From assembly GCA_013215055.1 (NCBI GenBank), contig JABSRQ010000010.1:62001-126000 (forward strand): 64,000 bases of DNA, read 5' to 3'. How positions within the stretch are numbered: position 1 is the stretch's first letter; the number at the start of each line of letters is the position of its first letter. A program made the position numbers and the translations under genes. Below, piece after piece: positions 1-64,000 of the stretch. Source of the DNA: Pseudomonadales bacterium. GTDB lineage: Bacteria > Pseudomonadota > Gammaproteobacteria > Pseudomonadales > DT-91. The notes beneath the pieces are model-generated. The model saw only the letters and a program-made list of their open reading frames with translations, was not told where the DNA came from and did no database searches.

Positions 1-1018
1 CTGCTACACACTCAACAAACAACTCTTTAATTTCTTCTAGTTTTTCTCTGGAGCTACTGGTTAACTCACGATTATGGCTCTGGGTTTGTACAGGCTTTTT
101 ACTAACACTTTCAGCCCCAGCTAATGCCTCATTCAACTTATACGTATCTCTTAACTCATCAACTAACGGTGTAGATACTACGGATGTCGCCACGCTATAG
201 AGTAATGTTTTTAATAACACTGCATCCGGCTGTTCCGCCAGTGCAGTAGGCCCATTTTGCTCAAGCTTTTTAATTTCTTTATCCAATAATGCTAAAGCTT
301 TCTTGGATTCTAACTCTGCCGGTTGATTTGCCTGTTTTAACAATTCAGTAATCGCAAATGCAATTTTCCACAAAGGTTCGGCGGCGGTGTTTCTACTGAT
401 TTTAAGCAGAGCAGCACAAACTTTGCAAAGCAAATTATAGTTTTTATCCAGATTTTGACTGCGAACAATGCCAACTAAACCTTTTTGAAAACCCTGACGT
501 AACTTACGCGTCAACTCGTTAAATTCATCGGCTGCAATAGCGGGTTTTTGATGCTCTACGGTTCTTGCATAACTGATATTGGGATTAAATATATCCGCTT
601 CTGATATAGCATGATGAGACTGATTTGGAGCTAACGCCCGAACGGCATTTAATGAAGGTAATAACTGTTTGGCGTCATCTTCACCTGAGTCATTCACTTG
701 ATTAACATAAGCCACCAACATTTTGATCGCTTTTAATAATTCAGAAGCACACAGGGGTGAACGGGCAGCAGAAATTTCTTCCTTCTGCATCGCTGCAAGT
801 ACTTTTTCAATTTCTTCGCTTAACAATGCTGCGCCATACAGCTCAATCATCTTTAAGCTGCCAGCTACCTGATGTATATACGTCAGGCAGAATCGTAGCT
901 GAGTCACATCATCCGAGTTTTGGACAAAACTTTCCAGTGCATCAGCAGCCTGATTTAAGGTATCTTCTATTTCACGGCTCACCCATTCCAGGGCTATATA
1001 ACTACGCTTATCTGACAT
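1..1018 (-). CDS. chpA: ChpA, N-terminal part of the pilus chemosensory histidine kinase (cut by window edge)
   Basis: The first 339 codons of a reading frame that starts at an ATG at 1018 and runs off the left edge. The protein begins MSDKRSYIALEW, which resembles the start of the ChpA/PilL family, very large CheA-like hybrid kinases with several phosphotransfer domains that phosphorylate PilG and PilH. Only the helical N-terminal region is present; no kinase core lies in the window. It follows pilK by 16 bases, as the last visible gene of the pilGHIJK-chpA cluster. The identification rests on position and N-terminal resemblance. Confidence 0.85.
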   Translation of the reverse strand, partial: MSDKRSYIALEWVSREIEDTLNQAADALESFVQNSDDVTQLRFCLTYIHQVAGSLKMIELYGAALLSEEIEKVLAAMQKEEISAARSPLCASELLKAIKMLVAYVNQVNDSGEDDAKQLLPSLNAVRALAPNQSHHAISEADIFNPNISYARTVEHQKPAIAADEFNELTRKLRQGFQKGLVGIVRSQNLDKNYNLLCKVCAALLKISRNTAAEPLWKIAFAITELLKQANQPAELESKKALALLDKEIKKLEQNGPTALAEQPDAVLLKTLLYSVATSVVSTPLVDELRDTYKLNEALAGAESVSKKPVQTQSHNRELTSSSREKLEEIKELFVECVA

Positions 1019-1034
1019 CTTTACCTAGCCTCAG

Positions 1035-1880
1035 TTATGCAATTCGTTGGTATGCTTGCACACTATCATTCTTCACCCGCTCTACCATTGCATTGCTCCA
1101 GCCAACAGCTTCCCCCATACCCAGGACTAACAGTCCCTTCGGTTTCAAGCGTTTAACTAATTCATCTAATACTTCGTTACGACGCCAACTCTTAAAATAA
1201 ATAAGAACGTTTTGGCAGTAAATCACATCCATATCACTAACTGGTAAGTTCTCAAGCTCAATAATATTAGCCTGGACAAAACAGACTCTATTCTTGATTT
1301 TTTCTACTACCTGACACCCCGATTCAGTCACGTTAAAATAACGCCCCTGCATTCCCGTATCAACAAACTCAAGCCGACGAGGAGGATAGCGACCTTTACG
1401 TGCCTCAGATAATGAAGCCTGACAAATATCCGTTGCCATAACCCCATAAAACTTCTTTGCCCCCATACCTTCAATGCAATCATTGGCTAACATGGCCAAT
1501 GAATAAGGCTCTTCTCCGGTGGAGCAAGCTACACTCCATAACTCCAGTGAGCGCCCTGAATCTTTACTTAGCATACGCTTAAAAAGGTATTTTCTAACAA
1601 ATTCAATCGCATCTTCATCACGAAAGAAACGGGTCTCTTTTACAGTTAACGTTCTAAGTAAAGCTTCCCACTCTAACGCACCACCTTTGTTTAAACAGAC
1701 AATACGATAATAATCATCATAATTAGCACAATCAATTTCACGCATACGCTGACCTAGGCCAGTTTGTAAAATGATTTTGTGCCGCTCAAAAGATATGCCG
1801 GTACGATCTTCAAGCAGTGTCTGCCACTGCTTGAATTCTTCATCCGTTAAAGGCGGTAATACATTGAAAGGCCAAACCAT
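1035..1880 (-). CDS. pilK: PilK, CheR-type MCP glutamate methyltransferase
   Basis: A 281-residue CheR-family S-adenosylmethionine-dependent methyltransferase expected to methylate glutamates on the chemoreceptor PilJ. A small helical N-terminal domain is followed by the catalytic Rossmann fold; the SAM-binding segment ELWSVACSTGEEPYSLAML lies near residues 113-131 and the segment DVIYCQNVLIYF later in the fold is typical of CheR. Length fits the family. It sits 39 bases after pilJ and 16 before chpA, the PilK position in the Pseudomonas cluster. The start codon ATG at 1880 was kept. Confidence 0.93.
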   Translation of the reverse strand: MVWPFNVLPPLTDEEFKQWQTLLEDRTGISFERHKIILQTGLGQRMREIDCANYDDYYRIVCLNKGGALEWEALLRTLTVKETRFFRDEDAIEFVRKYLFKRMLSKDSGRSLELWSVACSTGEEPYSLAMLANDCIEGMGAKKFYGVMATDICQASLSEARKGRYPPRRLEFVDTGMQGRYFNVTESGCQVVEKIKNRVCFVQANIIELENLPVSDMDVIYCQNVLIYFKSWRRNEVLDELVKRLKPKGLLVLGMGEAVGWSNAMVERVKNDSVQAYQRIA

Positions 1881-1919
1881 GATGAGTATTTAAACTTTTA
1901 TCTTGGTAAAAGAAGCAGC

Positions 1920-3965
1920 TTATGCTGCTTCTTTCTCTTCAGGCAAGGTGAAACCAGCTACCGAGTTACGTAATTCGGTTGCCATATCGGCAAGGTTACC
2001 GATGGAGCGTGCAGTTGCTGTTGTACCGGCGTTAGTTTGCTGGGTGATCTCTTGGATAACGTTCATCGTATTCGAGATATGACCTGCAGATGCTGCTTGC
2101 TGACGTGCCGCATTGGATATGTTCTGGATCAAGTCTGCCAGTTCCTGCGATACTTTCTCGATCTCTTCCAGAGCCATACCTGCATCCTGTGCCAGTCTAG
2201 CACCACGTACAACTTCCGCCGTGGTTTGTTCCATCGAGATGACCGCTTCATTGGTATCTGATTGAATCGTTTTAACCAGTGCTTCAATCTGCTTGGTTGC
2301 AGCAGATGAACGTTCTGCCAGACGCTGTACTTCATCCGCAACTACTGCGAATCCGCGACCGGCATCACCAGCCATCGACGCTTGAATAGCCGCATTCAGT
2401 GCCAGGATGTTAGTTTGATCGGCGATGTCGTTGATCAGGGATACGATATCTCCGATCTCTTGCGAGGATTCACCGAGGCGCTTGATACGTTTTGCCGTAT
2501 CTTGAATCTGCTCACGGATAGTATCCATACCGTTGATGGTGTTTTGTACCACTTCGGCACCGCGGTTGGCGATTTTTACCGAGCGCTCTGCTACCTGAGT
2601 TGATTCGGCGGCGTTTGCAGATACTTGATCGATGGTCACTGCCATCTCGTTAACAGCTGCCGATGCACCGGCGATTTCCTGGGCCTGATGCTCGGAAGCT
2701 TCGGCAAGATGTAATGCAGTGCTTTGCGTCTCTTCAGCAGCGTTAGATACTCTTAACGCGGTGTCGTTTATTTGTGATACCAGGATACGTAGTTGATCGA
2801 TGGTAAAGTTAATCGAGTCTGCAATAGCACCGGTGAAATCTTCGGTTACTGTAGCGGTCGCGGTTAAATCTCCGTCGGCTAAATCGGCCAATTCATCAAG
2901 TAGACGTAAGATAGCTTGTTGGTTACGTTCGTTGGTAGCACCCGTTTCAGCTAAGCGTGTACGTGTATTTAAGAAAATTTGCACACCAATCAAACCGCCG
3001 AATAAAACCAGCGCCAATGCAAAGAATGCTGCAGTTTGCACGGTTAATGTACGGTTTTCACCCAGGTTATTAATATTATCTGATAACTGACTGGTCTCTT
3101 CCATCATGATCGGAGAATCAACCAGGATCTCATCTGCAGCTTCATGGACTTTTTTCAAGTCAGGAGAAGCCTGGAAAATATCATCAACCGAGGTGGTGAT
3201 AAATTCAAATAGCTTGGCGATTTCTTTTAGCGCCTGTCTTGCTTCCTGATCCTGTACGCGCTTGATACCCATCGCGGCATTACCATTAATCATACTGTTT
3301 AGCACTTGACCAAAGGTTGATGCATCCGTATTAAATTGGTCGGCTGCTGAATCTGTTCCTGAGCCACCGGCTAACATTTTATCAACATTGGCTTTGATAC
3401 GTTCTGCACGCCAAGTTTGTTTCTGCGCTTGAGCCACCTGATCGGATGATGCGCGGCTATCAATCAAGATATCCACAACAGTGTCATACTTCTGCTGTAG
3501 TTCAGGGATCGAAGCAGAGAGTGTGCTGGCCACTTCGTGTAAGAATAATACCCTGGCCTTATTGGCATAGATCGTTTGTGAAGATGAATCTACACGCTTC
3601 CAAACTTTTTCTAAACTCACCAAACCTTTAGGTAATTGATCGGCTAATGGGGGTAAGCCCTCTGCAATTATACCCGTTGAAAGCTTCGCAACTTCTACCG
3701 CAAATTCACGGCGAACACGTTCCAGCTCTTCAAATGCGGTTTGCTTTCCTTCTGCTGATTCACGTGAATGTGTTGATATCTGCTGAGCCAATACACGCAT
3801 ATCACTGGTTATTTCCAGATACTCCGCATCATTGCCTGCATCACTTACTACCTGAACAATATTCCAAACAAGGCCTATTGCTGCTACTAATAGAAACGCA
3901 AGCAAAGCAACAACATTTTTGTTGCTTGTCTGGTTTGCAATCATCGTGGACGATGTAGTGCTCAT
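1920..3965 (-). CDS. pilJ: PilJ, type IV pilus methyl-accepting chemotaxis protein
   Basis: Inner-membrane chemoreceptor of the Chp system, thought to sense pilus-related signals and feed PilI and ChpA. A first membrane segment lies near residues 15-40, a periplasmic helical sensor region follows, a second membrane segment near 305-335, a HAMP-like region, then a long cytoplasmic coiled coil. The conserved hairpin tip is obvious ([14 protein letters not shown] followed by [18 protein letters not shown]). I chose the ATG at 3965, which has AGGAG six bases upstream, over the TTG and GTG just before it; this gives 681 residues, close to the Pseudomonas protein. Confidence 0.95.
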
Positions 3966-4019
3966 CACCAACTCCTACCGGTTTTATGAAATTGTTTAGC
4001 TGGCCTAAATTTTACCAAG

Positions 4020-4559
4020 TTAAGCTGCAGCAGCATTAAAAAATCGTGGATCTCGAACTAAATTATATGGACTGAAAGACATCCAGGTTAAGCCGTCTTG
4101 TTCATATGCGCCCTTTGAATAAGCAGCCAGATGGCTAACTTTTTCAGGGAGATCAGACACGGCCAGATTTTCAGGGAAATGTTGCATACCATAGGCCTCA
4201 TTTACAACCAAGCCGGCATACAAATCGCCCATTTCTAATATAAGAACACGACGATTCAGGCGGTGAGCCGAAGGCTGACCACCAAAAAAAACTTCTAGAT
4301 CAAATAAAGGTAATAAGCGACCACGTACATTTGCCAAACCTAACACCCATTCCTGAACGCCAGGAAGCCGAGTGACACTGGGCACAGGCAACATTTCCAC
4401 CACCTCACCTAACGGTGCGATCATGCGTTGCCCAAGGACATTAAATCCTATCCCGCTCCAGCGTTTCTGAATATCTTGCTGCGCAGGTAATGCAGGCCCT
4501 ATGGACTGAATTTTCTGTGAAAGCTCTACAAGAAATTGAAACGGTTCACTAACAGACAT
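4020..4559 (-). CDS. pilI: PilI, CheW-like coupling protein
   Basis: A 179-residue CheW-domain scaffold that links the receptor PilJ to the kinase ChpA. The CheW signature is visible as GVQEWVLGLANVRGRLLPLFDLEVFFGG in three consecutive blocks near residues 65-93, followed by the second beta-barrel half (RRVLILEMGDLYAGLVVNE). It lies between pilH and pilJ with 60- and 48-base gaps. A 10-bp hairpin in the pilH-pilI gap may set its expression relative to pilG and pilH. Confidence 0.93.
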   Translation of the reverse strand: MSVSEPFQFLVELSQKIQSIGPALPAQQDIQKRWSGIGFNVLGQRMIAPLGEVVEMLPVPSVTRLPGVQEWVLGLANVRGRLLPLFDLEVFFGGQPSAHRLNRRVLILEMGDLYAGLVVNEAYGMQHFPENLAVSDLPEKVSHLAAYSKGAYEQDGLTWMSFSPYNLVRDPRFFNAAAA

Positions 4560-4590
4560 ACTTTTGCTTGAATCCCTTTTATTATTAATA

Positions 4591-4618
4591 CAGGTTGAAT
4601 GTATTTTTATTCAACCTG
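4591..4618 (-). promoter_or_regulatory. Perfect 10-bp hairpin between pilH and pilI
   Basis: Arms CAGGTTGAAT (4591-4600) and ATTCAACCTG (4609-4618) are exact inverse complements around an 8-base loop, directly after the pilH stop. On the minus-strand transcript the hairpin is followed by an AU-rich but not U-only tract, so it is a poor intrinsic terminator. A processing or stability element, or a partial attenuator separating pilGH from pilIJK-chpA, is more likely; the function is inferred. Confidence 0.5.
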
Positions 4619-4619
4619 C

Positions 4620-4985
4620 TTAGCCAGCTAGGTTATCGGCTATTGTTTTCATCAGCAATTTTTCATCGATAGGTTTGGTTAAAAAACCCGCAGCGCCTTG
4701 ACGCTTGCCCCATAATCGATCTGTTTCCTGGTCTTTTGTGGTCACAATAATCACAGGTATATGGCTGGTTGAGTCATTCCTAGTGATTTGACGGGTTGCC
4801 TGAAAGCCATTAATTCCTGGCATAACAACATCCATCAACACCAAGTCTGGCAACTCTTTTTTAGCCAGCTCAACGCCTTCTTCTCCACCACCTGCAGTAG
4901 AAACCAAATGACCATTTTTTTTCAAAATCTCAGTCATTTTAAACGTTTCTGTCGGCGAATCATCAACAATCAAGATACGAGCCAT
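4620..4985 (-). CDS. pilH: PilH, single-domain response regulator
   Basis: A 121-residue CheY-like receiver that takes phosphate from ChpA and opposes PilG in controlling pilus retraction. The receiver residues are clear: the acidic pair in ILIVDDSPTE, the phospho-acceptor in LPDLVLMDVVMPGINGF near residue 52, the conserved T in IIVTTKDQ and the K in GFLTKPID. It ends with no output domain. Order pilG-pilH-pilI and a 37-base gap to pilG support the assignment; the GKRQGAAGFLTKP segment is typical of PilH. Confidence 0.93.
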   Translation of the reverse strand: MARILIVDDSPTETFKMTEILKKNGHLVSTAGGGEEGVELAKKELPDLVLMDVVMPGINGFQATRQITRNDSTSHIPVIIVTTKDQETDRLWGKRQGAAGFLTKPIDEKLLMKTIADNLAG

Positions 4986-5022
4986 ACCGTCTCCAACACC
5001 TACTTCTGCTATCTAATAGCAA

Positions 5023-5406
5023 TTAATTTTTTATATGCGCTTCAATAGCACTGATAAGTTCTGACTTACTAAACGGTTTGGTCAAGTATTGATCAGAACC
5101 TACAATTCGCCCCTTGGCCTTATCAAATAAGCCATCTTTACTGGATAACATAATAACTGGGGTAGATTTAAATTCGCTATTATTCTTAATCAATGCACAC
5201 GTCTGATAACCATCAAGTCTTGGCATCATGATATCTACAAAAATAATATTGGGTTTAGCATCAGCAATTTTAGCCAGTGCATCAAATCCATCGATAGCCG
5301 TAATGACTTCACAACCTACTTTTTTAAGCAGTGTTTCTGCAGTTCGACGAATCGTTTTACTATCGTCAATAACCATCACTTTTAGATTTTCGAAGTTGCC
5401 TTCCAT
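5023..5406 (-). CDS. pilG: PilG, single-domain response regulator
   Basis: A 127-residue CheY-like receiver, first gene of the Chp cluster, which in Pseudomonas promotes pilus extension and polarity and feeds cAMP control. Visible receiver residues are the DD pair in VMVIDDSKTIRRTAE, the phospho-acceptor in PNIIFVDIMMPRLDGYQ, the conserved S in VIMLSSKDG and the K in QYLTKPFSK. It is transcribed away from gshB across a 316-base gap, so the promoter of the whole pil-chp cluster should lie in 5407-5722. Confidence 0.95.
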   Translation of the reverse strand: MEGNFENLKVMVIDDSKTIRRTAETLLKKVGCEVITAIDGFDALAKIADAKPNIIFVDIMMPRLDGYQTCALIKNNSEFKSTPVIMLSSKDGLFDKAKGRIVGSDQYLTKPFSKSELISAIEAHIKN

Positions 5407-5722
5407 CTTTTTAGAGCCTTAACCTAATAGTCGTTGGGAACAAATTGCTTTTATTCGCGGTCTTATCGTTTTATAGCAATATTTATTTTTATAATAAGAT
5501 TTAGTAATTAATGGCCAACATAACCTTTAAACTGGGGGTTTGTCTATGCCTAGAACAAGATTTCAATAAAATTGATAAGCGCCTTTGCACTTATCGCCCC
5601 AGCCAGTTTGTTATAGAATAGACACATTAACACTAATCACCAGTTTATGACGTTTTGTGACCACTATTAACAATATACTTTTTGTTATTTCACTCTCGAT
5701 CATTTAAAGATGGATTGCCCAT
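5407..5722. other. Divergent intergenic region pilG / gshB
   Basis: The only gene-free stretch over 300 bases. It is AT-rich and must carry divergent promoters for pilG and gshB. Candidate -10 hexamers are TATACT at 5674-5679 and TATAGA at 5612-5617 on the plus strand, and TATAAA (complement of 5470-5475) towards pilG. None has a convincing -35 at 16-18 bases, so no promoter is claimed. No open reading frame, strong hairpin or repeat was found. Confidence 0.5.
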
Positions 5723-6667
5723 ATGAGCATTAAAATCGGGGTTGTTATGGACCCTATTGAACTAATAAACTACAAAAAAGACAGCACCTTAGCAATGTTA
5801 TGGGCGGCTCAAGATAGAGGTTGGGAAATATTCTATATGACCGCCGACAAACTCTTTTTGGATAACGGTGTCGCTAAGGCTATTGCCCACCCGTTAAAAG
5901 TCTTTCGTGATGCGGATATTTTTTTTGAAAAGTCCGCAGCGCTAACAATCCCTTTAAGCGATTTGAATGCAATTTTAATGCGTAAAGATCCGCCCTTTGA
6001 TAATGAATTTATTTATAACACCTATATTTTAGAAGCCGCCGAACGTGACGGCTGTTTAATTGTGAATAAACCGTCAAGCCTGCGTGACTGCAATGAAAAA
6101 GTGTTTGCTACGCTTTTCCCACAATGCTGCCCCGAGGTATTGGTTTGTTCCGATGCCACACTGCTTAAAGCTTTCCATCAACAACACCAGGACGTTATTT
6201 TTAAACCTTTGGATGGCATGGGTGGCAGCAAGATTTTCCGCCTCAAGGCCGATGACCCCAATGTCAGTGTCATTATCGAAACGTTAACCGAACACGGCAC
6301 AGAAACAATTATGGCGCAGAAATTTATTCCTGAAATCACCTCAGGGGATAAACGTATCCTTATTATTGATGGCGAACCCATGCCTTATGCGCTGGCCAGA
6401 ATCCCCGCCAAAGGGGAGACCCGCGGCAACTTAGCCGCTGGTGGCAGCGGTGTACCGGTAGCACTGAATGAACGGGACTATTGGATTTGTGAACAAGTGA
6501 TACCAACCTTAAAGGAAAAAGGGTTATTATTTGTCGGCCTTGACGTGATTGGTGATTATTTAACTGAAATTAATGTCACCAGCCCAACCTGCATCCGCGA
6601 ACTTAACAACGCCTACGATCTGGATATTGCAGGTAAACTGATGGACGCCATTGCCAAGCGTTTATAA
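5723..6667 (+). CDS. gshB: Glutathione synthetase
   Basis: A 314-residue ATP-grasp ligase that joins gamma-glutamylcysteine and glycine to form glutathione in the cytoplasm. Family segments seen include the N-terminal GVVMDPIELINYKKDST, the nucleotide-binding VIFKPLDGMGGSKIF, the RGNLAAGGSG loop and the C-terminal VTSPTCIRELN. Length fits the bacterial GshB family (about 315). It begins a plus-strand run with the tonB3-like gene and yqgE, the same order as in Pseudomonas next to pilG. Confidence 0.97.
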   Translation: MSIKIGVVMDPIELINYKKDSTLAMLWAAQDRGWEIFYMTADKLFLDNGVAKAIAHPLKVFRDADIFFEKSAALTIPLSDLNAILMRKDPPFDNEFIYNTYILEAAERDGCLIVNKPSSLRDCNEKVFATLFPQCCPEVLVCSDATLLKAFHQQHQDVIFKPLDGMGGSKIFRLKADDPNVSVIIETLTEHGTETIMAQKFIPEITSGDKRILIIDGEPMPYALARIPAKGETRGNLAAGGSGVPVALNERDYWICEQVIPTLKEKGLLFVGLDVIGDYLTEINVTSPTCIRELNNAYDLDIAGKLMDAIAKRL

Positions 6668-6735
6668 AGCGCGGGTAGTGCTAATAAGGCAACATAACAA
6701 TAAACATACCAGCCATTAATCAGACCCGATAAAAC

Positions 6736-7623
6736 ATGCTTCAACACGATCCTGCAGCCAAGACCCACAGCCGTCTTGGCTTTACCCTGACCATGGCTAT
6801 CGCCCTACATGTTGCCGTAGTGCTAGGTGTGGGTTTTGCCATGCAAATCCCCACAGCACCGTCTTCAACCCGTATGGATATCACCTTATCGAATTATAAA
6901 ACCGATAAAGAGGTGCTGGATGCCGACTTTGTTGCACAAACCAATCAAGAAGCCAGCGGCTCAGAGTCGGTGAAAAAAGAACTGACAACCACCGAGTTTG
7001 CAGAGATCAACAGCGCCACCATCAATAAAGTTCAGCCCATCATTGAGATGCCCAATCAACAGCGTACCGATCATAATCGCCAACGGGTCACCAGCATCAA
7101 TAGCCAGATCAGCATTGAAGCAGAGCAAAAACAGGCCGATAAAAATGCCAAGCTGGATATGCAAGGTGAACATGAGCGCCTGCAGCGACATGTCGAGATG
7201 GCGTCATTACAAGCCAAGCTTGACGAGCTGCAGCAAGTTTATGCCCGCCTGCCCAGAATTCGTCGCTCAACGTCTGTCGCAACAAAAGCAGCAAGTGATG
7301 CCGAATACCTCTATAATTGGCAGCAACGTATAGAAACTATTGGTAATCAGCATTATCCCCAGGCAGCCAGAGAACAGGATTTATACGGTAATGTTATTCT
7401 GGTGGTGGATATAAATAGTGACGGCTCGTTGAACAAGGTCAAAATAGGCCGCTCTTCGGGTAATAAACTGCTTGATGATTCTGCCCTGAAGATTGTCCGC
7501 CTGGCGGCACCATTTGCCCCGTTTCCAGCGGAAATGAAAATGACCACCGATATATTCCAGATTATCCGCATCTGGCAATTTCGTAAAAACCGCTTCAGCG
7601 ATCACGCTGCCGAAAACGAATAG
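6736..7623 (+). CDS. tonB3: TonB-family protein, TonB3-like
   Basis: A 295-residue TonB-type energy transducer. A single N-terminal membrane segment near residues 16-36 is followed by a long charged, glutamine-rich stretch predicted to be helical (about 80-190) instead of the usual proline-rich arm. A C-terminal TonB domain follows, with YPQAAREQDLYGNVILVV and the end IWQFRKNRF. The gene lies 68 bases after gshB, the place of tonB3 in Pseudomonas, where the protein is needed for twitching motility and pilus assembly. A role with pili rather than iron uptake is inferred from context. Confidence 0.85.
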   Translation: MLQHDPAAKTHSRLGFTLTMAIALHVAVVLGVGFAMQIPTAPSSTRMDITLSNYKTDKEVLDADFVAQTNQEASGSESVKKELTTTEFAEINSATINKVQPIIEMPNQQRTDHNRQRVTSINSQISIEAEQKQADKNAKLDMQGEHERLQRHVEMASLQAKLDELQQVYARLPRIRRSTSVATKAASDAEYLYNWQQRIETIGNQHYPQAAREQDLYGNVILVVDINSDGSLNKVKIGRSSGNKLLDDSALKIVRLAAPFAPFPAEMKMTTDIFQIIRIWQFRKNRFSDHAAENE

Positions 7624-7643
7624 CAGCTCAGAGCAATATAAAC

Positions 7644-8225
7644 ATGCATAAAACCGGCGATACAACCATTCTAAGTGATGTTCAGGGACAGCTACTGATA
7701 GCCATGCCGGGGCTGGAAGACGAGCTATTTAATGGCAGTTTGATTTATATTCTTGAACACAGCAAAGAAGGCGCTGTCGGCATTATCATCAATAAGATTC
7801 TGGATATCGATGTTAACGAAGTCCTGAGCCAGATTGATAACAAATACTCAGATACGCAACATGCCACAGCGGTATTAAAAGGCGGCCCTGTCAGCAATAA
7901 CCGCGGCTTTGTATTACATACCAACGCGGGCGAAAACTGGCAGCATCAAGTTAAGCTGTTTGAAGGTTTATATCTGACCACCAGCGCAGATATACTTGAA
8001 GCGCTGGCCAAAGGAGAAGACATTGGCCAGTTCCAACTTGCCTTAGGTTATTCAGGCTGGTCACCCGGGCAACTCGAAGAAGAGTTAGCGGCCAACTCTT
8101 GGATTAATGTCAGCATCGACAAAGAGATTCTTTTTAACACCCCCTATGAAGAACGCTTACATGCTGCCGCCCAAAAGCTAGGCATCACCTACAGCCTGCT
8201 TTCAGCCACTGGCGGCTCTGCTTAG
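7644..8225 (+). CDS. yqgE: YqgE/AlgH family protein (UPF0301)
   Basis: A 193-residue cytoplasmic protein of the YqgE/AlgH family, whose biochemical function is not settled. The start QGQLLIAMPGLEDELFNGSLIYI, read across two adjoining blocks, and the GAVGIIIN and KGGPVSNNRGFVLH segments are diagnostic. It follows the tonB3-like gene by 20 bases, as algH does in Pseudomonas. The partner ruvX (yqgF), usually next to it, is absent: 14 bases further on pilU ends on the other strand. Confidence 0.93.
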   Translation: MHKTGDTTILSDVQGQLLIAMPGLEDELFNGSLIYILEHSKEGAVGIIINKILDIDVNEVLSQIDNKYSDTQHATAVLKGGPVSNNRGFVLHTNAGENWQHQVKLFEGLYLTTSADILEALAKGEDIGQFQLALGYSGWSPGQLEEELAANSWINVSIDKEILFNTPYEERLHAAAQKLGITYSLLSATGGSA

Positions 8226-8239
8226 ATGTCGTATTGAGC

Positions 8240-9391
8240 CTAACGCATACGCCCCATCACATTACCGGAATCCTCTTCCTGATCTTGCATCGATAAACCA
8301 CCTTGCTCGGCTTCAGCCATAAAGTCATGTTCTGAATCCAGTTTAATCATCAAGCGTAAATCATTGGCAGAATCGGCTGAATTTAATGCATCATCATAGG
8401 TAATCTGTTTACTCTTGTAGAGGCGGAACAACGCCTGATCAAACGTCTGCATACCCACCTCGTTAGACTTTGCCATCAAAGGTTTAAGGGAAACAACATC
8501 ACCTTTTTTGATTAAATCCGAGACCAGAGGTGTATTCAACATAATTTCAATCGCCGCCACACGGCCCTTACCATCCGGGGTTCGAATCAACTGCTGCGCT
8601 ATCATACCCTTAAGGTTCAACGATAAATCCAGCCACAATTGATCATGACGCTCAGAAGGGAAGAAGTTAAGAATTCTATCCAAGGCCTGGTTGGCATTAT
8701 TGGCATGCAATGTACATAAACATAGATGCCCGGTTTCAGCGAAAGTAATCGCATGTTCCATGGTTTCCTTGGTACGTACCTCACCAATCAAAATCACATC
8801 GGGGGCCTGACGCAGCGTGTTTTTTAACGCAATCTCAAAACTATCGGTATCGATGCCCACTTCACGTTGAGTCACAATACAGCCCGCATGAGAATGCATA
8901 AATTCAATCGGGTCCTCTATCGTTATAATATGGCCTTTAGAGTTTTGATTTCTATGCCCTATCATCGCTGCCAGCGATGTCGACTTACCGGCCCCAGTAC
9001 CACCAACAAAAATAATTAGGCCGCGTTTGGTCATCGCTAAATCTTTAATGATTGATGGCAGTTTTAATTCATCGATATCTGGAATATTGGTTTCAATTCT
9101 ACGTAAAACCATGCCCACCAGATTACGCTGATAAAAAGCCGAACAACGGAAACGCCCTACCCCTCTGGCCGAAATCGCGAAGTTTAGCTCTTTATCACGC
9201 ACAAAATCTTTACGCTGGGTATCCGTCATCACCGACATCACCGTCTCACGGGTTTTTTCCGGCGACAGTTTAGTAGTCGTTACTGGCACCACTCGACCAT
9301 GAATTTTAATGCTGGGTGGCACACCGGTAGTGATAAAGAGATCCGAAGCCCCCTTCTCTACCATCAATTTTAATAATCTATCAATATCCAT
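8240..9391 (-). CDS. pilU: PilU, type IV pilus retraction ATPase
   Basis: A 383-residue GspE-superfamily hexameric ATPase that assists PilT in pilus retraction. Walker A is IFVGGTGAGKSTSLAAMIG, an Asp box TIEDPIEF follows, Walker B is LIGEVRTKETM, and a His box is seen in ETGHLCLCTLHANNA. The longer, acidic C-terminus and the VGGTGAGKS Walker A separate it from PilT. AAGAAGG lies upstream of its ATG. It follows pilT by 62 bases and is probably co-transcribed with it. Confidence 0.96.
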   Translation of the reverse strand: MDIDRLLKLMVEKGASDLFITTGVPPSIKIHGRVVPVTTTKLSPEKTRETVMSVMTDTQRKDFVRDKELNFAISARGVGRFRCSAFYQRNLVGMVLRRIETNIPDIDELKLPSIIKDLAMTKRGLIIFVGGTGAGKSTSLAAMIGHRNQNSKGHIITIEDPIEFMHSHAGCIVTQREVGIDTDSFEIALKNTLRQAPDVILIGEVRTKETMEHAITFAETGHLCLCTLHANNANQALDRILNFFPSERHDQLWLDLSLNLKGMIAQQLIRTPDGKGRVAAIEIMLNTPLVSDLIKKGDVVSLKPLMAKSNEVGMQTFDQALFRLYKSKQITYDDALNSADSANDLRLMIKLDSEHDFMAEAEQGGLSMQDQEEDSGNVMGRMR

Positions 9392-9453
9392 AACGGACCT
9401 TCTTTATGATCTGCGTTGCCTGTATTGCTTAAAGCATAATTGAAAAACAGCTA

Positions 9454-10491
9454 TTAATTAAAGTTCTCTGGGATTTTTGCCTTTAATTTAGCCTGGGTTT
9501 TATCAATCACCCGTTTGGCCAGTAATTCTTGTAAACACTGATCCAACGTATTCATGCCAACGCTCTTACCGGTTTGTATTGCAGAATACATCTGCGCTAT
9601 TTTATCTTCACGAATCAGGTTACGTATCGCCGGTGTACCTATCATGATCTCATGGGCTGCCACACGTCCACCACCCACACGTTTTAATAAGGTTTGGGAA
9701 ATAACCGCCTGCAGCGATTCCGATAACATGGAACGTACCATGGCTTTTTCTGCCGCCGGGAATACATCCACCACACGGTCAATGGTTTTTGCCGCTGAGG
9801 TGGTATGTAACGTACCAAACACCAAATGCCCGGTTTCTGCAGCGGTTAAAGCTAAGCGAATGGTTTCCAGATCTCGTAACTCGCCGACTAAGATGATATC
9901 AGGATCTTCACGTAACGCAGAACGTAGGGCTTCGTTAAACCCGTGGGTATCTCTATGTACCTCACGCTGATTCACCAGGCATTTCTTCGATTCATGCACA
10001 AATTCGATGGGGTCTTCAATCGTCAAGATATGTTCATATCTGACGTCATTAATATAATCAACCATCGCCGCCAGCGTGGTAGATTTACCCGAACCGGTAG
10101 GCCCTGTTACTAACACCAAGCCACGTGGTGTATCGGAAATATCTTTAAACACCTGGCCCATGCCTAACTCATCCATGGTCAGTACTTTTGACGGGATGGT
10201 TCTGAATACCGCACCGGCACCACGATTTTGATTAAAGGCGTTAACACGAAAACGCGCAACACCGGGCACTTCAAACGAGAAATCGGTCTCCAGATATTCT
10301 TCGTAATCTTTACGCTGTTTATCGTTCATGATTTCATAAATCAGAGAATGCACTTCTTTATGATCCATAGGCGGTAAATTAATACGCCTAACATCGCCAT
10401 CTACACGAATCATCGGTGGCAAACCCGCCGACAAATGCAAATCTGATGCATTTTGCTTTGCACTAAAGGCCAGTAATTCTGTAATATCCAT
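9454..10491 (-). CDS. pilT: PilT, type IV pilus retraction motor
   Basis: The main pilus retraction ATPase, needed for twitching motility and natural transformation. It has an N-terminal PAS-like domain and a RecA-like core with Walker A VTGPTGSGKSTTLAAM, Asp box TIEDPIEFVH, Walker B IILVGELRD and His box ETGHLVFGTLHT. I start at the ATG at 10491 (MDITELLAFSAKQ), which has GAGGGA just upstream and matches known PilT termini; an upstream in-frame start would add four residues. Length is then 345, the family norm. Confidence 0.97.
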   Translation of the reverse strand: MDITELLAFSAKQNASDLHLSAGLPPMIRVDGDVRRINLPPMDHKEVHSLIYEIMNDKQRKDYEEYLETDFSFEVPGVARFRVNAFNQNRGAGAVFRTIPSKVLTMDELGMGQVFKDISDTPRGLVLVTGPTGSGKSTTLAAMVDYINDVRYEHILTIEDPIEFVHESKKCLVNQREVHRDTHGFNEALRSALREDPDIILVGELRDLETIRLALTAAETGHLVFGTLHTTSAAKTIDRVVDVFPAAEKAMVRSMLSESLQAVISQTLLKRVGGGRVAAHEIMIGTPAIRNLIREDKIAQMYSAIQTGKSVGMNTLDQCLQELLAKRVIDKTQAKLKAKIPENFN

Positions 10492-10512
10492 TTTTTCCCT
10501 CATTATGAGTCA

Positions 10513-10560
10513 GTTAGAAGTGGATCTTCTAACAAAGTGTTAGACTGGCTAATATCTAAC
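10513..10560. promoter_or_regulatory. Two inverted repeats of GTTAGA in the pilT / yggS divergent region
   Basis: GTTAGAAG (10513-10520) and CTTCTAAC (10526-10533) form a perfect 8-bp inverted repeat, followed by a second one, GTTAGA (10539-10544) and TCTAAC (10555-10560). Four copies of one half-site thus fill the 99-base region between the divergent pilT and yggS starts. The arrangement looks like an operator for a dimeric regulator; the regulator is unknown. Confidence 0.4.
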
Positions 10561-10590
10561 TTTTTTTATTTGATTGGTTTAATCCTATCT

Positions 10591-11271
10591 ATGCCGCCGC
10601 TAGAAAACAACATCACAGCAGTTAAATTACGTATTGAATCGGCTTGTTTAAAGGTTGATCGCCCTATTGCAGACGTCTCTTTATTGGCGGTAAGCAAAAC
10701 ACGCTCAGCTAAGACTCTAAAATTAGCTTATCTGGCAGGGCTTCGCCAATTTGGTGAAAACTATGTTTCCGAGGCGCAGGAAAAAATACCACAACTCCCC
10801 GCTGATATAATCTGGCACTTTATAGGCCCTATTCAATCCAATAAAAGCCGCATCATCGCGGAAAACTTCAGTTGGGTACAAAGCCTGGATAGAATCAAGC
10901 TGGTGCAACGCTTAAATAATCAACGCCCTGAACACCTGCCTCCTTTACAATGCTTGATACAGGTAAATATCAGTGAAGAAGAACAAAAGGCGGGCATAGC
11001 CCCGGATCAAGTGGAAACCTTGGCCAAAGCGATTATCAACAGCCCTCGATTAACGCTGCGCGGTTTAATGGCTATTCCTAAAGTTACAGAAAAAGCTCAG
11101 GAAAACGCAGCTATATTTGCTAAAATGACCGCACTTTTTAATCATTTAAAAACATTAAGTGCTACCGTAGACACACTCTCCATGGGCATGTCTCAGGATA
11201 TGGACGAAGCTATCGCTCAGGGTTCCACCATGGTCAGAATCGGCACCGACTTATTTGGCCCAAGAAACTAG
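10591..11271 (+). CDS. yggS: YggS/PLPBP family pyridoxal phosphate homeostasis protein
   Basis: A 226-residue PLP-binding TIM-barrel protein that keeps pyridoxal 5'-phosphate and amino acid pools in balance. The cofactor lysine lies in VSLLAVSKTRSAKTL, and GLRQFGENYVSEAQEK, WHFIGPIQSNK and LSMGMSQDMDEAIAQGSTMVR are all family signatures. I chose the ATG at 10591 because the upstream 18 residues are hydrophobic and unlike the family N-terminus. It heads a plus-strand run with proC and yggT, a widely conserved trio. Confidence 0.95.
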   Translation: MPPLENNITAVKLRIESACLKVDRPIADVSLLAVSKTRSAKTLKLAYLAGLRQFGENYVSEAQEKIPQLPADIIWHFIGPIQSNKSRIIAENFSWVQSLDRIKLVQRLNNQRPEHLPPLQCLIQVNISEEEQKAGIAPDQVETLAKAIINSPRLTLRGLMAIPKVTEKAQENAAIFAKMTALFNHLKTLSATVDTLSMGMSQDMDEAIAQGSTMVRIGTDLFGPRN

Positions 11272-11279
11272 GATATTTT

Positions 11280-12101
11280 ATGTCTTCTCCCCACATCGCC
11301 TTCATCGGTTCTGGCAATATGGCCAGAGCCATTATGGGCGGATTAATCAACAACGGCTTTGACGCTAGCAATATCAGTGCTACAGGCAGAAGCCAGGCCA
11401 AGCTTGATCAACTGAAAACGGAACTGGGCATCCAGGTAACTACCGATAACAATGCCGTGATCGCACAGGCTGATGTTGTTATTCTGGCGATAAAACCTCA
11501 GCAGATGCAGGCAGTATGCTTGGAGATTCAAGCGGCTGTAGAGCAGAAAAAACCACTGATTATTTCTATTGCGGCTGGCATTACAATTCCCATGATACAG
11601 AACTGGTTATCACCTACACTCTCTATAGTGCGCTGCATGCCCAACACACCTTCCTTGGTACAATGTGGTGCCAGCGGCTTGTTTGCCAATGCAGCTTGTA
11701 ACACAGAACAAAAAAAGCTGGCAGAATCTTTATTGCAGGCCACAGGCATTGTAACGTGGGTAGATAAAGAACACTTGATGGATGCCGTCACGGCGGTTTC
11801 AGGCAGCGGCCCGGCCTACTTCTTTTTAGTGATGGAAGCCATGCAGGAAGCTGGGGTAAAATTAGGTTTAAGCCCGGAAACCGCCAAGCAACTGACACTG
11901 CAAACAGCTTTAGGCGCAGCTAAAATGGCCCAGGCTAGCGATGTAGAAACGACAGAGTTACGCAAAAGAGTCACCTCTCCAGGAGGCACTACCGCTGCAG
12001 CGCTGGGTGTATTTGAACAACAAGGTTTAAAGGCAAGTTTTGAGTTAGCCTTAAAAGCGGCCGATAATAGAAGTAAATCTTTAGCAAAAGAAATGGAATA
12101 A
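11280..12101 (+). CDS. proC: Pyrroline-5-carboxylate reductase
   Basis: A 273-residue NAD(P)H-dependent enzyme for the last step of proline synthesis. An N-terminal Rossmann motif IAFIGSGNMARAIMGGL is followed by the conserved SIAAGITIPMI, RCMPNTPSLV and the C-terminal signature VTSPGGTTAAALGVFE. Length and motif order are typical. It starts eight bases after yggS and is followed ten bases later by yggT, so the three genes are probably one transcript. Confidence 0.97.
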   Translation: MSSPHIAFIGSGNMARAIMGGLINNGFDASNISATGRSQAKLDQLKTELGIQVTTDNNAVIAQADVVILAIKPQQMQAVCLEIQAAVEQKKPLIISIAAGITIPMIQNWLSPTLSIVRCMPNTPSLVQCGASGLFANAACNTEQKKLAESLLQATGIVTWVDKEHLMDAVTAVSGSGPAYFFLVMEAMQEAGVKLGLSPETAKQLTLQTALGAAKMAQASDVETTELRKRVTSPGGTTAAALGVFEQQGLKASFELALKAADNRSKSLAKEME

Positions 12102-12110
12102 GGAACCACA

Positions 12111-12668
12111 ATGTCTTCATCCGTCAATCAGGCACTGCTATTTCTGGTACAGAATATCTTTCAGCTGTATATCTTTATCGTATTGATACGTTTTCTGCTG
12201 CAAGTCGCCAAGGCCGATTTTTACAACCCCATGAGCCAGTTTGTCATTAAAGCCACTGCGCCGATATTGACCCCGTTACGCCGATTAATTCCAGGCATCG
12301 CAGGCCTGGATATCGCCGCCCTGGTGCTGGCACTGCTGCTGCAGTTTGTCATGATTATTCTGATTTTCCTGATAGCCAGTGGCACCTTCGCCAATCCCAT
12401 CACCTTATTGATTGGAACGTTTGCTGGCATTGTCAATAATTTGGTCAGTATTTATTTCTTTGGCATTATTATTTCTGCCATTTTAAGCTGGATTCCACAG
12501 GCGCAGGGCCATCCTGTCGCACAGCTGATATCCCAGCTGGTTGAACCGGCTCTGGCACCGTTTAGAAAACTGTTACCAGATATGGGTGGCATCGATATAT
12601 CTCCGATCTTAGCCATCATGATATTCCAGGTATTACGTATATTGTTACAACCTTATGTTGTGGTATAA
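12111..12668 (+). CDS. yggT: YggT family inner-membrane protein
   Basis: A 185-residue integral membrane protein with two YggT repeats. Each has a hydrophobic helix pair and the motif (N/Q)P..Q...K.T.P.L.P.R.L.P seen as FVIKATAPILTPLRRLIPG near residue 45, and as VEPALAPFRKLLPDMGGID near residue 145. The family has been linked to osmotic or ion stress and is found next to proC in many bacteria. The gene order yggS-proC-yggT is intact here. Confidence 0.93.
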   Translation: MSSSVNQALLFLVQNIFQLYIFIVLIRFLLQVAKADFYNPMSQFVIKATAPILTPLRRLIPGIAGLDIAALVLALLLQFVMIILIFLIASGTFANPITLLIGTFAGIVNNLVSIYFFGIIISAILSWIPQAQGHPVAQLISQLVEPALAPFRKLLPDMGGIDISPILAIMIFQVLRILLQPYVVV

Positions 12669-12738
12669 GACACGAGAAAAAACACCCGCTATGCCATAAT
12701 AGCGCTGTAATTGATGAAGCTTTCGAAAAGTAGATGGT

Positions 12739-13128
12739 ATGACAGATTTTTTAGATCAGATTAAATGGACAGATGACGGCCTGGTGCCCGCCATCGCCCA
12801 GGATCACAAAACCGGCGAAATTTTGATGATGGCCTGGATGAACAGGGAGTCCGTCGCGTTAACGGTGGCAGAAAACCGAGCGATTTATTATTCACGTTCA
12901 CGTCAGAAGATTTGGCGTAAAGGTGAAAGCTCCGGCCATATACAAGAATTAAAGAGCATGTCTATGGATTGCGATAACGATGTGCTGTTATTGCAGGTCA
13001 AACAATTAGGTGATATCGCCTGTCATACAGGTCGTCGCAGCTGCTTTTATCGTGAATATCAAAATGGCGAATGGGTGACCACCGCCGATGTATTAAAAAA
13101 TCCGGATGAGATTTACAATCATGAATGA
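12739..13128 (+). CDS. hisI: Phosphoribosyl-AMP cyclohydrolase
   Basis: A 129-residue stand-alone HisI, the third step of histidine synthesis. Zinc and substrate motifs are clear: [14 protein letters not shown], the [16 protein letters not shown] block, [12 protein letters not shown] and the [11 protein letters not shown] zinc motif. In many enteric bacteria HisI and HisE are fused; here they are separate. The end overlaps the start of hisE by eight bases, indicating translational coupling. Position before tatABC is as in Pseudomonas. Confidence 0.97.
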
Positions 13129-13450
13129 TGTATTAACGGCCCTGACGCAAGTTTTAGAACAACGTAAAAATGCCGATGCCGATTCTTCCTATGTCGCCAG
13201 TTTGCACCACAAAGGCTTAAATAAGATTCTTGAAAAAGTGGGTGAAGAAGCCACCGAGACAATTTTGGCTGCCAAAGATGCAGAAACCAGCGGTGACAAT
13301 AAAGATGTTATCTATGAAACCGCCGATCTGTGGTTTCACTCGCTGGTTATGTTAAGCCATCTGGGTGAATCAGCAGATGCCGTATTAAAAGAGCTGGAAC
13401 GCCGCTTCGATCTTTCCGGTTTGCAAGAAAAAGCCAACCGTACAAAATAA
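13121..13450 (+). CDS. hisE: Phosphoribosyl-ATP pyrophosphohydrolase
   Basis: A 109-residue all-alpha enzyme for the second step of histidine synthesis, hydrolysing phosphoribosyl-ATP to phosphoribosyl-AMP. The MazG-like metal site is seen in [14 protein letters not shown] and [18 protein letters not shown] start at the ATG at 13121 ([15 protein letters not shown]), which overlaps the hisI stop; five more residues upstream are possible but not family-like. The next gene, tatA, begins 16 bases on. Confidence 0.96.
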
Positions 13451-13466
13451 GTTATAAGGCCGCATT

Positions 13467-13697
13467 ATGGGATTTGGAATTAAAGAACTGGTTATTATCC
13501 TGGTTATCGTGATTTTATTATTTGGCACTAAAAAGCTGAAAAGTATGGGCACGGATCTGGGGGGCGCATTAAAAGGCTTTAAAAAATCCATGGGTGATGA
13601 AGAAGAAATGCCTAAAACACTGGATAAAAAAGACGCCGATACCATAGAAGGTGAAGCTGAAGAAGTGTCCTCCAGCGATAAAAAAAGCGATAAATAA
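13467..13697 (+). CDS. tatA: TatA, Tat translocase pore-forming subunit
   Basis: A 76-residue TatA/E protein with one N-terminal membrane helix (about residues 5-21, [16 protein letters not shown]), the hinge FGTKKL, an amphipathic helix ([19 protein letters not shown]) and a charged, disordered tail. With TatB and TatC it exports folded proteins carrying twin-arginine signals. It is the first of three adjacent tat genes; tatB begins five bases later. Confidence 0.96.
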
Positions 13698-13702
13698 ATC
13701 CG

Positions 13703-14050
13703 ATGTTTGATATTGGTTTTGGTGAACTGCTTATTATTGCCGTTCTTGGGCTTTTGATACTGGGGCCTGAACGTCTGCCAGTGGCGATTAAAACCATAGG
13801 CCTATGGGTAGGGCGTTTTAAACGTAGCTACAGACAAATTCGCTCAGAAATAGAACATGAGATTGGCGCGGATGATATACGCCGACAATTGCATAATGAA
13901 GAGATTATGCAAAGCCTGGAAAACAGCAAAAAACAATTTGATGATTTAGCCCACGAAACGCAGGATCAGCTAGACGAGCTCAAAAACATCGCCAAACCGA
14001 CATCATCAACCGCTAAAGAAGCCAACAGCAAAAACAATGACAACTCCTGA
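13703..14050 (+). CDS. tatB: TatB, Tat translocase receptor subunit
   Basis: A 115-residue TatB. The start [20 protein letters not shown] includes the membrane helix, followed by the hinge [11 protein letters not shown] that sets TatB apart from TatA, then a long amphipathic and charged helix region ending in a polar tail. It forms the signal-peptide receptor with TatC. Its end overlaps the tatC start by 14 bases, so the two are likely translated together. Confidence 0.96.
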
Positions 14051-14816
14051 ATCCGATCAACCAGACGAAGGCACGGAGCAACCACTGACGTCTCATCTAT
14101 TGGAGCTGCGTAGCCGCCTATTACGTAGCCTTGTGGTTGTTCTGATCATTTTTGCGGGCCTATTCAGTTTTGCCAATGATATCTACACCATCGTCTCCGT
14201 ACCGCTGGTGAATGCGCTGCCTGAAGGCAGTCAGATGATTGCCACCGATGTGGCCTCACCTTTTCTTGCCCCCTTTAAATTAACCCTGGTCTTGGCCATC
14301 TTTATCGCCGTACCTTATCTATTGGCTGAAATTTGGGGCTTTATAGCCCCAGGCTTATACCGTAATGAAAAACGTTTATTAGCCCCGGTTTTATTTTTTA
14401 GCATCCTGCTGTTTTACGCGGGTATTGCCTTTGCCTATTTTGTGGTCTTTCCGCTTATCTTTGCCTTTTTCAGTGCCGCAGGCCCAGAAGGTGTCGCCTA
14501 TACACCTGATATCAGCCGTTTTCTGGATACCGTATTAAAGCTGTTTTTTGCCTTTGGCATCGCCTTTGAAATTCCTATTGCCACCATCGTGCTTATTTAT
14601 ACCGGCGCAACCACAGCAAAATCATTATCCCAGAAACGCCCCTATATTATCGTCGGCTGCTTTGTTGCGGGCATGTTATTGACCCCACCTGACCCGGTTT
14701 CACAGTGTTTAATGGCTCTACCCATGTGGCTGTTATTTGAAATAGGGGTGTTATTGGGTTATCTCATCAAACCCAAGAAAAACGCAGAAGAGGCACAAGA
14801 CACAGACGCCGATTAA
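14037..14816 (+). CDS. tatC: TatC, Tat translocase receptor subunit
   Basis: A 259-residue inner-membrane protein with six predicted membrane helices, the twin-arginine signal receptor core. Family segments include the N-terminal [17 protein letters not shown], the first-loop FLAPFKLTL region, [15 protein letters not shown] and the late [22 protein letters not shown]. The start overlaps tatB. It ends the hisI-hisE-tatABC run; a loose inverted repeat GGCCTGC / GCAGGCC with a long loop follows at about 14836-14880. Confidence 0.97.
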
Positions 14817-14884
14817 AGCACTACCATTTCCCGGCCTGCACGCTTACAATCAAAACTCTATTATGCTGACCGGCAGGCCCTAAT

Positions 14885-15088
14885 ATGCAAGTTGTGCAAC
14901 TCAACGACCTACGTGAAAAGTTGAAATCTCTGCGTATAGAACATCGTCTATTGGATCAACAGATCAATCAGGAAGGCCGACCCACCTCGAATGCCCTGGA
15001 AATTCAACGTTTAAAAAAACGTAAACTCGCGCTTAAAGACACCATCGTAAGGCTAGAAAGCCAACTTATTCCCGATTTAAACGCTTAA
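14885..15088 (+). CDS. DUF465 (YdcH-like) small helical protein
   Basis: A 67-residue protein predicted to be a helical hairpin. The pattern LRIEHRLLDQQINQEGRPTS followed by EIQRLKKRKLALKDTI matches the DUF465/YdcH family, small coiled-coil proteins of unknown function found widely in proteobacteria. It lies 68 bases after tatC and 35 bases before the GST-like gene, so it may be transcribed on its own. No membrane segment or signal peptide is visible. Confidence 0.8.
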   Translation: MQVVQLNDLREKLKSLRIEHRLLDQQINQEGRPTSNALEIQRLKKRKLALKDTIVRLESQLIPDLNA

Positions 15089-15123
15089 AAAGCCAAAGTA
15101 ACACGTTTTAGGAAGCCACAAGG

Positions 15124-15903
15124 ATGATTGACCTCTACCAGTTTACCCCCGCTTTTGGCCATGCCAATATCAGCCCGCCCTGTATGAAAGTAGAGGCTTT
15201 TTTACGCCTTAGTGAGCTGCCTTTTCAGATCATCAATGAAGACAATCCCGCCAAAGGACCTAAAAGCAAGCTGCCGTTTATTCGTGATAACGGCCTGGTC
15301 ATTGGTGATTCAGAATTGATCATGGATTATCTGGAAAGCAAATACGATTTCAGCATGGATGGCCATCTCGATACGATCAATCGCGCCCACCATCAGGCCT
15401 ATTCACGCATGTTAGATGATCATCTTTATTGGGCCCTGGTTTATAGCCGCTGGATGGATGAAAAAAACTGGCCCGTGTTTAAAAAACAGATTTTTGGAGC
15501 CATGCCCCCACCGATAAGCCATCTAGCCGCCTGGTTTGTAAAAAAAGGGGTAAAAAAACAACTACATGAGCAAGGTACTGGCCGCCATAGCCGGGATGAA
15601 ATTTACGATATGGCTAAAAAAGACATCAATCAGCTGGCCGTCTACCTGGATGGCAAACAATGGTTTGGCGGCAGCTATGTCAGCAAGCTAGACATCTCAG
15701 CGGTGGCCTATTTAAGCAATATATTATTACCCGAATTAGACAGCCCCATGGCCGATTGTATTCGTCAACATGATAATCTCTTGGAATATAGCGAACGCAA
15801 CTATTCGATTTTTTTCCCGGAACCTATCGCCGAAAGACAGATGCCCGGTGAAATACCTAAATCCATGCAAACCAGCGATACAAGCACTGTTAACAACTCA
15901 TAA
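15124..15903 (+). CDS. Glutathione S-transferase fold protein (Fax/metaxin-like)
   Basis: A 259-residue two-domain protein. The N-terminal thioredoxin-like part includes ISPPCMKVEAFLRLSELPF, the KSKLPFIRDNG cis-proline segment and the IGDSELIMDYLESKYD block typical of the Fax/metaxin branch of the GST superfamily. The C-terminal half is helical, with HHQAYSRMLDDHLYWALVY. Substrate is unknown. AGGA lies a few bases before the ATG. Its end overlaps by six bases the end of the convergent PstS-like gene. Confidence 0.82.
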   Translation: MIDLYQFTPAFGHANISPPCMKVEAFLRLSELPFQIINEDNPAKGPKSKLPFIRDNGLVIGDSELIMDYLESKYDFSMDGHLDTINRAHHQAYSRMLDDHLYWALVYSRWMDEKNWPVFKKQIFGAMPPPISHLAAWFVKKGVKKQLHEQGTGRHSRDEIYDMAKKDINQLAVYLDGKQWFGGSYVSKLDISAVAYLSNILLPELDSPMADCIRQHDNLLEYSERNYSIFFPEPIAERQMPGEIPKSMQTSDTSTVNNS

Positions 15904-17331
15904 ATCAAATGTGGCTACAGCCTGAGTATGACGCTTTTGTGGATAGATGCTTTCAGGCTGTACAAGACCCACCAGCGGAGCATCTGTTAACCAGACTTCA
16001 ACACGGCCATTTTTCAGTTTTAAACCTTCATTATCATTGGATGCCACCGGCATAAATGAACCCAGGCCGATACTTTCCGCCACCGGTACACCTTCACGCA
16101 GCAGCGCTGATCTCACCGCCAACGCCCGAAATCGGGATAACACCAGATCCTGACTCAAGCGCTCTCCGGCATCTGAAAAACCAATCAAATACACATGTTT
16201 GTGTTGATTTTCACTGCGCCGTAAAAAGCCCAATAAACGTCGAATATCTTCATGGGCTTTATTATCCAAACGTGGGCTACCCTGGGAGAAGCGGAAATTA
16301 ACCGACAAGCGCCGCCCCTGCTGCGCCAGCGTCTGATAAGCCTGAGGCACGGCAGCAGATCTGCCAACAGGGCTTTTAAAGCTGCGGATATTCTGTGAAA
16401 CAAAACCTACAGACTCAACAATACGCTGGCCCACATCAGACTGACAAAAGGCAATGAAATCTCTAACCCAGGGCGAAGCACTTTTGGGTGGCATATAAAA
16501 ATACAAACGCCTGGCCAGCGGATAATCTTCGGTAGCCACCGTATAGGCCGATGGCTTCATCGCCTGCGTATTATCATCGGATACGGCCAATAATTTACTT
16601 CGGCGTACCGAAGACAGGCCCGAAAAACCGATCGCATTTGTCTGATTCGCCACACTGTCGGAGAGTTCATCGTTGGATTCAAAACGCACGGCCTTATCGC
16701 TCAAGATAAAGTCTTCAGCTAAAACCAGTTTCTTAAACGTATCCCAGGTTCCGGATTTATCATCGCGGGCATAAATCACCACCGGTGCATCAATCCCACC
16801 TAATTGCTTCCAGTTGCTAATTTCACCGGAAAATAATTGCGCAATTTGAGTGATGCTTAATTCAGAAACCGGATTTCGCTTATTCACCAACACCGCTAAA
16901 CCATCTATCGCGATGGTATGCTCGGCCTCTCGGGTTTTCATCGGGCCAAAACGGCTTAAAGCCTGCACCTCGGCCTTTTTAATCGGCCGCGAAGACATCG
17001 CTATATCGGTCTGCATCGAATTTAAACCCTTAAACCCGGTGCTGGAACCGTGGGCTGCGATTTTTATGCTTACCGTGTGTAAATCCAGCCCGGTTCCCGC
17101 AATACCGCTGACCCAATATTCATTTTCAACATCACCGTCATAAATGCTGACATTTTTAACCCCGGTAGAAGACAAATAGGCCCGTGCACATTGTGGGGCT
17201 AACTTTGCCCCCACGGTATTAGAACCTTGAAGGGTAAAAAGGGTTGAAGAAGCCGCCTTCACCCCACAGCTAATCGACAGCAACAAACAGGAAAATAATA
17301 TTAACGCAGGATTAAAACGGAGATTTTTCAT
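15898..17331 (-). CDS. PstS-like phosphate-binding domain fused to an OmpA-like domain
   Basis: A 477-residue exported protein. Residues 1-26 form a signal peptide ending VKA. Residues about 30-310 look like a PBP-like (PstS family) solute-binding domain, with TLQGSNTVGAKLAPQCARAY, SMQTDIAMSSRPI, IDGLAVLVNKRNPVSELSI and YARDDKSGTWDTFKKLVL. The last 130 residues resemble an OmpA peptidoglycan-binding domain (FRFSQGSPRLDNKA and YLIGFSDAGERL). No pst transporter genes are adjacent. A cell-wall-anchored phosphate-responsive or scavenging protein is inferred; the true ligand is unknown. Confidence 0.82.
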   Translation of the reverse strand: MKNLRFNPALILFSCLLLSISCGVKAASSTLFTLQGSNTVGAKLAPQCARAYLSSTGVKNVSIYDGDVENEYWVSGIAGTGLDLHTVSIKIAAHGSSTGFKGLNSMQTDIAMSSRPIKKAEVQALSRFGPMKTREAEHTIAIDGLAVLVNKRNPVSELSITQIAQLFSGEISNWKQLGGIDAPVVIYARDDKSGTWDTFKKLVLAEDFILSDKAVRFESNDELSDSVANQTNAIGFSGLSSVRRSKLLAVSDDNTQAMKPSAYTVATEDYPLARRLYFYMPPKSASPWVRDFIAFCQSDVGQRIVESVGFVSQNIRSFKSPVGRSAAVPQAYQTLAQQGRRLSVNFRFSQGSPRLDNKAHEDIRRLLGFLRRSENQHKHVYLIGFSDAGERLSQDLVLSRFRALAVRSALLREGVPVAESIGLGSFMPVASNDNEGLKLKNGRVEVWLTDAPLVGLVQPESIYPQKRHTQAVATFDL

Positions 17332-17340
17332 CTAGCAGAA

Positions 17341-17363
17341 CGGCACTCACTAATTAAGTGCCG
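17341..17363 (-). promoter_or_regulatory. Hairpin just upstream of the PstS/OmpA-like gene
   Basis: CGGCACT (17341-17347) and AGTGCCG (17357-17363) are a perfect 7-bp inverted repeat with a 9-base loop, ending ten bases before the downstream ATG on the minus strand. It could weakly terminate the antiporter transcript (no long U tract follows) or hinder ribosome access to the next gene. The function is inferred. Confidence 0.35.
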
Positions 17364-17408
17364 ATAAAATAGCAATTATTTATGACAGTCCTGTTAATGA
17401 AAGGTGAT

Positions 17409-18995
17409 TTACTTAAATTCAGGCGCATGAGCCGAATACGTTGGCAGCTGGCTCAACACATGTTCGGCAAAGCCATGGCCCGCCTCGGCATAGAGATTAA
17501 ATGCGATACAGCCCATATTACGCAGCTCTTCCAATTCATCGGCAAAGCGGGCGACCACGGCTATTTTACCTTGATATTGGGTTTCACGAATCAAATCAAC
17601 CACGGCTTTATTTTCGTTATGATTGGTCAGGCTCACCATAATCAAATCGATATTATGTAATGAAAGATGACGCCAGAAATCGCCATCATTACCGTCGGCG
17701 CGTATCACATTAAAGCCTCGTTCTCGGAGCTGGCGCGCCTTGCTGGCACTCTCTTCTATGCCCACCAGGCTTCCCTCACAACGTGGCTGTAGATATTCAT
17801 ACACCCCACTGCCCACACGCCCCATACCTAAAACCATCACAGAAGCATCACCAATATCGGCTGGGGTTTCATGCTCTAATCGACCTTCACGCTGAAAGCG
17901 CTTCAATACATTGCTATAGCGGCTATATAACACATGGGCATTATTATTAAACGGCGAGGCAATCAAATAGGAGAATGATAAGGCCACCGCCATCATCACC
18001 AGCCATTCGGATGCCAGCCAACCTTCATTAACCAATAACGCCACTACAATCAGGCCAAACTCGCTGTAATTAAATAATGCCAGCGAACTTAGAAATGCAG
18101 TTCTGGCACGCAATTTTGCGCTTACGAATAAGAAGAAATACAGCAGCGGTTTTATCCAGACAAATGCAGCCAGGATCAGCGCCATCAATAACATCTCGAA
18201 GCTGGGCAGACCATTTAAGCCAATACTTAAGAAAAAACCGACCAACAACAAATCTTTAAAGCCTAATAAGGTTTTGGCGATCTCCCGGCTTTGTGGCGTA
18301 TTGGATAACAACACACCGGCCAGTAACGCACCTAAATCCGCTTTGAGGCTTAATTCGGTAAATAATCCACCCGCACCAAAAGCCAAAGCAAAACCGGCCA
18401 GGGCCAATAACTCACCATGGCCACACATCTTAAGTAATCTGACAATCAACGGCCGGGCCGGAATCAATAATAATAAAAGCAGCGCATAAGGACTGGGCAT
18501 CTTGCCACTGCTTGCAGTAAGAAATAACACCGCAATTAAATCCTGAATAATCAAAATTCCGATGGCGATAATCGCAAATAACGCCGCAGACTCACCTTTA
18601 TCTTCAAATATTTTTACCGCAAACACGGTACTCGAAAAAGATAATCCAAAGGCGATAGCCCATAGGGTTGGGGTATCGATGGCCGGTAAACCATCGATTG
18701 AAGAGCCCCCTAAAAACAATAACAACGCCATCACCGGTACAATCAAGACCATATGGCCAATGGTCACCGCCCATACTTGAGGCATCACCAGGTCGCGGAC
18801 ATTCAGCTTTAAGCCTATGGTAAATAATAACAACGTCACCCCGGCATCAGCCACGAAGGCGATTAATTCACCCGATGACACACCCATTAAATGCAAAACA
18901 AACCCAGCGGCCAAATAACCGATTAATGGTGGCTGGCCAGCCTGCTTTAATAACAAACCACAGGCCAGAGCGATGCAAAGAATTAACGGATCCAC
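17409..18995 (-). CDS. Kef-type cation:proton antiporter with TrkA-N domain
   Basis: A 528-residue CPA2 antiporter. The first 370 residues are mostly hydrophobic, giving about 11-12 membrane helices, with GYLAAGFVLHLMGVSSGEL, FGLSFSSTVFAVKIFEDKGE and the paired ALLAGVLLSNTPQ typical of KefB/KefC/YbaL proteins. A cytoplasmic Rossmann-type TrkA-N domain begins near 390 (VMVLGMGRVGSGVYEYLQP). No TrkA-C domain follows. It likely exchanges K+ or Na+ for protons; the cation is not known. Confidence 0.9.
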   Translation of the reverse strand: MDPLILCIALACGLLLKQAGQPPLIGYLAAGFVLHLMGVSSGELIAFVADAGVTLLLFTIGLKLNVRDLVMPQVWAVTIGHMVLIVPVMALLLFLGGSSIDGLPAIDTPTLWAIAFGLSFSSTVFAVKIFEDKGESAALFAIIAIGILIIQDLIAVLFLTASSGKMPSPYALLLLLLIPARPLIVRLLKMCGHGELLALAGFALAFGAGGLFTELSLKADLGALLAGVLLSNTPQSREIAKTLLGFKDLLLVGFFLSIGLNGLPSFEMLLMALILAAFVWIKPLLYFFLFVSAKLRARTAFLSSLALFNYSEFGLIVVALLVNEGWLASEWLVMMAVALSFSYLIASPFNNNAHVLYSRYSNVLKRFQREGRLEHETPADIGDASVMVLGMGRVGSGVYEYLQPRCEGSLVGIEESASKARQLRERGFNVIRADGNDGDFWRHLSLHNIDLIMVSLTNHNENKAVVDLIRETQYQGKIAVVARFADELEELRNMGCIAFNLYAEAGHGFAEHVLSQLPTYSAHAPEFK

Positions 18996-19024
18996 AATAT
19001 ACCCTCAAAAAATAAAAAAACGCT

Positions 19025-20014
19025 TCAACGATTCAGCTGTAATCCCGGTTCCTGTAATACCGATAACTGCTCACGCAGCTCTAAAATATGCTGGCCCCAA
19101 TAAATTTCGGTATTAAACCACGGAAAATGCATAGGGAAGGCCGGATCCCCCCAGCGTTTAGCCAACCAGGCGCTGTAATGCATCAACCGCAACGTTCTTA
19201 ACGGCTCGATCAAGGCTAATTCTGCCGCATTAAATGGCATAAACATCTCATAACCTTCGATAATTTCATTCATCTGCAATTGTTGCTCATTAGCCGAACC
19301 CGATAACAACATCCATAGATCCTGAATCGCAGGAGCCATACGGGCATCATCAAAATCGACAAAATGGGGTTTATCATCACGCCAGAGAATATTGCCGACG
19401 TGGCAATCACCATGACAGCGAATCCAGCGCAAATTAGCAACGTTAGCAAAACGCTGTTCGATAATGGTTAATAAGTCGGCACACAGAGTTTGGTAAGCTT
19501 CTTTTAGGTAATCGGGTAATAAGGTGTTGCAAACAGTATCCACACTGTCATAACCAAAACTTTTAATATCCAGGGTTGGCCTATGCTGAAAGTCTTTTAA
19601 TTCACCTACAGCATGTAAACGCCCCATATACTGGCCTAGCTGAAATAAGTTATCCAGATTATCCAATTCCGGCGCTCGCCCACCTCTGCGTTCAAACATG
19701 GCCATTTTTAAGCCGACATGTTCAATTAAGCTGCGTCCATCATCCAGTTTTTGGGGGCAGACGACGGGGAAATCTGCCGCTGCCAGCTCCGCACTGAATT
19801 GATGCTCTTCAAGAATCTGTTTATCACTCCAGCGCTGGGGCCGGTAGAACTTGACGATAATAGGCACGGCATCCTCTATACCCACTTGATATACGCGGTT
19901 TTCATAACTGTTTAACGCTAAAATACGCCCATCGGTAAGTAATCCCTGATTTTCCACGGCTTGTAATACGCAGTCGGGGGTCAGCACATCAAAGGGATGT
20001 TGATTTGAGCTCAT
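19025..20014 (-). CDS. srkA: Stress response kinase A (YihE/SrkA/RdoA)
   Basis: A 329-residue eukaryote-like Ser/Thr kinase of the APH/choline kinase fold, known in E. coli to counter stress-induced death. Key segments are LNSYENRVYQVGIED (nucleotide loop), the catalytic loop WIRCHGDCHVGNILWRDD and the metal-binding HFVDFDDARMAPAIQDLW. In enteric bacteria it precedes dsbA; here dsbA lies 35 kb away. It is separated from the antiporter by 29 bases and from the divergent DUF2889 gene by 75. Confidence 0.94.
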   Translation of the reverse strand: MSSNQHPFDVLTPDCVLQAVENQGLLTDGRILALNSYENRVYQVGIEDAVPIIVKFYRPQRWSDKQILEEHQFSAELAAADFPVVCPQKLDDGRSLIEHVGLKMAMFERRGGRAPELDNLDNLFQLGQYMGRLHAVGELKDFQHRPTLDIKSFGYDSVDTVCNTLLPDYLKEAYQTLCADLLTIIEQRFANVANLRWIRCHGDCHVGNILWRDDKPHFVDFDDARMAPAIQDLWMLLSGSANEQQLQMNEIIEGYEMFMPFNAAELALIEPLRTLRLMHYSAWLAKRWGDPAFPMHFPWFNTEIYWGQHILELREQLSVLQEPGLQLNR

Positions 20015-20089
20015 GGATAAACCGTCATTCAGTAATAAGCGAAAAGAGCTATAATACCTGAATCTTCACTGATAGCTGTAGAACATACC

Positions 20090-20893
20090 GTGAGCAAAGT
20101 AGAAAACCTCGAAAATCCATTAAATTACCCCATTAATCCCGACTTCGGCTCAGGCATATTCAGACGCCGTGTGCGGCTGCAAAAAGCCGAAGATGAAAAA
20201 GGCTTATACGTGCTAGGGGAATTGGAAGACTGCAACCACGGTTTTATCAGCAAGGTGTATTATGCCAACAATAAAGTCACCGATATTCAGGCACAAGCTA
20301 TACGTATACCGTTAACAACCTGCCACGGCGCGCTGGAACCGTTAAAGGCCTTAATTGGTAGTGAACTGGCACTTAGCGCCAAAGAACAGATGAGCAAGTT
20401 GGATATTTTGAGTCAATGTACACATTGGCTGGATTTAACCCTGTTATGCATGCAACAGGCGACCAGTGAAGAGCGCTGCCGCGATTATATTATTGATGTA
20501 CCCGATGAACTATCGGGGCAATCAACCACCGCCACCGTACGCTGCAACGGTGAGATCATTCATCAATGGAAAATTCAAAAATGGCAGATTCAACAACCCG
20601 AAACCCTGCTAGGCAATACGCTATACAAGGGATTTGCGAGCTGGGCCAATAAACAATTTGCCGATGATGAAAAAGCGCTGCAAGGTGCTTTTATCTTGCA
20701 GAAAGCGTATTTTGTCTCCAGAGCCAGGCCTTTTGATTTAAAGAAGTTGGCCGGTGAATCGGCCACGCAACATAGCATGATGATAGGCGCTTGTTATTCC
20801 TATAGCGAACCACAGGTATCTGAAGCGCTACGCACCAAAGACACGGTCAGAGATTTTACCGATACGCCGGAACAGCTATTACAATTTAAATAA
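20090..20893 (+). CDS. DUF2889 family protein
   Basis: A 267-residue cytoplasmic protein of unknown function. The N-terminal two-thirds match the DUF2889 pattern: FRRRVRLQKAEDEKGLYVLG, then a beta-rich stretch, IRIPLTTCHGALEPLKALIG and QCTHWLDLTLLCMQQA, where the family has its conserved CTHL segment. The C-terminal third shows FILQKAYFVSRARPFDL. No signal peptide or membrane helix is seen. It is a single gene facing hemY (seven bases apart). Confidence 0.7.
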   Translation: MSKVENLENPLNYPINPDFGSGIFRRRVRLQKAEDEKGLYVLGELEDCNHGFISKVYYANNKVTDIQAQAIRIPLTTCHGALEPLKALIGSELALSAKEQMSKLDILSQCTHWLDLTLLCMQQATSEERCRDYIIDVPDELSGQSTTATVRCNGEIIHQWKIQKWQIQQPETLLGNTLYKGFASWANKQFADDEKALQGAFILQKAYFVSRARPFDLKKLAGESATQHSMMIGACYSYSEPQVSEALRTKDTVRDFTDTPEQLLQFK

Positions 20894-20900
20894 ATAGCGC

Positions 20901-22085
20901 TTATGGCACTAAAGTCAGTGCTAACTTCAGGCTTTCTATTTGTTTATCTTTATGGCCTTGTAAACCATAAAGCTCTGCCTGTAACTGGTAGGCTGCAGAA
21001 GTCGCTTTAAGCGCCAAGCTCTGCTGAGAGTAATCCAAGGCCTTATCGATCTCACCGGCAGTTTTACCCAACACAGCCAACGCCTGTAATAATGCGGCAG
21101 AATCTTTATGCTCGGATAACAGCCCCTGCAAAAAGCTTGTCTGCGCCTGTGTATCAACGTCCCCGTCGGCTATGGCTGCATATAAAACCACTACATCATC
21201 AGAATAATGTTTACGTAATGCCTGGCGCAGCATTTTTTCCAGTTCAGCGCGGGGTGATAAATCTCTAGCGACACGATAAAATGCAGCCGTTATGACTCTA
21301 TCTTGAAGTTTATAGGCCTTACGCCAGATTTTTTTTAAGCCCACCCAATCAGCACTTTGCGCATATTCATCAAAACGCTGCAGATAATAATCCTGCTGCC
21401 ACTGGCGTATTTCCAGCGTCGTTAACAAATGATGCTTTTTGGCGGTTTTAATCAACGGTTCCATCGCGATAGGATTTTTCTGGCGCTGATAAACCCGTAA
21501 GGCTTTTAAAACCACACGCATTTCAAGCGGATATTCACGTAATAGATTTTGACAAAAGCTTACCGCTTCTGTGTATTCAGCTTTGGCGAGTAAGATATCG
21601 ATATTGGCTAATAACAGGCTTAACTCATCATAATCGTCGGCCGTTTCGGCCTGCTTATAACACAGCTCTGCGGCGGCTATATCACCTTGTTTTAAGTGCG
21701 CCTGCAACATCAATAAATTAGCAATAAACGGGGTTTCTACCTTTTTTAAGACCTTGGCCATATCGGTGTAAGATTTAGACCAATATTGTTCTAAATACGC
21801 CAAGACGGCGGTTTGATGAAATTTTCGGGATTTTTTCAGCCCCATCTGACGGGGTAAAACGGCGGTTTTTATCAGCAGTTTTATGCCATAACTAGCGACA
21901 CGCAGGCCAAAAAATAACGCCGATACGATAAGCAGCAACGCTGCCAGTAAAAACCAGAAACTGGTTTCTACAGAATACTGATCGATATAGATATAGGCGT
22001 AACCGGGGCCTTTCTGCTTAATCATGTCGGCCAAAAACCAGCTACCAGCAAGCAGGCTCAACAATAACAGAAATAAACGAATCAT
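20901..22085 (-). CDS. hemY: HemY, TPR-containing membrane protein of the heme operon
   Basis: A 394-residue inner-membrane protein with two N-terminal membrane helices (about 3-22 and 42-63) and a long TPR-like helical region (about 85-390). This is the proteobacterial HemY, a heme-operon protein of unclear role, not the protoporphyrinogen oxidase of the same name. It lies at the end of hemC-hemD-hemX-hemY. An imperfect hairpin in the 83-base gap after hemX may lower its expression. Confidence 0.93.
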   Translation of the reverse strand: MIRLFLLLLSLLAGSWFLADMIKQKGPGYAYIYIDQYSVETSFWFLLAALLLIVSALFFGLRVASYGIKLLIKTAVLPRQMGLKKSRKFHQTAVLAYLEQYWSKSYTDMAKVLKKVETPFIANLLMLQAHLKQGDIAAAELCYKQAETADDYDELSLLLANIDILLAKAEYTEAVSFCQNLLREYPLEMRVVLKALRVYQRQKNPIAMEPLIKTAKKHHLLTTLEIRQWQQDYYLQRFDEYAQSADWVGLKKIWRKAYKLQDRVITAAFYRVARDLSPRAELEKMLRQALRKHYSDDVVVLYAAIADGDVDTQAQTSFLQGLLSEHKDSAALLQALAVLGKTAGEIDKALDYSQQSLALKATSAAYQLQAELYGLQGHKDKQIESLKLALTLVP

Positions 22086-22136
22086 TTACGACCTCAAAAC
22101 TACCATGCTTTAAAAACGAAACTAAAAGCTAAAATA

Positions 22137-22155
22137 AAAGGCCCTGAGGCCCTTT
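22137..22155 (-). promoter_or_regulatory. Intercistronic hairpin between hemX and hemY
   Basis: AAAGGCC (22137-22143) pairs with GGCC and TTT (22148-22155, one bulged C) around a CTGA loop. On the minus-strand transcript it is followed by UUUUAUUUUAG, so it could be a partial terminator between hemX and hemY. The stem is short, hence the modest confidence. Confidence 0.4.
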
Positions 22156-22168
22156 ATTGTTTTCTGGA

Positions 22169-23203
22169 TTAATAACGACGTTCTTGTCGCATTCTGTCGG
22201 TTAAGTAGCGTTTCAGCGCTTGCTGCGATCGGGCTATATCCGGTAAATCACGCTGTACTCGCGTTTTAATCAGCGATTCCACTTTTTTGATCGTCAGCTG
22301 AACCCGAAAGTTATCGGCAAGAAAGTATTTATGTACCCAGCCACGCACTTTAGTCAGGCTTTGATCAAAGGTACGTTGATCACCACGTAATAACGCCGTT
22401 TGTGCCTGTTCAATGGTTAAACGCATGCTATCACGTAAATTAATACGTTGATCCGGAGACAGCAGCGCCTTCAACTCTTCAACATCATGTTTACGAATAA
22501 CCAAATAACCGGACATCGTGCTATTAATCGCCGATAACATCTGTGGTAACTCTTCACTCTCTTCACCATCAGCCGCGGGCATTTCTACATCAAAAGCCGA
22601 TTGCGCCAACGGTAAATTTTCAATTTGATCAGACAATGCACTTAAAGCCGCATAGGTGCCCGGCACATCAATATCTTTATAACCTTGTAATGACGCGACA
22701 TCTTTGGCAACCGCAACCCGCACATCCATCAGGCCCTGATCTTCTATGGGCATTTTTTTGATTAAGTCATCGGCAAAACGTAATAACTTCACCGCACCTT
22801 TTACATCTTCTTTCATCAAGATACGATGATCGGCAGACTTCAATAAATATTCAACTTCCGCCAATAACCATTGTTGACTAGATGAGGTATCTTGGGATAC
22901 ACGTTTAACCTTGGCCTTCACACGTCTTAGGTTTTCGTCCAACGCACGTAGATGATCGCTTAATACTACATCCTGGCTTTGGCTATCGGCTGCAAGCTTA
23001 GCTAAATTGGTTTGAAATTCGGTAGCAATCTCTTCTTTAGTTTGTAACTGCGTCTCGATTTTTTCTACATATTGATGCAACAGCTTAATCTCGGCCCTAT
23101 ATTGCTTCCATAAATATAACCCGCCACCACTGACAGCCAGTAATACGATGGCTAAGAAGCTGGCGAACCACTTCAACATACTCGCCCCACTCTCATTACT
23201 CAC
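22169..23203 (-). CDS. hemX: HemX, membrane-anchored coiled-coil protein
   Basis: A 344-residue protein of the HemX family, annotated in older work as a uroporphyrinogen methyltransferase but lacking any methyltransferase motif here. One membrane helix near residues 10-31 (WFASFLAIVLLAVSGGGLYL) is followed by a coiled coil (about 35-105) and the conserved WLLAEVEYLLKSADHRILM. The rest is helical and periplasmic or cytoplasmic by unclear topology. It follows hemD by 12 bases. Confidence 0.93.
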   Translation of the reverse strand: MSNESGASMLKWFASFLAIVLLAVSGGGLYLWKQYRAEIKLLHQYVEKIETQLQTKEEIATEFQTNLAKLAADSQSQDVVLSDHLRALDENLRRVKAKVKRVSQDTSSSQQWLLAEVEYLLKSADHRILMKEDVKGAVKLLRFADDLIKKMPIEDQGLMDVRVAVAKDVASLQGYKDIDVPGTYAALSALSDQIENLPLAQSAFDVEMPAADGEESEELPQMLSAINSTMSGYLVIRKHDVEELKALLSPDQRINLRDSMRLTIEQAQTALLRGDQRTFDQSLTKVRGWVHKYFLADNFRVQLTIKKVESLIKTRVQRDLPDIARSQQALKRYLTDRMRQERRY

Positions 23204-23215
23204 AGATATTCCTCA

Positions 23216-23998
23216 TCAACTATTTATTGTTTTTGTTGTTGTTGTAATTGCCTTTAACATTGCCTGCAAACCTGCATTTTCAGCTTCGATAATATGCTTA
23301 AATCCAAGCTCCGTAGCCACCTTAAACAAACGTCGCCCCGGAACAATAACGGGTATTTGCAGGATCTCTCCCTGTTTCGAGTCCATCATAGCTTGATCTA
23401 GCAGCCGCTGTATAGTTTCAGCACTGCTTAGGGTTAAAATATCGATGCCATCGATAAGCATCTTTTCCAATATGCCTTTTTTATGCACTACAGCTTGGCG
23501 TTTATACACTTCACAGTAATCCACCTGCGCACCACGGTGCTGTAATTGCGCCTTTAAATGCTCACGCCCGCCTTGTCCACGCACAATCAAAACTCTCTGC
23601 GATGAGAGCTGCTGTAATAGGGGATGAGAAAGCAAGGCTTCAGAGTTCATAGAGATCCCGGATTGCTGCACATCGACATCCAGATTTTCTATTTCAGCCG
23701 CCGTTGCACGGCCTATCGCATACCAGGTTTGTTGCACCGGTAGCTGCGGCCAATATTGATCTATCCAGCGCCAGCTGAATTGCACTGCATTGGTACTGAT
23801 AAAAATCACATGCTGGTAATTAGCCAGGTTAATCACCTTATCAATAATCGCCTGCAGCTCTATGGCAGGGGAATCTCCATCAATAGCCTCTATGACTAAT
23901 AAAGGTAGGGCAATGGGGCAATCACCTTGGGCGGCGATGGCTTTAATTAAAGGCCCGCTTTGTGATTCGGGCCGGGTGACAAGAATACGCTTTATCAT
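23216..23998 (-). CDS. hemD: Uroporphyrinogen-III synthase
   Basis: A 260-residue HemD, which closes hydroxymethylbilane with inversion of ring D. The family is poorly conserved in sequence; visible marks are the N-terminal [17 protein letters not shown], the strand [14 protein letters not shown], and the second-domain [16 protein letters not shown] and [19 protein letters not shown]. Its start overlaps the hemC stop by four bases (ATGA), a strong sign of coupled translation and support for the call. Confidence 0.94.
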
Positions 23999-24924
23999 TC
24001 GGCCAAATCACGTATCGCTGCAAGAATGGTTTCTGCCCCTTGATCTAGTAAATCCTCGGCGATCTGCACACCTAACTGCTCAGCCTCTGCCAAGCAGGCA
24101 GTGCCTTCGGCATATAACATCTGCGCGCCATCAACCGAACCCACCAATCCACGCATATAGATAGTATCGCCATCAATTTCTGAAAAACCTGCAATAGGCA
24201 CCTGACACCCCCCGTTTAAACGCGTATTCATCGCCCGTTCGGCTTTTATACGAATGGCGGTTTCGGGATGATTTAATACCTCAAGCAAAGCTGCGGTCTC
24301 AACATCGTCGCTGCGTAACTCGATGCCCACTGCACCTTGGCCGCAAGCTGGCAAGCTCATTTCAGGGGCAATAAAATCTTTAATACGCTCAGGCATTTCA
24401 AGACGAATCATACCCGCAGCAGCAAGGATAATCGCATCAAATTCACCCGCATCTAATTTAGCCAGGCGGGTATTCACATTACCTCTGAGGCTTTTAATGA
24501 TTAAATCGGGACGCGCTTTTTGGATTTGGCATTGGCGGCGTAAACTCGAGGTGCCTAATATAGCCCCTTGAGGTAGATCATCCAGGGAATCATATTGATT
24601 AGAGATAAACGCATCACGTGGGTCTTCACGCTCACAGATAGGCCCCAGACAAAGGCCTTCCGGAAATTCCATAGGCACGTCTTTCATGGAATGAACCGCG
24701 ATATCGGCCTCATGATTTAACATCGCATGTTCTAATTCTTTAACAAATAAGCCCTTGCCACCAATTTTGGCTAGCGGGCTATCAAGAATTTTATCGCCAC
24801 GGGTGGTCATGGCTAAAAACTCTACCTGCAAACCCCTATGAGCTTTTTCTAATTCGGCTTTAACAAATTCAGCCTGCCACATGGCTAATGGCGATTTACG
24901 GGTGGCGATAACGAGTTTTTTCAT
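23995..24924 (-). CDS. hemC: Porphobilinogen deaminase (hydroxymethylbilane synthase)
   Basis: A 309-residue enzyme that joins four porphobilinogens. Signature parts are the N-terminal [20 protein letters not shown], the [14 protein letters not shown] loop, [37 protein letters not shown] and the cofactor cysteine loop [13 protein letters not shown], whose Cys carries the dipyrromethane. Length is normal. It starts 73 bases after algR, as in Pseudomonas, with a possible own promoter in that gap. Confidence 0.98.
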
Positions 24925-24969
24925 GGGAATCTAAAGGCTGTATAAAGTTAGGTAAAATACTAACATCTT

Positions 24970-24997
24970 ATTTTAGACGTTTTAAGACCTAGTCCAA
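24970..24997 (-). promoter_or_regulatory. Possible hemC promoter
   Basis: On the minus strand TTGGAC (complement of 24992-24997) and TAAAAT (complement of 24970-24975) are 16 bases apart, 46 bases before the hemC ATG. The -10 is good and the -35 is weak. It would let hemCDXY be expressed apart from algZR. Confidence 0.25.
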
Positions 24998-25711
24998 TTA
25001 CATTTTACGCATCATTTTTTTAATCTCCGTTGCAAGACGTCTGCTGACGACAGGTTTAACCTCAACATCATCCACCAGCAATTGATACTGACCTTCCTTG
25101 TTTTTTTCCATGCCGGAAACATGGGGCATAGACACCAACGCATTACGGTGTACACGCACAAAGATGCCATCAAATTCCAGCTCCAAATCTTTTAAACTGT
25201 CATCCAGAATCGATTCGCCGCCGGTATGATAAAGCGTGACATATTTATGTTCGGCATATAATACCCGCACATCTTTAAGTGGAATCAGGTCTATCTTACC
25301 CCTGGAATTCGCCGATAGATGTTGGCGATGTTCGGGTAATTGGAAACTGCTTACACGCGCGGCCTGTTCCAAGGCTCGGCGTAGTTTCTCCTTGTTTACA
25401 GGTTTAACCAGATAACCCGAAGCTTGAGATTCAAACGCCTGTAGCGCATATTCCTCGTAGGCTGTGGTGAAAATCACGCGACAATCCTGTGCATGTTCCA
25501 CTTCCGCCAACTTTTTCGCTACCTCCATGCCATCCATACCCGGCATACGAATATCCAATAACACGATATCGGGGTTTAAGGCGGCTATTTTTTCCAGCGC
25601 CTGCTGGCCATTGCTGGCCTCACCTATACAGTCAAAACCGGGCAATTCTGCCAACATTTTTTGCAAACGCATGCGTGCCAATGATTCATCATCCACGATC
25701 AAAACTTGCAT
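24998..25711 (-). CDS. algR: AlgR, LytTR-family response regulator
   Basis: A 237-residue regulator: an N-terminal receiver (VLIVDDESLARMRL, NPDIVLLDIRMPGMDG with the phospho-acceptor Asp, FTTAYEEYALQAF) and a C-terminal LytTR DNA-binding domain (VRVLYAEHKYVTLYH, FVRVHRNALVSMPHV). In Pseudomonas AlgR controls alginate, twitching and virulence genes together with AlgZ. I chose ATG 25711 with AGGAG nine bases upstream over a TTG at 25732 that overlaps the algZ stop. Confidence 0.95.
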   Translation of the reverse strand: MQVLIVDDESLARMRLQKMLAELPGFDCIGEASNGQQALEKIAALNPDIVLLDIRMPGMDGMEVAKKLAEVEHAQDCRVIFTTAYEEYALQAFESQASGYLVKPVNKEKLRRALEQAARVSSFQLPEHRQHLSANSRGKIDLIPLKDVRVLYAEHKYVTLYHTGGESILDDSLKDLELEFDGIFVRVHRNALVSMPHVSGMEKNKEGQYQLLVDDVEVKPVVSRRLATEIKKMMRKM

Positions 25712-25728
25712 ATTAATGTGCTCCTGAC

Positions 25729-26757
25729 TCAATCATTAAAGGCGTATGTCATTGTTACTATGAAACTATCACCTTTATCGCACAATTCCAATGTCGCCGT
25801 GTCGCCATAGAGCCGTATCAGGCGATGGCGTATATTTTCCACCGCCATATTATGCCCCTCATGTTTTTTAGGAGTTTGCAGATCTTTATTCTGACTGTTT
25901 TTAATCTGAATCTGCACCTCTTTATCAGTGGAATGGCCGGTGATAGTAATGCTGCCTTTTTCTATGTTGGGTTGAATGCCATGATAAATCGCATTTTCCA
26001 ATAAAGGTTGCAGACTCAAACTCGGAATTTCGGCTTGAAGATTTAAACCCGAAAAATCACAAGTCCAGCTGAGTCGCTCATCCAAACGGATTTTCTCTAT
26101 CTGTAAATACGCTTCACACAGCTGCCATTCATCTTCTATCGTGGTTTCCACATCTTCTCTAAGGCTGGCACGTATTAAACCGGCTAAATTCTCTATCATC
26201 TGCTCGGCTTTTTCCGGTGCTACGGTGATTAAACTAGCAATGCTATTTAACGTATTAAACAAAAAATGTGGCCGAATACGGGCTTGTAAAGCCAGCAAAC
26301 TAGCCTGTAATTCGGATTTTTGCTGGGCTATTAATTGCTGCTGCACAAACAGATAACGCAGCGCCACCGCACTGATAATCGCGCTAACCAATACATTACG
26401 CCACACAAAGGCATGATCAGAACTGACCACCTGTATTGCAGACAACCAATAATGCTCCACCAACAAGGCCATTACTAATGCAATCAGCAATAACACGATA
26501 AAGGCACTGCTCACCGCCATTTCCATAGACACTTTCGCCAAAGGAATACGTAACGTGCATAACATCGATGCCGAAATCAGTGATTGCGCCTGCACATACA
26601 ACGTGACCAGCCCAAAATGCAACCAATCGAAACGCATGCCAAATAAAAATAGCATTTCTAAAATAACCAGCAGCTGCATTACGATCATCAACAAAAACAA
26701 AACCTGAAGCTCACAGAGATTCGGCAGTAAAAAGCGATTATTTTCCGGTTGTTCCAT
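25729..26757 (-). CDS. algZ: AlgZ/FimS, LytS-type sensor histidine kinase
   Basis: An inner-membrane sensor with several hydrophobic segments in the first 140 residues, followed by the His_kinase domain ALQARIRPHFLFNTLNSIASL, whose PHFLFN histidine is the phospho-site of the LytS class, and a degenerate HATPase with LQPLLENAIYHGIQP. It pairs with AlgR immediately downstream. I use the ATG at 26757 (342 residues); a GTG at 26775 would add six. It is transcribed divergently from argH, as in Pseudomonas. Confidence 0.93.
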   Translation of the reverse strand: MEQPENNRFLLPNLCELQVLFLLMIVMQLLVILEMLFLFGMRFDWLHFGLVTLYVQAQSLISASMLCTLRIPLAKVSMEMAVSSAFIVLLLIALVMALLVEHYWLSAIQVVSSDHAFVWRNVLVSAIISAVALRYLFVQQQLIAQQKSELQASLLALQARIRPHFLFNTLNSIASLITVAPEKAEQMIENLAGLIRASLREDVETTIEDEWQLCEAYLQIEKIRLDERLSWTCDFSGLNLQAEIPSLSLQPLLENAIYHGIQPNIEKGSITITGHSTDKEVQIQIKNSQNKDLQTPKKHEGHNMAVENIRHRLIRLYGDTATLELCDKGDSFIVTMTYAFND

Positions 26758-26803
26758 GGGTTTTGATCTCAGCACATGGCTTATTTTTTGTTATTCGAGG
26801 ATA

Positions 26804-26817
26804 ATATAGCGCTATAT
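26804..26817. promoter_or_regulatory. 14-bp perfect palindrome in the algZ / argH divergent region
   Basis: ATATAGCGCTATAT is an exact palindrome lying 47 bases before the algZ start and 44 before argH. It overlaps AT-rich hexamers that could act as -10 elements on either strand. It may be an operator or a symmetric promoter core; nothing further can be said from sequence. Confidence 0.35.
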
Positions 26818-26861
26818 CCATGTTATTTGTCACTTTCACGCGACTTTCTACGAGATTTATC

Positions 26862-28256
26862 ATGACAGAAAAAACCGAATCTACCATGTGGGGCGGCCGC
26901 TTCAACGAGCCAACAGATGCCTTTGTTGCACGCTTCACCGCATCTATTCAATTTGATCAACGTCTGTTTCACCATGATATCAACGGTTCTATCGCCCACG
27001 CGACGATGTTAAAACAAGCGGGCGTTTTAAGCGACGAAGAGCTAAACGACATTAAAACCGGCCTGGAAGAGATTCGCCAGGATGCAATGGCTGGCAATAT
27101 TGAATGGTCCATCGCGCTTGAAGATATTCATATGAATATCGAAAAACGTCTAACTGATAAGATTGGTGTGACCGGTAAAAAATTACATACCGGGCGCTCC
27201 AGAAACGATCAGGTTGCCACCGATATCCGTCTTTATCTGCGTGATGAAATCGACTTTATCGCCACCGAAATTTCACGTTTACAAATAGCAGTGATAGAAC
27301 AGGCCGAAAAAAACAACGCGGCGATTATGCCAGGCTTCACCCATTTACAAACGGCACAGCCTGTGACTTTTGGCCACCATATGCTGGCCTGGAATGAAAT
27401 GCTGGAACGTGATTTCTCCCGCCTACTGGATTGTAGAGCGCGTATGAATCAATGCCCTTTAGGCGCCGCAGCTTTAGCAGGCACCACTTACCCGATTGAT
27501 AGGGCCTTAACCGCCGACCTTCTGGGTTTCGACAAACCCACCGAGAACTCTTTAGACAGCGTTAGCGATAGAGACTTCGCTATAGAGTTCAACGCCTTTG
27601 CCAGTATCTTATTGATGCATTTAAGCCGCTTTTCAGAAGAACTGGTTTTATGGACTTCTGCGCAGTTTAATTTTATCGATTTACCGGATAGATTCTGTAC
27701 CGGTTCATCGATTATGCCGCAGAAGAAAAACCCGGATGTACCCGAATTGGTACGTGGAAAATCAGGCCGTGTCTTTGGTAATTTAACCGCCCTTTTAGTG
27801 CTGATGAAGTCACAGCCATTAGCTTATAACAAAGACAATCAGGAAGACAAAGAGCCTTTATTTGATTCCATAGATACGGTAAAAGATTGCCTTAAAGCCT
27901 TCGCCGATATGATTCCAGCCATAGAAATTGAAGCCGATAGCATGTATGAAGCGGCCAAACGTGGTTTCTCAACCGCCACCGATCTAGCCGATTATTTGGT
28001 TAGAAAAGGCATGCCGTTTCGTGATGCCCATGAAGTGGTCGGTGAATCTGTTGCCTATGGCTTAAAAACCCGCAAAGACTTATCCGAGATGACGTTAGAA
28101 GAACTGCAGAAGTTTTCTGACATTATCGGTGATGATGTTTTTGATGTATTAACGTTGGAAGGATCTGTTGCGGCCAGAGATCATATCGGTGGCACGGCCC
28201 CGGTACAGGTCACTGCAGCGGCTGCAAGAGCCAAGGCCTTGGTTGCTCAACGCTAG
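26862..28256 (+). CDS. argH: Argininosuccinate lyase
   Basis: A 464-residue enzyme of the aspartase/fumarase superfamily for the last step of arginine synthesis. The N-terminus [61 protein letters not shown] and the superfamily signature [19 protein letters not shown] are all present. The start at 26862 gives the family N-terminus; an in-frame ATG 14 codons upstream is unlikely. A strong terminator follows 10 bases after the stop. Confidence 0.98.
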
Positions 28257-28266
28257 CAAAGCCAAT

Positions 28267-28300
28267 AACAGCGCTATAGCATCTTCTATAGCGCTGTTTT
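28267..28300 (+). terminator. Intrinsic terminator of argH
   Basis: A 13-bp perfect stem, AACAGCGCTATAG (28267-28279) with CTATAGCGCTGTT (28286-28298), a six-base loop and a short run of T. It lies between argH and the convergent DUF1631 gene. Confidence 0.85.
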
Positions 28301-28310
28301 AAGCCCTTGA

Positions 28311-30341
28311 TCATGCGGCTCTAATTGCAGTAATCACCGATTCCAACGCCTTATCAAACATCAATGAACGCTCTAATACCGTAAAGTTGTGTTGTTTTAT
28401 TTGTGTATATATTTGCCGGGAATTAAAACTATCGGATTTTGTGCCGTTTCTGTGCACCAGAATATACGTATCGGTATGTTTGATATATGCGGCGATTTTA
28501 ACTTTTTCGCCTTCGCTCTGGCGGTGATCAATCAGCCAACTACCGACGGTTAATTGATTTTGTAACTGTTCGATCTGCTCATCGGTTAATTCAATATCAA
28601 TAGATTCGGATGTGGGCTTTTCAACACTGCGCAGTTCTGCCTTAGCAATTTTTTTAGCTGCCGGTCCAACCAGCTCTATAATCGTTTTTAACAGCGTATT
28701 AACATCCGCGTTCTCCATACCGGTGTTTAACATCATTTTTTTCATCGCCGCCAGGGCTTTGTTTTTATCGGCTTTTGCGTGGCTATTAAAATTAAGCATC
28801 AGCAGTTTTTCGCTAATCAGCGCATTACGCCATTCATCATTACGCTGATTATCGTATTTATTGTGGATATAAAATAACACCTGCTGCCAATGTTGCTGTA
28901 AAAAACAATCCACGGCGGCGGGTAATTGATAGATACCAAAGGTGATTTCTGTATGTTGCTGAGCTTCTTGTTTGGCCCTATCTACCCGGGCTTTGGCTTT
29001 CTCGGTAGTGACGATTCGTGATTCAATCATTTCTACACGTAACTTATGTTTTTTATAAAACTGATTAAAATCGTGAATGGCCTGATTAAAAACGCTATAG
29101 CTGCCATCAAAGTTTTTATTCACCTGAGCTATAAGTTGAGCCAGTTTAATATATAAAAAATCTTTCTCAGGGACTTTATCCGGAGCCCAGCTTAAACCCT
29201 GTTCAACAACCAAATCTAATAGCAGTTGCGCCGGATTACCGGAATCGGCAAAGAAATTTTTATCCAGAATCGCCGTTTTTAATAATGGTACCTGTAACAG
29301 TTCAATTAACGCCATAATCGCAGCCGCGATATGTTGATTATTGTATAAATCCTCAAATAGTAGCGACATCATGCTGATGCTATTGGCATTGCTTTTACCC
29401 ACTCGGAATTCGCTTAGCCCAGTGTTCTGTTGCAATTGTTTGGCCAATGTCAGCTCACTGCGCGGCTGCAGATAACCCTCGTCACTTTGGCTTTGATAAA
29501 GCTGCGAGATGGCCGCCAATAACTCTTCTTTACTGGCATCCGGTGCCATTATGTTCACATCCAGCACGTGTTCCGATGCACTTGGTGGAATATGTATATG
29601 CTCTAATAGCTCGTCCATCTTCGGCGGCAGCGGATTACCTTCATCATCCAGGGTCAGGTTTTGATTGATGCTACTTAATAAATTATTGCGTTTTATCGCC
29701 GCCTTGACCTTTTCACGTTTAGACCTAAATCGGGCCCGACCATCACTTTCATCCAGATGCTCACAAATGCGCTGGTCAATAAACGTATTATTAGCATCCA
29801 ATAAATAATCATTATAGTGCTTATACAACATCGCCAGCACACGCCGAAAAAAGCCCACTTTATGCTCGGTATGCAGCTCAATAACACGAATAGCCTCCTG
29901 CAGAGCCTGACACAATTGCTGTGGACCAAGAGGTAAATCTTCATCTTCCAGTTGTTGATCGGTGACATGTTCAAATCGAATGGTTAATAACGCCAGGTTA
30001 ATCCCCCCTAATACCTGAGCTTTTTCAATAAAAGCATCGCTGGCGAGTTTAAATGCCTGCTCCTCTTTATCCACCAGGGCCAGCTCTTCAATCTGATGCT
30101 GAACCTCACCGATGATGCCGCGATGAATATGACAGGGTTCTTCGGTCATCAGTCTATGAAAGCGTTGCTGAAATTGCTGTTTTAAACCTTTTTTAATCAG
30201 TGGTATCTGCTGAATTAAGGCTTTATTGACTTTGATTTCAGGGTGTTTGCAGATATCGGATAACAGCCGATACACAGCATTTAAACTCTGCTGCTGTAAT
30301 ACGTCTATGCAGGCTGGAATAGGGGTAAAAGACATGTTCAT
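28311..30341 (-). CDS. DUF1631 family protein
   Basis: A large helical cytoplasmic protein (about 676 residues) matching the DUF1631 pattern, a gammaproteobacterial family of unknown function sometimes misnamed thymidine phosphorylase. It lacks signal peptide and membrane helices. The C-terminal segment VGSWLIDHRQSEGEKVKIAA with ILVHRNGTKSDSFNSRQIYT and ERSLMFDKALESVI is the most characteristic part. The start is uncertain: ATG at 30341 or 30335, or TTG at 30353. The next gene upstream on the same strand, 58 bases away, is a c-di-GMP protein; whether they are linked is unknown. Confidence 0.75.
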   Translation of the reverse strand: MNMSFTPIPACIDVLQQQSLNAVYRLLSDICKHPEIKVNKALIQQIPLIKKGLKQQFQQRFHRLMTEEPCHIHRGIIGEVQHQIEELALVDKEEQAFKLASDAFIEKAQVLGGINLALLTIRFEHVTDQQLEDEDLPLGPQQLCQALQEAIRVIELHTEHKVGFFRRVLAMLYKHYNDYLLDANNTFIDQRICEHLDESDGRARFRSKREKVKAAIKRNNLLSSINQNLTLDDEGNPLPPKMDELLEHIHIPPSASEHVLDVNIMAPDASKEELLAAISQLYQSQSDEGYLQPRSELTLAKQLQQNTGLSEFRVGKSNANSISMMSLLFEDLYNNQHIAAAIMALIELLQVPLLKTAILDKNFFADSGNPAQLLLDLVVEQGLSWAPDKVPEKDFLYIKLAQLIAQVNKNFDGSYSVFNQAIHDFNQFYKKHKLRVEMIESRIVTTEKAKARVDRAKQEAQQHTEITFGIYQLPAAVDCFLQQHWQQVLFYIHNKYDNQRNDEWRNALISEKLLMLNFNSHAKADKNKALAAMKKMMLNTGMENADVNTLLKTIIELVGPAAKKIAKAELRSVEKPTSESIDIELTDEQIEQLQNQLTVGSWLIDHRQSEGEKVKIAAYIKHTDTYILVHRNGTKSDSFNSRQIYTQIKQHNFTVLERSLMFDKALESVITAIRAA

Positions 30342-30399
30342 AACATTTAGCAATTAATAGTAGTTGCTTAAAGCATAGATGATTATGAGAGTTTGAAGT

Positions 30400-32115
30400 T
30401 TAATCGACCGATAAAACCACTTTTTTGGATTCATGATTTTCTATATACGCCTGAACCTCTTCTGCAGGCATGGCCTTGCTAAACAAAAAACCTTGCACTC
30501 GCAGGCAGCTGGTTGTCATCAATAAGTTCAACTGATCTTGTCGCTCTATGCCTTCTGCAACCACATCACAGCCAAAGCTGCTGGCAATGCCCATGATCGC
30601 ATCCACGATACGCCATTGGTTGACATCCCTATCCAATAGATGGATAAACTGCCTATCTATTTTTAACTCATCAATCGGTAAACGGTTTAAATAGGCCAGC
30701 GACATCATGCCGGTGGCAAAATCATCGATGGAGATACGCACCCCTAATGCATGTAATGACGATAACATCGCCGTAGAAAAGCCGATATCTTCGCTGATCA
30801 GCGCATCAGAGAATTCAAGCGTCAAGGTATTTGGCGCTATTTCAGAGTGTGCTAAAGCTTGCTCTACCACCGTTGCCAGGCTGCCATCAGAGAAATGTCG
30901 GGGGAACACATTGATCGCGATATTATGTGTCGCAACACCTTGATTTTGCCATGCTTTAATCTGTTCACAGGCTTTATTGATCACCCAGCCTCCAACCTCT
31001 ACTCCCAAGCCCAACTCTTCAATCGATCGCATAAACGCCGATGGCATCAAACGCCCTCTTTCCGGATGATTCCAACGCAGCAAGGCCTCAAAGCCCTTTA
31101 ACTGCATGTCTCTGGCATCAAACTTGGGCTGAAAATCCAACATAAACTCATTATTAGCAACCGCAGAACATAGATGTTTCTCAATATCTTCACGTTGCGT
31201 CGCTCGTTTATGCATATCCCTAGTAAAATATTGATAGTGGTTCTTGCCTGAATTTTTTGCATGATACATCGCGGCATCGGCATTTTTGATTAAATCGACA
31301 CCACTGAGTCCATCTTCAGGATACAGTGCAATGCCAATGCTGACACCGACGCAGATAGACTGCCCTTCAATAAAAAAGGCTCGATTCAGGGTTTTTATAA
31401 TTTTATTGGCGATATGGCTGGAAGCCGACTCGGCCGCCACCTTATCCGGTAGTGCATTGATTAATAATGTAAATTCATCACCACCCATTCTCGCTACGGT
31501 ATCATCGCTGCGGATACAGCTTTGCAGACGTCTGGAAACCTCGGTTAATAAACGGTCACCCACCGCATGCCCAAAGCTATCATTAACCGCCTTAAATCCA
31601 TCTAAATCGAGGAATAACACGGCCAAATAATGACGATTTCGATTTCCTGTGTGTAAAGCCTGCACCAGCCTGTCTTCAAATAAAGAGCGGTTAGGCAAGC
31701 GGGTTAGCGGATCATAATAGGCCAGCTTACGAATGTTTTCTTCATCATGTTTGGCTTTGGTGATATCCCTAAACGCGGTGATTAAGCCCTGGAATATGCC
31801 CTGTTCATTATGCACCGATGAAATCATCATCCAGGCTAAAAAAGCTTCACCGTTTTCTCTGCGGCTAACCAACTCGCCCTCCCAATGATCATGCTCTGTC
31901 AGGGCAGGTTGAATATCTTTGAGGAAATTGACATCATGCCATCCGGCACTGATTTTTGAAGGTTTTTTACCTAATACAACCGCAGTTTTATAACCGGTAA
32001 TATCACAAAAAGCCTTATTAACCTGCACGATTGCACCGGTTTGATCGGTAATATAAATACCATCCAGGCTGTTCTCAAATACCTTGCTGGCCAAATGTAG
32101 GTTGGCTTCTAGCAT
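30400..32115 (-). CDS. PAS-GGDEF-EAL cyclic-di-GMP protein
   Basis: A 571-residue soluble protein with a PAS domain (about 5-125), GGDEF domain (about 130-295) and EAL domain (about 310-560). The cyclase motif GGDEF (211-215) is intact, with an inhibitory I-site RSDD at 202-205. The EAL motif (343-345), the metal Asp pair D464/D465, LKIDRQF, AEGIE and QGF are present, but loop 6 reads DDFATGMMSL where active enzymes usually have DDFGTGYSSL, and the LTLEFSD segment is also altered. Cyclase activity is likely; phosphodiesterase activity is uncertain. AGGAAG precedes the ATG. Confidence 0.93.
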   Translation of the reverse strand: MLEANLHLASKVFENSLDGIYITDQTGAIVQVNKAFCDITGYKTAVVLGKKPSKISAGWHDVNFLKDIQPALTEHDHWEGELVSRRENGEAFLAWMMISSVHNEQGIFQGLITAFRDITKAKHDEENIRKLAYYDPLTRLPNRSLFEDRLVQALHTGNRNRHYLAVLFLDLDGFKAVNDSFGHAVGDRLLTEVSRRLQSCIRSDDTVARMGGDEFTLLINALPDKVAAESASSHIANKIIKTLNRAFFIEGQSICVGVSIGIALYPEDGLSGVDLIKNADAAMYHAKNSGKNHYQYFTRDMHKRATQREDIEKHLCSAVANNEFMLDFQPKFDARDMQLKGFEALLRWNHPERGRLMPSAFMRSIEELGLGVEVGGWVINKACEQIKAWQNQGVATHNIAINVFPRHFSDGSLATVVEQALAHSEIAPNTLTLEFSDALISEDIGFSTAMLSSLHALGVRISIDDFATGMMSLAYLNRLPIDELKIDRQFIHLLDRDVNQWRIVDAIMGIASSFGCDVVAEGIERQDQLNLLMTTSCLRVQGFLFSKAMPAEEVQAYIENHESKKVVLSVD

Positions 32116-32310
32116 GCTCTTATACTTCCTAGTTTAAACGTCATCCCTTACTTAGATGCAAGTCTAGTACATAATTACATTTTGCTGATTATTTTTTAAT
32201 TAAATGGGCATATAAACAGATTTAACGGCTGCAGATTGATTCTGAGAAATGTTTTCAGTATGGTCGCATCAACTTAACTTTTGAAGATAACAGCGCTAGA
32301 AGGTTTTCTC

Positions 32311-33975
32311 ATGGCTCAATATGTTTACACCATGAACCGCGTCAGCAAAGTGGTTCCTCCTAAAAAACACATCCTTAAAGATATTTCCCTGTCTTTTTTC
32401 CCCGGCGCAAAAATTGGTGTTCTGGGTTTAAACGGCTCAGGTAAGTCATCACTTTTACGCATTATGGCCGGCGTTGATACCGAATATGACGGTGAAGCCC
32501 GCCCCATGCCCGGGCTTAATATCGGTTATTTAGAACAGGAACCTCAGTTAAACCCCGACAAAGATGTACGTGGCAATGTTGAAGAAGGCATGAGCGAGGC
32601 CGTTAATGCATTACAAGAACTAGACGACGTGTATGCCGCTTACGCTGAAGAAGATGCCGATTTTGATGCCTTAGCCAAAAAGCAGGCCAAATGTGAAGAT
32701 ATTATTCATGCCTGGGATGCCCATAACCTCGAAAACCAATTAGAAAAGGCCGCCGATGCGCTGCGCCTGCCACCCTGGGACGCCGATGTCACCACACTCT
32801 CTGGCGGGGAAAAGCGCCGGGTTGCCTTGTGTCGCCTGTTATTGAGTAAACCCGATATGTTATTACTCGATGAGCCAACCAACCATTTGGATGCAATCTC
32901 GGTTGCGTGGCTGGAACACTTTTTGTGTAACTTCCCCGGCACCGTTGTGGCCATCACCCATGATAGATATTTCCTGGATAACGCCGCACAGTGGATTCTG
33001 GAATTAGACCGTGGATTAGGTTACCCGTTTGAAGGTAATTATTCCGCCTGGCTGGAAGCCAAGGAACAGCGCCTGGAGAGAGAAGCCAAAACCGAAAGTT
33101 CACTTCAGAAGACGATTAAATCGGAATTGGAATGGGTTCGCAGTGGTAGCAAGGGCCGCCATACCAAAAGCAAGGCACGTTTATCCCGCTTTGATGAACT
33201 TAACTCCAGTGATTTCCAGGCACGGAACGAAACCAACGAGATCTATATCCCACCTGGCCCACGTTTAGGGGATTTAGTGATTGAATTAAATAACGTCAAC
33301 AAAAGTTATGGTGACAGGGCCTTAATCAAAGATCTCAGTGTCAACATCCCCAAGGGCAGTATCGTCGGCATTGTGGGTGGTAATGGCGCGGGTAAATCTA
33401 CCCTGTTTAAGATGCTGACCGGCGAGGAACAGCCCGATAGTGGTGAAGTACGTTTAGGTGATACGGTAAAACTGGCTTATGTGGACCAATCTCGTGATGA
33501 ACTTGATGGTTCCAAGACCGTATGGCAGGAAATCTCCGATGACCAGGACATGTTGACCATCGGTAATTATCAGGTCAGCTCCAGATCGTATTGTGGCCGT
33601 TTCAACTTCAAAGGTGAATCCCAGCAAAAATATGTCAAAGACCTTTCTGGTGGTGAACGTAACCGCCTGCATTTAGCTAAATTGTTAAAACAAGGGGCCA
33701 ATGTTCTGCTGCTGGATGAACCCACCAATGATCTGGATGTAGAAACCTTACGTGCGCTGGAAGATGCCATTCTGGCATTCCCTGGCTGTGCTATAGTTAT
33801 ATCACATGATCGCTGGTTTTTAGATAGAATCGCCACGCATATACTCGGGTATGAAGATGATGGCACGGTGTTATTCCACGAAGGCAACTACTCCGACTAT
33901 GAAGCCGATAGAATTGCCCGATTAGGTGATGCCGCCCTGATACCCACACGTATCAAGCATCAAAAACTCAGCTAA
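32311..33975 (+). CDS. ettA: EttA, energy-dependent translational throttle (ABC-F ATPase)
   Basis: A 554-residue ABC-F protein that binds the ribosomal E site and gates translation according to ATP/ADP ratio. Two ABC cassettes carry Walker A GLNGSGKSS and GGNGAGKST, signatures LSGGEKRRVALCRLLL and LSGGERNRLHLAKLL, and Walker B LLLDEPTNHLDA and LLLDEPTNDLDV. The linker contains ELEWVRSGSKGRHTKSKAR. I start at ATG 32311 (MAQYVYTMNRVSKVVPPKKH), preceded by AGAAGG, which matches E. coli EttA; the TTG at 32281 adds ten unlike residues. Confidence 0.97.
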   Translation: MAQYVYTMNRVSKVVPPKKHILKDISLSFFPGAKIGVLGLNGSGKSSLLRIMAGVDTEYDGEARPMPGLNIGYLEQEPQLNPDKDVRGNVEEGMSEAVNALQELDDVYAAYAEEDADFDALAKKQAKCEDIIHAWDAHNLENQLEKAADALRLPPWDADVTTLSGGEKRRVALCRLLLSKPDMLLLDEPTNHLDAISVAWLEHFLCNFPGTVVAITHDRYFLDNAAQWILELDRGLGYPFEGNYSAWLEAKEQRLEREAKTESSLQKTIKSELEWVRSGSKGRHTKSKARLSRFDELNSSDFQARNETNEIYIPPGPRLGDLVIELNNVNKSYGDRALIKDLSVNIPKGSIVGIVGGNGAGKSTLFKMLTGEEQPDSGEVRLGDTVKLAYVDQSRDELDGSKTVWQEISDDQDMLTIGNYQVSSRSYCGRFNFKGESQQKYVKDLSGGERNRLHLAKLLKQGANVLLLDEPTNDLDVETLRALEDAILAFPGCAIVISHDRWFLDRIATHILGYEDDGTVLFHEGNYSDYEADRIARLGDAALIPTRIKHQKLS

Positions 33976-34011
33976 GATCAGGGGTTAATAAGCGAATCAA
34001 AGGGTGAAAAC

Positions 34012-34392
34012 ATGACAACAGCTGGAAGTGATACAAGCGGCATTGAAAAACGCCAATTTACACGGATCAGTTTTGATTCGCCCATTCAGATTGAACAGGG
34101 TGGAAAACTGTTTGAATCTGAGGTGGTGGATATATCCCTCAAAGGCATCTTGATCAAAGATGCCTTTGACACACTGCAACATGATAAAAGCACACAGTTA
34201 TCCATTCACTTGGCTAATGAAACCGATATCAATATGTTAGCCCAATGGGACCACAGCAATAATGGCTGCAGTGGCTTCCACTGGACCAAATTAGATATTG
34301 AAAGCATGATGCATCTACGGCGTTTATTAGAGTTAAATAACGGCGATACAGAATTGATGGAACGAGAGCTAAATCAACTCAGCCATCATTAA
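34012..34392 (+). CDS. Single-domain PilZ c-di-GMP receptor
   Basis: A 126-residue stand-alone PilZ domain. Both c-di-GMP-binding motifs are intact: RQFTR (residues 14-18, RxxxR) and DISLKG (40-45, DxSxxG), followed by a beta-barrel ending in a helix. The effector target cannot be told from sequence; in this pilus-rich neighbourhood motility control is plausible. It begins 36 bases after ettA and its stop overlaps the convergent radA stop by four bases. Confidence 0.92.
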   Translation: MTTAGSDTSGIEKRQFTRISFDSPIQIEQGGKLFESEVVDISLKGILIKDAFDTLQHDKSTQLSIHLANETDINMLAQWDHSNNGCSGFHWTKLDIESMMHLRRLLELNNGDTELMERELNQLSHH

Positions 34393-35750
34393 ATCGCCTC
34401 AATAGCATCGGCCAACTGCTCAACCGCAACAATTTCCAAGCCTGTAATCGCCGCTTTAGGTGCATTGGCTAACGGAATAATCGCGCGTTTAAAACCATGT
34501 TTGGCCGCCTCAATCATACGCTCCTGACCATTGGCAACCGGGCGTACCTCACCTGCCAGACCCAGCTCCCCAATAATCACAACATCCTGAGCGATGACCT
34601 GATTACGTAAGCTGGATACAATCGCCAGCATAACGGCTAAATCCACAGATGTTTCCAGCGCTTTGATGCCACCCACCACATTGATAAACACATCTTGATC
34701 GGCCGCCATAATGCCGCCGTGTTTATGTAAAATAGCGAGTAACATCGTTAAACGGGTTTGATCTACTCCCACTGCCAAACGCTGTGGCATGCCAAACTGA
34801 CATTCATCCACCAAGGCCTGAATCTCCACCAGCAATGGCCGGGTGCCCTCCCATAACACAGTGACCGCCGAGCCCGGATTAGGCTGCTGTGCCTGCGATA
34901 AAAATATCGCTGACGGGTTTTTCAGCTCTTTTAAACCTTTATCCGTCATCGCAAAAACACCAATTTCATTCACCGCACCAAAGCGATTTTTACTGCTGCG
35001 TAAGGTTCGGTAACGGCTATCATTATTACCCTCTAACATGATAGACGTGTCGACCATATGCTCCAGCACTTTAGGGCCAGCCAAACTACCCTCCTTGGTC
35101 ACATGGCCAACCAGAATAAGAATACATCCGGTTTGCTTGGCAAAGCGGGTCAGATAAGCTGCCGATTCTTTAACCTGAGAAACCGAACCCGGTGCCGAGC
35201 TATTCTGTAAATCTTGCATCACCTGTATCGAATCTATCACCAATACGGCAGGTTGATATTCACCGGCAATTTTGCAAATCTGGGCGACATCGGTTTCTGT
35301 TAACATCTGTAATTGATCGCAGGTCAAACACAAACGCTGGGCCCGCATCGCTATTTGCGCCAACGATTCCTCCCCTGAAACATAGAGTGCTTTATGCTGC
35401 GTAGAGAGTAGCGCCAACATCTGCAATAACAGCGTCGATTTACCCGCGCCGGGATGCCCACCCATCAATACAGCCGAACCATGTACCAGCCCACCACCCA
35501 AGACCCGATCAAGTTCGCTGATACCGGTAGAAATTCTCGGTAGTGCTTTGATATCCACCGACGCTAAATCCTGTAATTGATTATTCGTAGTTCCCGCATA
35601 GACCTTAAACTGCTGGCTGGTATTTTTTTTGGCGGTTAAATCAATCTCGGTCAGGCTATTCCACTCTTTACACTCAATACATTGGCCCTGCCATTTTCGA
35701 TGCTCACAGCCACATTCCATGCAAACAAAGGCTTTCTGTGATTTTGCCAT
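34389..35750 (-). CDS. radA: RadA/Sms DNA repair ATPase
   Basis: A 453-residue branch-migration protein for homologous recombination. An N-terminal zinc finger (CMECG and CIEC with WQGQC between), a RecA-like core with Walker A GGHPGAGKST, the RadA-specific SSKNRFGAVNEIG motif, and a C-terminal Lon-protease-like domain (VFINVVGGIKALETSVDLA) are all visible in the normal order. Length is typical. It is read convergently with the PilZ gene and divergently from the PIN-PhoH gene. Confidence 0.97.
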   Translation of the reverse strand: MAKSQKAFVCMECGCEHRKWQGQCIECKEWNSLTEIDLTAKKNTSQQFKVYAGTTNNQLQDLASVDIKALPRISTGISELDRVLGGGLVHGSAVLMGGHPGAGKSTLLLQMLALLSTQHKALYVSGEESLAQIAMRAQRLCLTCDQLQMLTETDVAQICKIAGEYQPAVLVIDSIQVMQDLQNSSAPGSVSQVKESAAYLTRFAKQTGCILILVGHVTKEGSLAGPKVLEHMVDTSIMLEGNNDSRYRTLRSSKNRFGAVNEIGVFAMTDKGLKELKNPSAIFLSQAQQPNPGSAVTVLWEGTRPLLVEIQALVDECQFGMPQRLAVGVDQTRLTMLLAILHKHGGIMAADQDVFINVVGGIKALETSVDLAVMLAIVSSLRNQVIAQDVVIIGELGLAGEVRPVANGQERMIEAAKHGFKRAIIPLANAPKAAITGLEIVAVEQLADAIEAI

Positions 35751-35925
35751 AGGGCTTTTTTCTCTTATTTTTTATCGATCTATATATATCAACAATGTGT
35801 AATATAACTTTAACTAATAACGGCTGTTTCTTAAATGTTTCTTCTACTATGCTGAATATATAGGACGTTAATCTGAGGCTGCCGTTATTTATAAAGCCAG
35901 ATATTCATCAGAGCAACCACACTGC

Positions 35926-36030
35926 CTTGTCGGCACTTCCCCCAAGACCGGCAACCTACGATTCTTTAGCCTTAAAAAACATCCCCCCGATTTCTTGCAG
36001 ATACACATTCCCCCCCTGAAAAACAAAAGG
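35926..36030 (+). promoter_or_regulatory. C-tract-rich, structured leader before the PIN-PhoH gene
   Basis: Upstream of the PhoH-like gene the plus strand has three C runs (35939-35943, 35983-35988, 36010-36016) in an otherwise AT-rich context. It also has a possible hairpin formed by GTCGG and CCGGC around the first run. C-rich, G-poor RNA of this type can load Rho or bind a regulator. It matches no riboswitch I recognise. AAAAGG ahead of the ATG at 36039 is the ribosome site. Confidence 0.3.
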
Positions 36031-36038
36031 ATGGCCCT

Positions 36039-37412
36039 ATGCAAAAAATTTATGTACTGGACACCAATGTTTTATTACATGATCCGGCCGCCATTTTAGC
36101 CTTTCATGAACACCGTATAGTGATTCCAATGACCGTATTGGAAGAGCTAGACAGCATCAAAGACAGGAAGCAAAAAGATGTCAGCCGCGAGGCACGTATC
36201 GCCATCTCCAGCATCGATAATATTTTAAAAGATGCCAGCCCAAAGGCCATGCAACACGGGGTGAAAATAGCCGATAATCAACCAGGGACCCTGAGTATTT
36301 ATGCCGACCAACTTATCGCAGATATGATTATCGGCCCGATGATCAACGCATCGCCGCAGCAAAACAACGATAATCGCATCATCAATGTTGCCATCAGCCT
36401 GCAAAAACAACATGCCGATGCCTATGTTTGCCTGATCACCAAAGATATCAATATGCGTATCAAGGCCAGGGGTTATGGCCTGGAAAATGTTGAAGACTAT
36501 CGCAAGGATAAGGTCTTGGATGACATCAGTTATCTATCCAAGGGTTACCACACGATTGCAGGCTCTATATGGCAACATATCGATGATATTGAAACTATTA
36601 GGGATCATGGCAAGACCTTACATCATATTAAAAAAGAGCATATTCCAGATCATCACAGCGGCATGTTCCTCAATGATGATGAGGGTTTTATCGGTTTTGT
36701 AGAAAAAGTCGAAACCCATCATTTATTGATTCAGGACTTATCCGATGGGCAATTGATGCGCCAACAGTGCTGGGGCATCAAACCGCGGAATATTGAACAG
36801 GGTATGGCGATGTTTCTACTCAATCACCCGGATATTGATTTAACCATTCTCACTGGCCCGGCAGGTTCCGGTAAAACCTTGTTAGCCCTAGCCGCCGCAC
36901 TGGAAAGCATCATAGAGAAGAAGCTCTACGACAAATTGATTATTGCCAGATCTACCCCGCCTATTGCCGAAGATATCGGTTTTTTACCGGGCACCGAGGA
37001 GGAAAAAATGCTGCCCTGGCTGGCCGCATTTGAAGACAATCTTGAAATTTTACACGGCAATGATGAATCGCCTTTAAGCAGTATCGATTATGTAAAAGAC
37101 CGGGCTAATATTCAATTTAAATCACTCAACTTTATGCGTGGACGATCCTTCAATAATAGCTTTGTTATCATCGATGAAGCGCAGAGCCTGACCCAGTTCC
37201 AACTTAAATCCATTATTACCCGCATTGGTCAAAATTCGAAGATTGTGATTTTAGGTAATTTGGCTCAGATTGATAACTTCTACATCAACCCGCTGACATC
37301 CGGTTTAACCTATTGTGTAGAGAAAATGAAAGACTTTGAACACGCCGGCATCATGCATGTGAATGGCATAGAACGTTCACGCTTGGCAGCTTTTGCAGAG
37401 GAGAATTTATAA
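36039..37412 (+). CDS. PIN domain-PhoH family ATPase
   Basis: A 457-residue fusion of an N-terminal PIN nuclease domain (about 1-140; YVLDTNVLLHDP with the acidic site, and VLEELDSIKDRKQKDVSREAR in two blocks) and a C-terminal PhoH helicase-like ATPase (about 240-457; Walker A TGPAGSGKTLLALAAALE, Walker B FVIIDEAQSL). Family members (PhoH2-like) act on RNA in an ATP-dependent way. The gene stands alone, with its own long leader, and is divergent from radA. Confidence 0.93.
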   Translation: MQKIYVLDTNVLLHDPAAILAFHEHRIVIPMTVLEELDSIKDRKQKDVSREARIAISSIDNILKDASPKAMQHGVKIADNQPGTLSIYADQLIADMIIGPMINASPQQNNDNRIINVAISLQKQHADAYVCLITKDINMRIKARGYGLENVEDYRKDKVLDDISYLSKGYHTIAGSIWQHIDDIETIRDHGKTLHHIKKEHIPDHHSGMFLNDDEGFIGFVEKVETHHLLIQDLSDGQLMRQQCWGIKPRNIEQGMAMFLLNHPDIDLTILTGPAGSGKTLLALAAALESIIEKKLYDKLIIARSTPPIAEDIGFLPGTEEEKMLPWLAAFEDNLEILHGNDESPLSSIDYVKDRANIQFKSLNFMRGRSFNNSFVIIDEAQSLTQFQLKSIITRIGQNSKIVILGNLAQIDNFYINPLTSGLTYCVEKMKDFEHAGIMHVNGIERSRLAAFAEENL

Positions 37413-37430
37413 AAAGGGAAACTTATAAGG

Positions 37431-37465
37431 AAAAACAGACGCCACCCTGATTATGGCAGGGCGGC
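37431..37465 (-). terminator. Intrinsic terminator of the lipase gene
   Basis: GCCACCCTG (37441-37449) and CAGGGCGGC (37457-37465) form a stem. In the minus-strand RNA the single mismatch becomes a G-U pair, and five U follow after a short spacer (37435-37431). The asymmetry points to minus-strand termination. Confidence 0.7.
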
Positions 37466-37478
37466 TAAAACACACTGA

Positions 37479-38576
37479 TCAGGCAGTGGCTTTAGATTTT
37501 TTTGCACTTTTTTGCTTGGGAATCAAGCTGCAAGCACGTGACCATTCACCATCAGGCTGTAAAGCTAAAGCAATATTCTCGCGATAACAGGCATCTACAT
37601 TCTGCGCCAAACCTGCAAACATCGGTAAATGCTTAAAATCCTCATCTGCTTTACCTTCGATGGGAATACCCACTAACGCAACATGATCCGCTACCACTTC
37701 ACCCAAAGCCTGCCATTGCGGCTCACCATTGGCCATTTTAACTTTATTGCTGCTGAATAACGCACTGGCCACGGGTACAAAACCGTCATTGGCACCACCA
37801 CCTTCGGTAGGATCCATCTTCATCAATTCCGCCCAAGTTTTATCAAACATAAAACTCACATTTTTTGCATGCCCGGGATTACCGGCGACGGTATAACAGG
37901 GAATGGTTTTGGGTACATGAATTTGCTTATTAAAACTCTCCAACATATAGGTTCTGGACATCGATTCTATGGCTTGTTTTGCCGCTTTTTTATTGGAACC
38001 GGTAATCATCGCAATAAATTCGATCATATCGATCATGAATTTTTCGCCATCTGTGCCTTCCATATCATCGGCCAGAGGTGTGCCTTCATGAGGGCCACCC
38101 AGAGTTGTGATTGTCGCGATTTTATCACCAAAACCTATGCCGTGCAGATCACCAAAATGGCCTGTGGTACAACTATTTTCTGCCGGAGCGGCTAATACAC
38201 GGGCATCGATACAGCCTTGACTATGAGCAATTAAATGCACTTTCTCAGCGCTGGTCTCGGCCAAGATTTCATTCACGTAATCCGCCCACTCCTGAGCTCT
38301 ATCCTGTGGAGGAGAAATCGGTGTTACCGAAGGTGTATAAACGGTATACCCCATCTGCTCCAATAGCATCTTCACGCCATTAAAATATTCAAATAAGGTG
38401 ATGTTAAATATCTTCATCTCGGAGAAACCCATAAACCCGTGCATCATCAATATCGGGTATTCATTATGAGCGGACTTAGCCACACCTGCCGGCTGCAGAC
38501 GTTTACGCAGACTGGTATCGATCAGATTACGGCTGCCGGTATAAATGACTTTACTGAGGGACTTTGCATAACGCAT
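37479..38576 (-). CDS. Lipase/esterase, alpha/beta hydrolase related to Pseudomonas-type lipases
   Basis: A 365-residue hydrolase. After an N-terminal arm the oxyanion strand is YPILMMHGFMGFSE, the nucleophile elbow is LIAHSQGCIDAR (catalytic Ser), followed by TLGGPHEGTPLAD, an Asp candidate in GGANDGFVPV and a His candidate in VVADHVALVG, in the order seen in family I lipases. No clear signal peptide is visible and no lipase foldase gene is nearby, so secretion is uncertain. It is a single gene with its own terminator. Confidence 0.85.
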   Translation of the reverse strand: MRYAKSLSKVIYTGSRNLIDTSLRKRLQPAGVAKSAHNEYPILMMHGFMGFSEMKIFNITLFEYFNGVKMLLEQMGYTVYTPSVTPISPPQDRAQEWADYVNEILAETSAEKVHLIAHSQGCIDARVLAAPAENSCTTGHFGDLHGIGFGDKIATITTLGGPHEGTPLADDMEGTDGEKFMIDMIEFIAMITGSNKKAAKQAIESMSRTYMLESFNKQIHVPKTIPCYTVAGNPGHAKNVSFMFDKTWAELMKMDPTEGGGANDGFVPVASALFSSNKVKMANGEPQWQALGEVVADHVALVGIPIEGKADEDFKHLPMFAGLAQNVDACYRENIALALQPDGEWSRACSLIPKQKSAKKSKATA

Positions 38577-38813
38577 GGAACTTTCCTTGTTTATCGTAGC
38601 CGCAAGGGCTGGATTTTAAATTTATCAGCAAACAAGCCTTGTCTGCCTTTAATCAGAAATAACGATGTTACTGTGGCACATATATAATGTAAATGTTAGA
38701 AACCAGCGCTTATTTCTTGATTTGATTGAGGATAAAAACATGCGCTGCGAATAATCCGGCCTTGGCTAAAATAGACTATATTAAAAGCATCACTTCTTAG
38801 AGGCTGTAATCGG

Positions 38814-39785
38814 GTGAAACACGTATTAGCTTTAAAATATGCTTTTATCAGCCTATTTCTATGCCTAGGTTTGTTTATGCACAGCGTTAGTGTTCTTGCC
38901 TGTGGCAATGCACAACATCACCTTAGCGCCACGGTTATATCCCCCTTTTCTCGTGTTGCGATTATCAATAATCAATTATCCGAAATTGGTGATGTAGTTA
39001 ATGGCGCGGTAGTTGTGTCGATTGAAAAAGAAGCTGTGCTTATTCGCGAAGGTATAAAAAAATGTATTCTCTATATGCAAGCCGATTTATATACCCAAAC
39101 CAGACAAGACATTGCGTTAAAACTCAGTACCGTTAGCAATAATACAATCAAACAAACGCAGAATTACGGCCCGGTAAAATCCGGGGAAAGCCTTTCTCTT
39201 ATCGCTAAAGAGATGCGCCCAAAAGGCGTTAGCATTAGCCAGATGACGTCCGCTATTTTCCGCCAAAATCCTAACGCTTTTAACGGCAATATTAACCTTT
39301 TACACCAAGGTGTGGTATTAAAAATACCCAGTCATGCGCAGCTAGTAAAACTGACACAGCAAGCTGCAAGCCAAAGCATTGCTCAACAACATCAACAATC
39401 GAAGAAAAAACAAAATGATAAAGTAACAAGCCATAAAGTACGTTATGCACAGACGCTGTCTGGCATTGCTCAACAGTTTAAAACTACAGGTTTTACATTA
39501 GATCAACGAATGATGGCTTTATACATGGCGAATTCCCATGCGTTTAAAGGCAATATCAATCGTTTAAAAACCGGGGTCATTCTGCGAATGCCCAAGCAAC
39601 ATGAATTAATGCAATTATCAGTATCTTCCGCGAAGACCTCAGTTATAGAACACCAGATGCAGTGGAAAACACCGCGGAATAAGAATATAAATTTGACCTC
39701 GACAACTCCTGCTGAGCTAATTGAATCTTCACGCTCTACTAGGAACGGCCAGCTATCAACGAGCCGCCCCATAAAAACAATATAA
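38814..39785 (+). CDS. Exported FimV-like protein with two LysM-type repeats
   Basis: A 323-residue exported protein starting at GTG. A signal peptide covers about residues 1-30 (ending VLAC, which could be a lipobox). Residues 45-88 (RVAIINNQLSEIGDVVNGAV) resemble the small beta domain of MshK/GspB-type pilus and secretion proteins. Two FimV-type LysM segments follow, near 118-172 (YGPVKSGESLSLIA and NPNAFNGNINLLHQG) and 208-260 (HAFKGNINRLKTG). The C-terminal 50 residues look disordered. A periplasmic, peptidoglycan-binding pilus- or secretion-related role is inferred; no symbol is justified. Confidence 0.75.
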   Translation: MKHVLALKYAFISLFLCLGLFMHSVSVLACGNAQHHLSATVISPFSRVAIINNQLSEIGDVVNGAVVVSIEKEAVLIREGIKKCILYMQADLYTQTRQDIALKLSTVSNNTIKQTQNYGPVKSGESLSLIAKEMRPKGVSISQMTSAIFRQNPNAFNGNINLLHQGVVLKIPSHAQLVKLTQQAASQSIAQQHQQSKKKQNDKVTSHKVRYAQTLSGIAQQFKTTGFTLDQRMMALYMANSHAFKGNINRLKTGVILRMPKQHELMQLSVSSAKTSVIEHQMQWKTPRNKNINLTSTTPAELIESSRSTRNGQLSTSRPIKTI

Positions 39786-39796
39786 TCGCGGCTGTC

Positions 39797-39833
39797 AAAA
39801 AATCACTCAACCCAGCCAGGAGTTTGAGCGATT
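39797..39833 (-). terminator. Probable terminator of the hybrid kinase gene
   Basis: An imperfect 12-bp stem (39801-39812 with 39822-39833, one G-U and one mismatch in the minus-strand RNA) is followed by six U on the minus strand (39802-39797). It also lies just after the convergent FimV-like gene. Confidence 0.55.
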
Positions 39834-39860
39834 AAAGGTGTGGATACTACAAGCATAACG

Positions 39861-41420
39861 TTAATGCGCTACCGTCAACCAATGAGCCAACTTATTAATC
39901 AGTAAATCTGAATTAATCGGTTTGCTTAACACATCATTCATGCCCGCATCATCAAATAATTCACTCACCTCATTCTGAGCGTTAGCGGTTAAACCGATAA
40001 TGGGCACTTTGGCTTTTTCATCTTTTAACTGGCGAATTTTGCTGGTGGCTTCTATTCCGTCCATCTCTGGCATATGCCAATCCATCACCACGATATCGAC
40101 GTTATGATTTTCACAATAGGCTAGCGCCTCTTTGCCATTCACCACGGTTGCTACATCCAAACCATGGCTTTTTAATAAACGCTCGGCCACCATCAGGTTA
40201 ACGGGATTATCTTCAACCAATAGTACCTTGGCCCCCATCAAAACATCTAAATCTGTCTCTTGATGGGATAAATATTCCAACTCATTTTCTATTGTCAGCG
40301 GCAAACGTAATACAAACTCACTGCTCTGGCCCTGTATGCTGCTAACGGTTAAATCACCAGCCATTAATATCGCCAACTGCTGACATATACTTAAGCCTAA
40401 ACCTAAGCCTCCTTGTTTACGGGTTGAGCTTTCATCTAATTGTTTAAACGGTTTAAATACCTGGTCTAAATCATCTACGGCGATGCCACAGCCTGTATCT
40501 CTGACCTTGATATCCACTACCTGATAATCCGCACCTTCGGATGAAATATCGATATTAACGGTAATTTCTCCATCTTTAGTAAACTTGATGGCATTACCAA
40601 TTAATATCGCAATCATTTGCCTAACTCTATGTGCATCACCATAGAAATAACGTTTCTCTATAGCTTCAACATGGAACTGCAAGCTGTCTCGATTACGGCT
40701 TAATAAGGATTGTTTTTCCAGTTTGATATCTTGCAATATTTCATACAGGGAAAAACGCTGATGCTGCAAAGGCATGGCTGCTGTTTTCAGCTTGGCATAA
40801 TCCAATATATCGTTAGTAAGTTGAGCGAGGCCATCGGCTGAGGCCCGAAGAATTTCCGCAAAGTGACGTCTTTCTGATTCATCTTGCGCATTTAAAACCA
40901 CATCTACCGCACCTAATAAGCCGTTTACCGGCGTACGCATTTCATGGCTGATATTGGCCAGGAATGAGGCTTTGATTTTTTTGGCATTATCCGCGTCTTT
41001 GCGCAGCTGCGCTAAACTGCGCTGCATGGCCTTTATCTCGGTAATATCCCGGCACTGGCCCATTAAATAAGAGATTCTTCCCGTCTGCCCCAAAACCGGG
41101 GTTAAAGTGGTTTCCCATTCGCTGTACGTCTCTGCAGGGCTATCATACATCTGCTCATAACACAGCGTTTTCTGGTTTGTTGCACACTGCACAAAGGGCG
41201 TGCTGATGAGTTCATAAACGGCTGAGGAATAAAATGTTTTAAGCGGCTGGCCAATCAAGTCTTGAGCATTCACGCGCAATAACTTTTCACAGACATCATT
41301 CATGGCCTGATAACAAAAATCATCACCTCCGACCGACACCACAAACATCGCATCTTTTGAATGTGCCCAAAGGCTTTTAAAACATTGATGCCCAAAGGCT
41401 TCAGGGAAATCTAGCTCCAT
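39861..41420 (-). CDS. PAS-containing hybrid sensor histidine kinase
   Basis: A 519-residue soluble hybrid kinase: PAS (about 10-130), HisKA with phospho-histidine in FLANISHEMRTPVNGLLG, HATPase with MIAILIGNAIKFTKDGEI and DTGCGIAVDD and the G2 box GLGLGLSICQQL, then a receiver with VLLVEDNPVNLMVAERLL and the acceptor Asp in VVMDWHMPEMDGIEA. No membrane segment is seen, so it senses a cytoplasmic cue. There is no response regulator gene next to it, so its output is unknown. Confidence 0.93.
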   Translation of the reverse strand: MELDFPEAFGHQCFKSLWAHSKDAMFVVSVGGDDFCYQAMNDVCEKLLRVNAQDLIGQPLKTFYSSAVYELISTPFVQCATNQKTLCYEQMYDSPAETYSEWETTLTPVLGQTGRISYLMGQCRDITEIKAMQRSLAQLRKDADNAKKIKASFLANISHEMRTPVNGLLGAVDVVLNAQDESERRHFAEILRASADGLAQLTNDILDYAKLKTAAMPLQHQRFSLYEILQDIKLEKQSLLSRNRDSLQFHVEAIEKRYFYGDAHRVRQMIAILIGNAIKFTKDGEITVNIDISSEGADYQVVDIKVRDTGCGIAVDDLDQVFKPFKQLDESSTRKQGGLGLGLSICQQLAILMAGDLTVSSIQGQSSEFVLRLPLTIENELEYLSHQETDLDVLMGAKVLLVEDNPVNLMVAERLLKSHGLDVATVVNGKEALAYCENHNVDIVVMDWHMPEMDGIEATSKIRQLKDEKAKVPIIGLTANAQNEVSELFDDAGMNDVLSKPINSDLLINKLAHWLTVAH

Positions 41421-41581
41421 CTACACCATCTCCATTGTATTCTAAAACTCACATTAACGAGTGTTCAGTATAGTCAGGATTCAGAAACGTATAGGAGTAA
41501 ATTGATCTAACAAAGGCAAAATTTAGGCGTTAGTGCTTTAACGCCTAACAGAGTGTATATGTTGAAAATAGAAGATGGTAT

Positions 41582-42310
41582 TTAACCCTGCTTTTCAAAT
41601 AATAAATCCCAAACCCCGTGGCCCAGACGCTGCCCTCTACGCTCAAATTTAGTAATGGGGCGAAATTCAGGCCTGGGGGAAAATGCCTGCTCACCACAGC
41701 TATTGCTATAACCAACGGCTGCCGACATCACTTCCATCATCTGTTCGGCATAATGCTCCCAATCGGTTGCCAGATGTAATACACCACCCACTTTTAATTT
41801 TGTGCGTAATTTTTGTACAAACTCGGTTTGGATGATCCGGCGTTTATTATGCTTTTTTTTATGCCATGGATCGGGGAAAAATATTTGCACTTTATCTAAA
41901 CTGTTATCGGCAATACATTGATCTAACACTTCTACCGCATCATCACAGTAAACGCGTAGATTCGTTAACGACTTATCCACGACATTGCTTAATAAACGCC
42001 CTACCCCCGGAGTATGTACTTCGATGCCAATAAAATCTTGTTCGGCAGCGGCTTCGGCCATGTCGATCAAAGAATCTCCCATGCCAAAACCAATCTCCAA
42101 CACCAACGGGGCTTCACGCTTAAATACCTCTGCATGAACAATCATGCCATCGGCCAGATCCAGGCCAAAATTAGGCCAGGCTCCTTCGTAAGCGCGCTTT
42201 TGCCCATCGGTCATGCGCCCTGTACGCAGCACAAAGCTGCGAATCTGGCGATTTTTATGCCGCTCGGGTAAATTTTCTGTATCTAATGGCGGTTTTATAT
42301 CTTCAGTCAT
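41582..42310 (-). CDS. trmB: tRNA (guanine-N7-)-methyltransferase
   Basis: A 242-residue SAM-dependent enzyme forming m7G46 in tRNA. Family segments are [15 protein letters not shown] (SAM site), [34 protein letters not shown] (the PDPWHKKRH catalytic block) and [13 protein letters not shown]. The N-terminal [21 protein letters not shown] is also typical. It starts two bases after the DUF423 gene, so both are on one transcript. Confidence 0.97.
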
Positions 42311-42312
42311 GT

Positions 42313-42690
42313 TCAGCTCGCCTTAAACGCAGCAAAAAATAAGGTGGCCCAGGCAATCAGGAATGCAACACCACCTATAGGCGTAATTGCTCCCAAGATC
42401 TTTATACCAGTAAAAGACAACATATAAAGGCTGCCCGAGAATAAAATAAGCCCGGCAACTAATGACCAGGCCGAGGTAAGCAACAAGCTGCTTTTACCCC
42501 AGTGCAACATCAATAAGGCCACTGCCAGCAACACTAAGGTGTGCAGAAAGTGATATAAAACCGCCGTCTGAAACACGGCCATCATCTCAGCGGTGAGTTT
42601 ATTTTTTAAACCATGGGCACCAAAAGCACCTAGACCTACGGCTAAAAACCCACTAAAGGCGGCTATTTGTATAAATAAACTGGCTTGCAT
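42313..42690 (-). CDS. DUF423 (YgdD-like) inner-membrane protein
   Basis: A 125-residue protein with four predicted membrane helices. The motif [19 protein letters not shown] near residue 16, followed by [14 protein letters not shown] and the C-terminal [20 protein letters not shown], is characteristic of DUF423, a family without established function. It is directly upstream of trmB. The rpoH terminator sits only about 20 bases before its start, so its promoter must overlap that element or it depends on readthrough. Confidence 0.9.
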
Positions 42691-42712
42691 GGCTTATCCA
42701 AATTTTTCTCAT

Positions 42713-42744
42713 AAAAAAACCGCTGATGTTATTCCATCAACGGT
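42713..42744 (-). terminator. Intrinsic terminator of rpoH
   Basis: ACCGCTGATG (42719-42728) and CATCAACGGT (42735-42744) pair with one mismatch that becomes G-U in the minus-strand RNA. Seven U follow (42719-42713). It lies 43 bases after the rpoH stop. Confidence 0.85.
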
Positions 42745-42786
42745 TTTGTCTGTTACCCGGAATCTTAGGGCGCGATTCTACACTAT

Positions 42787-43644
42787 TTACATCACTAACG
42801 TCGCTTTAACCTTGTTCATCGCATTTTTTTCCAGCTGACGAATACGCTCGGCGGAAACACCATATTCGGCTGCCAGCTCATGCAAGGTGGCTTTGTTTTC
42901 ACTTAACCAACGGCGCGAGATGATATCGCGGCTACGTGCATCGAGATCTTCCAGCGCGGCATGCAAATTTTTATTACTGCGCTGCGAATAATTATCATGT
43001 TCCAGCAATAAAGACGGATCTTCGCTGTGATCTTCCAGATAGAGCGCAGGAGCAACAAAGCTACTGCCTTCTTCACTGCCATCGTCACTGCCATCAAAAC
43101 CCATATCAACGGAGGTCATACGGCCTTCCATCGTACGCACATCAGAAACATTCACACCTAAATCATCGGCAATGGCATGGGCTTCATCGTTGCTTAACCA
43201 GGCCAGACGTTTCTTCGCGCTACGTAAATTAAAAAACAATTTACGCTGAGCTTTGGTGGTGGCGACTTTAACGATACGCCAATTACGCAGAATATATTCA
43301 TGCATCTCGGCTTTAATCCAATGCACCGCAAAAGAGACTAAACGCACACCTTTTTCAGGGTTAAAACGCTTCACCGCCTTCATCAAACCGACGTTACCTT
43401 CTTGAATCAAGTCGGCCATTGGCAGGCCATAACCATTATAGGTCTTGGCTAAATGCACAACAAAACGTAGATGTGATAAAACCAATTGCCTAGCCGCATC
43501 CAAGTCTTCTTTATAATAGAAGGCTTCGGCCAGATTTTTTTCTTCCTCTGGCGTCAATATGGCGATGCCGCCAATATTGTTCATATAACCATTGAGATCA
43601 CCGCCAGGGGTTAAAACCGGGGTAAGCTGCAATTGTGTATTCAT
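42787..43644 (-). CDS. rpoH: RpoH, heat-shock sigma factor sigma-32
   Basis: A 285-residue sigma-70 family factor for heat-shock genes. Region 2 is clear ([31 protein letters not shown] in two blocks, then [20 protein letters not shown]), the RpoH box reads [17 protein letters not shown], and region 4 ends with the helix-turn-helix [24 protein letters not shown] stands before the ATG. It follows ftsX by 158 bases, with a structured region and probable own promoters, and ends at a strong terminator. Confidence 0.97.
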
Positions 43645-43669
43645 GTTTATCTCCGAAATCGAGTTGGCT

Positions 43670-43713
43670 GCGCTGACTATCTAAACTACTGGAATAAAGA
43701 GTAGTCTCAGCGC
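43670..43713 (-). promoter_or_regulatory. Extended hairpin upstream of rpoH
   Basis: Outer arms GCGCTGA (43670-43676) and TCAGCGC (43707-43713) and inner arms ACTACT (43685-43690) and AGTAGT (43700-43705) are both perfect, giving a long interrupted stem-loop that ends 26 bases before the rpoH ATG. It leaves the GGAG ribosome site free. A leader structure or an operator is possible. A TTGAAA hexamer lies just upstream of it on the minus strand. Confidence 0.4.
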
Positions 43714-43802
43714 TGCACATTTCAAGCTTATGTTGAAAAGCTCATCTGCAGTGTATCACCACAATCATTAGAGCGGCAAGAGGCCAAAAGTTCATATTTT
43801 TT

Positions 43803-44798
43803 TTAACGCGGCTCCATCGCATCCAGATGTTTGGAAACGGAGAACCAGGCACCAAAAAATCCCAGAATGCCTGCCATCATCCATAATGAAACCATATCGC
43901 TGAACGACAGACCCAGTAACATATAATCACTTTGATACAAACCTGCCAACGTTGCCACCGGTTTATTCAGAATCGCCAAACCCACCGCAATAATAATACT
44001 GGCAATAAAGCCACCACCCAGGCCATACCATAAACCGGTATACAAAAACGGCCGGCGCACATAGGCATCGGTAGCCCCAACTAACTTGGTAACGATAATT
44101 TCATCTCGGCGGTTTTCAATTTCCAAGCGAATCGTATTACCAATAACCAGCAACACGCCCATAGATAATAAAATAACCAGCCCCAAAGCCAGGCGCTGCC
44201 CCACTTCCAGCATCGCCGTTAAACGCTGCACCCATTGTAAATCCAGCTTGGCGAGTTCAACAGGCGGTAAGGCCTGTAATTTTTTCAATAATTTTTCGGC
44301 CCCGGCAACATCGCTGAACTGCGGTGTTGGTCCTATTTCAATCACCGTAGGTAGCGGATTGTGATCCAGATGCTGCAAGACATCGGCAAAGCCTGAAATC
44401 GCCTGAAATTCTTCCAGCGCCTGTTCCTTGCTGATGATATGCAGAGATTCAATCTCCGGCCAGCTGCGTAACTGCTGCTGTAAACGCTGCTCAGACTGCG
44501 CCGATACCCGCTGATGCAAAAACAGCGAGATTTGCGCATCACCATCCCAGCGATGGCTCAGCTCTTGCACATTACCCAGCGCAACATAAAGCCCAACCGG
44601 TAAAGCCAGCGCGATGCCAATCACCAGCCATGTCACGATGCTATTGATAGGCTGCGCCATTAAACGCTTAAAGCTGTCTTTCGATACGCGTCGGTGGTCT
44701 TTAATCCAGCCGTCTAAACGTGTCTTAATATTAACCTTACTGGCACTGGCACCGGTATCAATTTTAACCGGTTTTTTAGCAGGTGCTTGTCTGGCCAT
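43803..44798 (-). CDS. ftsX: FtsX, cell-division ABC-transporter-like membrane subunit
   Basis: A 331-residue membrane protein with a cytoplasmic N-terminal arm, one membrane helix near residues 55-75, a periplasmic domain, and three more helices in the C-terminal half (VGQRLALGLVILLSMGVLLV, an FtsX domain). It activates septal peptidoglycan hydrolases through EnvC-like partners. The cytoplasmic motif IRLEIENRRDEIIVTKLVGAT is typical. Its ATG overlaps the ftsE stop by one base (TAATG). Confidence 0.96.
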   Translation of the reverse strand: MARQAPAKKPVKIDTGASASKVNIKTRLDGWIKDHRRVSKDSFKRLMAQPINSIVTWLVIGIALALPVGLYVALGNVQELSHRWDGDAQISLFLHQRVSAQSEQRLQQQLRSWPEIESLHIISKEQALEEFQAISGFADVLQHLDHNPLPTVIEIGPTPQFSDVAGAEKLLKKLQALPPVELAKLDLQWVQRLTAMLEVGQRLALGLVILLSMGVLLVIGNTIRLEIENRRDEIIVTKLVGATDAYVRRPFLYTGLWYGLGGGFIASIIIAVGLAILNKPVATLAGLYQSDYMLLGLSFSDMVSLWMMAGILGFFGAWFSVSKHLDAMEPR

Positions 44799-45460
44799 TA
44801 GTCAAAACCTCCCACCACAGCACCATCACTAAGCGTCAACATACGATGTTTCATGCCGGTAATAAGGGAGAGATCATGGGAGGCCAATAAGACCGTAACC
44901 CCAACACGATTAAACTGCTCAAAGAGATACATGATTTCGGAGGATAATTCGGGGTCTAAATTACCGGTGGGCTCATCGGCCAATAAAATTTTGGGTTTAT
45001 GCACCACCGCTCTGGCAATACCCACACGCTGCTGCTGACCACCGGACAACGTAATCGGGTTATGTTTTTCTTTTTCCAATAAACCGACTTTATCCAGCGC
45101 TGCGCGTACACGGCGGCCTATTTCACGTGGTGTATAACCGGCAATCTGTAGAGGCAGGGCGACATTTTCAAACACCGATCTATCAAATAACAGTTGATGA
45201 TTTTGAAAAACCACACCAATTTGGCGTCGATGAAACGGAATATGTTTACGTGACTGCGCACCTAAATCAAAGCCATCAACCAGTACCTGACCGTCAGAGG
45301 GTTGTTCCATCATCATGATCAGTTTCAATAATGTGGATTTCCCGGCACCGGAATGCCCGGTGAGAAATACCATTTCATTGGCCTTTATATGAAATGAAAC
45401 CCGTTTAAGGGCTTCATGGCCGGTATCATAACGTTTGGTCACATTATCAAACTGAATCAT
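44798..45460 (-). CDS. ftsE: FtsE, cell-division ATPase
   Basis: A 220-residue ABC ATPase that pairs with FtsX at the septum. Walker A is FLTGHSGAGKSTLLKL, the Q-loop is VFQNHQLL, the signature is LSGGQQQRVGIARAVV, Walker B is ILLADEPTGNLD and the switch His is in VLLASHDLSLI. Length and motifs fit the family. It lies 51 bases after ftsY and is coupled to ftsX. Confidence 0.97.
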   Translation of the reverse strand: MIQFDNVTKRYDTGHEALKRVSFHIKANEMVFLTGHSGAGKSTLLKLIMMMEQPSDGQVLVDGFDLGAQSRKHIPFHRRQIGVVFQNHQLLFDRSVFENVALPLQIAGYTPREIGRRVRAALDKVGLLEKEKHNPITLSGGQQQRVGIARAVVHKPKILLADEPTGNLDPELSSEIMYLFEQFNRVGVTVLLASHDLSLITGMKHRMLTLSDGAVVGGFD

Positions 45461-45511
45461 GGGCTTGGGGCTGCATCCCTATTTTTATTGATTATTTTTT
45501 TAAACCTAAAA

Positions 45512-46621
45512 CTACTGACTCAAAAACTCTTCGGTAAATAACGCATCAACAAAGTCACTGGCCACAAACGGACGTAAATCATCGACCTGCTCACCCACAC
45601 CAATAAAACGAATCGGCAAACCTAGCTGTTTACTGACCGCAAAGATCATACCGCCTTTTGCCGTACCGTCTAGCTTGGTTAATGTTATTCCTGTCACACC
45701 CACCACTTTTTGGAATTGTGTTGCCTGAGCCAATGCATTTTGACCGGTGCCTGCATCCAATACCAACATCACCTCATGCGGCGCGGTGTCATCGAGTTTC
45801 TTCATAACACGGACAACTTTTTCCAACTCGTTCATCAGATTGTCTTTATTATGTAAACGCCCGGCCGTATCGGCGAGGATAATATCTATACCGCGGGATT
45901 GACCGGCCTGAATCGCATCAAAAATAACCGAGGCGCTATCTGCGCCGGTATGCTGAGCAATCACCGGCACATTGTTTCTATCTCCCCAGACCTGTAACTG
46001 CTCTACCGCAGCAGCCCTGAAGGTATCGCCAGCGGCTAGCATCACCGATTTGCCTTCGTTCTGGAATCGCTTGGCCAATTTACCGATGGTGGTGGTTTTA
46101 CCTACGCCATTAACCCCTACAACCAAAATAACATAGGGCTTTTTAGTTGTATCAATCTGCAGCGGACATTCACTGGGCGCTAATACATTGGCTAATTCTT
46201 TTTGCAGCGACTGCAGCAGCGCTCTGGCATCATCAAGTTCCTGCCTTGCTACTTGCTGTGTCAGGTTATCGATGATTAGGCTGGTTGCATCTATGCCTAC
46301 ATCGGCCATGATCAACTGGGTTTCAATATCTTCCAGTAGATCATCGTCGATTTCACGGCTACCGAGGAATAAATTACCCAGGCCCGATGACAACGCCGAG
46401 CTGGTACGGCTCAAGCCTTTTTTCAAGCGGCCTAATACACTGCCGCTCTCGGATTTGACTGTTTGGGCTACGGCTACGGCTACAGCGGCACTTTCTTCGG
46501 CGACTTTGGCGGCGGCTTCTGCTTGTGCTGCGGATTTTTCGGCGTCTATAACTGCACTTTCTTTGACTTCTTTGGCCTGTCTGCGGCGCTCAAAAAAGCC
46601 TTTTTTCTGTTCATCAGACAC
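45512..46621 (-). CDS. ftsY: FtsY, signal recognition particle receptor
   Basis: A 369-residue SRP GTPase that docks ribosome-SRP complexes at the inner membrane. A short, Ala/Glu-rich A domain (about 1-65) precedes the N domain and the G domain, with G1 VGVNGVGKTTTIGKLA, DTFRAAAVEQL, the G3 segment ILADTAGR, and G4 TKLDGTAKGG. The A domain is shorter than in E. coli. It is divergent from rsmD and first in ftsY-ftsE-ftsX, the usual order. Confidence 0.97.
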   Translation of the reverse strand: MSDEQKKGFFERRRQAKEVKESAVIDAEKSAAQAEAAAKVAEESAAVAVAVAQTVKSESGSVLGRLKKGLSRTSSALSSGLGNLFLGSREIDDDLLEDIETQLIMADVGIDATSLIIDNLTQQVARQELDDARALLQSLQKELANVLAPSECPLQIDTTKKPYVILVVGVNGVGKTTTIGKLAKRFQNEGKSVMLAAGDTFRAAAVEQLQVWGDRNNVPVIAQHTGADSASVIFDAIQAGQSRGIDIILADTAGRLHNKDNLMNELEKVVRVMKKLDDTAPHEVMLVLDAGTGQNALAQATQFQKVVGVTGITLTKLDGTAKGGMIFAVSKQLGLPIRFIGVGEQVDDLRPFVASDFVDALFTEEFLSQ

Positions 46622-46707
46622 GAATCTGCGACCTCGATAGAACTACTACGGATTAAACTCAAGCTAGAGATAAGGCTATATTTGCTCACGATTAAACGTG
46701 ATCATGC

Positions 46708-46713
46708 TACAAT
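46708..46713 (+). promoter_or_regulatory. Probable -10 element for rsmD
   Basis: TACAAT preceded by TGC (extended -10) lies 28 bases before the chosen rsmD start, in the short gap divergent from ftsY. A TTGCTC hexamer 20 bases upstream is too far for a standard -35, so the extended -10 is the main evidence. Confidence 0.4.
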
Positions 46714-46741
46714 GCCCGCTCTATGGGAGCCGCATTTTACA

Positions 46742-47350
46742 ATGAAACGCCGACAATCGCCTGCTAAATCACAACAATCTGCAGCAAAAAGCCAATTTAG
46801 GTTGATTGCCGGGCAATGGCGTGGGCGCAAACTGTTATTTCCTGCTGTGGAAGGCTTAAGGCCTACACCCGACAGAGTCAGAGAAACACTTTTTAACTGG
46901 CTGGCCGACGATGTATACGATGCAAATTGTTTAGATTTATTTGCAGGTTCCGGCGCATTAGGTTTGGAATGCCTCTCTAGGGGAGCTAAATCCTGCCATT
47001 TTATCGAGGCCAATAAAGAAGCCTCTACGGCTATAAACGAACATTTAAGTTTGCTCAAGGCTCAGGGAGCTACACTTAATGGGCTATTACCGGCAACGTT
47101 ATCGCGCTTAAACAACAGCGTATTTGAACTTGTTTTTATCGACCCACCTTATGCCCAAGCCCAGCTGATCAATGAATGCCTGCAACAACTGATTCAGCAA
47201 GGCAATATCCAAGCTGGCGCTACCGCATATATAGAGAACAGCAGTCATGATGGCACTCCACGGCTACCCGATGGATTTAAGCTACATAGACAAAAAACCG
47301 CAGGCCAGGTGCAATACAGCCTTTACCACTATTTACCCGATAACGTTTGA
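46742..47350 (+). CDS. rsmD: RsmD, 16S rRNA (guanine-N2)-methyltransferase
   Basis: A 202-residue enzyme that methylates G966 of 16S rRNA. After a basic N-terminal tail come [32 protein letters not shown], the SAM site [20 protein letters not shown] and the catalytic FIDPPYAQ. I start at ATG 46742 (MKRRQSP): the frame is open much further upstream but that part overlaps the divergent ftsY gene. It is followed nine bases later by coaD. Confidence 0.95.
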
Positions 47351-47358
47351 TCTCTCCT

Positions 47359-47844
47359 ATGAAAACCATTTTATATCCCGGCACATTTGATCCCATCACC
47401 CACGGACATAGCAATCTGATAGAACGTGCGTCCAAGCTGTTTGATAAGGTCATTATTTGCATCGCCAGCAGCAGCAAAAAACAGCCCTTGTTTTCGTTTG
47501 AGGAACGTGTGGAACTCTGCCAGCAAGTCACCGCGCATTTATCCAATATCGACGTTGTGCCGTTTTCCGGTTTAATCGTTGATCAAGCCAAAGAACACAA
47601 CGCCATCGCCGTATTACGTGGTGTACGCAGCATGACCGACTTTGATTATGAGTTGCAAATGGCAAGCATGAATCAAAGCATGGTTGCAGACTTCGAAACC
47701 GTTTTCTTGACCCCGGCCAATGAATACAGTTTCATCTCGTCTACACTGGTCAGAGAAATTGCCAGCATGCACGGTGATGTGGAAAAATTCGCCCATCCTG
47801 CGGTTGTTGCCGCCTTATCCAAGAAATTCCAGGCAAAAACGTAA
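47359..47844 (+). CDS. coaD: CoaD, phosphopantetheine adenylyltransferase
   Basis: A 161-residue nucleotidyltransferase for the fourth step of coenzyme A synthesis. It begins [20 protein letters not shown] with the (T/H)xGH nucleotide motif, and contains [20 protein letters not shown] and [12 protein letters not shown]. The ATG at 47359 matches the family; a TTG four codons upstream is unlikely. Length is standard. The order rsmD-coaD-ferredoxin-ggt is close to that of Pseudomonas. Confidence 0.97.
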
Positions 47845-47865
47845 GCATAATCAGGCAAGAGCTAG

Positions 47866-49913
<2,048 letters not shown>

Positions 49914-49938
49914 ACCGGGAAATAAGAATTTCAGGTAT

Positions 49939-49968
49939 AAAAAAAGCAGGCTTAGCCTGCTTTTTTTT
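49939..49968. terminator. Bidirectional terminator between ggt and the 115-residue protein gene
   Basis: GCAGGC (49946-49951) and GCCTGC (49955-49960) around TTA, flanked by seven A on the left and at least seven T on the right. The symmetric A and T runs suit termination from both sides. Confidence 0.9.
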
Positions 49969-49988
49969 GCGAAACAATTAAGAGAAGT

Positions 49989-50336
49989 TTATTCGTCTTC
50001 GATTTCTGATTCTTTAATCTTTTTCTTATAACCCGGATTAGTACAGCCCAGGCAACGCATAAAGGTTGATTCAACTGGCCCCATCACTAACGTAGAACCT
50101 GCTTCGGCGGTATTCCCACCTAATAACGAGAACGGTAAGCTCACTAAAAATACTGCCGTACCAATAACCGTAATCGCCAATAAAAAAGGGCGCGCGATAA
50201 TTAAGTCACCGGTCATAGCCAGTGCAGTAGGCTTTTCTACAATAACAGATGAATTACTGGCAAAGGCCATCTTTGGAAATGACAATAAAATCGCCATTGA
50301 GAAAATCAGTGTTATTTTACCTAGGTAACTGACCAT
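49989..50336 (-). CDS. Small exported or membrane protein of unknown function
   Basis: A 115-residue protein. A hydrophobic N-terminal segment (about 7-26, ending MAFA) looks like a signal peptide. One further membrane helix covers about 48-73 (PFLLAITVIGTAVFLVSLPF) and is followed by SLLGGNTAEAGSTLVMGP, the segment FMRCLGC and a charged tail KKKIKESEIEDE. Similar small proteins occur in related gammaproteobacteria as hypotheticals, as far as I recall. GGAG stands nine bases before the ATG. No function is proposed. Confidence 0.7.
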   Translation of the reverse strand: MVSYLGKITLIFSMAILLSFPKMAFASNSSVIVEKPTALAMTGDLIIARPFLLAITVIGTAVFLVSLPFSLLGGNTAEAGSTLVMGPVESTFMRCLGCTNPGYKKKIKESEIEDE

Positions 50337-50422
50337 TTTTTACATCTCCATTATATGCTGTTCGAAATAGCGGCTAATTTATTGCGGCTACTTAATAGCA
50401 GCTGCTTATTATTTATTTAATG

Positions 50423-50446
50423 AGGCTAAGCTTAGCCTTTTTTTTT
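50423..50446 (+). terminator. Orphan plus-strand terminator-like palindrome
   Basis: AGGCTAAGCTTAGCCT (50423-50438) is an exact palindrome followed by a T run to 50446. The T run is on the plus strand only, yet no plus-strand gene precedes it between the ggt terminator and this point. It may end an undetected antisense or small RNA. Confidence 0.55.
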
Positions 50447-50526
50447 AAAAATGTCAGAAAAACTATTCAATTCAGGCACTTTATCTCAATTCTTAGAAAC
50501 GACCTAAAGAATAATACAGCGCTGAG

Positions 50527-51342
50527 CTATTTCTGACAGTGGCTACAATAAAAGGTACTTCGCTGGCCCTGGTTAATCTTTTTAATGTTTTGAGAGCAGA
50601 TAGTGCAGGGTTCACCGGCTCTTCCGTAGACCTGTAATTCCTGCTTAAAATACCCGGGTTTTCCATCTCCACCCACAAAGTCTTTTAACGTTGTGCCACC
50701 CTGCGCTATCGCCTCGGCTAATACGGCCTTTATCACCTGCACCAATATAATATAGCGAGCTTTACTGATATTTCCTGCGGCCCGTTTTGGGTTGATACCC
50801 GCGCGGAATAACGACTCGGCCGCATAAATATTACCCACCCCAACAACAACATGGCCATCCATGATAAAGGTTTTCACTGCCTGCTTTTTACCTCTGGAAC
50901 ACTGATATAATAATTCTGCATTAAAAACATCAGCTAAAGGCTCGGGGCCCAACACTTTTAATAAATCATGTTCTACGCTGTTATCGGCCTGATACAAGCA
51001 GCAACCAAAGCGCCTGGGATCATTAAGGCGCAGAATATTGCCATTGGTAAAACTGAAATCGATATGGTCATGCTTTTGAATAACTTCATCTTGCTGAACA
51101 ATACGTACATTACCCGACATACCCAGATGCAATAATATATAACCACTGTCAAAAATCAGCTTCAGATATTTACCCCGGCGCTGCACCGCGTTTAAAGTTC
51201 TTCCTTCTAGCGCAGTCAGTTCTGCCACCGGCACCGGCCAGCGTAATTTAGCATTACGCACGGTGACCTTCTGCAGCGTGGCACCTTCAATATGGGGTTT
51301 GATGCCTCTACAGCTGGTTTCTACTTCGGGTAATTCAGGCAT
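50527..51342 (-). CDS. mutM: MutM/Fpg, formamidopyrimidine-DNA glycosylase
   Basis: A 271-residue bifunctional glycosylase/AP lyase that removes 8-oxoguanine. The catalytic N-terminus MPELPEVET (Pro2, Glu3) is intact, the lysine in RRGKYLKL is present, the helix-two-turn-helix has GVGNIYAAESLFRAGI, and a C-terminal zinc finger has CTIC and CSHC. Length is normal. It starts 14 bases after hslO and is last in the yrfG-hslR-hslO-mutM run. Confidence 0.97.
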   Translation of the reverse strand: MPELPEVETSCRGIKPHIEGATLQKVTVRNAKLRWPVPVAELTALEGRTLNAVQRRGKYLKLIFDSGYILLHLGMSGNVRIVQQDEVIQKHDHIDFSFTNGNILRLNDPRRFGCCLYQADNSVEHDLLKVLGPEPLADVFNAELLYQCSRGKKQAVKTFIMDGHVVVGVGNIYAAESLFRAGINPKRAAGNISKARYIILVQVIKAVLAEAIAQGGTTLKDFVGGDGKPGYFKQELQVYGRAGEPCTICSQNIKKINQGQRSTFYCSHCQK

Positions 51343-51356
51343 TTTGAATCATCACG

Positions 51357-52217
51357 TTAATGGCTGGATTTGCCTTGAATCAGCTGCCGAATATCATCTT
51401 CGTTAAACAGGTATTCGGTCTGACAAAAGTGACAATTCGTTTTAATCTCGCCATCTTCGGCCAGAATCTCGCGTAACTGCGGCTCTCCCATACTTAATAA
51501 GGCCCGTTCCAAACGTTCTTTGGAACAGGAGCAGTGAAAACGACATGCTTGCGGATCAAATATGCGCACAACTTCTTCATGGTATAGGCGATGCAATAAG
51601 GTCTCATTATCGAGGCTGGCCATCTCCTGCGCCGATAAGGTTGACGCAAAATGGCAAATTCGGGTCCAGTCTTCTTCGCGCTTATCTTTATCCATACACA
51701 GCTGTGCCGGCAAGGCCTGTAACATAATACCTCTGACTACCCCATCAGATTCGCTGAAACGGAACCAGGTCGGTAATTGTTCCGATTGTTGGAAATATGC
51801 TTGTAAACAAGCTGCCAGGTCATTTTCAGCCAACGAGACAATACCCTGATAGCGATGGCCTTGTTTGGGTTCAACGGTGATGGCTAATGTGGCATCGGTG
51901 AACACATCGGTGAATGGGATATCAACCAAATCATGGCTGGCATCGATAAGTCCGCGAAAATTCAATTGCTCATCACATTCAGTCGTCACCAGTGATACCG
52001 GTCCAGTACCGCGGGCTTGCAGAATTAATGAACCTTCAAACTTTAAGTTACCGGTCATTAAAATATTTGCGGCCGAGAATTCAGCTATCAATTGCAGCTG
52101 CGCGCTGGAATAACCTTGATCGTCAATCAAATCAGCAAAGCTTTTATTTAATGTGACAATCGCGCCACGGATATCAGTTTCATCAAAAAGGAATTTTTGT
52201 AAGCTATCGCTCAACAT
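51357..52217 (-). CDS. hslO: HslO/Hsp33, redox-regulated chaperone
   Basis: A 286-residue holdase activated by oxidation and unfolding. The N-terminal chaperone domain has the start FLFDETDIRGAIVTLN, and the C-terminal redox switch has CSCSKERLERALLSMG followed by NCHFCQTEYLF, so the CxC and CxxC zinc cysteines are present. Length fits. It follows hslR by two bases. Redox stress response with MutM and HslR in one run makes functional sense. Confidence 0.97.
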   Translation of the reverse strand: MLSDSLQKFLFDETDIRGAIVTLNKSFADLIDDQGYSSAQLQLIAEFSAANILMTGNLKFEGSLILQARGTGPVSLVTTECDEQLNFRGLIDASHDLVDIPFTDVFTDATLAITVEPKQGHRYQGIVSLAENDLAACLQAYFQQSEQLPTWFRFSESDGVVRGIMLQALPAQLCMDKDKREEDWTRICHFASTLSAQEMASLDNETLLHRLYHEEVVRIFDPQACRFHCSCSKERLERALLSMGEPQLREILAEDGEIKTNCHFCQTEYLFNEDDIRQLIQGKSSH

Positions 52218-52219
52218 AG

Positions 52220-52624
52220 TTAATCCATGTTCTTTTGTTTAAATCGGTGAATCAGGCGACGGTTTTTCTTGTCGGGGCGTCTTTCAGGCGCTATTTGGCT
52301 TTGCTTCAGCTGCTTACGCATATCGGCGTTTAACTCACGTTTAACCCGACTTTCCTGCGTTTCTTCATACAGGGTTTGGGCAACCTCGGCACCACGGCGC
52401 TGATCCGAGATCAACATCACGATCACGGTTTTTTCATCCCAGCCCAGGCGGATTTTAAGCTCGGCACCCAGCTCAACTTCTTTGCTGACCTTTACCCTGG
52501 CACCATTATAATGCACCTTGCCGCCATCAATCGCCTGCTTTGCCAAGCTACGGGTTTTAAAAAATCGCGCCGCCCACAGCCATTTATCCAATCTGACTTT
52601 TTTGCTCTTCTGCGGCTCAGCCAT
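52220..52624 (-). CDS. hslR: HslR/Hsp15, ribosome-associated heat-shock protein
   Basis: A 134-residue S4-domain RNA-binding protein that rescues 50S subunits carrying nascent chains. The S4 core VRLDKWLWAARFFKTRSLAK and GGKVHYNGARVKVSKEVE is clear, followed by a basic tail (ERRPDKKNRRLIHRFKQ). I start at ATG 52624 (MAEPQKSKKVRLDKW); upstream residues lie inside the yrfG coding end. It overlaps yrfG by eight bases. Confidence 0.95.
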   Translation of the reverse strand: MAEPQKSKKVRLDKWLWAARFFKTRSLAKQAIDGGKVHYNGARVKVSKEVELGAELKIRLGWDEKTVIVMLISDQRRGAEVAQTLYEETQESRVKRELNADMRKQLKQSQIAPERRPDKKNRRLIHRFKQKNMD

Positions 52625-53285
52625 GTGGCATAATCTCATCGAAGTGATGAATAGCCGTATAGGCCAAACCATCACGTTTGGGATTTTGTGAATCGGGCTG
52701 CGACAATGTCAGCAGATATTTGATACCAAAACGATGCGCAGAATCTAGCACGGTTTCCGTGTCATCAATCAACAACGTGGAGGCAGGATTAAACTGGCAA
52801 TCGGCTTTTAAAGCCGACCACAGGCCGATGTTTTCCTTGGGTAAACCATAATCATGGGTGGAAATTAGCTGATCAAAATATCCCTCTAAGCCCGTTTCCT
52901 GCATTTTTAAATCCAGGCTATCTCTATGCGCATTTGTCAGCAATACGATATGTTTACCTTCATCACGTAAAAACTGTAAAAAAGACTCTACAAACGGGCG
53001 TATGGCAATTTTATGCTTAACATCGTGTTTTAAATCCACCACATCCAATTGCAATTGTTCGGTCCAGAAATCCAGGCAATACCAATCCATACTGCCACGC
53101 TTTTCTTCAAAACGTTGATGTAAATCTTTCATCGCATCATCATAATCCAATGAATATTTCTGACTAAACACCTGGGGTAAATGGGTTAACCAAAAATAAT
53201 TATCAAAATGTAAATCCAGCAGAGTACCGTCCATATCCAGCAAGACCGTCTCTATTTCTGACCAAGGTATGATTGATTGAGGCAT
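52617..53285 (-). CDS. yrfG: YrfG, GMP/IMP nucleotidase (HAD family)
   Basis: A 222-residue HAD hydrolase. Motif I is VLLDMDGTLLDLHFDNYFW, motif II is VLLTNAHRDSL, and motif III/IV is in LPKENIGLW and LLIDDTETVLDSAHRFGI. These suit the YrfG purine nucleotidase branch, also found beside hslR and hslO in E. coli. The ATG at 53285 fits the family better than one six codons earlier. It is probably the first gene of the yrfG-hslR-hslO-mutM transcript. Confidence 0.92.
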   Translation of the reverse strand: MPQSIIPWSEIETVLLDMDGTLLDLHFDNYFWLTHLPQVFSQKYSLDYDDAMKDLHQRFEEKRGSMDWYCLDFWTEQLQLDVVDLKHDVKHKIAIRPFVESFLQFLRDEGKHIVLLTNAHRDSLDLKMQETGLEGYFDQLISTHDYGLPKENIGLWSALKADCQFNPASTLLIDDTETVLDSAHRFGIKYLLTLSQPDSQNPKRDGLAYTAIHHFDEIMPHG

Positions 53286-53470
53286 AAAAAAAACTCTGCA
53301 CAAAAAAGTAGTTTACATTGAATCAAGCAGAAATGCTCCGACTTAGCGGCTTAGCTCAAATGAATCTTAATGGCTTATAAATGTATAACTTTTTAATATG
53401 ACTGTTTTTGTGCAGTGCAATTTATATGCTCTAGACTCTAATTAACAAATGCAGATTTGATGTATATGAA

Positions 53471-53764
53471 ATGGCAGTACAACCCTCAATATCGCTAGGC
53501 CACAATATGCATGAGATCCCACTGAATTTACGCGCCACCTTTCCACTGAAACACCATCACGCAGAATTCGACTGTTTAAAGCTTAGGGATACCCATGCCT
53601 TACGCACCCAATTACTGGGTGAAATGCTGGAATTAGATGCCCAACGTGCACACTTGGAAATGGGAGCCAGTACAATTGACTTCTCCATGGTACAAACCTA
53701 TAAAGAAATGATTCAAAGCCGACGGGTATTATTAGATCAGGTCAGCGCCGCGATTATTAACTGA
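53471..53764 (+). CDS. Small protein of unknown function
   Basis: A 97-residue reading frame alone on the plus strand between two minus-strand operons. I recognise no family. The second half (about 40-97) is charged and helical, with LRTQLLGEMLELDAQRAHLE and YKEMIQSRRVLLDQVSAAI, perhaps a helical hairpin. The first half is rich in His and aromatic residues. No signal peptide or membrane helix is seen. Its length in a dense genome and the 185-base upstream gap suggest it is real. Confidence 0.55.
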   Translation: MAVQPSISLGHNMHEIPLNLRATFPLKHHHAEFDCLKLRDTHALRTQLLGEMLELDAQRAHLEMGASTIDFSMVQTYKEMIQSRRVLLDQVSAAIIN

Positions 53765-53781
53765 ATCACGGCGAGTTTTCA

Positions 53782-54396
53782 TTAGCCCTTCATTAAAGCA
53801 GACTCATGCTCAGACAGCAGCTCATCCAGCGTTAGTAGATAGCTGTCATTAAATACAGACATAAAGTGTTCAACTTCCTGCATACGCAGCTGCCGTAACC
53901 GCTGCTCTAAATCGGCCAAGGCAGTTTTAAATTCCTGATTACCGGCCTGCATTTCTGTCTGACATTTCTGATACGCGGAAATCAAATCGGCGGCTTTAAC
54001 AAATCTAGCCACCTGGCTATCCACTTGATCATGTAATAATAGGTGGCTGAAGCTGGCGCGCAAATTTTCTGGCAACAGTGCCAATAACTCAGCCTCGGCT
54101 TCATGCTCTATAGCTTTATAAGCTGTCTTAATTTTTTCGGAATGGTATTTGATGGGCGTAGGTAAATCACCGGTGATAATTTCTGAAACATCATGATAAA
54201 GCGCCGTGGTTGCAACTCTATCCACATTGATGTTGCCACCAAATTCCTGATTATGAATTACAGCCAGCGTATGGGCAATGGTTGCCACTTGCCAGCTGTG
54301 CTCCATAACATTTTCCTCTTCAACATTGCGCATCAAGCCCCAGCGCTTAATCCATTTAAGCCTGCCTAAATAAGCAAAGAAGCTGCTGCGCAACAT
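53782..54396 (-). CDS. yfbR: YfbR-like 5'-deoxynucleotidase (HD domain)
   Basis: A 204-residue HD-domain phosphohydrolase resembling E. coli YfbR, which dephosphorylates deoxynucleoside monophosphates. Seen are SSFFAYLGRLKWIKRWGLMR, the metal-site His in NVMEHSWQVA, the HD pair in TTALYHDVSEIITGDLPTPI, and KAADLISAYQKC. Length agrees. It follows dsbA by two bases and is likely co-transcribed with it. Confidence 0.94.
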   Translation of the reverse strand: MLRSSFFAYLGRLKWIKRWGLMRNVEEENVMEHSWQVATIAHTLAVIHNQEFGGNINVDRVATTALYHDVSEIITGDLPTPIKYHSEKIKTAYKAIEHEAEAELLALLPENLRASFSHLLLHDQVDSQVARFVKAADLISAYQKCQTEMQAGNQEFKTALADLEQRLRQLRMQEVEHFMSVFNDSYLLTLDELLSEHESALMKG

Positions 54397-54398
54397 GA

Positions 54399-55034
54399 TT
54401 ATTTCACTTTTAAGGTTAAACGTTCTTTTTCAATCAGGAAAGAAGCCACTTCCAGCATTTTCGCCTGACTACCAGCCAAACCTGCTGCAATACGGTATTT
54501 ACCGTTAACCACCATCTCAGGGGTTCCTTGCATACGATAGCTGCGTGCACGCGATTCAGCCAATTTCACCTGGCTTGAGATACCAAAAGAATTAAACGTT
54601 TTACTGAAAGCTTCAGCATCTACACCGTTTTTAACAAACACAGCCTTGATGCTATCTTCATTTTTTAAACGATTTTTTTCTATATTCATCACCTGAAACA
54701 AAATAGGGTGCATCTTATCCAATACATTTAACGCCTTGGCGGTATAAAAAGCCTGGGCATGTAGCGTCATGGTTTTATTCCATATTGCCGGCTGGCCTAA
54801 TACCACCACGTCTTCACCTTGCTGTCTCTTCCAGGTTTTTAACATCGGCTCAAATTTGAAGCAATGGCCACAGCCATACCAAAACAACTCAACCACCTCA
54901 ACTTTTGTTTTATCGCTGGTGACTACCGGTACAGGTAAGACTTCATAATGTTCACCGGCTTTAAACGTATCAGCGATAGCCAGCTGAGCGGTTAAAGTAA
55001 ATGCAGCTGCAGCCGCCAAAATCACTTTCAACAT
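54399..55034 (-). CDS. dsbA: DsbA, periplasmic thiol:disulfide interchange protein
   Basis: A 211-residue disulfide-bond-forming oxidase. A signal peptide covers about 1-22 (ending LAIA). The thioredoxin fold has the active site ELFWYGCGHCFKFEP (CGHC, where enteric DsbA has CPHC) and the cis-Pro loop YRMQGTPEMVVNGKYRI. I start at ATG 55034 with GGAGAG just upstream, not at the TTG 12 bases earlier. yfbR follows directly. Confidence 0.95.
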   Translation of the reverse strand: MLKVILAAAAAFTLTAQLAIADTFKAGEHYEVLPVPVVTSDKTKVEVVELFWYGCGHCFKFEPMLKTWKRQQGEDVVVLGQPAIWNKTMTLHAQAFYTAKALNVLDKMHPILFQVMNIEKNRLKNEDSIKAVFVKNGVDAEAFSKTFNSFGISSQVKLAESRARSYRMQGTPEMVVNGKYRIAAGLAGSQAKMLEVASFLIEKERLTLKVK

Positions 55035-55158
55035 AAAACTCTCCAAATTAATCTATTTTAAACATTATAGGGATTATGCCACTGGGAGAAAGACCTAAAT
55101 AGCGGTTTTGCAAAGATAAAATTAACACCATCATAGCCACGCTCTAAATAACGGACAT

Positions 55159-55187
55159 AAAAAAAGCAGCTTATAAGCTGCTTTTTT
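55159..55187. terminator. Terminator between the beta-barrel gene and dsbA
   Basis: The palindrome GCAGCTTATAAGCTGC (55166-55181) is flanked by seven A (55159-55165) and six T (55182-55187). It should end the minus-strand beta-barrel transcript and can work in both directions. Confidence 0.9.
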
Positions 55188-55203
55188 AAAATATTAGAAA
55201 CCC

Positions 55204-55977
55204 TTAAAAACTATAAACATAGCCAACCGTTAAGGTTCTGAACTTCAGTTTCTGATTCAACTCGAACGTAGCATCACAATTTACCGGATATCCAGCAACA
55301 GGCCTCTCAGAAGGACAGCTACCACCACCGGTAATATCATAGCTAAAATCATTAAAGTTACGCTCATCTACATCCAGGCTAATGTCAGGATAAATCATAT
55401 ACATGACCTCTATCGCGCCGCCCCAAATTTTCTGCCCCAGCGCAATACCGTAAGAAATACCGGTTGCAGATGCATTTAACGAGACATATTCACCACCGTC
55501 TAGATCAAATGTTGATTGGCCTATACCCAATAAACCCTTGAAATACACCGGGCCTTGCGTCATATACGTACCATACAGACCTGCACCGGAAAAGCTTACA
55601 TCGGCAAAATGTAAAATGGTCTGTGGCACCGAGGTCGCCACACGCATTTCTACACCGATATCGCCACCCATAGCCTGCATAAATTGATAACCGGCAAATA
55701 AATCGATCGAAGAAGGTTTCTGCTCGCCACTATAATAATCTACGCTAGGAGAGGTAACACCGGCTTTAAAAGGCACATCCAGATCCGACTCCGGCCCAAC
55801 AACATAGGTATCATCAACACCCACATGCATATGCGCGCCAGAATCAATTCTGGCCATGCCGTAGGAACCACCTACATAGAAGCCATTCCACCACTGTGGT
55901 TGTCCGTCTTGCGCCGCAACTGTGACCGAAACAATGGAAAAAAACAGGCAGGAAAATGCCTTTACCACGTTTTTCAT
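55204..55977 (-). CDS. Outer-membrane beta-barrel protein of unknown function
   Basis: A 257-residue exported protein. A signal peptide (about 1-21, ending TVAA) is followed by alternating hydrophobic strands starting WWNGFYVGGSYGMARI and ending with an aromatic terminal residue, TLTVGYVYSF, the beta-barrel insertion signature. Two cysteines, in GGGSCPSERP and GYPVNCDATF, lie 15 residues apart in a likely extracellular loop and could form a disulfide. It is a single gene with terminators on both sides. No porin or transporter family is recognised. Confidence 0.75.
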   Translation of the reverse strand: MKNVVKAFSCLFFSIVSVTVAAQDGQPQWWNGFYVGGSYGMARIDSGAHMHVGVDDTYVVGPESDLDVPFKAGVTSPSVDYYSGEQKPSSIDLFAGYQFMQAMGGDIGVEMRVATSVPQTILHFADVSFSGAGLYGTYMTQGPVYFKGLLGIGQSTFDLDGGEYVSLNASATGISYGIALGQKIWGGAIEVMYMIYPDISLDVDERNFNDFSYDITGGGSCPSERPVAGYPVNCDATFELNQKLKFRTLTVGYVYSF

Positions 55978-56126
55978 CGGAGACCCCGTATTTATTATTG
56001 TTAGATAACTTATCTAAAGTGTGATTTCAATTAGCTTACGTTCTATTATTTTTTTGTCTAAACGTAGCTGCGTTCAGCCTAACACTTGTGAGTTTGAATC
56101 TCTAGTATTAGCTCAAATAACAGGCA

Positions 56127-56150
56127 CAAAAAAACGGCTTTAGCCGCTTT
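56127..56150 (-). terminator. Intrinsic terminator of the cytochrome c4 gene
   Basis: CGGC (56134-56137) and GCCG (56142-56145) plus a further G-U and A-U pairs in the minus-strand RNA, followed by seven U (56133-56127). It lies 16 bases after the cytochrome c4 stop. Confidence 0.75.
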
Positions 56151-56165
56151 TAAGATTACGATAAA

Positions 56166-56804
56166 TTAACGTAGGCCAGAAATAAAGCTGGCTACGGCGC
56201 GAATTTCATAATCAGTCATGCCCGATGTAACATCACGCATGATGCGGCTATCACCATCATTCACACGTGCACCCTGTGCTTTAGGCTCATCAGCGCCTAA
56301 ACGAAAAGCCTTTAATTGCTTCTCTATATAAGCTGCATGTTGACCTGCCAATGCAGGATAACCCGCACCCTTATTGCCTTTACCTGAAGGACCATGACAA
56401 CCGGTACAAGCTGGCGTGCCTTTTTTCAAACTACCGCCACGATAAACCGCTTCACCTTTATCTTTTAAATCGGCCTTAACCGTTTCGCCTTTTATCGTCT
56501 GCGCAGAATAATAAGCGGCGATATCAGCGATATCCTGATCAGAAAGTCCTGGCACAATACCGGCCATTTCTGGAATGCTACGACCATCATTTTCTGGCTT
56601 CTTTTTCACATCATTAAGCTGCTTGATGATGTATTTTTCGTGCTGGCCCGCTAATTTAGGAAACATCGCTGCAGGACTATTACCATCAGCACCATGACAA
56701 GCCGAACACTGAGCCGCTTTATTCTTACCGGCCTCTGCATTACCTGTAGCCATTGCAGAGCCGGCAGCAGCCATCATTAATACACTTAAAATCAGCTTTT
56801 TCAT
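56166..56804 (-). CDS. Cytochrome c4, diheme periplasmic electron carrier
   Basis: A 212-residue periplasmic cytochrome. The signal peptide (about 1-19, ending AMA) is followed by two similar domains, each with a heme motif: QCSACHGADGNSPAAMFPKL near residue 34 and CTGCHGPSGKGNKGAGYPAL near 137. Each domain also repeats LAGQH.(K/A)YI.KQL and a Met ligand candidate. It is a likely electron donor to terminal oxidases. It lies 48 bases after cytochrome c5 on the same strand and next to dsbA, as in Pseudomonas. Confidence 0.95.
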   Translation of the reverse strand: MKKLILSVLMMAAAGSAMATGNAEAGKNKAAQCSACHGADGNSPAAMFPKLAGQHEKYIIKQLNDVKKKPENDGRSIPEMAGIVPGLSDQDIADIAAYYSAQTIKGETVKADLKDKGEAVYRGGSLKKGTPACTGCHGPSGKGNKGAGYPALAGQHAAYIEKQLKAFRLGADEPKAQGARVNDGDSRIMRDVTSGMTDYEIRAVASFISGLR

Positions 56805-56852
56805 GTTGTTTATGTTCTCTTAAATCTCGTGGTTTATTATTTAAGCTTAGGC

Positions 56853-57158
56853 TTATTTAGCGGTACTCATTAATTTAATCAAAGCGGTAAATTCGGCATC
56901 GGTACAATCCATACACAGACCTTTTGGCGGCATAGCACCTGTGCCATTTTTTGCACTGGTTAATAATGCAGGCATGCCTTTTTCTAAACGAGGCTTCCAG
57001 GCCGCTGCATCATGTGCCTTGGGAGCACCTGCTGCACCTGCTGCATGGCAAGCCACACAAGTTTTATTGTAAATTTCTTGGGCGTCACGTGCTTGAACCT
57101 GCAAAGACAATACCGCGGCAAAAGCAGTTGCAGCAATCAATAACTGTTTCATATTCAT
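56853..57158 (-). CDS. Cytochrome c5-type monoheme periplasmic protein
   Basis: A 101-residue cytochrome with a signal peptide (about 1-23, ending VQA). The heme motif is NKTCVACHAAGAAGAPK and the Met ligand is in GTGAMPPKGLCMDCTDAEF, whose two extra cysteines mark the c5 family. It probably shuttles electrons in the periplasm together with the c4 protein downstream. Transcription likely begins at the symmetric promoter shared with engB. Confidence 0.94.
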   Translation of the reverse strand: MNMKQLLIAATAFAAVLSLQVQARDAQEIYNKTCVACHAAGAAGAPKAHDAAAWKPRLEKGMPALLTSAKNGTGAMPPKGLCMDCTDAEFTALIKLMSTAK

Positions 57159-57250
57159 TCCCCTAAATAATTAAATCGCTGATCTAAAACAAAATTTGTG
57201 TATCTAAAAGCAAAAAAACCACAGCGCCAATGGCTCAAAGACGCGGCTAG

Positions 57251-57275
57251 CTATATAATTGCGCACATTATATAG
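57251..57275. promoter_or_regulatory. Symmetric divergent promoter core, cytochrome c5 / engB
   Basis: CTATATAAT (57251-57259) and ATTATATAG (57267-57275) are exact inverse complements around TGCGCAC. Each arm holds a perfect -10 hexamer TATAAT, one per strand (57254-57259 plus; 57267-57272 minus), facing outwards to engB and to cytochrome c5. Clear -35 elements are lacking. The predicted starts lie only a few bases apart, about 50 bases before engB and 100 before the cytochrome. Confidence 0.55.
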
Positions 57276-57317
57276 AAAACCTCCCGCAAGGGAAAATGCC
57301 AATTTAGGAAATACCCC

Positions 57318-57929
57318 ATGGCCATAGATTACCGCAAGGCTTTTTATCAGATCAGTGCCGAAAAAGTCTCTCAATGCCCCGAAGATACAGGCTATGAAGT
57401 CGCCTTTGCCGGGCGCTCCAATGCGGGTAAAAGCTCAGCGATCAATGCACTGACCGACAACAAAAAGCTGTGCAGAACCTCCAAAACCCCTGGGCGTACC
57501 CAATTAATCAACTTTTTCCAGCTCGATGAAGAGCGCCGCCTAGTGGATTTGCCAGGTTACGGCTACGCCAAGGTACCCGAGGCAATGAAGCTCAGATGGC
57601 AGAAACACCTCAATGAATACCTGCAGGAAAGAGACTGCCTACGTGGATTAGTGCTGGTGATGGATTTACGCCACCCATTGCAAGACTACGACAAGATGAT
57701 TATTGACTGGTGTACCGCCAGTGACCTCCCCCTGCATCTATTGTTAACCAAGTCTGACAAGTTAAAGCCCAATGCCGCCAGAAACCAGTTATTTCAGATT
57801 AAAAAACAGCTTGAAGTTTATGGCCCTGGCATTAGCTTGCAGTTGTTTTCTTCTTTGAAAAAATCCGGCAAAAAAGAATTAGAGGCTGTATTAGACGGTT
57901 GGTATGGCTCTGCGGATGAAGCCGAATAA
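57318..57929 (+). CDS. engB: EngB/YihA, ribosome biogenesis GTPase
   Basis: A 203-residue GTPase needed for 50S assembly and division. Motifs are G1 [15 protein letters not shown], the switch region [12 protein letters not shown]3 [13 protein letters not shown] and G4 LLTKSDKLK, with the SLFS-like G5 region [14 protein letters not shown] near the end. Length is normal. It is followed by a candidate small RNA, whose terminal hairpin would also terminate engB. Confidence 0.97.
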
Positions 57930-57957
57930 AAAATTTAAAGAAAAATGAAAAACATTT

Positions 57958-57984
57958 GAACCAAATAGCAAAGCCACGTTCTTA
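57958..57984 (+). promoter_or_regulatory. Candidate promoter of the small RNA downstream of engB
   Basis: GAACCA (57958-57963) and TCTTA (57980-57984), spaced by 16 bases, fit the general form of sigma-E/AlgU-type promoters (GAAC...TC..A). A sigma-70 reading, TTGAAC with a poor -10, is weaker. Transcription would begin about 57991. Confidence 0.4.
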
Positions 57985-57990
57985 TTACCT

Positions 57991-58091
57991 GATAGTGGCT
58001 GAAACGTAAGGTTCCCTAAGCTTTTACGTTTCAAGAGTTGTGGAACAACTCATTTGTGCCGGTGATACTCCCCAGTATCACCGGCTTTTTT
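57991..58091 (+). ncRNA. Candidate three-hairpin small RNA between engB and polA
   Basis: About 100 bases that fold into three successive perfect hairpins. The first has a 10-bp stem TGAAACGTAA / TTACGTTTCA (58000-58009, 58024-58033) with a loop exposing TTCCCT. The second is GAGTTGT / ACAACTC (58035-58041, 58045-58051) with a GGA loop. The third is the terminator. A promoter-like sequence lies upstream. The engB-polA gap holds Spot 42 (spf) in E. coli and ErsA in Pseudomonas aeruginosa, so position supports an sRNA. The strand here is that of engB, unlike spf, which follows polA. An engB 3' end is the alternative. Confidence 0.55.
58058..58091 (+). terminator. Strong intrinsic terminator of the small RNA and engB
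   Basis: A 12-bp perfect stem GCCGGTGATACT (58058-58069) and AGTATCACCGGC (58074-58085) with a CCCC loop and six T (58086-58091). The T run is on the plus strand only, so it does not serve polA. Confidence 0.95.
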
Positions 58092-58197
58092 ATGCCGTTA
58101 ATACCTATACATACGATCAGATATAATAAAACGCTGCATAATGGTCATAAAACCCACGTATACTCGCGCCAGAAATTAATAATAAAAACGATGAGTC

Positions 58198-58749
58198 ATG
58201 AAGACCCTTTTAAAAATAATCGCCATCAGCTGCCTTGGCCTTAACATCTCGGCCTGCAAACCCGAGTTTAAAATTCTTCACCCGCATATTATTTATTATG
58301 GTGACAGCCTGTGTACGGAAAATTATTCACCCAATAAACTCACCGCCACACAACGTTTAGGCATCCCGGAGAATTGTAAATATGGCCGGCCTATGCGGGA
58401 TATCGCAGAAATTTCCAGCAATTACACGCTCGCATTTCTGGCGATGGGAACCAATGATGCCCGTTTAGGGGTTTCTATAGAGGCCTTTTCGTTGCACTTA
58501 AATGATTTATTAAGCAATACCAGCGCCACCGTAGTCTGTGTATTACCCAATATCGTCAGCCGCATTAACACCTCGGCGGTAAGAGCGGAAATGGCCAATC
58601 AATGTGTGAATATTATCGATCCACAAAAAGAATGTGATGTAGGCCCTCGGTTTGTGGATGGGCTACATTATACCGAGAAAGACCATGTGGGCATGGCGAG
58701 CTGTATTCAGAAGGCCATGACAGCCTTCGATAACGATGAACTTTTATAA
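58198..58749 (+). CDS. SGNH/GDSL-type hydrolase, predicted lipoprotein
   Basis: A 183-residue protein. The N-terminal signal ends in a lipobox ISAC with Cys20. Hydrolase blocks are in the right order: GDS (35-37, nucleophile Ser37), GTND (84-87) and DGLH (154-157, Asp and His of the triad). This is a small SGNH-hydrolase fold acting probably in the periplasm on an ester or acetyl group; the substrate is unknown. It sits alone between the small RNA and the convergent polA (two bases apart). Confidence 0.8.
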   Translation: MKTLLKIIAISCLGLNISACKPEFKILHPHIIYYGDSLCTENYSPNKLTATQRLGIPENCKYGRPMRDIAEISSNYTLAFLAMGTNDARLGVSIEAFSLHLNDLLSNTSATVVCVLPNIVSRINTSAVRAEMANQCVNIIDPQKECDVGPRFVDGLHYTEKDHVGMASCIQKAMTAFDNDELL

Positions 58750-58751
58750 GC

Positions 58752-61517
58752 TTAGTGCGCCTCATCCCAGTTATCACCCACACCCACATCCACCAATAAA
58801 GGCACGGCTAAATCGGCGGCGGATTGCATCTGCTCTTTGATACCTTCGCAGAATGCCTCCACTTGAGATTCTGCCACTTCAAAAATCAGTTCATCGTGCA
58901 CCTGCATAATCATCGCCGCATCAAAATCACTTTGCGCCAACCAAGCTTGTACATTGATCATCGCCTGCTTAATCACATCTGCGGCCGTACCCTGCATAGG
59001 GGCGTTAATCGCGGTACGTTCGGCACCAGCGCGTTTCATGCCATTGCTGGATTTAATCTCGGGTAGATAAAGCCTGCGCCCCCGTAACGTTTCTACATAA
59101 CCATCCTCTATGGCCTGAGCGCGGGTTTCGTCCATATAGGTTTTAACCCCAGGATATTTGGCAAAATATTTACCAATATAAGCCTGCGCCTCACCTCGGC
59201 CAATCTTCAATTGTTTAGCCAAACCAAAGGCCGACATGCCATAAATCAAACCGAAGTTAATCGCCTTGGCACTGCGACGCTGATCGATAGTCACCTCATC
59301 AACCGTCACACCAAACACCTCGGCAGCCGTGGCCTTATGTACGTCTTCACCATGACTAAACGCATTTAACAGACCTTCGTCATGGGATAAATGCGCCATG
59401 ATACGTAATTCAATTTGGCTATAATCGGCCGCCACCAGTTTCTTACCTTCGGGAGCAATAAAGGCCTGACGAATGCGACGGCCCTCTTCCGAGCGAATAG
59501 GGATATTCTGTAAATTGGGATTAGTCGATGATAAACGCCCGGTTGCCGCTACAGCCTGTTGGTAGGATGTATGCACTCGACCGGTAGTTACATTTACCTG
59601 CTGAGGCAGCGCATCGGTGTAGGTAGATTTCAGTTTGGAGAAACTGCGATATTGCATGATAATCGCGGGTAATTCGTGATCATTAGCCAATTCCTGCAAT
59701 ACGGCCTCGGCGGTAGATGGCTGACCCTTTGGGGTTTTTTTGATGACTGGGATTTCCAGCTTTTCAAACAAGATCACCTGTAATTGTTTCGGTGAACTTA
59801 AGTTAAACTCCTCACCCGCCACGGCAAAGGCCTGCTGTTCCAGCTCTTTACAACGTTGATCCAACTCTATGGATTGTTTGGCCAATAAGTTGCTATCGAT
59901 TAATGTGCCGTGATGCTCCATCTCGGTTAATACATCAATTAACGGCACTTCTAATTGCTGAAATACCGCTTTTTGTTTTTCCAGATCCGCCAAATCCTCC
60001 CATAAAACCGCATGTAAACGCAGCGTAATATCGGCAGCTTCGGCCGCATAAGGGGCAGCCTGCTCCAGTTCAATCTGGTTAAAGCTCAGCTGTTTCTTGC
60101 CTTTACCGGCGATATCTTCAAGACGAATGGTTTTAAGATCCAGATATTTCTGCGCCAACGATTCCAGATCATGACGACTGGCCGTACTATTAAGCACATA
60201 AGATTCCAGCATAGTATCGAAGGCGATACCACGTAGATGAATGCCGTGATGGCGTAATACATGTGCATCATATTTCAGGTTCTGGCCAACTTTGGCTTTT
60301 TTGGCATCTTCTAATAAGGGTTTTAACCGCGCTAAAACATCATCTCTATCTAGCTGTTCAGCTGCGCCTAAATAATCATGTGCCAGTGGAATATACGCAG
60401 CCTCTCCTGCTTTAACCGCCACCGATATACCCACAATCTGCGCCTGCATATATTCAGGGCTGGACGTTTGTATATCAAAGGCGAATAATTCGGCGGCCTG
60501 ACATTTATCTAGCCAGCGCTGAAAATCAGCTTCGTTTAAAATGGTTTGATAATCGGTTTCTATCACCGCGGCCACAGGCTTTTTGGCTTTAGCCGCCGTA
60601 GTGCCGGATGCCGACATGCCGTTATCGCCGTTCTCCAGCGCCTTTACCCAGGTTTTAAAACCCATTTCTTCAAATAAGGCCAATAAAGCCGCATCATCCG
60701 CTTCTTTATTCACCAGTTCCTGTACTTGCTCTGGCAGCTCCACATCACATTTGATGGTCGCCAGCTCATAGGAGAGATAGGCTTTGTCTTTTTCAGCGGC
60801 TAATTTTTCTGGTAATTTTTTTGCACCTCTTAAGGTTAATTCACGCACAGGTTCTAAATCGGCATAAATCGTATCCAGAGAACCTATACCCTGCAATAAA
60901 CCCAGCGCGGTCTTTGCACCCACACCAGCAACACCGGGAATGTTATCGACCTTATCACCCATCAACGCGAGGAAATCGATGATTAAATCGGCCGGAATAC
61001 CAAATTTATCAATCACACCTTGAGGGTCCATCACGGTATCCGTCATGGTATTCACCAATGTGACATGCTCATTAACCAGCTGGGCCATGTCTTTATCGCC
61101 GGTTGATACCACAACAGGAATTTTCAGCACCGTGGCCTGCGCAGCATACGTGCCAATCACATCATCGGCCTCAACACCTTGTATAACAATCAGCGGAAAA
61201 CCCATGGCCTTGATAATATTGTGAATAGGCTCAATTTGTGGGCGCATATCATCCGGCATAGGGGGGCGATTAGCCTTGTATTCAGGGTAAATATCATCCC
61301 TAAAAGTCTTACCCTTGGCGTCAAAAATCACCGCGATACAGCTATCGGGATAAGCCTTTACCAGCGAGCGCAGCATATTAATCACGCCTTTAACCGCACC
61401 TGTAGGTTGGCCGCTGGCATTCTCCAAAGGTGGCATCGCATGAAAGGCGCGATATAAATAGGAGGAACCATCAACCAAAACCAGAGGCGCTTTTTCTGCA
61501 TTGTTGCTGTCAGACAT
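58752..61517 (-). CDS. polA: DNA polymerase I, with a degenerate 3'-5' exonuclease site
   Basis: A 921-residue PolA with 5' nuclease (about 1-300), 3'-5' exonuclease-like (about 330-520) and polymerase (about 525-921) domains. Polymerase motifs are intact (VAADYSQIELRIMAHL, RRSAKAINFGLIYGMSAFG, MIMQVHDELIFEV). In the proofreading domain, by alignment to E. coli numbering, Asp355, Asp424 and Tyr497 are kept, but Glu357 is Gln350 (codon at 60470-60468) and Asp501 is Ala494 (60038-60036). Proofreading is probably weak or lost. The ATG at 61517 (MSDSNNAEKAPLVLVDG) was preferred to an upstream GTG. Confidence 0.97.
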   Translation of the reverse strand: MSDSNNAEKAPLVLVDGSSYLYRAFHAMPPLENASGQPTGAVKGVINMLRSLVKAYPDSCIAVIFDAKGKTFRDDIYPEYKANRPPMPDDMRPQIEPIHNIIKAMGFPLIVIQGVEADDVIGTYAAQATVLKIPVVVSTGDKDMAQLVNEHVTLVNTMTDTVMDPQGVIDKFGIPADLIIDFLALMGDKVDNIPGVAGVGAKTALGLLQGIGSLDTIYADLEPVRELTLRGAKKLPEKLAAEKDKAYLSYELATIKCDVELPEQVQELVNKEADDAALLALFEEMGFKTWVKALENGDNGMSASGTTAAKAKKPVAAVIETDYQTILNEADFQRWLDKCQAAELFAFDIQTSSPEYMQAQIVGISVAVKAGEAAYIPLAHDYLGAAEQLDRDDVLARLKPLLEDAKKAKVGQNLKYDAHVLRHHGIHLRGIAFDTMLESYVLNSTASRHDLESLAQKYLDLKTIRLEDIAGKGKKQLSFNQIELEQAAPYAAEAADITLRLHAVLWEDLADLEKQKAVFQQLEVPLIDVLTEMEHHGTLIDSNLLAKQSIELDQRCKELEQQAFAVAGEEFNLSSPKQLQVILFEKLEIPVIKKTPKGQPSTAEAVLQELANDHELPAIIMQYRSFSKLKSTYTDALPQQVNVTTGRVHTSYQQAVAATGRLSSTNPNLQNIPIRSEEGRRIRQAFIAPEGKKLVAADYSQIELRIMAHLSHDEGLLNAFSHGEDVHKATAAEVFGVTVDEVTIDQRRSAKAINFGLIYGMSAFGLAKQLKIGRGEAQAYIGKYFAKYPGVKTYMDETRAQAIEDGYVETLRGRRLYLPEIKSSNGMKRAGAERTAINAPMQGTAADVIKQAMINVQAWLAQSDFDAAMIMQVHDELIFEVAESQVEAFCEGIKEQMQSAADLAVPLLVDVGVGDNWDEAH

Positions 61518-61628
61518 AATATGATGTTCTTTTTCTATCACTAAAAATTTGCCCACAGTGTAACATTGCTAGAATTATATTAAGCAGTGTTTTACTCTCT
61601 GCTTTGGACAAATGCTTAAGGAGTGCAT

Positions 61629-62618
61629 ATGGCTGTTTACACCAGTTTGGACTTTGATGAAATCAATACCGCCATTAAACGTTTTGGCATAGGTGAGCTT
61701 GTAAGTTTTGAAGGCATTTCTGCCGGCATGGAAAACAGCAATTATTTTGTCACGACAAGCTCCCACCATTTATTAGAAGAGCAAGGTGAAAAGCGCGGTG
61801 AGTATGTACTTACCCTGTTTGAAGAGTTAGCCGAATCACAAATACCGTTTCATATTCAGATTTTACAAACCCTGCAAGCCAGCCATATTGCTGTCGCAGC
61901 CCCCATCAATGATTTTGACGGACTCGCCCTGCAGCATATCAAAGGTAAACCTGCGGTTTTATGTGCACGCTTAAGTGGTGAACACCCCGTGCATACCAGC
62001 ATTAAACAATGCGAAGTTTTAGGCCAGACCCTGGCGCAAATTCATCAATGCCTGGAAAGCTTCCCCGATGCCGAACAACATGCGGGCATACGTGATACAC
62101 CGTGGTTAAAAAACAGCATTAAAAAAGCCAAGGCATTTTTAAGTGAAGATGAAAGCCGCTTGGCAGATACGGTATTTAACCGCTATCAAGACGTGATTCA
62201 GCAACACAAATTTAGCCAAAGCATCATTCATGGGGATTTATTCCATGACAACAGCTTGTTTAATGGTGATGAACTCAGCGGTATCATCGACTTCTTCAAC
62301 GCAGGTTTTGGTCACTGCATCTATGATTTAGCCATTGTGGTAAATGACTGGTGTTTAAATGAGCTGGGCGAGTTCAAGATAGAGCATTACCAACACTTAT
62401 TAAAAGCCTATGCCGCCATCCGCCCCTTCAGCGATGCCGAGAAACGCCACTGGCCAGACTTTTTACAAGCGGCCGCGCTGCGTTTCTGGATATCACGTTT
62501 ACTCTCGCAAAAACAATCACTTAACCAGCACCATGAGTTACGAGACGGGAAAGACCCGCTGCAATATAAACATATTTTGATGCAGCACAGACAAAGAAGC
62601 CCTATAGCGCTGCCTTGA
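61629..62618 (+). CDS. thrB: Homoserine kinase, APH-fold type
   Basis: A 329-residue ThrB of the choline-kinase/APH fold used by Pseudomonas and alphaproteobacteria, phosphorylating homoserine in threonine synthesis. Seen are GISAGMENSNYFVTTSS, the catalytic loop IIHGDLFHDNSLFNGDELSG, and the metal site IIDFFNAGFGHCIYDLAIVVNDW. I start at ATG 61629, with AAGGAG five bases before it. It is divergent from polA, as in Pseudomonas. Confidence 0.95.
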   Translation: MAVYTSLDFDEINTAIKRFGIGELVSFEGISAGMENSNYFVTTSSHHLLEEQGEKRGEYVLTLFEELAESQIPFHIQILQTLQASHIAVAAPINDFDGLALQHIKGKPAVLCARLSGEHPVHTSIKQCEVLGQTLAQIHQCLESFPDAEQHAGIRDTPWLKNSIKKAKAFLSEDESRLADTVFNRYQDVIQQHKFSQSIIHGDLFHDNSLFNGDELSGIIDFFNAGFGHCIYDLAIVVNDWCLNELGEFKIEHYQHLLKAYAAIRPFSDAEKRHWPDFLQAAALRFWISRLLSQKQSLNQHHELRDGKDPLQYKHILMQHRQRSPIALP

Positions 62619-62663
62619 TTTTAAGTTTTATTCACTTGCAGCGTTTGCCACAGCCCCCTAAAA

Positions 62664-62709
62664 TGCACAATATTCGTGCGCAGCACCAAAATAACACACA
62701 GCTGCGCAC
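62664..62709 (+). promoter_or_regulatory. Inverted repeats upstream of glnK (possible NtrC-type sites)
   Basis: TGCACA-N5-CGTGCG (62664-62680) resembles the NtrC box TGCACC-N5-GGTGCA. Overlapping it, GTGCGCAGC (62676-62684) and GCTGCGCAC (62701-62709) are a perfect 9-bp inverted repeat with 16 bases between. A TATACT follows at 62715-62720 without a -35, suiting an activated promoter. No sigma-54 GG/GC pair was found. Confidence 0.4.
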
Positions 62710-62729
62710 CACTATATACTCACCATTAG

Positions 62730-63077
<348 letters not shown>

Positions 63078-63088
63078 GCGAGAGCCTC

Positions 63089-64000
63089 ATGAAAATACGT
63101 TTACTTCTGATACTGGCGGCAAGTTTGCTGCCGGCCGCAGCTTTTGCCGACGGCATCAATGCTGCCGATACAGCCTGGGTGATGACCTCTACCGCGCTGG
63201 TTTTATTTATGACCATTCCCGGCTTATCGATGTTCTACGCAGGCTTAGTACGTTCCAAAAACGTACTCTCGGTATTTATGCAATGTTTTGCATTAACCTG
63301 TTTAATGTCTCTGCTGTGGTTTGCGGTCGGTTATACCATCGCCTTTGGTTCTGCCGATGTAGAACAAGGTAAATGGATAGGTGATTTTGGCAATATCTTT
63401 TTTGCCGCCATGGACATCAACAGTGTTAATGGCACCATTCCTGCCCCCCTGTTTGCCACCTTCCAAATGACATTTGCAATCATCACACCGGCACTGATTG
63501 TTGGTGGTTTTGCCGAACGTATGCGTTTTTCCGCCATGTTAATGTTTTGTTCCATTTGGCTTTTAGTGGTTTACGCACCGATTTGTCACTGGGTTTGGGG
63601 CGGTGGCTGGCTTGGCCAGATGGGCCTGCAAGATTTTGCCGGTGGCACTGTGGTACATATCACCGCCGCTACCGCAGCCTTAGTCGCAGCCATAGTGATG
63701 GGCAATCGTAAAGGTTATGGCACAGTCCCCATGCCGCCACATAATTTAACCATGACCGTTGCCGGCGCGGGTATGTTGTGGTTTGGCTGGTTTGGTTTTA
63801 ATGGTGGTTCGGCTTTGGCAGCCAATGGCGCTGCAGCTATGGCTATTTTAGTCACCCATTTATCGGCCAGCGCCGGTGCTTTAGCATGGATGATGATGGA
63901 ATGGATTAAACATGGTAAACCCTCGGCTTTAGGTATCGTTACTGGCATGGTGGCAGGTCTTGGCACCATTACCCCCGCAGCCGGCTCTGTAGGCCCAGGC
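63089..64000 (+). CDS. amtB: AmtB, ammonium transporter (cut by window edge)
   Basis: The first 304 codons of an Amt/MEP/Rh channel. A signal-like N-terminus (to about residue 20, AAAFA) is followed by AADTAWVMTSTALVLFMTIP and at least seven more hydrophobic segments. Diagnostic parts are AGLVRSKNVLSVFMQ, AERMRFSAMLMF, and GGTVVHITAATAAL, which holds the first pore histidine. The C-terminal part with the second histidine would lie near or beyond the edge. It is in an operon with glnK. Confidence 0.96.
   Translation, partial: MKIRLLLILAASLLPAAAFADGINAADTAWVMTSTALVLFMTIPGLSMFYAGLVRSKNVLSVFMQCFALTCLMSLLWFAVGYTIAFGSADVEQGKWIGDFGNIFFAAMDINSVNGTIPAPLFATFQMTFAIITPALIVGGFAERMRFSAMLMFCSIWLLVVYAPICHWVWGGGWLGQMGLQDFAGGTVVHITAATAALVAAIVMGNRKGYGTVPMPPHNLTMTVAGAGMLWFGWFGFNGGSALAANGAAAMAILVTHLSASAGALAWMMMEWIKHGKPSALGIVTGMVAGLGTITPAAGSVGPG

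Follow-up and report, generated by a model that had tools for sequence, protein, structure and literature searches.

The gap between polA and engB encodes Spot 42 (spf) in enterics and vibrios, from a promoter controlled by cAMP-CRP, and ErsA (Pseudomon-1, RF01719) in Pseudomonas. ErsA is an RNA of ~100–130 nt with C-rich stretches, an intrinsic terminator and a sigma-E/AlgU-type promoter; it depends strictly on sigma-22/AlgU (PMC7565897), and together with Hfq it acts on known targets (PMC7565897, PMC8575079), its action on algC, oprD, amrZ and anr being Hfq-dependent. In Xanthomonadaceae, sX13 adjoins polA, contains three hairpins with C-rich loops and uses these loops to repress mRNAs with G-rich motifs near their translation starts, Hfq not being needed (PMC3771888). 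Among the small RNAs (sRNAs) present in multiple copies, LhrC1-7 of Listeria are induced by envelope stress and expose UCCC loop motifs (PMC4132741, PMC11697453), LhrC pairing with the SD region of lapB via CU-rich motifs (PMC4132741). For sibling sRNAs, reviewed copy numbers reach six for csRNAs and five for Qrr (PMC4211561), while LhrC is known in seven copies and FopS of Bacteroides, a large dispersed paralogous family, in 12–15 per genome (PMC11697453). The SmelA075/SmelA099 family of Rhizobiales also consists of dispersed paralogs, several per genome, with varying numbers of hairpin modules and with mobile elements nearby; it has been proposed to block ribosome-binding sites (PMC3927594).

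The locus considered here lies in a window of 64,000 nucleotides (the whole stretch of DNA analyzed) from a Pseudomonadales bacterium, and carries in the engB-polA gap a predicted sRNA gene that a first-pass annotation, made from the letters of the window, had described as ErsA-like. The gap, the sigma-E-type promoter and the C-rich loops agree with that description; the absence of a match to RF01719 and the strand, which is the reverse of the one used by the locus RNA in relatives, do not. The window RNA has a 5′ end and hairpins different from those of ErsA, and lies on the engB strand, whereas the ErsA-type loci examined here are on the polA strand. No paralogs are described in the ErsA literature consulted, whereas the window RNA has at least 26 copies. 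As for Hfq, hfq genes are present in the host. Unlike Spot 42, the window RNA has a sigma-E-type promoter, not a cAMP-CRP-controlled one, and the Spot 42 Rfam model gave no match in the window at either the gathering or a permissive threshold. No sequence relation to sX13 is shown, and the text consulted in PMC3771888 describes neither a sigma-E promoter nor a multicopy family for it. LhrC differs in being LisRK-driven, Gram-positive, unrelated in sequence and limited to 5–7 copies, and FopS and SmelA075/SmelA099 have other sequences and belong to other lineages. The ~26 copies counted here in a draft assembly, 18 of them with an intact sigma-E-type promoter, exceed the 2 to 15 copies of the sRNA families compared, which come from a non-exhaustive literature search.

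Organization and structure of the predicted sRNA gene

The engB/yihA GTPase gene (57318..57929, plus strand; ORF with a PF01926 match) is followed on the same strand, at a distance of 29 bp, by the sRNA unit, and polA (58752..61556, minus strand; PF00476 plus exonuclease domains) closes the gap. Between the sRNA and polA there is a small ORF with a lipoprotein-like start (58198..58749, plus strand), for which no Pfam match was found. The unit opens with a sigma-E (RpoE/AlgU)-type promoter, GAACCA-N16-TCTTA (57958..57984, plus strand), whose elements had been placed correctly in the first-pass annotation: GAACCA at 57958–57963, a spacer of 16 bases and TCTTA at 57980–57984, on the engB strand. 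The sRNA itself (~101 nt, 57991..58091, plus strand) has a predicted start at ~57990–57991. It consists of an unpaired 5′ leader, GATAGTGGC (57991..57999), which is kept across copies and relatives; hairpin 1 (58000..58033), with the C-rich loop UUCCCUAA as the proposed pairing site; hairpin 2 (58035..58051), GAGUUGU-GGA-ACAACUC, a candidate CsrA/RsmA site; and hairpin 3 (58058..58091), an intrinsic terminator of 12 bp with a CCCC loop and six T.

The segment 57991–58091 folds at -41.3 kcal/mol, compared to a mean of -20.8 for shuffled sequences (z = -6.78; 0 of 200 shuffles as stable). The earlier description of three perfect hairpins is right for hairpin 2 (7 bp) and hairpin 3 (12 bp), but not fully for hairpin 1, since its 9 perfect base pairs are followed by a bulge and the C-rich loop. 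The C-rich character of the hairpin 1 loop was corroborated, and that of the terminator loop, which had passed without mention, was added to it, so that the window RNA exposes UCCC/CCCC in the apical loops UUCCCUAA and CCCC, as do most paralogs. Searches of Rfam at gathering and permissive thresholds gave no credible family for the window RNA; CyaR, IsrM and others scored far under the cut-off and were discarded.

Copies in the host genome

The host genome (G000) is a draft assembly of 7.19 Mb in 460 contigs, 84.7% complete. When the unit was compared to it by BLAST, 16 places with 73–100% identity were found, which had in common the promoter, leader, hairpins and terminator, the homology stopping at both edges of the unit. 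A covariance model gave 32 matches with E < 0.1, 26 of them with E < 1e-7. This multiplicity was absent from the first-pass annotation. Among 30 catalogued copies, 18 had an intact promoter (GAAC and TC..A kept at the right spacing), two were near to it and the remainder were decayed. Hairpin 2 is missing in a few copies, of which those at L075 and L077 still have C-rich loops and the promoter. The copies are found downstream of unrelated genes or in the gaps between them, in either orientation and mostly with their own promoter; their flanks are mostly unrelated, with few shared duplications, and the unit was absent from the phage, plasmid and viral collections searched. Contamination as the source of the copies is argued against by the presence of five of them on one 104-kb contig. 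Most of the large copy-bearing contigs match the window in GC and tetranucleotide profile; for short contigs the correlation is poorer, falling to 0.64 at the lowest, and a foreign origin of a few copies is therefore conceivable.

Conservation of the structure and of the promoter

Compensatory change in the stems had been suggested earlier as a check on the sRNA proposal, and it was found: two-sided changes occur in 15 of 24 pairs, distributed over all three stems, and in 7/7 pairs of the consensus stem of hairpin 1. In an alignment of 20 sequences, the 24 consensus pairs were 96.2% paired and the covariation amounted to 0.435, versus 0.205 in shuffles (0/500) and ≤0.154 in slid controls. Among 18 copies the GGA loop was invariant (mean pairwise identity 1.00) and the leader nearly so (0.94); the -35 and -10 elements had 0.81 and 0.88, versus 0.47 in the spacer between them and 0.44 and 0.33 in the upstream and downstream flanks. 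In relatives, GGA is retained with hairpin-2 stems that are wholly different (G005) or differ (G002), and the G001 copy has the corresponding loop without GGA. The earlier proposal of an independent sRNA gene is supported, with a promoter-to-terminator unit of its own, many copies and covarying stems; judged from the alignments, selection acts on the unit as on an RNA gene.

Concerning the promoter, the assignment to the sigma-E type agrees with its conservation across paralogs and with its resemblance to the region preceding rpoE in the same genome. RpoE is encoded in 5/5 genomes of the host's family searched. In the host, where the RpoE match exceeds the family cut-off, GAACTT-N16-TCACA precedes the start of this match by 85 bp, and the rpoE upstream region of G001 contains GAACTT-N16-TCTAA; by their sequence, both motifs agree in type with the sRNA promoter. 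Taken alone, the motif is non-specific in the host genome, where 17 of its 46 matches are at sRNA copies and the rest mostly at one unrelated repeat. The pattern GAACY-N17-TCYTAT was rejected as a specific sRNA marker because that repeat matches it too. The repeat, GAACCATTTACGCGTTAATGCTTCTTAT and variants, occurs ~26 times in the host and mimics a sigma-E promoter (example sites C410:14897, C165:556 and C46:86507).

Relatives and the engB-polA gap across the order

Fewer copies than in the host were found in relatives: three in G005, one, at engB, in G001, and, in each of G002 and G004, one copy at engB in addition to tandem arrays at ~260-bp intervals. No copy was found in G003, and a search of 244 genomes from the order gave no strong match outside the host's family. 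The arrays (L039 5024–6899 and L040 4842–6977, from G002 and G004) contain four to five copies, three or four of them ~260 bp apart, and sigma-E-type promoters precede copies.

Orthologs of engB were located in 206/214 genomes of the order. A simple home-made detector, which calls a locus RNA from a sigma-E-type promoter plus a terminator at sRNA distance, found an RNA convergent with engB in 27 of 69 engB downstream regions and one on the engB strand in 3, against 15 calls in 2760 shuffled strands (0.5%). CCCC is present in all 27 convergent RNAs, although in a few the sole C-run is the terminator stem, and C-runs are inside hairpin loops in 55% of cases versus 14% in shuffles. The earlier view of the gap as an sRNA locus can then be extended to that of a recurrent home, with a sigma-E-type, CCCC-bearing hairpin RNA in 27/69 sampled gaps. 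Rfam names the Pseudomonas-like locus RNAs ErsA, but not the others tested (RF01719 scores 134 bits in L137 and L134 and has no match in L113 and L116), and sequence homology between branches is weak. The distribution of detector calls and the Rfam naming make ErsA look like a single branch within a larger set of sigma-E-type locus RNAs. At L180 and L181 (G205, G184), two weak model matches fall within one engB-polA gap, perhaps tandem locus RNAs.

Compared with G001, G002 and G004, where the locus RNA and engB are convergent, the window copy is inverted. In trees of ~140 nt, which are weak, all the host copies formed one clade and the window copy grouped with the dispersed copies C24:45918 and C424. 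For both reasons, and within the limits of such short trees, the window copy is not favored as the ortholog of the ancestral engB-locus copy; the simplest account is amplification within the lineage, with a copy re-inserted, or inverted in place, at engB. At L183 (G054, ~231–322), from another family of the order, an engB-locus RNA is also on the engB strand, so inversion may have occurred more than once.

Proposed function and alternative explanations

The reading preferred here, to which a probability of about 0.7 is given, is that of a sigma-E-driven, trans-acting sRNA with C-rich loops, analogous to ErsA, sX13 and LhrC and amplified in this lineage. The gene would come from the set of polA-engB-locus sRNAs of the order, and would have been amplified and dispersed in the lineage. 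It would be transcribed from its own sigma-E-type promoter, from ~57991 to the hairpin-3 terminator, and envelope stress would induce it, through RpoE, along with its many paralogs. By analogy, we propose that the RNA, once induced by sigma-E, pairs through its C-rich loops with start regions rich in G: the loops of hairpins 1 and 3 would be seeds for G-rich stretches (SD-like, UUAGGGG or GGGA) near the start codons of envelope or other mRNAs, with translation being blocked in the manner of sX13 and LhrC. In a crude generic scan of 230 translation starts, GGGG was not enriched and the signals were weak: UUAGGG (2.2% vs 0.3%) and, from its simple home-made duplex part, duplexes of the window SL1 loop at ≤ -11 kcal/mol (3.0% vs 0.7%). 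Two Hfq genes are present in the host (C428:305468 and C200:50284).

A further possibility is that CsrA/RsmA is bound by the GGA loop of hairpin 2. This idea of the first-pass annotation gained from the invariance of the loop in 18 copies, its retention in relatives with different stems and the several csrA genes of the genome, and such binding is plausible. On small contigs, CsrA paralogs (PF02599) were observed 0.6–1.7 kb from divergent sRNA copies, at L218 (C271) 993–1364 and 3122–3331, L220 (C406) 2534–2725 and L219 (C110) 3408–3680, C271 and C406 having duplicated flanks in common; a csrA-sRNA linkage on accessory DNA is possible.

It could be argued that the RNA is mainly a sponge for CsrA/RsmA (or another protein), with many copies contributing one GGA hairpin each and the C-rich loops being secondary. 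The GGA loop is indeed the most conserved element, it outlives changes of stem in G002 and G005, and some of the 8 csrA-family matches of the genome are on small contigs with sRNA copies. Even so, this explanation is unlikely: CsrA/RsmA-sequestering sRNAs of the CsrB/RsmZ type carry many GGA hairpins, whereas the window-type RNA has only one; the G001 copy is without GGA in that loop; L075 and L077 keep C-rich loops and promoter without hairpin 2; and the csrA-linked copies are few, with two of the three contigs sharing duplicated flanks.

A little less probable still is a dispersed repeat, that is, a mobile or gene-converted element (MITE/REP-like) with hairpins that serve spreading and not regulation. 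It would account for at least 26 dispersed copies with homology ending at the unit edges and mostly unshared flanks, for the several decayed copies, and for an inverted window copy nested among paralogs. The selection seen is, however, gene-like (the promoter hexamers, the leader and the loops are retained, the spacer varies freely and the stems compensate), a single copy is at engB in G001 while G002 and G004 also keep one there, and none was found in phages, plasmids or viral contigs. As to the hairpins being no more than the 3′ UTR plus terminator of engB, and the sRNA at most a processing product, the short same-strand distance of 29 bp past engB would fit, but copies elsewhere follow unrelated genes or lie between them, in either orientation, and mostly possess a promoter of their own, and in G001, G002 and G004 the locus RNA and engB converge; this makes it very improbable.

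Within the preferred reading of a sigma-E-driven sRNA with C-rich pairing loops, a more ambitious version is speculative and rather doubtful as a whole. According to it, a promoter-to-terminator cassette would move or be copied as a unit, forming one of the largest bacterial families of trans-acting sRNAs (at least 18 sigma-E-driven genes), most members of which would have both C-rich loops for mRNA pairing and a GGA hairpin for CsrA binding; envelope stress would then produce mRNA silencing and CsrA titration at once.

Significance

The locus offers a concrete case of a putative stress sRNA amplified to an unusual number of copies, some apparently live and others decayed, in one genome. Because these are side by side, the models put forward for sibling sRNAs, which concern dosage, ultrasensitivity, target diversification and selfish spread, become testable. 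The comparison across the order suggests that the polA-engB gap is a home of sigma-E-driven sRNAs with CCCC loops, of which ErsA is one branch, and this gap-wide set bears on the question raised in PMC3771888 of whether the polA-locus sRNAs of different bacteria act alike.
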